A stretch of 30,164 nt of DNA from a virus. The notes below the pieces were generated by a model, which did no database searches, was not told the origin of the DNA, and saw only the letters and a list, made by a program, of their open reading frames with translations. Positions 1 to 30,164 of this stretch are shown in pieces (positions within the stretch are counted from its first letter, which is position 1; every line of letters starts with the position of its first letter). The DNA is taken from positions 1 through 30,164 of IMG/VR virus record IMGVR_UViG_3300010297_000050; one strand, given 5' to 3'. Position numbers and translations under genes: made by a program.

Positions 1-177
1 CAATACAATGAGGGCGATCACGTAGAGGTTCAGTATAACCTTAGAGGGCGTGAGTGGACTAACCCACAGGGCGAGGTCAAAGTATTTAACACAATACAAG
101 CGTGGAAAATCCACAAACAAGCAGAGGGTGTCGAAGCTAAAGAACACGCACCTGATAGAGCAGATTTACCATTTTAA
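1..177 (+). CDS. DUF3127-like protein, C-terminal part (5' truncated by window edge)
   Basis: Open from the first base to a TAA, giving the last 58 residues. The stretch GDHVEVQYNLRGREW followed by NPQGEVKVFN and AWKI matches, from memory, the DUF3127 family of small OB-fold-like proteins of Bacteroidota and their phages. The C-terminus is acidic and ends in DLPF, like the tip of bacterial single-stranded DNA-binding (SSB) proteins that recruits partner proteins. I infer a single-strand-binding role in phage replication or recombination. A gene beginning at 30097 looks like the N-terminus of the same kind of protein, so this is probably one gene split by the window edges. Confidence 0.75.
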   Translation, partial: QYNEGDHVEVQYNLRGREWTNPQGEVKVFNTIQAWKIHKQAEGVEAKEHAPDRADLPF

Positions 178-183
178 CCAATA

Positions 184-208
184 GGGGGCTAACCACCCCC
201 TTTTTTTT
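184..208 (+). terminator. Intrinsic terminator after the DUF3127-like gene
   Basis: GGGGG (184-188) can pair with CCCCC (196-200) around a 7-base loop, followed by eight T. It lies 6 bases after the stop at 177 and 13 bases before the ATPase start, so it separates the two units or attenuates the second. Confidence 0.8.
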
Positions 209-221
209 ATAACTTTACCAA

Positions 222-1130
222 ATGCTAATAAACTTCGATAAACATTTAAAGAAACTCAATGATATACGTGCAGGAAAAGTAAACGAGGGCTTACGCTTAG
301 GTGTAGATAGATTAGATAATCATTTTCGATTTGTGCATGGTAATCTTAACTTTATTTTAGGACACGCAAACACAGGAAAAACACACTTAGTATTTTATTT
401 GATGTTTCTATACTCTCAAAAACACAATGTAAGATGGCTAATTTTCTCAAGCGAGAACGAACCATATGCACTTATCCGTAAGCTCATAGAATTTGCAGAG
501 GGCAAACCAATTAATCAAATAGAGAAAGAGGACTTTGAAAAGCAATACGATTGGGTGTATAAACATTTTAAGTTTGTAGATGCTGAGAAAGCGTACACAT
601 ACAAAGACCTTTTACAACTTGCTACTGCTGTAAAAAAGGCGTGGGATTATCAAGGGTTTTTAATTGATCCTCTAAACAGTTTAAAAAAGGATATCCCTAA
701 GAACTCAAACAGCTATGAGTACAGCTACGAAAGTCTTACCGATATACGAATCTTCTGCAAACAGCATAACATTACAACTTGGATATGTGTTCACGCTGTT
801 ACAGAGGCACTAAGAAAAAAACACCCTCAGGGGCATTACTACGCTAATCAACCTATACCACCTATGGCTTCTGATAGTGAGATGGGGGGTATGAGTATGA
901 ATAGAGCTGATGACTTTCTTGTAATACACAGGTATATATACCATGAAACAGATTGGATATACTCAAACCTGTACACAGCAAAAGTGAAAAACCAAGAGTT
1001 AAATTATAAGCCCACGCCGATAGACGATCCCGTAAAGTTTAGAAGTATTTTAAATAACGTAGGTTTTGAAATAGATGGAAAAAATTTAGTAACTTACAAT
1101 ACCAAAGAACAAACAGATTTACCATTTTGA
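222..1130 (+). CDS. RecA/DnaB-fold ATPase, probable replicative helicase
   Basis: 302 residues with one P-loop NTPase core. Walker A is GHANTGKT (residues 47-54). An acidic strand SSENEP follows at 76-81. Walker B-like hydrophobic residues end in D149 (GFLIDPLNSL), and H191 (WICVHAV) sits where DnaB-type helicases have their polar sensor residue. It lacks a DnaB N-terminal or primase domain, so it is like the single-domain phage helicases or RecA-like ATPases. The C-terminus ends TDLPF, the same SSB-type tip as the upstream DUF3127-like protein. It overlaps the next gene by 4 bases (TTGA). Helicase and recombinase roles cannot be separated from sequence alone. Confidence 0.8.
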   Translation: MLINFDKHLKKLNDIRAGKVNEGLRLGVDRLDNHFRFVHGNLNFILGHANTGKTHLVFYLMFLYSQKHNVRWLIFSSENEPYALIRKLIEFAEGKPINQIEKEDFEKQYDWVYKHFKFVDAEKAYTYKDLLQLATAVKKAWDYQGFLIDPLNSLKKDIPKNSNSYEYSYESLTDIRIFCKQHNITTWICVHAVTEALRKKHPQGHYYANQPIPPMASDSEMGGMSMNRADDFLVIHRYIYHETDWIYSNLYTAKVKNQELNYKPTPIDDPVKFRSILNNVGFEIDGKNLVTYNTKEQTDLPF

Positions 1131-1624
1131 AAACAACACTTGAGAAGATTGCAGAGAAGCACGATGATTGGCACAGGATAGTGTTATCGTTTGGGTGCAA
1201 GGAATCAGTAGCTGAGGATATAGTCCAAGAGATGTATCTTTTAATGCACAAGTATATCGAAAAAGGTATAGATATATCTTACAATGACGAGATAAACTAC
1301 TACTACATTTACAAGCAACTCAGGGGTTTATTTATAGACTTGCACCGAAAGGAAAAGAAAATAATAAAAACTAACATAGATACTCTGTCTGAGTTCATAG
1401 ACGAGCAAGGGGAAGTTAAACAAGTAGATATCTGTGGTGCTATGAAGCAAATGGATAACCTGCTTGACAAAACCTTTTGGTACGATAGGACTGTATTCGA
1501 GATAATTAGCGATGGTATGCCTATTGCAGAGTTAGCAAGAAAAACAAACATATCTTACTATTCTCTATACAACACCTATAAGAATGTTAAACAATTAATC
1601 AAAAACAATATAGAATGGGATTAG
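1127..1624 (+). CDS. ECF-like sigma factor / sigma-70 region 2 and 4 protein
   Basis: 165 residues. Residues 27-45 (VAEDIVQEMYLLMHKYI and around) resemble sigma region 2.1-2.2, the core-polymerase-binding helix. Residues 61-79 (KQLRGLFIDLHRKEKK) resemble region 2.4, which reads the -10 element. Residues 124-160 (IISDGMPIAELARKTNISY and on) resemble the region 4 helix-turn-helix that reads the -35 element. Only TTG at 1127 gives a complete region 2, and it overlaps the upstream stop as TTGA. As an alternative sigma factor it is the best candidate in the window for recognising the ACGATATATA motif before late genes. That link is inference. Confidence 0.7.
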   Translation: MKTTLEKIAEKHDDWHRIVLSFGCKESVAEDIVQEMYLLMHKYIEKGIDISYNDEINYYYIYKQLRGLFIDLHRKEKKIIKTNIDTLSEFIDEQGEVKQVDICGAMKQMDNLLDKTFWYDRTVFEIISDGMPIAELARKTNISYYSLYNTYKNVKQLIKNNIEWD

Positions 1625-1761
1625 GAGATTTAGTATATTATTTTACAAAATACACAGGGATTCGCTATATATATAAGAAGATATACCCTGACTGTGGGTG
1701 CGATAGACGTAGAGAAGATTGGAACTCCATCAAAATAAATCGCAATGAAAAATCTGAATAA
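1615..1761 (+). CDS. Small CGC-motif protein (48 aa), unknown function
   Basis: ATG at 1615, overlapping the sigma gene by 10 bases and the next gene by 17. The protein begins MGLGDLVYYFTKYTGI, then a basic stretch, then DCGCDRRRE. The N-terminal half is amphipathic and aromatic. The CGC plus arginines suggests a metal-binding or nucleic-acid-binding knuckle. Similar short proteins are, from memory, common in flavobacterial phages. No function is assignable. Confidence 0.7.
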   Translation: MGLGDLVYYFTKYTGIRYIYKKIYPDCGCDRRREDWNSIKINRNEKSE

Positions 1762-1978
1762 ACAAGATTACGACAAGTGGACTGAGTTTAAAGGCAATCT
1801 TAGGGGTGTGGTTAATAAGCACGAGATTGAGATGATAGCAAAGCTACACGCTAAATACTTTGACCACAAACTTGATATACCTAAACCCTGCGGATGTCCT
1901 AATGACAGAGCAAGAAGGGTAATCCAAAAATACATAAGCGAACTAAACACTTTATATGACAAAGGCATACAAGTATAA
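1745..1978 (+). CDS. Small CGC-motif protein (77 aa), unknown function
   Basis: 77 residues, charged and helical, with KPCGCPNDRARRVIQKYI at about 47-64. It shares the CGC-basic motif with the 48-residue protein just upstream, so the pair may be related in function. It overlaps the following endonuclease gene by 23 bases, which implies co-translation. Not recognised beyond this. Confidence 0.7.
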   Translation: MKNLNKQDYDKWTEFKGNLRGVVNKHEIEMIAKLHAKYFDHKLDIPKPCGCPNDRARRVIQKYISELNTLYDKGIQV

Positions 1979-2600
1979 ACAACCTTTAGACGATGCCTTA
2001 TATCGTAAGCTAAACAAAGACAAGAGTGTTAATCACTTTTTTCAGACTAAGTATGTAGGTAAGTGTATGAAGCTAATAAGCGACTTCCACAAATACCACG
2101 AAAGCAAAACGCATAAGGATTGGGAATACTCCTATAAGTGTTCAGTAGGATTTAAGCAACTATCTTATGTAAGTCAAAGGATACACCTAAAGAATCAATG
2201 GATACCCCTTGACCAAGTAAAGCAGTATGTTTTCTATCGTGTGATAGGACAGACGTGGAACGGATACCAACAGGAACTTAGCATAATAGACGAACTTAAA
2301 GCAGAGTTTACAAACATAGATATAGTTAAAACAGACTTTGAGAAAGACCACACCTATTGCATAGATGCTGAGATTATAAAAGGCGAATACATTATGTTAG
2401 GGATACAGATAAAACCTATCTCCTACAAGATGATGAACACCCCCTACCAAAACAGAGCAAAAGAAAACCACAGAGAAAAGAACAATAACTACGCTCGTAT
2501 GTTTGCCCCCTACGTTTATGTTTACTACGATGATAACGGAATAGTAGATAAGCAGGAAACGATCAATAAGATTAATACAATAATGCACTTAAATATATAG
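1956..2600 (+). CDS. MjaI-like PD-(D/E)XK restriction endonuclease
   Basis: 214 residues. The C-terminal half has a PD-(D/E)XK-type signature: D137 in YCIDAEI, then Q151 and K153 in LGIQIKPISY, with E107 upstream in WNGYQQEL. The QIKP-SY pattern and the later APYVYVYYDDNG strand resemble, from memory, the MjaI family of type II enzymes (MjaI cleaves CTAG). The whole window appears to lack CTAG, which fits such a specificity. A methyltransferase gene lies 2.3 kb downstream rather than adjacent. In the phage the enzyme may degrade host or rival DNA. Other Q-x-K nucleases remain possible. Confidence 0.6.
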   Translation: MTKAYKYKQPLDDALYRKLNKDKSVNHFFQTKYVGKCMKLISDFHKYHESKTHKDWEYSYKCSVGFKQLSYVSQRIHLKNQWIPLDQVKQYVFYRVIGQTWNGYQQELSIIDELKAEFTNIDIVKTDFEKDHTYCIDAEIIKGEYIMLGIQIKPISYKMMNTPYQNRAKENHREKNNNYARMFAPYVYVYYDDNGIVDKQETINKINTIMHLNI

Positions 2601-2601
2601 T

Positions 2602-2742
2602 ATGCCATTACCAACACCAAACACAGGAGAGGACAGAAAAGACTTTATGGCTCGTTGTATGGGTAATCCTACAATGATTAAAGAGTATCATAACACAGAC
2701 CAAAGACTTGCTGTGTGTGCTGTTCAGTACAGGAAGAAATAA
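2602..2742 (+). CDS. 46-aa phage protein with RCM..P..Q..AVC motif
   Basis: ATG at 2602 directly after the endonuclease stop. The protein begins MPLPTPNTGEDRKDFMARCM and continues through NPTMIKEY to QRLAVCAVQYRKK. This pattern (D/E-F-R-C-M, then Q-R-x-A-V-C) is a recurring short module in tailed phages, often fused to head proteins such as proteases, but here it stands alone among early genes. The two cysteines may bind metal. Function unknown. Confidence 0.7.
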   Translation: MPLPTPNTGEDRKDFMARCMGNPTMIKEYHNTDQRLAVCAVQYRKK

Positions 2743-2759
2743 AAAAATGTATAAAAATT

Positions 2760-2789
2760 TTGTTAATAACAAAAAAGTATATATATTAG
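2760..2789 (+). promoter_or_regulatory. Bacteroidota-type promoter for the early cluster
   Basis: TTG at 2760-2762 within TTTTG, a 19-base spacer, then TATATTAG at 2782-2789. This matches the Bacteroidota consensus TTG-N19/20-TAnnTTTG with one mismatch. The start of transcription would be near 2796, leaving a leader of roughly 20 bases rich in A before the ATG at 2815. Confidence 0.65.
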
Positions 2790-2800
2790 CATCATAATTA

Positions 2801-2812
2801 AACATTAAAACA
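2801..2812 (+). promoter_or_regulatory. Shared leader element AACATTAAAACA (copy 1)
   Basis: AACATTAAAACA ends two bases before the ATG at 2815. The same 12 bases recur at 3048-3059, 11 of them at 29456-29466 and 9 (ATTAAAACA) at 18641-18649, always close to a start codon. A-rich leaders without Shine-Dalgarno are usual for Bacteroidota. The exact reverse complement occurs at 29383-29394 inside a candidate small RNA. Confidence 0.6.
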
Positions 2813-2814
2813 CT

Positions 2815-3021
2815 ATGACAGTACACGAAACACATTTTAAAGATTCAGTTTTTTATATCAATAGAACAAAAGAAGGTTCTCATAATTACAACAGATATAA
2901 CGAAAAAACTAACAGAGTCTATGAATATGACAATGCTCTTCAATACTATAAGGCACTACAAAAAGCAAAAAAGGTTTACGCAGAAAAAAACATATTTGCT
3001 ACAAGTATTACGAGAGTTTAA
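2815..3021 (+). CDS. Hypothetical early protein (68 aa)
   Basis: 68 residues, polar, aromatic and basic (for example FYINRTKEGSHNYNRYNEK), ending in a helical lysine-rich part. No known family recognised. It is the first gene after a good host-type promoter and is followed at once by an intrinsic terminator, so it forms its own short, probably strong, early unit. Its leader has the longest complementarity to the candidate small RNA at 29368-29427. A host-takeover role is a guess from position only. Confidence 0.75.
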   Translation: MTVHETHFKDSVFYINRTKEGSHNYNRYNEKTNRVYEYDNALQYYKALQKAKKVYAEKNIFATSITRV

Positions 3022-3027
3022 TAAACA

Positions 3028-3045
3028 GGGGCGAAAGCCCCTTTT
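3028..3045 (+). terminator. Intrinsic terminator inside the early cluster
   Basis: GGGGC (3028-3032), GAAA tetraloop, GCCCC (3037-3041), then TTTT. It starts 6 bases after the stop at 3021. Only two bases lie between its T-run and the leader element of the next gene, and no new promoter is visible, so downstream genes probably depend on readthrough. Confidence 0.85.
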
Positions 3046-3047
3046 CT

Positions 3048-3059
3048 AACATTAAAACA
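3048..3059 (+). promoter_or_regulatory. Shared leader element AACATTAAAACA (copy 2)
   Basis: Identical 12-base copy of the element at 2801-2812, five bases before the ATG at 3065 and immediately after a terminator. It probably acts as the translation-initiation leader of the membrane protein gene. Confidence 0.55.
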
Positions 3060-3064
3060 ATTAT

Positions 3065-3199
3065 ATGAGAAAATTTATCAATTACTTAAATAGCATTGAG
3101 GGTACTATGTACGCTATTGCTATCACAGTTGCCTTTTGGGTAGCCATCTTAGATATATTACTAATCACTTATATTATATCAGCATGGTATTTAAAATAA
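3065..3199 (+). CDS. Single-pass membrane protein (44 aa)
   Basis: ATG at 3065 after the A-rich leader. A short basic N-terminus (MRKFINYLN) is followed by one hydrophobic segment at about residues 16-39 (AIAITVAFWVAILDILLI and on). This is typical of small phage inner-membrane proteins. The function is unknown; early membrane proteins of this size can modify the host envelope or exclude superinfection, but nothing here proves that. Confidence 0.65.
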   Translation: MRKFINYLNSIEGTMYAIAITVAFWVAILDILLITYIISAWYLK

Positions 3200-3324
3200 C
3201 ACCCACAGGATTATACATCGTCAACAAAGGCGAAACGATAGAAGTAATGACTCAGACAGAGTTTAACTTATACTACACGCAAAATGTGTGGTGGTCTAAA
3301 GCCAAAAAGTTTTTAGGGTTATGA
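3184..3324 (+). CDS. Hypothetical protein (46 aa)
   Basis: ATG at 3184, overlapping the membrane protein gene by 16 bases. The sequence MVFKITPTGLYIVNKGETIE then TEFNLYYTQNVWW suggests a small beta-rich fold with an aromatic C-terminus. A longer reading from TTG at 3136 would run far into the upstream gene and lacks a leader, so I prefer 3184. Not recognised. Confidence 0.6.
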   Translation: MVFKITPTGLYIVNKGETIEVMTQTEFNLYYTQNVWWSKAKKFLGL

Positions 3325-3401
3325 AGATAGACTTTGCACAGATAGGACTTATAGGAATCATTATATGCTTGATATGGATTTTGGTCAGTTACAGTATATG
3401 A
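3321..3401 (+). CDS. Tiny membrane peptide (26 aa)
   Basis: ATG overlaps the preceding TGA (ATGA) and its own TGA overlaps the next ATG (ATGA). After MKIDFAQ comes one hydrophobic segment (IGLIGIIICLIWILVSY). The precise coupling on both sides supports translation. Function unknown. Confidence 0.55.
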   Translation: MKIDFAQIGLIGIIICLIWILVSYSI

Positions 3402-3649
3402 TTGACTCTGCTGAGATTTTAGAAACGATCAGCAAGTGGCAAAAGAAATCAGACAACGAGGAACTGCAAAAGATATCAGAAGCAACTGTACGACTCGTGT
3501 TCTATATCAATCAATTAGAGTTAGAACGATACAGCTTTAAGCGTATCTTACGGGAGGAACGTCAATCAGTTATTAGAGCTGTGGAACGTGCAAGACGAGT
3601 AGAGAAAGAGTTAGAGAATTTAAAAGAGAATAAATATGGAATTAATTAA
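3398..3649 (+). CDS. Coiled-coil protein (83 aa)
   Basis: Start taken at ATG 3398, which forms an ATGA overlap with the upstream stop; an in-frame ATG at 3365 would add 11 residues inside the upstream gene. The protein is almost all charged helix (ETISKWQKKSDNEELQKIS, then an arginine-rich part, then KELENLKENK), suggesting a coiled coil. No family recognised. Confidence 0.7.
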   Translation: MIDSAEILETISKWQKKSDNEELQKISEATVRLVFYINQLELERYSFKRILREERQSVIRAVERARRVEKELENLKENKYGIN

Positions 3650-4004
3650 AACAACAAAAAAGAAAATTAATTTGTGTACTGATTTAGAAAAAGATTACGA
3701 TAAAGAGTGCATGAATATAAAGGTGGAATACTATAAGTGTCAAGATGACCCTGACGAACCACCATCACTTATACCACATATAGAATCTACATTTTTAGAT
3801 GATGCCCTTGACCCTATTAAGGTTATGTATGATTTTGATGGTTGTATTCAAATTGATACAGATGGCTATAAGCACATTGATTTAACCAAAGAACATATAT
3901 TGTTTTTGCTTGAGTTTATTAATTATAGTGAAAGATTAGATTTAGAATCTTTAAGAACGACAGAGGAAGAAGTAGAATCATTAAAAAATAAATATGGATT
4001 ATAG
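3636..4004 (+). CDS. Hypothetical acidic protein (122 aa)
   Basis: 122 residues with a lysine-rich start (MELIKTTKKK), an acidic middle (QDDPDEPPS, FLDDALDPIK) and a C-terminal helical part rich in Glu. It overlaps the coiled-coil gene by 14 bases and the zinc-finger gene by 11. No family recognised. The acidic surface could mimic DNA or bind a host protein, but this is speculation. Confidence 0.7.
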   Translation: MELIKTTKKKINLCTDLEKDYDKECMNIKVEYYKCQDDPDEPPSLIPHIESTFLDDALDPIKVMYDFDGCIQIDTDGYKHIDLTKEHILFLLEFINYSERLDLESLRTTEEEVESLKNKYGL

Positions 4005-4116
4005 TAAATGGCTCTATTATAACGAAGAGTCTAATCAATGCTCAATGTGTGGCACACCCATAAACGAGAGCGAATTATATTGTAGTGGAACTTGTTTTGA
4101 AGCAGACCTAAGATGA
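3994..4116 (+). CDS. Zinc-finger micro-protein (40 aa)
   Basis: ATG at 3994. It contains CSMCGTPINESELYCSGTC, a CxxC-x12-CxxxC zinc-ribbon pattern near the C-terminal end. Its stop overlaps the next start as ATGA (4113-4116), coupling it to the exonuclease gene. Likely a DNA- or protein-binding zinc knuckle. Confidence 0.65.
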   Translation: MDYSKWLYYNEESNQCSMCGTPINESELYCSGTCFEADLR

Positions 4117-4886
4117 GCGAGATAACACTACTAAATGGGGAACGCTTTAAGAAAGACACCCTCATAGATTTATTAAGAGAAGATGAGTTTTACTATGGGT
4201 ATATGGCTAAGGCAGCCCTAAGCTCATCATCAATCAAGATGCTACACCAAAGCCCAAAGAAGTATAAGTTTGTTACAGACTATGGTTCGCCTGAATCTCA
4301 ACCATTAAGAGATGGGTGGTTGTTTCATACAGCAATCTTAGAACCTGATGTATTTAATGACCAAATCTTTGTAGATGTGCAAAGCAAGAACACAAAGAAG
4401 TATAAGGAAGCATTAGCAGAGCATGGCAAAGTGTTCACTCAAAAAGAGAAACGAGATGCTGAAAGGTTAGCTGATGCGTTCCTAAGAAACGAACAGGCAT
4501 TAAGACTCTTAGATAATAGCGAGTTTGAAGTACCTGCCTGTGGTATGATAGGTGGTTATCCCTTTAGAGCAAAAGCAGACGTATTAGGTAAAAACAAAAT
4601 CGTTGACCTAAAGACCACAACTGATATAAAGGGCTTCCCTTACTCAGCTCGTAAGTATGGATACGATATACAAGTGTACATCTACTGCTCATTGTTCAAT
4701 GTACCTTATAGCGAGTTTAAATTCGGTGTAATGGATAAGGGAACTCTTGACATAGCGATATACGATGTATCGGAAGAGTTTTACAATGAGGGTAAAAGAA
4801 AAACACACGAAGCCATAGAAGTTTTTGAAACATTTTTTATACATGGCGCAGATTTAGATAATTACACTTATACAGGTACGCTATGA
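4113..4886 (+). CDS. RecE-like PD-(D/E)XK exonuclease
   Basis: 257 residues. Seen: LRDGWLFHTAILEP with H72, then FRAKADVL with D156, IVDLKTTTD with D165 and K167, then YGYDIQVYIYCS with Q187. This order (His, D, DxK, Q-x-x-x-Y) is that of RecB/RecE/lambda-exonuclease-like nucleases, best matching RecE or exonuclease VIII-like phage proteins. It would resect 5' ends to feed single-strand annealing. No Erf/RecT/Sak-type annealase is recognisable in the window. ATGA overlaps on both sides. Confidence 0.75.
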   Translation: MSEITLLNGERFKKDTLIDLLREDEFYYGYMAKAALSSSSIKMLHQSPKKYKFVTDYGSPESQPLRDGWLFHTAILEPDVFNDQIFVDVQSKNTKKYKEALAEHGKVFTQKEKRDAERLADAFLRNEQALRLLDNSEFEVPACGMIGGYPFRAKADVLGKNKIVDLKTTTDIKGFPYSARKYGYDIQVYIYCSLFNVPYSEFKFGVMDKGTLDIAIYDVSEEFYNEGKRKTHEAIEVFETFFIHGADLDNYTYTGTL

Positions 4887-5587
4887 ATGTAAATCAAATA
4901 TATAATGGGGATTGTGTTGAATTAACATCACAATTAGAAGATAAGAGTATAGATTGTGTAATAACATCCCCCCCTTATTTTAATAGTAATAAAAAATATC
5001 AAAGAGGTACAGGATTTCACTACACACAGGATATTGGCGAACCTTTATTTGTTATTCAAGATTTTTTTGATTTAATAAAAAATAAATTAAAGGATGAAGG
5101 TGTTATATGTTTAAACTTAGGTTTTAGTTATGGCGAAACGGGTGTAATGCGCCCTTTTGATATATTAGAAAGACTTAGAAAAAAACAAGGTTATTTTGTT
5201 AATGATATATTGATATGGCACAAAAACAATCCTATACCATTACAAAACAGATTAACAAACGCAATAGAGTATATTTTTGTTTTATCTAAAATCCCTCAAA
5301 TTAAATATCAAACAAAAGAATACACTCATAATGTGTTTAAATTCCCTGTCGATAAAGGTAATGGCGTTCACAGTGCTGTGTTCCCCTTAGAATTACCTAA
5401 AATTTGTTTAGAACATTTTACAAAAGAAAACGATTTAGTTTTAGACCCTTTTATGGGTAGCGGAACAACTGCTTTAGCTTGTATGAATATGAATAGAAAT
5501 TATATTGGATTTGAGATAAATAAAGACTACATAAAACATAGCGAAAAGAGATTAAAAGAAAACACATCACAAACAGAATTATTTTAA
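4883..5587 (+). CDS. DNA methyltransferase, beta-class, SPPY type (probably N4-cytosine)
   Basis: 234 residues. Catalytic motif IV is TSPPY at residues 28-32 near the N-terminus; the SAM-binding motif I is DPFMGSGTT (188-196) near the C-terminus; NAIEYIFVL (126-134) lies between. Motif IV before motif I defines the beta class, and SPPY rather than DPPY favours N4-methylcytosine. M.MjaI and M.MthZI, the N4mC enzymes for CTAG, are of this general type, so it might pair with the MjaI-like nuclease at 1956. It could also be a solitary anti-restriction methylase. Specificity is unknown from sequence. Confidence 0.8.
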   Translation: MNVNQIYNGDCVELTSQLEDKSIDCVITSPPYFNSNKKYQRGTGFHYTQDIGEPLFVIQDFFDLIKNKLKDEGVICLNLGFSYGETGVMRPFDILERLRKKQGYFVNDILIWHKNNPIPLQNRLTNAIEYIFVLSKIPQIKYQTKEYTHNVFKFPVDKGNGVHSAVFPLELPKICLEHFTKENDLVLDPFMGSGTTALACMNMNRNYIGFEINKDYIKHSEKRLKENTSQTELF

Positions 5588-5588
5588 T

Positions 5589-6062
5589 ATGACGTACACA
5601 AAAGACATTAAGACACGATTAGAAAAAATCATCAAAGAACACTTAGGTATAGATATAACTGAGAACAATCGTAAGCACAAAACAGTAAGGGGTAGGATGA
5701 TGGCTTATAGAATAATGAGAGAGCAGGAAGTGATTAAAAGACATATCTCAGAATCATTTAAGCAAAACCACGCAACTGTCATCTATCACTTAGATAGGTT
5801 TACTCATTACTACAAACACGATAAAGACTTTAGATCAGACTACGATAAAGTATATAGGGTGTTCTATAATCTAAAAGACGAACCGATAGAAACGATTGAG
5901 AAGCGAATAATTAACCCTTTGTACTCACTTATAGACCAAGTACCTGAGGAACGCAGAGATGACGTTAAAACACGCTTAGAAGCTATGTTAGTAGGGTTTA
6001 ATATACAACCGAGAAACCAACAAGCGACTATATACGATGCAAACGCAATCTCAACAGAATGA
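5589..6062 (+). CDS. DnaA domain-IV-like DNA-binding protein
   Basis: 157 residues. Residues 25-70 (ENNRKHKTVRGRMMAYRIM through ISESFKQNHATVIYHLDRF) resemble the DnaA C-terminal DNA-binding domain, whose signature is an R-x-x-A-M-Y helix followed by a DHxTV-like loop, here NHATV. There is no AAA+ ATPase domain. I infer a replication initiator or regulator binding phage DNA. It sits one base after the methyltransferase stop. A transcriptional regulator remains possible. Confidence 0.6.
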   Translation: MTYTKDIKTRLEKIIKEHLGIDITENNRKHKTVRGRMMAYRIMREQEVIKRHISESFKQNHATVIYHLDRFTHYYKHDKDFRSDYDKVYRVFYNLKDEPIETIEKRIINPLYSLIDQVPEERRDDVKTRLEAMLVGFNIQPRNQQATIYDANAISTE

Positions 6063-6070
6063 TACTATAT

Positions 6071-6163
6071 ATGGACTTTAGTGGGTTCTTAACAACAGCA
6101 GTATTATGTGCCTTCTGTTGGTTTATAGGATACCTAAAAGGATACGAAGATGGAAAAAAATAA
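6071..6163 (+). CDS. Tiny membrane protein (30 aa)
   Basis: ATG at 6071, 8 bases after the previous stop. One hydrophobic segment (FLTTAVLCAFCWFIGYL) and a charged tail KGYEDGKK. It overlaps the next gene by 14 bases. Function unknown. Confidence 0.5.
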   Translation: MDFSGFLTTAVLCAFCWFIGYLKGYEDGKK

Positions 6164-6272
6164 CTTTATATGTATTGACGATGAATTTACATACACACGC
6201 TGCGTGTTTCAATGCAACGACTGCGCACTATACGAAAAACAATTAGATGAAACGAAAAAAGACAAGAGCTGA
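6150..6272 (+). CDS. Cysteine-rich micro-protein (40 aa)
   Basis: ATG at 6150. It contains CIDDEFTYTRCVFQCNDC, with four cysteines including CxxxCxxC, so probably a small zinc-binding module, followed by a lysine-rich tail. It overlaps the next gene by 26 bases. Not recognised. Confidence 0.5.
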   Translation: MEKNNFICIDDEFTYTRCVFQCNDCALYEKQLDETKKDKS

Positions 6273-6381
6273 AATAGATAAGGATATTAAGTTTATCCCT
6301 ATGCCTGAATGGCAGAACACTTATCAATATCACAGAACAAACAAACGTGCATTATACGTTGACCAAAATAAGAAACGATGA
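6247..6381 (+). CDS. Small basic protein (44 aa)
   Basis: ATG at 6247, lysine/arginine-rich start (MKRKKTRAEI), then KFIPMPEWQNTYQYHRTNK. Its TGA overlaps the next ATG (ATGA at 6378). It could be a small nucleic-acid-binding protein. No family recognised. Confidence 0.5.
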   Translation: MKRKKTRAEIDKDIKFIPMPEWQNTYQYHRTNKRALYVDQNKKR

Positions 6382-6509
6382 AGCAAAAAAAATGGACTCA
6401 AGCACAAAAGATTGAGCAGATAGAAAGAGCTACAACAAAACTCTACCTTATGGTTAATCAATTAGCTAAAGAGGTGCAAGAATTAAAGGGTACACAAAAT
6501 CCTAAATAA
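6378..6509 (+). CDS. Small helical protein (43 aa)
   Basis: ATGA-coupled to the gene before it. Mostly one amphipathic helix (QKIEQIERATTKLYLMVNQL and on). It ends within the spacer of the presumed late promoter before TerS, so it is the last early gene. Function unknown. Confidence 0.5.
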   Translation: MKQKKWTQAQKIEQIERATTKLYLMVNQLAKEVQELKGTQNPK

Positions 6510-6521
6510 TTACGATATATA
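6496..6521 (+). promoter_or_regulatory. Candidate phage late promoter, site A (upstream of TerS)
   Basis: AAAATC (6496-6501), 10-base spacer, ACGATATATA (6512-6521). Identical in both boxes and spacing to site B before the tail chaperone gene. Here the start codon is 24 bases downstream, so transcripts would carry a short leader, unlike the other four sites. Confidence 0.55.
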
Positions 6522-6545
6522 CTTGAATAATCAACTTTTATCAAG

Positions 6546-6800
6546 ATGCATGGTGGAGCAAGACAAGGGGCAGGTAGAAAGCCCAAAGCAGACGAATCTA
6601 AATTAGTAGAACGCTTAGATGCAATCATAGATAGTGATACAGCTCTTTCTAAGTTAGGGGAACTCGTATCTAAAGGAGATATGAGAGCAATCCAACTTTA
6701 TCTAAGTTATCGTTATGGTAAGCCAAAAGAGAGTATGGATATCAACTCATCTGAGGGACTAAATATAAACTTTAAGGACTTAATTAAGTTTGTCGATTAA
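6546..6800 (+). CDS. terS: Terminase small subunit
   Basis: 84 residues beginning MHGGARQGAGRKPKAD, the glycine/arginine-rich start common to many small terminase subunits and their relatives. A helical core follows with YLSYRYGKPKE. It lies directly upstream of and overlaps TerL by 11 bases, which supports the assignment. It would recognise phage DNA for packaging. It is short for a TerS. Confidence 0.75.
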   Translation: MHGGARQGAGRKPKADESKLVERLDAIIDSDTALSKLGELVSKGDMRAIQLYLSYRYGKPKESMDINSSEGLNINFKDLIKFVD

Positions 6801-8001
6801 CATACATAAAAAATACCTACCAATATCAACAGATGATAGCAGATACTTTGTTGTTACAGGTGGTAGGGGTTCAGGTAAGTCTTTCTCAATAAATGCCTTG
6901 CTTGTTATACTTACCTATGAGCGAGGGCATACAATCCTATTCACAAGATACACTTTAACATCTGCTCGTATCTCAATCATCCCTGAGTTTATAGAGAAGT
7001 TAGAGCTGATGGATTGTATTGCAGACTTCCACGTTACTAAAGACGAAATAATAAATAGAAAGTCAGGAAGCAAGATAATCTTTAGAGGTATCAAGACAAG
7101 CTCAGGCGATCAGACAGCAAGTCTTAAATCACTCACAGGCATAACGACTTGGGTAGTAGATGAAGCAGAGGAACTAACAGACGAGCAGAAGTTTGACACC
7201 ATTGACCTGTCAGTAAGACAGCAAGGTAAACAGAATAGAGTAATCCTTATACTCAACCCTACAACTAAAGAGCATTTTGTCTATACACGATTCTTTGAGG
7301 ATAAGGGTGTGCAGGAAGGTAGCAATACGAGTAAAGAAAACACCACCTACATACATACTACATACTTAGACAACCTAAACAATCTATCTGAAAGCTACAT
7401 AGAGCAGATAGAACAAATGAAACAACGTAGACCTGAGAAATACAAACAACAAATGTTAGGTTCGTGGATGGCTAAAGCTGAGGGTGTGATATTTGATAAT
7501 TGGACAATAGGCGAGTTTAAAAAGAAAGGTGTAAGCGTATGGGGGCAAGATTATGGGTTTGCAGCAGACCCCTCAACTCTTGTAGAAACAAACATAGATA
7601 CAGATAACAAAATAATCTATCTAAGGGAATGTTTTTACCTGCCACGCCTTACAACCTCAGAGATAGCACAACTCAATCTTAAACACGCTAAGGATGGTCT
7701 TATTGTGGGCGATAGTGCTGAGCCAAGACTTATACACGAGATAAAAGCCAAAGGTTGTAATGTAAAACCATCAATTAAAGGGCAGGGTAGTGTTACCTAT
7801 GGCATATCTTTATTGCAAGACTACGACTTAGTGGTAAGCCCTGATAGTACAAACCTAATTAAAGAGATGAATAATTACAGATGGTTAGAGCGTAAGTCTA
7901 ACACGCCTGTTGATGCTTATTGCCACCTTATTGATGCAATCCGTTATAGCGTAGGATATCAACTGCAAAACCCTAATAGAGGTAAGTACGCTATTCGCTA
8001 A
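6790..8001 (+). CDS. terL: Terminase large subunit (PBSX-type)
   Basis: 403 residues. ATPase: Walker A GGRGSGKS (24-31) and Walker B WVVDEAEEL with D124/E125. RNase H-like nuclease: D254 in GQDYGFAADP, D308 in LIVGDSAEP, D382 in HLIDAIRYS. This is the complete motor plus nuclease of the Terminase_3/PBSX group. The only start giving the full ATPase domain is TTG at 6790, inside the end of TerS. It packages DNA into proheads. Confidence 0.9.
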   Translation: MSINIHKKYLPISTDDSRYFVVTGGRGSGKSFSINALLVILTYERGHTILFTRYTLTSARISIIPEFIEKLELMDCIADFHVTKDEIINRKSGSKIIFRGIKTSSGDQTASLKSLTGITTWVVDEAEELTDEQKFDTIDLSVRQQGKQNRVILILNPTTKEHFVYTRFFEDKGVQEGSNTSKENTTYIHTTYLDNLNNLSESYIEQIEQMKQRRPEKYKQQMLGSWMAKAEGVIFDNWTIGEFKKKGVSVWGQDYGFAADPSTLVETNIDTDNKIIYLRECFYLPRLTTSEIAQLNLKHAKDGLIVGDSAEPRLIHEIKAKGCNVKPSIKGQGSVTYGISLLQDYDLVVSPDSTNLIKEMNNYRWLERKSNTPVDAYCHLIDAIRYSVGYQLQNPNRGKYAIR

Positions 8002-8025
8002 AATCATTTTTTTTTACGATATATA
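8000..8025 (+). promoter_or_regulatory. Candidate phage late promoter, site B (tail chaperone)
   Basis: AAAATC (8000-8005), 10-base T-rich spacer, ACGATATATA (8016-8025), then ATT and the ATG at 8029. The start codon lies three bases after the box, so transcription from it would give leaderless mRNA. Confidence 0.55.
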
Positions 8026-8028
8026 ATT

Positions 8029-8676
8029 ATGAAAGTAGATATAGAAATCCCTGAATCACTTAATGAAATTACCTTAGACCAATATCAGAGATATCTAAAG
8101 ATACAAGACAACAACGAGGACGAGAAGTTTTTAGCTGTTAAGATGATAGAAATCTTTTGTGGGATTCGTGGAGATCACGTCCTACTGATGAGGGCTACTG
8201 ATATTAACAGCATAGTGCAGATATTGACTGAGATGCTAAACAACACACCTAAGCTGCAAACTATGTTCAAGATGAAAGGTACGCAGTATGGGTTTATACC
8301 TAAGTTAGACGATATGAGCTTTGGCGAATACATAGACTTAGATACATTTATTGGCGATTGGGATAATATGCATAGGGCTATGAATGTTCTATACAGACCA
8401 ATTACGAATCAGTATGGCGATAAGTACAACGTAGAGGATTATAGTGTAGATAACGCAGAGAAGATGAAAGATATGCCTATGAGTGCAGTCTTAGGTTCTA
8501 TTGTTTTTTTTTACAATTTAGGGATGGACTTATCGAAAGCTATGCTGAACTATTTGGGGAACGACGAGATGAACTTAGCTCTGCATCTAATTTCGGACGA
8601 AAATGGGGGTGGTATCAATCACTTTACGCACTCGCTCAGGGGGATATTGGACGATTTGAAGATATCACTAAATTAA
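8029..8676 (+). CDS. Tail assembly chaperone, zero-frame product (G-like)
   Basis: 215 residues, no known enzyme motif. It lies between terminase and tail genes, where the lambda G/GT-type chaperone pair is usually found. The zero frame ends NHFTHSLRGILDDLKISLN. A T-run at 8504-8512 allows a -1 shift into a second open frame running to 8765 (separate entry). The protein would coat the tape measure during tail assembly. The function comes from context plus the frameshift, not from strong sequence identity. Confidence 0.7.
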   Translation: MKVDIEIPESLNEITLDQYQRYLKIQDNNEDEKFLAVKMIEIFCGIRGDHVLLMRATDINSIVQILTEMLNNTPKLQTMFKMKGTQYGFIPKLDDMSFGEYIDLDTFIGDWDNMHRAMNVLYRPITNQYGDKYNVEDYSVDNAEKMKDMPMSAVLGSIVFFYNLGMDLSKAMLNYLGNDEMNLALHLISDENGGGINHFTHSLRGILDDLKISLN

Positions 8677-8765
8677 ATGCTCATCAATGTTTATATGCCC
8701 TAAGTTTTATGAAAGACAAAGCAGAGTTAGAAGCAAGACAAATAAAAAGTAAATTCAATGGCTAA
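8029..8765 (+). CDS. Tail assembly chaperone, -1 frameshift product (GT-like)
   Basis: The zero frame reads GTT TTT TTT TAC at 8503-8514; T-TTT-TTT (8505-8511) is a canonical slippery heptamer. After a -1 slip, reading continues from 8511 as LQFRDGLIESYAELFG, then KWGWYQSLYALAQGDIGRF, CLYALSFMKDKAELEARQ, stopping at TAA 8763-8765. The extension is about 84 residues, for a protein of about 245. The extension is clearly protein-like (tryptophans, even codon use), matches the C-terminal T domain expected of GT proteins, and overlaps the start of the next gene by 8 bases. Confidence 0.7.
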
Positions 8766-9231
8766 TCAAGGTGTAAGAGGTTTTTACCAAATCACAGAAA
8801 CAATAAAAGACCAACTGTTAAACGATGTAAACGTAAACACAGTAACCACAGGCGATATAACAGACATTGACCTATCTAAGCAGACTATCTTTCCTTTATG
8901 CCATATCATTGTAAACAACGTAACAATAGAAGAGCAAGTATTACGATTTAGTATGTCTATCCTTGCTATGGATATCGTTGACCAAAGCAAAGACGAAACA
9001 ACAGACATCTTTAGGGGTAACAACAACGAACACGATGTACTAAACACCCAACTTGCTGTAATCAACAAACTGATAGGTGTACTTAGAGGTGGTGCATTAT
9101 ACACAACCAAATACCAATTAGATGGCGATCCGAGTTGCGAACCTTTTTACGATAGGTTTGAGAATCAGGTAGCAGGGTTTGCTTGTACGTTTGATGTATT
9201 AATCGAAAACGATATTAACGTATGCAGCTAA
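8758..9231 (+). CDS. Tail terminator/neck-like structural protein (157 aa)
   Basis: 157 residues, alternating strands and helices: GVRGFYQITETIKDQLL, then FPLCHIIVNNVTIEEQVLRF, then INKLIGVLRGG, then FENQVAGFACTFDVLI. The order (tail chaperone, this gene, gp10-like gene) and the fold pattern suggest a tail terminator or tail-completion protein capping the tail at the neck. Not identified by a defining motif. Confidence 0.5.
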   Translation: MANQGVRGFYQITETIKDQLLNDVNVNTVTTGDITDIDLSKQTIFPLCHIIVNNVTIEEQVLRFSMSILAMDIVDQSKDETTDIFRGNNNEHDVLNTQLAVINKLIGVLRGGALYTTKYQLDGDPSCEPFYDRFENQVAGFACTFDVLIENDINVCS

Positions 9232-9728
9232 AAGAAACACAAGCAACTCTAAGGGCTTTTGGTAAGTATGTAGTGCAGCAATCACGAACAAACCTTACTA
9301 AAGGCAAAAAGAATATATCTAAAGAGTTGTACGATTCTATTGGTTATACCATAGAGGAAGTAAGTCAAGGTTTTAGACTTTACTTTGAGATGGAAGATTA
9401 TGGTATGTTTCAGGATCGTGGTGTCAAAGGTATTAAGGGTGGTAAGTCTTTAAGTGGATTTAGTTACAAGCAATCATCTAATCTTATTGGCTTAGAAAGT
9501 AAGACAGGTACGTTTAGTAAATGGGCTTCTGCAAAGCGCATACAGTTTAGGGATAAAAAGGGTAGATTCCTAAGCTACAAGCAGACAGGGTTTGCACTTG
9601 CTACAATCGTAAAGAACTATGGTATTAAGCCATCTATGTTTTTTACTAAGCCCTTTGAGAAAGCATTTAAAAACCTACCCAAAGAATTACAAGAACAATT
9701 TGCTATCGACTTAGAAAACTTAATATAA
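9222..9728 (+). CDS. HK97 gp10-like neck/tail completion protein
   Basis: 168 residues. A helical N-terminus (LRAFGKYVVQQSRTNLTKG), then strands with GFRLYFEMEDYGMFQDRGVK, then NYGIKPSMFFTKPFEKAF. The sequence 'FQDRGV...G' and the 'P-S-x-F-F-x-K-P-F' end resemble HK97 gp10-family proteins that join head and tail. It overlaps the previous gene by 10 bases and touches the next (TAATG). Confidence 0.6.
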   Translation: MQLKETQATLRAFGKYVVQQSRTNLTKGKKNISKELYDSIGYTIEEVSQGFRLYFEMEDYGMFQDRGVKGIKGGKSLSGFSYKQSSNLIGLESKTGTFSKWASAKRIQFRDKKGRFLSYKQTGFALATIVKNYGIKPSMFFTKPFEKAFKNLPKELQEQFAIDLENLI

Positions 9729-10885
9729 TGGCAACAAAGATAAACGTAAGAAGCCCCTTTTATAAGAAAACACAAGACAGCAGTTTAGCGAGTGCTACAA
9801 TGGAGTTATATATTTTTACAGGTGTACTTTCAACAGACAAACCTGCTTCTCCGCAATACACAATAACCAAGAACACAATAGACTCGAATACTTATGTAGT
9901 GTTTGAGATTAGCGAACTTGTAAGGGATTATCTCAATATAGAGTTTGATGGGGAGTATGATAGCCAAACAGTATGGGTTGTTGCTGACATAAATCAATAT
10001 CCTTTAGCTGATGGTGGTGGTACTCTTATAGACACTGATAACGAAAACTATATAGCGTTTGATGGTTATGGGTATTTTCACGAGGGTACGAATCCTGAGC
10101 TGTCAAGAGGTTTGCTACTATCAAACAATACTATATTCAGACTAAACTACGATAATGTAAGAATCCCTGTATTTACAGAGGACACTAACTCAGTAACATT
10201 CTTATACAAAGGAGAAGAAAAACGCACTCAAGCAATAAGCAGCTCTACTAACACAAACGGACAGATAGACTATGTTACAGTAAGTGGTTTAGATGATAAC
10301 GATACATACAAGGAACGAGTTATAAACGATGGTGGCACATTAGAGGATAGCGACTGCTTAGAACGATTTTTAAGTAATTATAATGTAGGCGAAGTAGATG
10401 AGGTTATCGTAAACACAGATGCAGGTGTAGAGGTTGTTAAAATCAATACTATCTATGAATGTAAGTACGAACCCTACAAAGTTACATTCGTAAATAAGTA
10501 TGGAGCTTTACAGGACTTGTGGTTTTTTAAGAAATCAGTAGAATCCACTAACGTAACATCTGAGCAGTTTAAGGCATCTATATTTGACCAATCTACCCTA
10601 AGCTATAAAACATATAAGCACCAACAACAGGCGTTCTTATCTCAGGGCAAGGATAGAATCACGATGAACACAGGGTACGTCAATGATGACCATAACGCTG
10701 TATTAGAGGAACTATTATTAAGTGAGCAGGTATGGTACACAGAGATTACAGAAACAGAGGAACGAGTGATACCTGTTATCCCATTAACTAAGTCAATCAC
10801 ATACAAGACAAGTGTTAATGATAAACTTGCAAACTACACAGTAGATTTTGAACACGCTTTTGATAAGATAAATAACATTAGATAG
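9728..10885 (+). CDS. Tail structural protein (385 aa), probably distal tail
   Basis: 385 residues, beta-rich with many Thr/Asn/Asp, no membrane segment. It lies between the neck proteins and the large tail-tip protein, with a 1-base TAATG junction before and a 1-base TAGTG junction after. Composition and place fit a distal-tail or baseplate component of flavobacterial siphophages. No specific motif recognised. Confidence 0.55.
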   Translation: MATKINVRSPFYKKTQDSSLASATMELYIFTGVLSTDKPASPQYTITKNTIDSNTYVVFEISELVRDYLNIEFDGEYDSQTVWVVADINQYPLADGGGTLIDTDNENYIAFDGYGYFHEGTNPELSRGLLLSNNTIFRLNYDNVRIPVFTEDTNSVTFLYKGEEKRTQAISSSTNTNGQIDYVTVSGLDDNDTYKERVINDGGTLEDSDCLERFLSNYNVGEVDEVIVNTDAGVEVVKINTIYECKYEPYKVTFVNKYGALQDLWFFKKSVESTNVTSEQFKASIFDQSTLSYKTYKHQQQAFLSQGKDRITMNTGYVNDDHNAVLEELLLSEQVWYTEITETEERVIPVIPLTKSITYKTSVNDKLANYTVDFEHAFDKINNIR

Positions 10886-12954
10886 TGCAGAGCATACAGC
10901 TATATATCGAGGGGCAAAGAGTGGATATGTTTAAGGACGAAAGCGTATCTATCACTCAGTCTATACAAAACGTAAAGGATATCGCTAAGGTGTTCACAGA
11001 GTTTACCAAGACCTTTACTCTTCCTGCATCTAAAACAAACAACAAGATATTCAAGCACTATTATAACTTCGATATCACAGGGGGCTTTGATGCGAGAACA
11101 AAGAAAGATGCCACACTTGAATTAAACTACCTACCATTTAAAAAAGGTAAGATAAAGTTAGAGGGTGTGGACTTGCAGAATCGCAGACCTAAGTCTTATC
11201 GTATTACATTCTTTGGTAATACTGTAACACTTAAAGATCTAATAGGCGAGGATAAACTTAATGCACTAACAGAGCTTAACACCCTAAATGAAACATTCGC
11301 ATCTTCTGATATTAAAACAGCACTACAAAGAGACCCTGCATCAAACGATGTGGTAGTACCTATTATAACGCACACAAAAAGACTTTACTATGATAGTGGG
11401 GATAACACGCACAATACAGGTAATTTATATTATGGAAGTGGGCAAAAGCATGGTCTTGCATGGAACGAACTAAAATACGCACTTAGAATACACAAGATTA
11501 TAGAAGCTATTGAGAGTAGATATGGTATAACATTTAGCACAGATTTCTTTAATACCTCAAATGATGTTTACTATGATTTGTTTATGTGGTTACATAGAAA
11601 AAAGGGCGTAGTATCAAGTGGTACACAAACGCCATCTTTTGTAAATGCGGTTGATTTTACAGGAGCAACAAGCGCAACAACTCCCTTTGGAAGTTTGCCT
11701 ACAAGCATTATATTTTTTGGCAATTTAGCTGTTGTTGACCCAACAGGTACAACAGTAAGTAGATTAAGACTTACATTAAGCAGGTCAGGTACGAACCCTT
11801 ATGATATAAGCATAGCAAGAGATGGAGTTGAGGTGTATGCAGAAACAGGTATTACAGACACAGCAAAATCTATAAACTTAGCTTCTTATTGGACTTCTGC
11901 TGCAACTTATACAGTTACATTAACTTACACAAGTGTTTTAACATTTACAAATTTAGAATGGGATACAAGACTTATAGATAGTGGCACTCTCATTACAACT
12001 ACCCACGATACAGGTAGCTATACTGCACCAACTGACTTTGAGTTTATTATAAGTGAGCAAATACCTGAGATGAAAGTAATAGACTTTTTGACAGGTCTTT
12101 TTAAGATGTTTAACCTTACAACTTTTGTAGAGGATGATGGCACTATATACGTTGACACCTTAGATAACTTTTATGCAAACAAAAAGTCAATAAGCACAGC
12201 ATACGATATAAGCGAGTTTGTAGATGTAAAAAGTAGTCAAGTAAATATAGCTTTACCATATAGAGAAGTGTCATTTAGTTTTGAAGATACAGATACATTT
12301 TTAGCTGCCACACATAATCAACTATTCAGTCAAGAGTGGGCAAAGACAGACTTTACACAAACAGATGCTGATGGTAATGTAGTAGATGGTTCTCTTTACA
12401 ATGTAGTAGCACCATTCGGACACCCTAAATACGAAAGGATTGTAGATTTGGACACAGAAAGTCAAACAGATATACAATGGGGTTATAGTGTAGACGATAA
12501 CCAAGAGAGCTATATAGGTAAGCCATTACTCTTTTATCCTGTATATACAAACCCCTCAGAAACAATCAGCTTTATAGACGTAGTAAATGCAGATGGCACT
12601 TATAACACACATTCTGCTGTATCAGGAAGCGTAAATATGCCCTCTAACAGCGTTTCTTTTAGCTCAGGTACATCTACTGCCAATATCAATTTTAAGTTAG
12701 AGAAAAACGAATATACAGGCGATAGTAGTTTTACAGGCACATTGTTTCAAAATTATTACAGCACCTATATTACAAATGTGTTTAACACAAAGAACAGACT
12801 TACAAAAGTAAAGGCATATCTACCCCTTAGATTCCTTTTGAACTTTACACTTGCTGATAGGTTTGATATTAATGGTAAAAGGTATAAAATCAACAGCGTA
12901 GAAACGAACTTAGCAACAGGCGAATCAAACATAGAACTATTAAACGAATTATGA
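10885..12954 (+). CDS. Tail tip/baseplate protein (689 aa)
   Basis: 689 residues starting at GTG, which overlaps the previous stop (TAGTG). The N-terminal part (LYIEGQRVDMFKDESVSITQ and FTKTFTLPASKTNNKIF) resembles, from memory, large tail proteins common in Bacteroidota phages. The middle (about 230-380) is threonine/serine-rich beta repeats, likely an inserted Ig- or carbohydrate-binding-like domain. The C-terminal part (LADRFDINGKRYKINSVETN) looks like a hub or fibre-anchoring fold. It probably forms the tail hub. Confidence 0.6.
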   Translation: MQSIQLYIEGQRVDMFKDESVSITQSIQNVKDIAKVFTEFTKTFTLPASKTNNKIFKHYYNFDITGGFDARTKKDATLELNYLPFKKGKIKLEGVDLQNRRPKSYRITFFGNTVTLKDLIGEDKLNALTELNTLNETFASSDIKTALQRDPASNDVVVPIITHTKRLYYDSGDNTHNTGNLYYGSGQKHGLAWNELKYALRIHKIIEAIESRYGITFSTDFFNTSNDVYYDLFMWLHRKKGVVSSGTQTPSFVNAVDFTGATSATTPFGSLPTSIIFFGNLAVVDPTGTTVSRLRLTLSRSGTNPYDISIARDGVEVYAETGITDTAKSINLASYWTSAATYTVTLTYTSVLTFTNLEWDTRLIDSGTLITTTHDTGSYTAPTDFEFIISEQIPEMKVIDFLTGLFKMFNLTTFVEDDGTIYVDTLDNFYANKKSISTAYDISEFVDVKSSQVNIALPYREVSFSFEDTDTFLAATHNQLFSQEWAKTDFTQTDADGNVVDGSLYNVVAPFGHPKYERIVDLDTESQTDIQWGYSVDDNQESYIGKPLLFYPVYTNPSETISFIDVVNADGTYNTHSAVSGSVNMPSNSVSFSSGTSTANINFKLEKNEYTGDSSFTGTLFQNYYSTYITNVFNTKNRLTKVKAYLPLRFLLNFTLADRFDINGKRYKINSVETNLATGESNIELLNEL

Positions 12955-13103
12955 TACAGAATATCTTAGAGTTACTACCCTATGTAAAAGATGGCTCGGA
13001 AAACATCCGAATAGCTAAAGGACAGAACTACCTGCCTAAGAATTTTAGACAGGCATTTAAACAATTTAAAAACGATATGGAATGGCTAAAAAAATCCAAG
13101 TAG
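12951..13103 (+). CDS. Small protein between tail tip and tape measure (50 aa)
   Basis: ATG overlaps the tail-tip stop (ATGA) and the end overlaps the tape measure start by 22 bases. Sequence: MIQNILELLPYVKDGSENIR, then GQNYLPKNFRQAFKQFKNDM, then EWLKKSK. Amphipathic helices, no cysteines. Conserved position suggests a tail assembly factor. Confidence 0.6.
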   Translation: MIQNILELLPYVKDGSENIRIAKGQNYLPKNFRQAFKQFKNDMEWLKKSK

Positions 13104-14830
13104 AATTAGAAGCTAAAGCTGATGATGCTTTAAAGCAGGTCGAAGCATTTAAAAAAGAGATAGAGGACTTAAAAACTAAGATAGCTGAAACATCTGAAAA
13201 GGGTGGTAAGGGTTTTAAGGGTTTAGGTAAAGCTCTTAAGGTTGCTACCGCACCACTTAGAGGTGCTACAAAGGGATTTAAACTTTTGGGTAAAGCATTA
13301 GGGGGCTTAGGTGTAATTGGTTTGCTTAGTAAGGGGTTTGAGCTATTAAGCGAGATATTTAAAAAGAATCAAAAGGTTACAGATTTATTTGCCACAGCAG
13401 CAGAAGCATTATCGTTTGTGTTCAATGACCTTGTAAAGCTATTCACAGATAATATAGGCGTAGTTACAGACTTCTTTAGTGCGTTATTCACTAACCCTTT
13501 AGAAACTATGAAAAACTTTGCTAACACTTTGCAAAGAGCTGTTATAGATAGGTTTATACAATTAAAAGAAACATTAGGGTTTGTTGCAAAGGGTATTGGG
13601 GATTTATTTAAAGGTAATTTCTCTGATGCGATGGAAAGTTTTAAACAAGCAGGTAAGGAAGCTGTTGACGTAATTACAGGTCAAGACCAAAGTTTTGAGA
13701 AAGTAAAAGAAACTGTTACAAGCTACGCTAAAGAAACTTTACAAGCAGCTAAAAACATTGTAGAGTTAAACAAACAAGCACAGCTTAACGAAGCTATCAA
13801 TCAGGGGCTTATTGAAAAATACGATATACAAGCAGAGCAATTAAGACAGGTGCGTGATGATGAAAGCAAAACATTTGCAGAGCGTATTGAAGCCAACGAA
13901 AAATTAGCATTGGTTTTAGATGAGCAGGAAAAGGTAATGAAGGCAAATGCTCAGGCACGTATTGATGCAGCAGCAGCCGAACTATCTAAGAACGAAGATA
14001 ACATAGAAGCCCAAGTTGCATATCAGGAAGCCCTAAACGAAGCAGCAGCTATTGAAGCGCAAATCACAGGGTTTAGAAGTGAGCAGCAAACAAACGTAAA
14101 TGCATTACTTAGAGAACAAGCAGAAGCTAAAAAAGAGATAGCTATCATTGGTAAAACAGAACTCGAAGAGGAACGCATTGAAGCTCTTAACCTATATAAC
14201 GAAAGGAAAGCATTAATAGAGCAAACTATTACTGATGAAGCTGAGAAAGCAGCAGCGCTTAAATTAATCAAAGATAATTATGACAATTACATAAAATCAA
14301 GTGATGCATCTTTAGCAGCAGAAAGGAAAAAAATAGAAGATGAAGAGTTACAAAACAAACTTAATAATGCTAAGAGAGGGCTTGATGGTATTGCAGCTAA
14401 CTTAGGTAAAGAAACAGCAGCAGGTAAGGCAGCAGCCATAGCATCTACTTTAATATCTACTTATCAAGGCGCACAGGATTCTTATAAGTCTTTATCAGGT
14501 ATCCCTATCGTTGGTCCTGCATTGGGTATTGCAGCCGCAGCAGCCGCAGTGGCAGGTGGTTTAAAAACTGTACAAAGTATTAGAGCTACTAAAACCCCTG
14601 AAACAGCAGGTATTAGTAGTGGTGGTGCAAATATCAGTAGCCCATCAAGACCTGCACCCCCATCAGTACCACCTGCATTTAACATAGTAGGTGCATCAGA
14701 TACTAATCAATTAGCAGAAGCGATAGGTGGTCAAGCACAGCAACCTGTTAAAGCATACGTGGTGTCAAACGATGTAAGCACAGCGCAGGAATTAGACCGA
14801 AACATCGTAGAGGGTGCATCATTAGGATAA
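13082..14830 (+). CDS. Tape measure protein
   Basis: 582 residues with long charged helices (for example about 1-45 and 230-440, alanine/glutamate/lysine-rich coiled coil), a hydrophobic stretch near 66-84 (LLGKALGGLGVIGLLSKGF) and another near 470-490 (GPALGIAAAAAAVAGG). That profile and its place after tail genes identify the tape measure, which sets tail length and enters the host envelope on ejection. At about 0.15 nm per residue the tail would be near 90 nm (inference). The Pro/Ser-rich C-terminus is typical of a cleaved or flexible end. Confidence 0.85.
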   Translation: MAKKIQVELEAKADDALKQVEAFKKEIEDLKTKIAETSEKGGKGFKGLGKALKVATAPLRGATKGFKLLGKALGGLGVIGLLSKGFELLSEIFKKNQKVTDLFATAAEALSFVFNDLVKLFTDNIGVVTDFFSALFTNPLETMKNFANTLQRAVIDRFIQLKETLGFVAKGIGDLFKGNFSDAMESFKQAGKEAVDVITGQDQSFEKVKETVTSYAKETLQAAKNIVELNKQAQLNEAINQGLIEKYDIQAEQLRQVRDDESKTFAERIEANEKLALVLDEQEKVMKANAQARIDAAAAELSKNEDNIEAQVAYQEALNEAAAIEAQITGFRSEQQTNVNALLREQAEAKKEIAIIGKTELEEERIEALNLYNERKALIEQTITDEAEKAAALKLIKDNYDNYIKSSDASLAAERKKIEDEELQNKLNNAKRGLDGIAANLGKETAAGKAAAIASTLISTYQGAQDSYKSLSGIPIVGPALGIAAAAAAVAGGLKTVQSIRATKTPETAGISSGGANISSPSRPAPPSVPPAFNIVGASDTNQLAEAIGGQAQQPVKAYVVSNDVSTAQELDRNIVEGASLG

Positions 14831-14836
14831 AATACA

Positions 14837-14861
14837 AAAATCAAATTTTAAACGATATATA
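14837..14861 (+). promoter_or_regulatory. Candidate phage late promoter, site C (protease)
   Basis: AAAATC (14837-14842), 9-base spacer, ACGATATATA (14852-14861), then GTT and the ATG at 14865. It fills the 34-base gap between tape measure and protease genes. Confidence 0.55.
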
Positions 14862-14864
14862 GTT

Positions 14865-16049
14865 ATGCGAATCGTAGAGCTTATTTTAGATGACCAAGAA
14901 ATCACAGGGATAGAAGCGATATCTGTCGTAGAGAACCCTGCAATCGAAGAGGATTTTATTGCACTAAAAAACGAGGAGATAAAACTTGCAGAAGTATCAA
15001 CTGAGAAGCGTATTCTACTCGGTGCATTGCTTATCCCAAACAAACCTATATACAGACGTAAGGGCGAGGAAGAGTATTATATATACTTCTCAAAAGATAC
15101 TGTATTAAAGGCATCGCAATTATACTTACAGAATGGCAATCAAAACAAAGCCACATTAGAACATCAACATAGCATTAACGGATTAACACTTGTAGAGAGT
15201 TGGATAGTAGAGGACGAAACACACGACAAATCAAGAAAGTACGGACTAAATGTACCTGTGGGAACTTGGATGGGGGCTGTAAAAGTCAACAACGAAGAGA
15301 TATGGGAATCGTATGTTCGCACAAAAAAAATTAAAGGATTCAGTATTGAGGGGTACTTCGCTGACAAGATGGAACGCCCTAAAGAACCTATTAATGACTT
15401 TGACGAGGACGAAGCTATCGATATGCTTAAATACATCCGTAGGATTGTAAAAAAGGATGGTAGATACAAAGATAGCGAAAAAGAAGAGTTAGAATCCTAC
15501 TCTGATTATCCAAGTGGTGTAAAGAATAACGCAAAGCGTGGTATTGAACTCAACGAGAAAGTAAACAATAAGTGTGCTACTGATGTAGGTAAGATACGAG
15601 CGCAGCAACTTGCACAAGGCAAACCCATCTCAAAAGAAACTATCAAACGTATGTACTCATATCTAAGCAGAGCAGAGGAATACTACGATGAAAGCGACAC
15701 TAAAGCGTGTGGTACTATCTCATATCTTTTATGGGGTGGTAAAGCAGGTAAGCGATGGGCTGAAAGCAAGTTAAAAGAATTAGGGGAGTTAGATTTAGCT
15801 TCTCAGGTTCTAAATGACGAGATGGCTATTATAGATGATAGACTTGCATTTGCTACAAAAGAGTTAGCAATAGCAGCAGCAAAAGATATAGGTTGTGAGA
15901 GTTACCACGAACACGAGTTTGAGGGTAAGGTATGGTATATGCCTTGCGAACAGCACAACCTTAAAAAGCCATGCCAAGCAGGATATGTTCAGTATGGCAT
16001 GAAGATGAAAAACGGAAAAAAAGTACCTAATTGTATCCCTATTAAATAA
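14865..16049 (+). CDS. XkdF-like prohead serine protease with fused head-associated domains
   Basis: 394 residues. Residues 48-168 match the XkdF-type phage serine protease: KRILLGALLIPNKPIYR, ATLEHQHSINGLTLVESW with candidate catalytic His100 or His102, and KIKGFSIEGYF with Ser160. A second domain at about 211-302 (YPSGVKNNAKRGIELNEKVN through LLWGGKAGKRW) is a recurring phage head-protein module. A third short Cys/His-containing end (345-394) carries GYVQYGMKMKNGKKVPNC. It would process scaffold and capsid during head maturation. Fusions of these modules are known in Bacteroidota phages. Confidence 0.75.
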   Translation: MRIVELILDDQEITGIEAISVVENPAIEEDFIALKNEEIKLAEVSTEKRILLGALLIPNKPIYRRKGEEEYYIYFSKDTVLKASQLYLQNGNQNKATLEHQHSINGLTLVESWIVEDETHDKSRKYGLNVPVGTWMGAVKVNNEEIWESYVRTKKIKGFSIEGYFADKMERPKEPINDFDEDEAIDMLKYIRRIVKKDGRYKDSEKEELESYSDYPSGVKNNAKRGIELNEKVNNKCATDVGKIRAQQLAQGKPISKETIKRMYSYLSRAEEYYDESDTKACGTISYLLWGGKAGKRWAESKLKELGELDLASQVLNDEMAIIDDRLAFATKELAIAAAKDIGCESYHEHEFEGKVWYMPCEQHNLKKPCQAGYVQYGMKMKNGKKVPNCIPIK

Positions 16050-16055
16050 AAAATT

Positions 16056-16307
16056 ATGAGCGAAAAGAATGTAAGCAAGATGCTATTTAGCAATCAGGAA
16101 AGAGTAGAATTAGCTTTAGTGCAAGATATTATAAGAGATGCCGAAATTGCAAAAGGCAATTTAAAAGCATTGATAAATGTTGCAGCAAGAAGAGAGAGAG
16201 ATTACAAAGAAGTTTTAAAAATGGCTGAAAAAGTAGGTGTTGAGTTAGATGGCAAAATAAAAGAAGCAGGTAAGTTTTTTATTGATTTAGAAAATAAACT
16301 GAAATAA
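16056..16307 (+). CDS. Small helical head-region protein (83 aa)
   Basis: ATG at 16056, after a 6-base gap. Mostly charged helix; the piece RVELALVQDIIRDAEIAKGN resembles KVELAVADDIQRVTNALNSQ in the 16607 gene, so the two may be diverged paralogues. Its location among protease and scaffold genes suggests a head assembly helper. Function unknown. Confidence 0.7.
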   Translation: MSEKNVSKMLFSNQERVELALVQDIIRDAEIAKGNLKALINVAARRERDYKEVLKMAEKVGVELDGKIKEAGKFFIDLENKLK

Positions 16308-16438
16308 TGGCTAAAAGAATAGACTACATAAAAGTATTAAAACCAAAGGTGCGCAGAAAGGGTGTACACGCTAAAACCAAAATGAGCAGTATTAAAGGCA
16401 GTAAGCTATATAAGAAAAAATACAGAGGTCAAGGATGA
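16307..16438 (+). CDS. Small basic HAKTK protein (43 aa)
   Basis: ATG shares its A with the previous TAA. The sequence VHAKTKMSSIKGSKLYKKKY ends in RGQG. This very basic 'HAKTK...S..YKK.YRGQG' protein recurs, from memory, near head genes of many phages. It may bind DNA in the capsid. Function unproven. Confidence 0.7.
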   Translation: MAKRIDYIKVLKPKVRRKGVHAKTKMSSIKGSKLYKKKYRGQG

Positions 16439-16584
16439 GGAGGAGAAGGATACATAAATCATTTAAGACACCATCAAAGACAAGCCCTAAGGGTTCAAGA
16501 CGAGGATGTTTATGTGAGGATAACACATACTCTATAAGCTGTTGTGATGGCAGCCACAGGGCGCAAGGGATAGGAAAGGTTTAA
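16435..16584 (+). CDS. Small Cys-rich phage protein (49 aa)
   Basis: ATGA overlap with the preceding gene. A poly-arginine start (MRRRRIHKSFKTPSK) is followed by RRGCLCEDNTYSISCCDGSH and AQGIGKV. The 'CLC....YS..CCDG...AQGIG' end is a recurring phage signature; four cysteines may bind metal. Probably a minor virion or head-assembly protein. Confidence 0.7.
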   Translation: MRRRRIHKSFKTPSKTSPKGSRRGCLCEDNTYSISCCDGSHRAQGIGKV

Positions 16585-16606
16585 TAAAAATTTAAATATA
16601 AAAACA

Positions 16607-17023
16607 ATGAGTAAAAAAATAATGAAAAAAATCGTTTCTATCGAGAAACAAGAGCTATCTGCTGAAAAGGTAGAACTTGCTGTTGCTGATGATATACAGC
16701 GTGTTACTAACGCTTTAAATTCTCAAATATCGATTGATGAAAGAGTTTTAAAAAAAAGCGTTAAGTATTATAGTGATTTAGTAAACAACATACCTAATGC
16801 AAAACAGCAAATTAAAACAAACAGGAATGTTGTAAAAGCAACTGATAGCAAAATTAATATCGCTGAGAACACGTTAAAAGAAGCTAAAAGAGCTGCTGAC
16901 GACTTAGGTGTTAATCCAAAAAGTATTGACGGATATAATGAATTAGAGCAATTAATTGATAGGGTGCAAAAAAGCCAAAAAAATGTAGATGAGATTAGTG
17001 ACAGACTACAAAGATTATTTTAG
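16607..17023 (+). CDS. Coiled-coil head-region protein (138 aa)
   Basis: ATG at 16607 after an A-rich leader (ATATAAAAACA). All-helical and charged. The N-terminal VELAVADDIQRVTNALNSQ resembles the 16056 protein, and the C-terminal half is predicted coiled coil (VQKSQKNVDEISDRLQRLF). It lies just before the scaffold. It may assist capsid assembly. No family recognised. Confidence 0.7.
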   Translation: MSKKIMKKIVSIEKQELSAEKVELAVADDIQRVTNALNSQISIDERVLKKSVKYYSDLVNNIPNAKQQIKTNRNVVKATDSKINIAENTLKEAKRAADDLGVNPKSIDGYNELEQLIDRVQKSQKNVDEISDRLQRLF

Positions 17024-17030
17024 AAAATGC

Positions 17031-17056
17031 AAAATAAATTTTAAATACTATATATA
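17031..17056 (+). promoter_or_regulatory. Candidate phage late promoter, site D (scaffold)
   Basis: AAAATA (17031-17036), 10-base spacer, ACTATATATA (17047-17056), then ATT and the ATG at 17060. One mismatch in each box against the consensus; same spacing to the start codon as sites B, C and E. Confidence 0.5.
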
Positions 17057-17059
17057 ATT

Positions 17060-17650
17060 ATGAAAGCGACAGAAATCTTAAGCAAAATCAAAACCTATCT
17101 TGGGGAAGATACTGCTGATATCGTAGAAAATATCGAGCAATCCCAAGTAGTAGAGTTAGCACAAGCTAAACTCGATAACGGAACTGTCCTTGAAGCGGAA
17201 GCGTTTGAAGCAGGTAATGAAATCTTTATACTTACGGATGACGAGAAAGTAGCTGTCCCTGTTGGCGAATATACAATGGAAGATGGTCAAATCCTTGTTG
17301 TTTCTGAGGAAGGTCTTATTGGCGAAATCAAATCTGCTGAACAGGAAGAGGAAGTAGAAGCATCTGAGGAAGTTGAAGAGCAACTTGAAGAGGAAGTGGA
17401 AGCTAAGTACGCAACTAAAGAAGAGTTAGCGGAAGTAAAATCATTGGTTGAGGAAATCAAAACAATGATTGAAAAGAAAGAGGAGATGAGCGAAGTGGAA
17501 GAGCAAGTAAAAGAGGAACTATCTGAAACACCTGCTACCGAAGCAATCACTCATAACCCTGAACCTAAAAAACAAGTCAATCTAAAATTTGCACAAAACA
17601 GAAAGCAAGGAACGATTGACCGAGTAATGCAAAAATTAATCAACAATTAA
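17060..17650 (+). CDS. Capsid scaffolding protein
   Basis: 196 residues. The middle (about 90-165) is extremely acidic and helical (EEEVEASEEVEEQLEEEVEA and on), typical of scaffolds. The C-terminus is short and basic (NLKFAQNRKQGTIDRVMQKL), as in scaffolds that bind capsid through a basic helix. It lies immediately before the major capsid gene and after the protease that would remove it. Identity rests on composition and place. Confidence 0.75.
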   Translation: MKATEILSKIKTYLGEDTADIVENIEQSQVVELAQAKLDNGTVLEAEAFEAGNEIFILTDDEKVAVPVGEYTMEDGQILVVSEEGLIGEIKSAEQEEEVEASEEVEEQLEEEVEAKYATKEELAEVKSLVEEIKTMIEKKEEMSEVEEQVKEELSETPATEAITHNPEPKKQVNLKFAQNRKQGTIDRVMQKLINN

Positions 17651-17661
17651 ATTTATATAAA

Positions 17662-18582
17662 ATGCCAAATCCCACAATAACTTCCTCGTACAGCGGGGAA
17701 TTCGCAGGTAAATATTTAGGCGCGAGTTTGCTCTCGGCGGATACACTTGACAAAGGTGCTATCACAATTTTACCAAATGTAAAGTACAAAGCTGCTATGA
17801 AAGTAGGTGCTATGGCGAACCTTGTGCGTTCTGCTGATTGCGACTTTGACTCTACTACATCAACATTAACTCTAACTGAGAAAGTGCTTACACCAACTGA
17901 ATTGCAAGTAAACTTACAACTATGTAAGAAAGAATTGCACTCTGATTGGGAAGCTGCTCAAATGGGATTCTCTGCTTTTGATGAGTTACCACCATTATTT
18001 TCTGACTACGTTATCGGTCGTGTAGCTGCTGAAGTAGCTGCTGCAACTGAAACTTCTATATGGAGTGGTAGTGCAGGAGAAGGTAACTTTGATGGCTTTG
18101 AAACTCTATTGGGTGCTGACACAGACGTAGTTGACGTAACAGCAGGTACAGTTACATCTACAAACGTAATTACAGAACTTGGAAAAATCGTTGATGCGAT
18201 TCCTTCTGCTGTTTACGGAAAAGATGACCTTACTATCTATGTTTCCTCTAACATCGCTCGTGCATACATCAGAGCTTTGGGTGGATTTGTTGCTACTATC
18301 GGTGCAGCAGGTTCTGACAACAAAGGAACTCAATGGTACGGGGGTGGAGAACTATCTTTTGATGGTATCAACATCTTTGTAGCTAAAGGTCTTGCTGATA
18401 ACACAGCAGTAGCTGCTCAGAAGTCTAACCTATTCTTTGGAACGGGACTATTAGATGACAGAAACGAAGTTAAAGTAATTGATATGGCTGACCTTGATGG
18501 TTCACAGAATGTTCGTGTAGTTATGCGCTATACAGCAGGTGTACAACATGGTATTGGTTCTGATATCGTTCTTTATTCGTAA
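17662..18582 (+). CDS. Major capsid protein (HK97-fold)
   Basis: 306 residues following the scaffold by 11 bases. It shows a beta/alpha pattern with no membrane parts: an N-arm, SADTLDKGAITILPNVKYK, the helix ELPPLFSDYVIGRVAAEVAA, and a C-terminal part NVRVVMRYTAGVQHGIGSD. Codon choice (many GCT, GAA, CTT) differs from its neighbours, as expected for a very highly expressed gene. A strong terminator follows. HK97 fold is inferred from context. Confidence 0.8.
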   Translation: MPNPTITSSYSGEFAGKYLGASLLSADTLDKGAITILPNVKYKAAMKVGAMANLVRSADCDFDSTTSTLTLTEKVLTPTELQVNLQLCKKELHSDWEAAQMGFSAFDELPPLFSDYVIGRVAAEVAAATETSIWSGSAGEGNFDGFETLLGADTDVVDVTAGTVTSTNVITELGKIVDAIPSAVYGKDDLTIYVSSNIARAYIRALGGFVATIGAAGSDNKGTQWYGGGELSFDGINIFVAKGLADNTAVAAQKSNLFFGTGLLDDRNEVKVIDMADLDGSQNVRVVMRYTAGVQHGIGSDIVLYS

Positions 18583-18605
18583 TCAATAATTCTCTAACTT
18601 AAAAG

Positions 18606-18640
18606 GGGTGGGTAAGCCGAGTGCCTACCTACCCTTTTTT
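18606..18640 (+). terminator. Intrinsic terminator after the capsid gene
   Basis: GGGTGGGTAAGC (18606-18617) pairs with GCCTACCTACCC (18623-18634) with one G-U pair and one mismatch, followed by six T. The next gene's leader element (ATTAAAACA) starts straight after the T-run. No promoter is visible between, so tail tube expression needs readthrough, setting a capsid:tail-tube ratio. Confidence 0.8.
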
Positions 18641-18656
18641 ATTAAAACAAATTAAT

Positions 18657-19178
18657 ATGGCTTGTGCAGTATCAAACGGAAGAGCGTTACCATGTAAGAG
18701 TGGTGTAGGTGGGCTGAAAAACATTTACTTCGCACCTTATACAAGTACCACAGCTGACTTAACTGACAGCTCAGGTACAATCACTTTAGATGATAGTGTT
18801 TCTTTCTACAAATATGAAATCAAGGGCAACTCGTCATTAGAAACTGCTATTAACTCGTCAAGAGAAAATGGCACTACTTTTTATGAGTCAACCCTTAATG
18901 TTACATTTACGTTTTTAGATGTAGCTACTCAAGAGCAGATTAAGCTCTTAGCACATGGTCGACCCCAAATCGTTGTCGAAGATTATAATGGCAACGGATT
19001 TTTGGTGGGTAAAGACCATGGAAGCGAAGTTACAGGTGGCACAGTTGTTACAGGTGCGGCTATGGGAGATTTAAGTGGATTCACTCTTACTCTTACAGCT
19101 CAAGAAACAGCACCACCATTCTTTGTAGCATCATTACCAACTGATGATTCATCATCGCCAATAGACCCAACTCCATAA
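18657..19178 (+). CDS. Major tail tube protein
   Basis: 173 residues. Start taken at ATG 18657, after the leader ATTAAAACAAATTAAT; a GTG start at 18621 would lie in the terminator stem and is rejected. The protein is beta-rich (FYKYEIKGNSSLETAINSSR, TFTFLDVATQEQIKLLAHGR, GFTLTLTAQETAPPFF), with a Ser/Asp/Pro tail. Comparable proteins of Bacteroidota siphophages are annotated as tail tube. Its isolated strong expression context next to the capsid gene supports this. Confidence 0.65.
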   Translation: MACAVSNGRALPCKSGVGGLKNIYFAPYTSTTADLTDSSGTITLDDSVSFYKYEIKGNSSLETAINSSRENGTTFYESTLNVTFTFLDVATQEQIKLLAHGRPQIVVEDYNGNGFLVGKDHGSEVTGGTVVTGAAMGDLSGFTLTLTAQETAPPFFVASLPTDDSSSPIDPTP

Positions 19179-19185
19179 TTTTTTG

Positions 19186-19193
19186 TATATTAG
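19186..19193 (+). promoter_or_regulatory. Possible host-type -7 element TATATTAG
   Basis: TATATTAG followed by CAAAGAG, identical to the -7 element of the early promoter at 2782-2789. No TTG is found at the usual -33 distance, so it is weaker. With the terminator just downstream it would make an RNA of about 55 bases. Confidence 0.35.
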
Positions 19194-19232
19194 CAAAGAG
19201 TTTTTTCATTAAGTTTGGTTTAGTTATAGATA

Positions 19233-19256
19233 GGGGGTGTAAAAGCCCCCTTTTTT
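19233..19256 (+). terminator. Intrinsic terminator after the tail tube gene
   Basis: GGGGG (19233-19237) pairs with CCCCC (19246-19250) around an 8-base loop, followed by six T. It ends the capsid/tail-tube transcript before late promoter site E. Confidence 0.85.
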
Positions 19257-19262
19257 ATATAC

Positions 19263-19288
19263 AAAATTCAGAAACTTTACGATATATA
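19263..19288 (+). promoter_or_regulatory. Candidate phage late promoter, site E (decoration gene and portal)
   Basis: AAAATT (19263-19268), 10-base spacer, ACGATATATA (19279-19288), then GGT and the ATG at 19292. It sits directly after a terminator, exactly where a new promoter would be needed. Confidence 0.6.
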
Positions 19289-19291
19289 GGT

Positions 19292-19639
19292 ATGATACAC
19301 CTTACTACATCAACCGATGCTCAAACAATCAAGGTTATACCACGAAACTATGCTACAAATGTAAGTATGATACTTCGTGATGATTCTACAAATGCAGAGG
19401 TTACATATAGCGTAAGTACAACAACTGATAAAAACTATTTAGTGTTAAGTCAAGCGCTTGCTTTAACTGAGGGTAGGTTTTATGATTTAACAATCAAAGA
19501 GGGTTCAAGCGTTATATTTAAAGACAAAGTATTTTGCACCGACCAAACTATCGACCAAGATACGAACAATTATTACTCAGTAAACGATGGGGAGTACACA
19601 AGCGATACAACCTACGATAACGATTACATCATATTATGA
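19292..19639 (+). CDS. Small beta-rich virion protein (115 aa)
   Basis: 115 residues, strongly beta: STDAQTIKVIPRNY, VSMILRDDSTNAEV, FYDLTIKEGSSVIFKDKVF, then an acidic, Thr/Asp/Tyr-rich tail. It reads like an Ig-like head decoration or tail accessory protein. Its stop overlaps the portal start (ATGA). First gene after promoter site E. Confidence 0.6.
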   Translation: MIHLTTSTDAQTIKVIPRNYATNVSMILRDDSTNAEVTYSVSTTTDKNYLVLSQALALTEGRFYDLTIKEGSSVIFKDKVFCTDQTIDQDTNNYYSVNDGEYTSDTTYDNDYIIL

Positions 19640-21393
19640 AAAACGATTTAAGGATAGTTAATTTAAGCACCTACACAAGCCCTACTGTAAAAGAAGTACG
19701 GAATCAGGAGTTTGTATCGTATGGCGATGATAATAACTACTTTCAGTATCTTATAGACAGATATAATGGAAGCCCTACTAACAACGCTATTATAAACGGA
19801 ATTAGCGAGATGATTTATGGTAAGGGCTTAGATGCTACTGATAGCAACAGAAAACCTGACCAATACGCGCAGATGGTGTCTTTGTTCAATGCTGACTGTG
19901 TTCGTAAGGTAGTATATGATTTTAAATTGATGGGTCAATGTGCTTTGCAGGTAATTTACTCTAAGGATAGAAGTAAGATTGTTAAACTTGAGCATATCCC
20001 TGTTGAAACATTACGAGCTGAGAAGTGTAATGACAAAGGAGAAATCGAAGCATACTTTTATCACTACGATTGGTCTAAGTACAAAAAGAGCGATGAGCTT
20101 AAACGTATCCCTGCTTTTGGAACTTCTAAAGAGGGCTTAGAGATTATGTACATAAAACCTTATAGAGCAGGATTTAAGTATTATTCGCCTGTTGACTATC
20201 AAGGGGGTACACAATACGCAGAGTTAGAGGAAGAGATAAGCAACTATCACTTAAACAATATAATGAATGGTCTTGCGCCTTCAATGCTTATTAACTTTAA
20301 TAACGGAACGCCTGACCCTGAGCAAAGGGAACTAATCGAAAGACGTATCTATGAAAAGTTTAGTGGTAGTAGCAACGCAGGTAAGTTTATTTTGGCTTTT
20401 AATGATAACGCTGAAACTGCTGCTGATATACAACCTATCCAACTTTCTGATGCTCACAATCAGTATCAATTCCTAAGCGATGAGAGCGCACGTAAGATAC
20501 TCGTTTCACACAGGGTAGTATCGCCTATGCTTTTGGGAATTAAAGACAATACGGGGCTTGGTAATAACGCAGACGAGCTTAAAACAGCTACGTTGCTTAT
20601 GGATAACACAGTTATACGTCCATTCCAAAGATTATTAATTGAAAATTTTGAGCAAATCCTTGCTTATAATGGCATCTCACTTAATCTATATTTTAAGACC
20701 TTACAACCTTTAGAGTTTACTGACCTTGATAATGTTGAGGACTCTGAAACACGAGAAGAAGAAACAGGTGTGAAGATGAGTAAAGAGGACTTAACAGATG
20801 AAGAATTTGACATTATCCTTGACGAACTAAGGGGCGAAACAATATCAAACCGATGGGAAGCAGTTGACGTAAGAGAACACAGCGAGGACAACGAAAGCAT
20901 AGAAGATTGGGCTGTTAAAAACATTGAGTCTAAAGAAGAACAGTTAGAAAAGAAATCAATCGACTCTAAAAAGAGTGGGTTTAGCTACTTAGACAAATCC
21001 CTATATAAAGTAAGATACCGATATGCTGAAAAGTACAGCTCAGGAAAATCAAGACAATTCTGTCGTATTATGATGAGCAGAAGTAACAGAGGTGTAGTGT
21101 ATCGTGTAGAGGATATTGACAAAGCATCAAACGCAGGTGTAAATAAGTCTTTTGGGCATCAAGGCAAAGCGTATGATTTGTTTAGATTTAAAGGCGGGGT
21201 AAACTGTGGGCATAGATGGGAAGAGGTCTTATACAGACTAAAATCTAAAACTATGAAAAAGGTAATCCAAAACTACGATGAAGTAGATAAGATACCTAAG
21301 TCTTATGCACCGGCACCACGAGGATATAAGGATGCAGAAAAAGCACCAAAGGATATGCCAAATAACGGACACCACCCAAATTATAAAGGATAA
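19636..21393 (+). CDS. Portal protein with C-terminal extension
   Basis: 585 residues. The first roughly 360 fit a phage portal: DDNNYFQYLIDRYNGSPTNN, YDFKLMGQCALQVIYS, LEHIPVETLRAEK, VSPMLLGIKDNTGLG, a stem helix IRPFQRLLIENFEQIL. After an acidic linker, residues about 445-540 add YKVRYRYAEKYSSGKSRQFC, VYRVEDIDKASNAGVNKSF and FRFKGGVNCGHRWEEVLYR, resembling the C-terminal module usually found on MuF-like minor head proteins. The portal forms the dodecameric vertex for DNA passage. It lies downstream of the capsid gene, an unusual order. Confidence 0.75.
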   Translation: MKNDLRIVNLSTYTSPTVKEVRNQEFVSYGDDNNYFQYLIDRYNGSPTNNAIINGISEMIYGKGLDATDSNRKPDQYAQMVSLFNADCVRKVVYDFKLMGQCALQVIYSKDRSKIVKLEHIPVETLRAEKCNDKGEIEAYFYHYDWSKYKKSDELKRIPAFGTSKEGLEIMYIKPYRAGFKYYSPVDYQGGTQYAELEEEISNYHLNNIMNGLAPSMLINFNNGTPDPEQRELIERRIYEKFSGSSNAGKFILAFNDNAETAADIQPIQLSDAHNQYQFLSDESARKILVSHRVVSPMLLGIKDNTGLGNNADELKTATLLMDNTVIRPFQRLLIENFEQILAYNGISLNLYFKTLQPLEFTDLDNVEDSETREEETGVKMSKEDLTDEEFDIILDELRGETISNRWEAVDVREHSEDNESIEDWAVKNIESKEEQLEKKSIDSKKSGFSYLDKSLYKVRYRYAEKYSSGKSRQFCRIMMSRSNRGVVYRVEDIDKASNAGVNKSFGHQGKAYDLFRFKGGVNCGHRWEEVLYRLKSKTMKKVIQNYDEVDKIPKSYAPAPRGYKDAEKAPKDMPNNGHHPNYKG

Positions 21394-21893
21394 TGGCAAC
21401 AGCACTATTTATATCAAGAACGGACTTAGTAAAGAACAGCATTATAGATGGTAATGTAGATACTGACAAGTTTATACAGTTTATCAAGATTGCACAGGAG
21501 ATTGAGGTGCAGAATTATTTAGGTACAGACCTATACAATAAGATTAGTGCAGATATTATCGCAGGTACGCTTTCAGGGGATTATCTTAACCTTGTTAATG
21601 ATTACGTTCAACCTATGCTTATGTGGTGGGCACAGGTTAATTACATTCCTTACGCTGCTTATCAAATAAAGAATGGTGGGGTTTTTAAGCATACATCTGA
21701 AAACGCTGAAAGTGCAAGTAGAACAGAGGTTGACTACTTAGTACAAAAAGCAAGAAACACAGCAGAGTATTACACTCGTAGATTTGTGGAATATATGAAT
21801 TTCAATAGTAATTTATTCCCTGAGTACAATAGCAACTCTGATTCTGATGTATATCCTGATAATGATTCATTGTTTAACGGATGGGTGCTTTGA
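21393..21893 (+). CDS. Head-tail adaptor-like protein (DUF6712-like)
   Basis: 166 residues; ATG shares the A of the portal TAA. All-helical: FISRTDLVKNSIIDGNVDTD, KFIQFIKIAQEIEVQNYLG, VQPMLMWWAQVNYIPYAAYQ, then an Asn/Ser/Asp-rich tail. From memory this matches a family found beside portals in Bacteroidota phages (DUF6712), likely the first connector under the portal. A 48-base A-rich leader separates it from the fibres. Confidence 0.6.
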   Translation: MATALFISRTDLVKNSIIDGNVDTDKFIQFIKIAQEIEVQNYLGTDLYNKISADIIAGTLSGDYLNLVNDYVQPMLMWWAQVNYIPYAAYQIKNGGVFKHTSENAESASRTEVDYLVQKARNTAEYYTRRFVEYMNFNSNLFPEYNSNSDSDVYPDNDSLFNGWVL

Positions 21894-21941
21894 GATACAA
21901 AATAAAAGATAAGAACATAATAAAATTAAAAAAGTTTTTAG

Positions 21942-24479
21942 ATGCCAAACGAAATATATCACAGAAGCAATTGGGGAGAAAGTAAAGCTGAGGACTTTGG
22001 CGATGTGTACTATGACCACGCAGCGACCAATAAGCTATACAACCATTCTGATTATTACGAGAACTCAGATGGCACAGATGCGACCTTAAAAGACTTAAAC
22101 AATAAAGCAAGTATAGTCTTAACACCTACTGCATATTCAGATGGTAGCTTAAATACTGTTATACCGCCTTATCAGCTATTATCTGAACTCGTTACTAATG
22201 GCGATTTTAGTGATGGTAGCACAGGTTGGACTTCTCAATCAGACGTTACATTTGGAGATGGCACAGTATCAATGGACTCGACAAGTCTAAATGCTTATAT
22301 AAATCAAGATATACTAACAGTTGGCAGTAAATATAGAGTATCAATTACAGTTGATGCACTAAGTATTACTGATAAATTAGATTTAATAAACGGAAGTGGC
22401 ATCCCTTATAAAGTATTAGAGGTTGGTACAAATAACTTTGATATAATTGCAACAGGAAATGGTGCTTTTAGAATTAGAACAAAAGATGGTGCTACATCTA
22501 CAATATCAAGTGCAAGCGTAAAAGAAATACAAGAAGCCGACTTTGACTTTAGTAGAGGTTCAAGTGCTACAAGAGTAAACGAGCAAGGGCTTGTAGAGGA
22601 CGTACAGATATTAAGTGGAGAGCTTGTACAAAACGGAGACTTTGAGCAGATAGGTAGTGAACTTGTTACCAACGGAAACTTTGAAACGGATAGCGATTGG
22701 AGTAAAGACACAGGTTGGAGTATCGCTAATGGTAAAGCATCTCAAGATGGTACAGGCACAGGGAATGATGGGGATATTATCCAAAACTCAATTTTAGATA
22801 CAAGCAAAATATATAAGATTGTATTAGATGTTGTTGATTACACACAAGGTACATTATATATTGATACATCTAACATAGATTTAAATGTTAATGAGGTTGG
22901 CACTTATACTCTTTATTTTACTCCGTCATCTACAAATCTATTTATAAGAACAAGATTTAGTGGTTTTATAGGCTCAATAGACAACGTATCAGTAAAAGAG
23001 GTCGGACAGAATTGGATAATAAGCGGAGACAATTTTAGTATTGTTGATGGTGCTTTAAGAATCAACAGAGTTACAAATACAACTTTCATACAACAAAACG
23101 TCTTAACTTCAGGAAAAAAATATAAAGTAGAATTTGACGTTTTAGACAAAGCTGACAATAGCGGCAATTTTACAGTAAGATTAGGTAGTAACAATGTTTA
23201 TAGTGTTTCAGATTATGAAGGCACAAAGTTTAGCAAAACACTAACTTCAAGTGGTACGGACTTTAGGATATACTCTTCATCAAATAATGGTGTTATTTAT
23301 GTGGACAATGTATCAGTAATAGAAATAACAGACGATACCGACTTACCAAGAATAGATTTTACAGATGGTACAGGCAGTTTGTTATTAGAGCCACAGAGGA
23401 CTAACTTGGTTACATACTCGGAAGATTTTAGTGATAGTAGTTGGAATTTAGATTTAAATGCTTCATATATAACAAGAACACCTAACGCAGCTACATCTCC
23501 AAGTGGAGAAAATAATGCAACTAAATTAATAGGTAACAACACAAGTAGAGACCCTAATAATTCTTATATAGGAGCATCTACAAGTGCATCAGCACCATAC
23601 GCTTCAAGTATTTTTGCTAAAAAAGGCGAGTATGATTATTTAGTATTAGGCATTGGCTCTTATGCAGGTGGATATTACGCAATATTTAATTTATCTAACG
23701 GAACAATTAGCACATCACCAACAGCATCAGGAACTACAGCAAGTATAGAAGATTATGGTAATGGTTGGTTTAGGTGTATAATAGCTACTACCAATACATC
23801 AGGAAGTGAAATTTTATTCATCTCTCCTTCAGTAGATGGTACTTTAACAACAAATTACACTAATACAACTAACGGAGTATATGTTTGGGGAGCTCAGCTC
23901 GAAGAAGGAAGTTACGCAACGTCCTATATCGTTTCAAATAGCGGAAGTACCACCACTCGCTCTGCTGACGTAGCAAACAATAGCGGTAATGCTGACTTGT
24001 TTAATGATAGTGAAGGTGTGCTATATGCAGAGGTAGAAAGGTTTGATAACGATACGGCTTTTTTATCAATTAGCATAAGTGATTTATCAGTCAATAATAA
24101 TGTTTCTTTTAAATTTAGAAACACAACAAATCTTATGTGGGGTAGTATTAAATCGGGTGGAGTACAAACGGCTTTAATGCAATACACATCTACTAATTTA
24201 ACAACTTTAAACAAAATTGCTTTAAAATACAAAGAAAATGATTTTGCTCTATGGTTTAACGGAGTACAAGTTTTAACAGACACAAGCGGTGCTGTACCAA
24301 CAGGAATAGAAAAATTATCACTTGATAATGGTGTAGGAAATGAAGAATTTAGGGGTAAAGTAAAATGCGTAGCAGTATTTAAAGAAGCATTAAGTAATGA
24401 TTTACTCGAAAGACTAACAGGCGAAGGTTACGAATCTTTTAGACTATTAGCAGAAGCAAACAACTATACAATTATATAA
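21942..24479 (+). CDS. Receptor-binding / tail fibre protein 1, modular (845 aa)
   Basis: 845 residues. The N-terminus (MPNEIYHRSNWGESKAEDFG and on) is unique and may anchor to the virion. Galactose-binding-like repeats follow, recognisable by LVTNGDFSDGSTGW, LVTNGNFETDSDW and SGDNFSIVDG, each about 100-130 residues. A module with FSRGSSATRVNEQGLV lies near 200. The last about 370 residues begin at LLLEPQRTNLVTYSEDFSDS and include GWFRCIIA, VYVWGAQLEEGSYATSYI and a LamG-like end (KYKENDFALWFNGVQV). It would bind host glycans. Paralogues follow. Confidence 0.75.
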   Translation: MPNEIYHRSNWGESKAEDFGDVYYDHAATNKLYNHSDYYENSDGTDATLKDLNNKASIVLTPTAYSDGSLNTVIPPYQLLSELVTNGDFSDGSTGWTSQSDVTFGDGTVSMDSTSLNAYINQDILTVGSKYRVSITVDALSITDKLDLINGSGIPYKVLEVGTNNFDIIATGNGAFRIRTKDGATSTISSASVKEIQEADFDFSRGSSATRVNEQGLVEDVQILSGELVQNGDFEQIGSELVTNGNFETDSDWSKDTGWSIANGKASQDGTGTGNDGDIIQNSILDTSKIYKIVLDVVDYTQGTLYIDTSNIDLNVNEVGTYTLYFTPSSTNLFIRTRFSGFIGSIDNVSVKEVGQNWIISGDNFSIVDGALRINRVTNTTFIQQNVLTSGKKYKVEFDVLDKADNSGNFTVRLGSNNVYSVSDYEGTKFSKTLTSSGTDFRIYSSSNNGVIYVDNVSVIEITDDTDLPRIDFTDGTGSLLLEPQRTNLVTYSEDFSDSSWNLDLNASYITRTPNAATSPSGENNATKLIGNNTSRDPNNSYIGASTSASAPYASSIFAKKGEYDYLVLGIGSYAGGYYAIFNLSNGTISTSPTASGTTASIEDYGNGWFRCIIATTNTSGSEILFISPSVDGTLTTNYTNTTNGVYVWGAQLEEGSYATSYIVSNSGSTTTRSADVANNSGNADLFNDSEGVLYAEVERFDNDTAFLSISISDLSVNNNVSFKFRNTTNLMWGSIKSGGVQTALMQYTSTNLTTLNKIALKYKENDFALWFNGVQVLTDTSGAVPTGIEKLSLDNGVGNEEFRGKVKCVAVFKEALSNDLLERLTGEGYESFRLLAEANNYTII

Positions 24480-24480
24480 A

Positions 24481-25668
24481 ATGGCAGTAAAATTAGGAAA
24501 CGGTAATTGGGCAGTAAAAGAAGATAAGCTATTAGCATATAACGACAATAGTGGTTTATTCTTTAACAAAGAGTTTGACTTTTCAAGGGGTTCTACTGCA
24601 ACGTATGTAGGTCGAGATGGTTTAATCGCATCTGCTGCATCAGGAGTGCCAAGAATAGACTTTACTAATGACACTAAAGGGCATCTACTCTTAGAGCCGA
24701 GTAGGACTAATTATGCTACCAATAACAGCCTAATGCATACTTATAGTGCTGTTGGTGGCAGCTCCCCTAATCCAACTTTAACAGCAAACTATACAACTGC
24801 TCCTGATGGTACAAATACAGCTACAAGATTACAAACATCAGTAACAGGTAGTAGTTATTCGTTAATTAACTTACCTTCTACAACACTTGGAGATGGGACA
24901 TACTCTATAAGTGTTTATGTTAAAAGTAATACAGATAGTAACCAAATAATATCTTTTTATGGTGCAGGGAGTGCATCAAGTGCTTTTAAACTTTCAGTTA
25001 CAACTGAATGGACAAGACTTGAAGTACAAGCTACAAGAGGTTCAGGGCAAACAAAATACGCTTATATAGGGACTTGGCCAAGTCTTCAAGGGTCAGATGA
25101 AAATATTGATATATCTGTATGGGGTGCACAAGTAGAAATTGATAGCGATTATAGCACAAGTCTAATACCCACCACAGGTGCGGCTTCTACTCGTAATGCA
25201 GACGTATGCAATAATAGTGGCTCTGCACAAGACTTTAATTCAGAAGAAGGAGTATTGTATGCGGAGATTGCTGCTTTAACACAAACTTTAGGTAGTAGTG
25301 ATGAAGTGATTGGTATATCTGATGGTACTTTAGACAATAGAATAATAATATATCACAAGAAAAATTTAAGTAACACAATAGCTTATGGTATAGAAAGTAA
25401 CAATGTTGCACAGTTTTTTGAGTCATTTACTATATCAGATATAACTTCATTACATAAAGTTGCTTTTAAGTTTAAACAAAATGATTGTGCTTTATGGATA
25501 AATGGAAATGAAGTTGACACTCAAACAAGCGTTTCTATGCCAAGTGGTTTAAATAGTTTGCAGTTTGATACAGGTAATGGTAGCTCTGATTTCTACGGAA
25601 AAGTAAGAAACGTACAAGTATTTACAGAAGCTCTTACAGACGAACAATTAGAAAAATTAACAAGTTAG
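24481..25668 (+). CDS. Receptor-binding protein 2, LamG-like (395 aa)
   Basis: 395 residues, starting one base after the previous stop. Module order: FDFSRGSTATYVGRDGLI (about 31-48), LLLEPSRTNYATNN (about 73-86), a beta domain with TYSISVYVKSN, the WGAQVEID and SADV-like link (ASTRNADVCNNSG), then a LamG-like end with FKFKQNDCALWINGNEVDTQ and EALTDEQLEKLTS. It corresponds to the C-terminal part of protein 1 without its N-terminal repeats. Likely an additional sugar-binding fibre or tip. Confidence 0.75.
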   Translation: MAVKLGNGNWAVKEDKLLAYNDNSGLFFNKEFDFSRGSTATYVGRDGLIASAASGVPRIDFTNDTKGHLLLEPSRTNYATNNSLMHTYSAVGGSSPNPTLTANYTTAPDGTNTATRLQTSVTGSSYSLINLPSTTLGDGTYSISVYVKSNTDSNQIISFYGAGSASSAFKLSVTTEWTRLEVQATRGSGQTKYAYIGTWPSLQGSDENIDISVWGAQVEIDSDYSTSLIPTTGAASTRNADVCNNSGSAQDFNSEEGVLYAEIAALTQTLGSSDEVIGISDGTLDNRIIIYHKKNLSNTIAYGIESNNVAQFFESFTISDITSLHKVAFKFKQNDCALWINGNEVDTQTSVSMPSGLNSLQFDTGNGSSDFYGKVRNVQVFTEALTDEQLEKLTS

Positions 25669-25669
25669 T

Positions 25670-26851
25670 ATGTACGATAAAGCATCAATAGCGTTAATAC
25701 CAAGTGGATACAAAGCAGGTTCGACAGATAACTTATATTCTGTTCTTCCTGCTAATGGCGATGGAGATTTCAATGCTACAAGAGGTTCGACTGCGACACG
25801 AGTAAATAAAGATGGCTTAATAGAAACAGTAGCTGCCGATACACCACGCTTAGACTATCCACTAACTAATGGCGTAGTAGGAGATTGTCCTCATTTGCTT
25901 TTAGAGCCGAGTAGAACCAATTTATTAATTCAAAGCGTTAACCTTGCATCTATATTTGCTTTTAATACAGGTGGCGGCACATTAACTGCTAATTATGGCG
26001 TGTCTCCTGACGGAAGTAAAACATCTACAAGAGTCATTGCAAATGACACAAACAACTCTCATTGTTTTGAAGCTATAAGTGGAGGTTCAGGTTCTTTTAC
26101 TTATTCGTTATATTACAAAGGTGTTATTGGAGAAACTACAACTATAAGAGTAATAACTGTTGGAAGTGGTGGTGCGGATGCTGAAAAATCAATTACTTTT
26201 ACAGGTAAATGGCAAAGAGAGCAGATTACTTTTCAAAGTGGTGCAGATTTAAATTATGTATATATTGTTGATTATAGAAGTATAAATGGTACAGCAACTG
26301 ACTTTCAGGTTTTCGGTGGACAAGTAGAGGAAGGAAGCTACGCAACTTCATATATACCAACAAATGGCGAAACAAATGGTGTAACACGCTCAGCCGATTT
26401 TTGTAATTTATCAGGTACAAGTGCAGAGTTTAACGACAGCGAAGGGGTTTTGTTTGTAGAAAGTGCAGCACTAACATCATCTGATTCAAGTAGGGATATA
26501 GAAATTTCTGATGGTAATGCTAATAGAATTATATTGCAATATATTACAGGCGGTATTCAGGTTTATGTTCTTGTTGGTGGTTCTGCGACTTATACATTTT
26601 CACACACTACAACTATAACTCAGTTTAAAAAAATAGGCTTAAAATATAAAGAAAATGATTTTGCGTTATGGGTAGATGGATTTGAGGTAGATAGTAGCAA
26701 TAGTGGCTCTGTTTTTAGTGCAAACACATTAACACAATTAGATTTTTTTAAAGCAAGTAATCAAACTTTAAATTTCTACGGAAAAGTAAAACAACTAATA
26801 TATTTTAACGAAGCACTAAGCGATAGCGAATTACAAACACTAACAAGTTAA
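25670..26851 (+). CDS. Receptor-binding protein 3, LamG-like (393 aa)
   Basis: 393 residues, starting one base after the previous stop. Same architecture as protein 2: MYDKASIALIPSGYKAGS, ATRGSTATRVNKDGLIE, LLLEPSRTNLLIQS, VFGGQVEEGSYATSYIPTNG, SADFCNLSG, and the end LKYKENDFALWVDGFEVD to EALSDSELQTLTS. Protein 1 also contains NKASIVLTPTAYSDGS, matching this N-terminus. The three form a tandem paralogous array. Confidence 0.75.
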   Translation: MYDKASIALIPSGYKAGSTDNLYSVLPANGDGDFNATRGSTATRVNKDGLIETVAADTPRLDYPLTNGVVGDCPHLLLEPSRTNLLIQSVNLASIFAFNTGGGTLTANYGVSPDGSKTSTRVIANDTNNSHCFEAISGGSGSFTYSLYYKGVIGETTTIRVITVGSGGADAEKSITFTGKWQREQITFQSGADLNYVYIVDYRSINGTATDFQVFGGQVEEGSYATSYIPTNGETNGVTRSADFCNLSGTSAEFNDSEGVLFVESAALTSSDSSRDIEISDGNANRIILQYITGGIQVYVLVGGSATYTFSHTTTITQFKKIGLKYKENDFALWVDGFEVDSSNSGSVFSANTLTQLDFFKASNQTLNFYGKVKQLIYFNEALSDSELQTLTS

Positions 26852-26861
26852 TTAAATTAAA

Positions 26862-27224
26862 ATGAAGTATATATTTAAGAAATATGAATTTGACAGTCAG
26901 AGTCAAGCTGAAACAAGAATAGCTGCTTTGCCTTCAGTAACCGATGAAGATGGGAACGAAAGCCCATCACACAGCCATACAGTTGTAAAGCTCGGTTATT
27001 TATGGACTACCGAACCTACCTACAACGAGGAAGGCGAAGTAGAAACAGAAGGCGTAGCATCTGATATGTATTCGGTTGACGTATTATGGAAAGCAAGTGA
27101 GATTACAGAAGCCAATGAAGATGGAGAATCTACTGTAAGCTATCCTTACGGATGGTCAAGCAAGGAAATATCTGTCGAAGGTAACGGAGTACATACATTT
27201 GCAGGTTGGAACTTTAACGAATAG
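26862..27224 (+). CDS. Fibre-associated protein (120 aa)
   Basis: 120 residues, beta-rich and acidic: MKYIFKKYEFDSQSQAETRI, VVKLGYLWTTEP, MYSVDVLWKA, ending GVHTFAGWNFNE. Proteins with this 'YSVDVLW ... HTFAGW' pattern are, from memory, common between fibre and lysis genes in Bacteroidota phages, perhaps as fibre chaperones or tips. Function not established. Confidence 0.65.
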   Translation: MKYIFKKYEFDSQSQAETRIAALPSVTDEDGNESPSHSHTVVKLGYLWTTEPTYNEEGEVETEGVASDMYSVDVLWKASEITEANEDGESTVSYPYGWSSKEISVEGNGVHTFAGWNFNE

Positions 27225-27228
27225 AATT

Positions 27229-27381
27229 ATGGACACTACAAGTTTAAAAGTTTATTTAATGAACTTGTCTACAATGACAATAACCACAATCGACCAAATA
27301 GAAAGTGCTTTGAAAATACTTTTGCTTGTAGTTACTATCGGCTACACTATTCAAAAATGGTACGAGATTAAAAAGAAATGA
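27229..27381 (+). CDS. Small membrane protein, possible holin component (50 aa)
   Basis: ATG at 27229 preferred; a longer frame from TTG 27199 overlaps the upstream gene and has no leader. One membrane segment (ALKILLLVVTIGYTIQKWY), then a basic tail EIKKK. It overlaps the next gene by 4 bases. Its place beside lysis genes suggests a holin or antiholin part. Confidence 0.6.
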   Translation: MDTTSLKVYLMNLSTMTITTIDQIESALKILLLVVTIGYTIQKWYEIKKK

Positions 27382-27734
27382 TTAAGGATAAAGAGCTTAG
27401 AGGTTATATAGGCGCAGGGGTTATATTTTTCCTTGTAATGGGTCTATTGCTATTTTTGGCTTTTTACGAGATACCTGAAACGAATAACGATATTTTTAAA
27501 GTTATAGTGGGTATGTTAGTTGGTTCTCTGTCAGTTGTCATCTATACATTCATAGGTAAGAACCCTGAGGAAGTTGCAGAGTTACAAGCGAAAAGCCAAA
27601 GTCTTGAAACAAAGGTAAAACAACTTGTAGAGGAAAAGGACAACATAGAAGCACTACTAAGAAACCTACAAAGCGATGTGATCGAGAAGTTATCTGTTAC
27701 AGGTCAAAACTTTAAATACAAAGATTGCGAATGA
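27378..27734 (+). CDS. Two-TM membrane protein with coiled-coil tail, holin-like (118 aa)
   Basis: 118 residues. Membrane segments at about 11-29 (GAGVIFFLVMGLLLFLAFY) and 42-60 (VIVGMLVGSLSVVIYTFIG), then a coiled coil (ELQAKSQSLETKVKQLVEEK and on). ATGA-type overlaps on both sides. It may form or regulate the lysis pore, or couple it to the periplasm as a spanin-like part. Exact role uncertain. Confidence 0.65.
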   Translation: MIKDKELRGYIGAGVIFFLVMGLLLFLAFYEIPETNNDIFKVIVGMLVGSLSVVIYTFIGKNPEEVAELQAKSQSLETKVKQLVEEKDNIEALLRNLQSDVIEKLSVTGQNFKYKDCE

Positions 27735-28102
27735 AGTATTTTACTTATACAGAGTTTGATAGCCCCGATGAAGTGGGAAGCGGTAAGAAAATGAACCCTA
27801 AGCTACTTATAATGCTTGATATGGTAAGAGATAAGTTTGACAAACCTATCCACATTACATCAGGATATCGCACAAAAGAATATAACGAGTCTTTAGCAGC
27901 AAGGGGATATAAAGCATCGCCTAATAGCTCACATTGTAAAGGTTTAGCTGTTGATATAGCTTGTAATAATTCAATAGATAGATATCATTTAATCAACTGC
28001 CTTTTAGACGTAGGGTTTAAGCGTATAGGGATAGCAAACAGTTTTATCCACGTAGATATCGACAAAGACAAATCTAAAGAAGTAATATGGACTTATGCGT
28101 AG
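27731..28102 (+). CDS. Endolysin, peptidase M15 family
   Basis: 123 residues from ATG 27731, which forms ATGA with the previous stop. Residues 44-51 (SGYRTKEY), the zinc motif SSHCKGLAVD with H68 and D75, and FIHVD with H107 are the M15 (VanY/endolysin) active-site set. It would cleave peptidoglycan peptide bridges, possibly as an L-Ala-D-Glu or D,D-peptidase. No signal peptide, so release depends on a holin. Confidence 0.85.
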   Translation: MKYFTYTEFDSPDEVGSGKKMNPKLLIMLDMVRDKFDKPIHITSGYRTKEYNESLAARGYKASPNSSHCKGLAVDIACNNSIDRYHLINCLLDVGFKRIGIANSFIHVDIDKDKSKEVIWTYA

Positions 28103-28238
28103 TTTTTCAATTATACTATTATTCCCCACCTCGTTCATAACAGGTATATCTTATTATCCTGCGACAGGTAGGTACAAATTTGATGAGCTGAATATATACT
28201 TATTTTTCATTCAATTACAATTTAGAAAGTATGAGTAA
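28095..28238 (+). CDS. Small protein beside lysis genes (47 aa)
   Basis: ATG at 28095 overlaps the endolysin end by 8 bases and the holin start by 8. A hydrophobic start (FSIILLFPTSFITGISYY) is followed by YKFDELNIYLFFIQLQFR. Proteins with 'F/DELNIYL...IQF' are recurrent next to lysis genes of Bacteroidota phages, from memory. A lysis-accessory role is inferred from place. Confidence 0.55.
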   Translation: MRSFSIILLFPTSFITGISYYPATGRYKFDELNIYLFFIQLQFRKYE

Positions 28239-28680
28239 AAAGAAGTTTAAGGACACGAAGGTAGGTAGATTCTTAACTTCTGTGGGTTCTACGCTTGGCG
28301 ATGGAATGGGCGATATATTGCCCGACAATGGTGTTTTAGGCGTGTTTAAGCGACTTATAGCAAAAGATGATACACTTACCCCACAAGACAAAGAAACTGC
28401 CTTAAAACTGCTTGAAATGGATTCTATGGAGATTCAGGAAGTAAGTAAGCGTTGGCAGTCTGATATGGCTTCTGATAGTTGGTTAAGCAAAAATGTACGT
28501 CCTTTAACCCTTGTGTACCTTACCCTTGCGACTACGATTTACATTGTGCTTGATAGTTTAAACATAGCGTTTGATATAGACCAAGCGTGGATAGAGTTGC
28601 TTAAAACTCTGTTGGTTACAATCTATGTGGCATACTTTGGTAGCAGAGGTTTTGAAAAATATAAAAAAATCACTAAGTAG
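28231..28680 (+). CDS. Holin, 3TM / GTA-holin-like (149 aa)
   Basis: 149 residues. A soluble N-terminal half (LGDGMGDILPDNG, then EIQEVSKRWQSDMASDSWLS) precedes KNVRPLTLVYLTLATTIYIV and LLKTLLVTIYVAYFGSR. The 'RW..DM.SDSWLSKNVRPLTL' segment is characteristic of the 3TM holin family (gene-transfer-agent holin, PF11351-like). It would open the membrane for the M15 endolysin. Followed immediately by the AT tract. Confidence 0.75.
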   Translation: MSKKKFKDTKVGRFLTSVGSTLGDGMGDILPDNGVLGVFKRLIAKDDTLTPQDKETALKLLEMDSMEIQEVSKRWQSDMASDSWLSKNVRPLTLVYLTLATTIYIVLDSLNIAFDIDQAWIELLKTLLVTIYVAYFGSRGFEKYKKITK

Positions 28681-28783
28681 TATATATATATATAATAATA
28701 TACTTTAAAATAGTATAATAATATAATATAATAATATAATATAAAAAAATAATTAGTATATTTATATATATATATATTTATAA
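28681..28783. repeat. Nearly pure A/T tract with alternating TA runs and tandem repeats
   Basis: Only three G/C bases in about 103. It contains TATATA runs at each end, an inverted repeat AGTATAT...ATATACT at its left side, and two tandem copies of a 13-base unit ATAATAATATAAT at 28715-28727 and 28728-28740. The tract would melt easily, so it could be a replication origin or DNA-unwinding element, or simply a barrier between late and early units. No gene is encoded in it. Confidence 0.7.
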
Positions 28784-28793
28784 AGCAAAAAAA

Positions 28794-28964
28794 ATGAAAT
28801 TTGATTTAAAAATAGATTACTTAGGTAAAAAAGAACTTAAAGGGGATACAGAGAAAGATATGTACGATCTAACTTTCAAAACATATAACTCTGAAATAAG
28901 GGGTAAGTTTGAGAAGTCAGAGATACGCCATATTATCCAAATCTTAGATAACGCAGTTGTCTAA
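28794..28964 (+). CDS. Hypothetical protein (56 aa)
   Basis: ATG at 28794 after an A-run. 56 residues: MKFDLKIDYLGKKELKGDTE, then MYDLTFKTYNSEIRGKFEKS, then IRHIIQILDNAVV. Short alpha/beta fold, no motif. It overlaps the NinG-like gene by 8 bases, so it is probably co-translated with it. Confidence 0.6.
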   Translation: MKFDLKIDYLGKKELKGDTEKDMYDLTFKTYNSEIRGKFEKSEIRHIIQILDNAVV

Positions 28965-29355
28965 AAAGGTATCACGTAAAAATCTTGTAAAGCGTTTAGA
29001 TAATATCTTTAGTCAGTACATACGACTTAGAAACGCTAATGCTCTTGGTATAGCTGAATGTTATACCTGTGGTGTTAAAAAAAATTGGAAGCAGTTACAA
29101 AATGGACACTTTCAAAGCAGGAAGCACTACGGAACGAGATGGGATGAAACAAACTGCCAAGTACAATGCTCTGCTTGTAATGTGTTTAGATATGGCGAAC
29201 AGTATAAGTTTGGGCTAAGGTTGGATAAAGACTATGGGCAGGGTACAGCAGAGGACTTACACGCTAAAGCCATACAGATCACTAAATACTCAAATAACGA
29301 CTTACAAGAGTTAATAACTAAATACACAGCTCTTGTCAAAAAGAAAATGAAATAG
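28957..29355 (+). CDS. NinG-like recombination protein
   Basis: 132 residues with ECYTCGVKK (C35, C38), QNGHFQSRKHYGTRWDETNC (H51, C67) and QCSACN (C71, C74). The 'CxxC...GHF..R...RWDE.N...QC..CN' pattern matches lambda NinG/Rap, a structure-specific endonuclease family acting on recombination intermediates. The start is TTG at 28957, overlapping the gene before; no ATG lies upstream of the motif. It pairs logically with the RecE-like nuclease. Confidence 0.8.
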   Translation: MSKKVSRKNLVKRLDNIFSQYIRLRNANALGIAECYTCGVKKNWKQLQNGHFQSRKHYGTRWDETNCQVQCSACNVFRYGEQYKFGLRLDKDYGQGTAEDLHAKAIQITKYSNNDLQELITKYTALVKKKMK

Positions 29356-29363
29356 TATCTTTG
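29333..29363 (+). promoter_or_regulatory. Strong Bacteroidota-type promoter for a short RNA
   Basis: TTG (29333-29335), exactly 20 bases, then TATCTTTG (29356-29363) and C. This is a perfect match to TTG-N19/20-TAnnTTTG, the best in the window. It lies over the end of the NinG-like gene and starts transcription near 29369, only about 58 bases before a terminator. Confidence 0.75.
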
Positions 29364-29367
29364 CAGA

Positions 29368-29427
29368 GTACATATCCTGTACTGTTTTAATGTTATGATT
29401 AAGGGGGGTGCTTTGCCCCCTTTTTTT
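29368..29427 (+). ncRNA. Candidate antisense small RNA (~58-60 nt)
   Basis: It starts close to a hairpin GTACA-TATCC-TGTAC (29368-29382), then has a single-stranded stretch TGTTTTAATGTTATGAT (29383-29399), and ends with the terminator hairpin. TGTTTTAATGTT is the exact reverse complement of the leader AACATTAAAACA used by the 2815 and 3065 genes (11 of 12 at 29473). No convincing protein is encoded; the only small frame is 12 codons ending after the terminator. A minus-strand reading (leader plus a 20-codon frame) is an alternative. Confidence 0.5.
29403..29427 (+). terminator. Intrinsic terminator of the candidate small RNA
   Basis: G-run (29403-29408) pairs with CCCCC (29416-29420); the inner part can add GC-TTT-GC. 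Seven T follow (29421-29427). Confidence 0.85.
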
Positions 29428-29443
29428 ATTTAAAAATAATTTA

Positions 29444-29466
29444 TATATTTACACCAACATTAAAAC
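29444..29466 (+). promoter_or_regulatory. Probable promoter -7 element and leader copy 3 before the 29473 gene
   Basis: TATATTTA (29444-29451) resembles TAnnTTTG with one mismatch, but no TTG lies at the right distance upstream. AACATTAAAAC (29456-29466), 11 bases of the shared leader, ends six bases before the ATG at 29473. Confidence 0.45.
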
Positions 29467-29472
29467 TTTATT

Positions 29473-29655
29473 ATGCAATTCAATTTAAATACCGAACAGC
29501 AAGATGCGATACTCTACGCTGTATCACACACACTCGCTAACAAAGGCGATATGTCAGATCAAACCCTAAACGACTTGTACGATGTACTCGATATGTTTAA
29601 GATAGAAGAGAATAAACGATACGGATTATATAGTGGAACTCATGAGGGACTTTGA
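29473..29655 (+). CDS. Hypothetical protein (60 aa)
   Basis: 60 residues, helical: LNTEQQDAILYAVSHTLANK, then DQTLNDLYDVLDMFKIEENK. No motif recognised; small helical proteins like this are frequent at the start of early phage units. Its leader carries the 11-base shared element, so it may be under the same control as the 2815 and 3065 genes. Confidence 0.7.
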   Translation: MQFNLNTEQQDAILYAVSHTLANKGDMSDQTLNDLYDVLDMFKIEENKRYGLYSGTHEGL

Positions 29656-29656
29656 T

Positions 29657-29752
29657 ATGGCACGATTAGAAAGTATGAGCAATAGAATATTAGAATTAGA
29701 AGCTCATATAGAAATTTTAGAACAACAATTAGAATTATATTATGCAGAGTAA
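29657..29752 (+). CDS. Coiled-coil peptide (31 aa)
   Basis: ATG at 29657, two bases after the previous stop; an in-frame ATG at 29642 would add five residues. Sequence is a single leucine-zipper-like helix (ILELEAHIEILEQQLELYY). It overlaps the next gene by 11 bases. Function unknown. Confidence 0.5.
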   Translation: MARLESMSNRILELEAHIEILEQQLELYYAE

Positions 29753-30104
29753 AATCACTCAAATAGAACCGAAAGGTACATATACAAACGCATCAGGTAC
29801 TTTCAATAAGTATCAGGTGTATCTCGCAAATGGCAATAACTATCAGTTTTTAGCCAAAGGCGAATTTAAAAAGCAGGTAGGCGAAACTATCGACTTTGAA
29901 ATCACGAATGAGCAATACAACACAGCGAAGCTCATCTACAACAAACCCATACAAGCAGCACCGACTGCAAACAGAGAACAAATTATTGTTCGTCAAAGTA
30001 TGGTAAAAGCTGCTGCGGACTTTCACGCATCAAGACCAAACGCAGATATACAAACAGTAATAGCAGATGCGCAACTATTAATAAACTTTGTGAACAATGG
30101 GTAG
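29742..30104 (+). CDS. Probable OB-fold, single-strand-binding-like early protein (120 aa)
   Basis: 120 residues. The first about 65 form alternating strands (KITQIEPKGTYTNASGTFNK, YQVYLANGNNYQFLAKGEF, VGETIDFEI), consistent with a small OB fold. The rest is helical (REQIIVRQSMVKAAADFHAS and on), reminiscent of C-terminal parts of phage ssDNA-binding proteins. It directly precedes the DUF3127-like gene, overlapping it by 8 bases. Assignment is by pattern and context only. Confidence 0.55.
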   Translation: MQSKITQIEPKGTYTNASGTFNKYQVYLANGNNYQFLAKGEFKKQVGETIDFEITNEQYNTAKLIYNKPIQAAPTANREQIIVRQSMVKAAADFHASRPNADIQTVIADAQLLINFVNNG

Positions 30105-30164
30105 TATTATTGGAACTGTCAAACGAGTAGGACAAACAACTACAAAAGGTAATTATCAATTCAG
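30097..30164 (+). CDS. DUF3127-like protein, N-terminal part (3' truncated by window edge)
   Basis: ATG at 30097 overlaps the previous stop. The 22 readable residues MGSIIGTVKRVGQTTTKGNY-QF look like the first strand and turn of DUF3127-like proteins. The rest of such a protein (GDHVEVQYNLRGREW and on) is what opens this window, so both pieces probably belong to one gene of a circular or permuted genome, with roughly 30 codons missing. Confidence 0.55.
   Translation, partial: MGSIIGTVKRVGQTTTKGNYQF

Follow-up and report, generated by a model that had tools for sequence, protein, structure and literature searches.

An apparent tiny RNA in phages of marine Flavobacteria-type bacteria, with an exposed stretch complementary to the starts of several early genes of the same phage

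Introduction

What is encoded in the short stretch that follows the ninG gene of a phage genome, where a sequence recurs that is found, in opposite orientation, ahead of several genes of the same phage? The locus lies in the virus record IMGVR_UViG_3300010297_000050, whose whole length of 30,164 bases was analysed and is called the window here; genes are named after the position of their first base. Judged against relatives, the window (1-30164) is a near-complete, circularly permuted phage genome, and in one relative (G001) window end and window start are only ~87 nt apart. Owing to the circular permutation, genes 2815 and 3065 are placed ~3.5-3.8 kb downstream of the locus. The landmarks are as follows.

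28231-28680: holin-like gene, upstream neighbour
28957-29355, plus strand: ninG/Rap endonuclease gene (Pfam and PHROG matches, homologue search), the constant upstream neighbour of the predicted RNA
222-1130: helicase-like gene of the early/replication region, downstream of the RNA on the circular map
4113-4886: exonuclease gene of the early/replication region
6790-8001: terminase gene, beyond the early/replication genes

The nearest cultured relative by terminase (54%) is the Nonlabens phage P12024L/S, and hence the host is probably a member of the Flavobacteriia. A host search in genome contigs via ninG or terminase gave no match, and the region 28790-30164 had no nucleotide similarity to known phages. 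Further observations concern the surroundings. A sigma-factor-like protein (1127-1624; phrog_1740, E 5e-7) could time late genes, and the annotation of P12024L gp35 includes sigma-70 region 2. The early region also holds a weak match, above cutoff, to the MjaI restriction endonuclease (PF09568; 1956-2600). A stretch of ~100 bases of nearly pure A/T (28681-28790), which separates the holin-like gene from the following ORF, is a possible replication origin.

Results

A predicted promoter, RNA and terminator behind ninG

Promoters of the Bacteroidota follow the consensus TTTG/TAHHTTTG with a spacing of 4-5 nt between box and transcription start (PMC6847099). A box of this type begins right after the ninG stop codon TAG (29353-29355), and the following elements were assigned.

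29333-29363, plus strand: Bacteroidota-type promoter (TTG at 29333-29335, 20 nt, TATCTTTG at 29356-29363)
29368-29427, plus strand: predicted small RNA of ~58-60 nt (promoter and terminator, fold, architecture in class A)
29367-29383, plus strand: 5' hairpin AGTACA-TATCC-TGTACT (folding; stem differs between relatives with pairing kept)
29384-29394, plus strand: single-stranded seed GTTTTAATGTT (invariant columns, unpaired in most folds, complementary to leaders)
29401-29427, plus strand: G-C rich intrinsic terminator (called at 29401-29423; stem varies in sequence, kept in relatives)

The plus strand of the window contains 26 TAnnTTTG boxes, among which only that of the promoter at 29333-29363 is noncoding and accompanied by a TTG at a distance of 17-23 nt. 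The initial annotation had named this the best host-type promoter, a statement that holds by the Bacteroidota consensus and fails in an E. coli-type promoter scan, where it reached only 9/12 and was not top-scoring. That scan yielded no excess over shuffles and was set aside as uninformative for this host type. With the published spacing of 4-5 nt the RNA would start at 29368/29369 and thus be ~58-60 nt long; promoter box, terminator and fold are in keeping with the short transcript of about 58 bases that had been proposed. It is predicted to fold into a hairpin, an open stretch and the terminator, with an energy of -20.9 kcal/mol (z = -3.5, 0/200 shuffles). A comparison with Rfam gave no match at the gathering threshold, the best weak matches being far below the thresholds.

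Conservation in close relatives

Homologues of ninG were aligned at their stop codons, and 38 loci (L004-L040, L054) constitute class A. All 38 contain, in this order, the box, the 5' hairpin, the core GTTTTAATGT, the terminator and the next gene, whose leader includes AACATTAAAAC. The core is invariant, the base following it being C in L021. In most related loci the promoter box is located 0-8 nt past the ninG stop. Both flanking hairpins are rewritten in sequence while the fold is preserved; the 5' stems AGTACA/TGTACT, GTGTTC/GAACAC, TATCCTA/TAGGGTA, TGTTCA/TGAGCA and GTCTG/CAGAC all pair. Structure was read from per-sequence folds because the MAFFT alignment misplaces the hairpin arms. In an alignment of 13 sequences, the 11 seed columns are invariant with variable columns on both sides. 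An invariant seed between stems that are rewritten yet paired is the pattern expected for an RNA that would use both its fold and its seed.

At the edge of the seed, the base in the RNA covaries with that in the leader (C/G in 11 cases, T/A in seven, one U-G and one C/A; Fisher 8e-4, uncorrected for relatedness and with L031, C/T, omitted). The targets predicted for class A are the gene right after the RNA (~60 aa), a 44-aa protein and inserted small ORFs including 2815; some class A phages have one or two targets only in the sequence covered.

Complementarity to leaders in the window

The targets predicted in the window are listed here.

29444-29472, plus strand: target leader 1 (box TATATTTA at 29444-29451, predicted transcript start 29456, motif AACATTAAAAC at 29456-29466)
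29473-29655, plus strand: predicted target gene 1 (60 aa), first gene past the RNA, conserved in class A
2782-2814, plus strand: target leader 2 (box TATATTAG at 2782-2789, motif AACATTAAAACA at 2801-2812)
2815-3021, plus strand: predicted target gene 2 (68 aa), a lineage-specific ORF between an old promoter and gene 3065
3048-3059, plus strand: target leader 3, motif AACATTAAAACA (exact 12-mer match)
3065-3199, plus strand: predicted target gene 3, encoding a small hydrophobic protein of 44 aa; conserved in class A

Exact copies of the 12-mer AACATTAAAACA are present at 2801-2812 and 3048-3059 (plus strand) and at 29383-29394 (minus strand), and 29456-29467 is identical to it in 11/12 positions; these matches had been reported at the outset and were reproduced. 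The RNA stretch has a leader-complementarity score of 13 against 1.0±1.5 in dinucleotide shuffles (0/300 as high), and none of the 10,009 other windows in a plus-strand scan equalled it. When both strands were scanned, 15/15,032 windows reached the score. This control is less stringent, because a minus-strand window that is antisense to some other leader gets a high score as a matter of course. By cofold energy, the leaders of genes 2815 (ddG -12.0), 29473 (-10.8) and 3065 (-10.1) hold ranks 1, 2 and 3 among 52 gene starts. Genes 2815 and 29473 had no Pfam or PHROG match and gene 3065 no Pfam match.

Two further proposals of the initial annotation were abandoned. The first extended the pairing with the 2815 leader across the start codon. 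Additional pairing of 2791-2797 and 2821-2825 is possible on paper and in a cofold model; however, it is neither specific, as 13/200 shuffled seeds did equally well, nor conserved. Gene 2815 is a lineage-specific insertion. Given the box at 2782-2789, the 2815 transcript would start near 2794, leaving 2791-2797 partly outside of it. The second derived the RNA from an inverted copy of the 2815 leader; relatives that lack 2815 still carry the RNA, so that such an origin is rejected.

At the site of gene 2815, relatives lack the ORF or have another one in its place. The leader of the 3065 orthologues reads TATATTTG-TATAACATTAAAAC[G/A] in most class A relatives. This leader is the older one, from which that of 2815 seems to have been copied locally. 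The region 2782-3064 forms a cassette hot spot with differing small ORFs between one promoter and the 44-aa gene; other inserts occur in L015, L016, L035 and L036, each ORF with its own copy of the leader motif. The insert of the window (gene 2815) closes with a GGGGC..GCCCC hairpin ahead of the next leader.

Coevolution of RNA and leaders across phage clades

Other phages with a related ninG possess a different RNA at the same place, often matching their own leaders. Examples are CACTAAAACAA in six leaders of G024, AAAACAAAACAAA in four leaders of G013, GATAAACAATAAAAACT in G015, and TTAAAAGACAA in up to eight leaders of L146, L152 and L155. The longest matches comprise 18 nt (L152), 17 nt (G015, G013) and 16 nt (G004, G006, L146). 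In a phylogenetic tree of NinG, classes A, TGTC, C and K form one clade each. In classes TGTC, C and D, the match is retained at orthologous helicase genes though both partners have changed in sequence. A separate observation on L146, L152 and L155 is that up to eight leaders per phage within up to 6.7 kb past ninG, that of the replicative helicase included, share the near-identical TTAAAAGACAAAATTATG.

RNAs and leader sets were exchanged among phages in a swap test, whose data points lack independence where phages are related. In the discovery set (18 phages; regions delimited by hand), own pairs scored 230 against 64±20 for permuted pairs, with a maximum of 151 in 5000 permutations. In the held-out set, with regions cut by script, own pairs scored 198 against 77±24 (p=1e-4). 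A plus-strand scan of 22 phages found the place of the RNA unrivalled within the covered sequence in 14 (window, G006, G013, G018, G023, G024, L142, L143, L146, L152, L155, L190, L193 and L195), a fraction that is not an estimate of prevalence because the 22 were mostly picked among phages with a signal. As the leaders are A-rich and the RNAs U-rich, each of these scores owes part of its value to composition, for which shuffles and swaps control only partly; composition alone as the full explanation was ruled out by the shuffles, the swaps and the plus-strand scan.

Seven phages with the same ninG neighbourhood (L149, L160, L163, L177, L184, L194 and G016) had no leader match, and in six (G008, G010, G011, G019, G022 and G025) it was no better than in shuffles. 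The box after ninG is missing in several phages of these two groups. Box and terminator are otherwise conserved, except that class B RNAs match leaders without a clear promoter box and could therefore be 3' ends of ninG. The element seems widespread in this phage group yet not universal, or may have moved or changed in some phages.

Cultured phages

P12024L (L201) contains TATATTTG (9826), followed by CAACGTGTTTTTAATTGATTCTTTTGTATTTA and a terminator (9826-9896), placed after the holin gene and not after ninG. For this candidate RNA, leader matches are seen at gp25 (12 nt) and, on the other strand, at gp58 (11 nt); 6/1000 mononucleotide shuffles were as good, an optimistic figure since the site was picked as a top-scoring place. 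A counterpart of the RNA in P12024L is probable, which makes the RNA directly testable. The cultured NinG phages P12002L, lillamy9-7, RAP44, BS-TP2 and OP947163 have no such RNA after ninG, where the next gene directly adjoins.

Discussion

Judging from sequence comparisons, the element most probably encodes a trans-acting antisense phage sRNA that blocks the translation start of an early-gene regulon. That a short phage RNA is antisense to several leaders and may block their translation, as first suggested, is supported by conservation, by the conserved fold and by coevolution with the leaders. The predicted pairing of the RNA with the leaders is strongly supported, whereas we infer its expression, repression by pairing and the timing. 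The RNA would have a host-type (Bacteroidota sigma-A) promoter to itself just past ninG, and transcription would stop at the intrinsic terminator ~60 nt on. The accessible seed, complementary to start regions of mRNAs encoded elsewhere, would pair over 11-18 nt with the A-rich motif that a set of genes of the same phage share in their leaders. The usual position of this motif is 3-8 nt ahead of the start codon, and in many cases this is where the predicted mRNA begins. The duplex would withhold an unstructured A-rich region from the ribosome, and cover over -3 to -18 should block initiation. Translation initiation in F. johnsoniae requires adenines upstream of the start and a lack of structure (PMC6847099), and pairing at starts by the sRNA GibS represses; the expectation of repression is drawn from these two observations. 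As phage DNA copies rise, the RNA would rise with them and turn down early and replication genes; such a dosage-coupled shut-off of early genes is our first guess at its purpose.

Four other explanations were weighed. The 12-mer may be a DNA operator, a repressor or activator site of the phage near gene starts, with the ninG copy as a site in opposite orientation. The motif indeed often covers positions +1 to +12 as predicted from a TAnnTTTG promoter, and a DNA site too would coevolve with its own copies. Yet the orientation is always sense in leaders and antisense after ninG, the motif lies a few nt from the ATG even within operons, as in class TGTC (3-5 nt), and the ninG copy is flanked by two fold-conserved hairpins that a DNA site would not need. 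We regard an operator as improbable, though foremost among the alternatives.

Next in rank and very unlikely is an RNA that mainly hits A-rich host leaders and shuts off host translation. Leaders of this kind are typical of these hosts (PMC6847099) and PreS of lambda acts on a host gene (PMC12197685), but the seed is matched to leaders of the phage itself and shifts with them from clade to clade.

Pairing might, with lower probability still, activate or stabilise its targets, e.g. by keeping the 5' ends of mRNAs from being degraded. The motif is often found right at a predicted mRNA start (4-5 nt spacing, PMC6847099), so that the duplex would cover the 5' end; it would, however, also mask the -3 to -18 region required for initiation, and GibS pairing at start regions represses (PMC7366714).

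Least credible is a cis element whose hairpins and terminator end the ninG transcript and whose seed silences the next leader on read-through until its own promoter fires, for although the next gene in class A has an 11-nt match ~60 nt downstream, distant leaders match equally or better (3.5-3.8 kb off on the circular map of the window), most targets in other clades are kilobases away, and a promoter box is present at the ninG stop.

The preferred reading, a trans-acting antisense sRNA, has relatives among known systems. The c4 RNA of P1/P7 pairs around the ribosome-binding site of the ant mRNA, blocks its translation and is the basis of P1/P7 heteroimmunity (PMC12197685). Both are phage RNAs that pair, here by prediction, with phage mRNA at the translation start. 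In contrast to c4 with its ant target, up to eight leaders across the early region are predicted here, and the RNA is a separate one with its own predicted promoter and terminator. No antirepressor match was found for genes 2815 and 29473 (Pfam and PHROG) or 3065 (Pfam). GibS of Bacteroides thetaiotaomicron is a trans-acting sRNA with an unstructured seed that represses by pairing at translation initiation regions (PMC7366714). The present RNA would share trans action in Bacteroidota and an unstructured seed for initiation regions, with repression deduced by analogy, but it is phage-encoded, whereas GibS is host-encoded, has metabolic targets and carries its seed in an extended 5' portion. OOP and aQ of lambda and sar of P22 are antisense RNAs of phages, too, and their pairing dampens genes of the phage (PMC12197685); each is described for one gene and not for a regulon with shared leaders. 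PreS (lambda) and VpdS (VP882) are trans-acting sRNAs of phages that favour phage replication (PMC12197685). They differ in binding Hfq and in their targets, the host dnaN for PreS and phage and host RNAs for VpdS; a homologue of Hfq or ProQ is not obvious in Bacteroides (PMC7366714). A search of open-licence papers retrieved no description of such an RNA. Phage antisense RNAs are known; the papers and Rfam searched yielded none from phages of Bacteroidota that coevolves with a leader common to a regulon.

The literature found has little on how phages of Bacteroidota regulate their genes post-transcriptionally, and the hosts of these phages do not use Shine-Dalgarno sequences (PMC6847099). With an sRNA that coevolves with a shared leader, a phage could switch a whole set of genes by simple means, in several clades including the replicative helicase, and such an sRNA offers a computable rule by which the RNA behind ninG predicts the regulon of its phage. 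RNA-based heteroimmunity, as with c4 of P1/P7, may be the most interesting alternative purpose. Seed classes differ by clade, and we put forward, as a tentative and rather doubtful idea, that the pair of seed and leader is a phage-specific code, that among phages of one seed class the early and replication genes are mutually repressed, and that clades diverge by switching the code. If so, any cassette that gains the leader would join the regulon, and the RNA would provide heteroimmunity or superinfection exclusion in phages of Bacteroidota.
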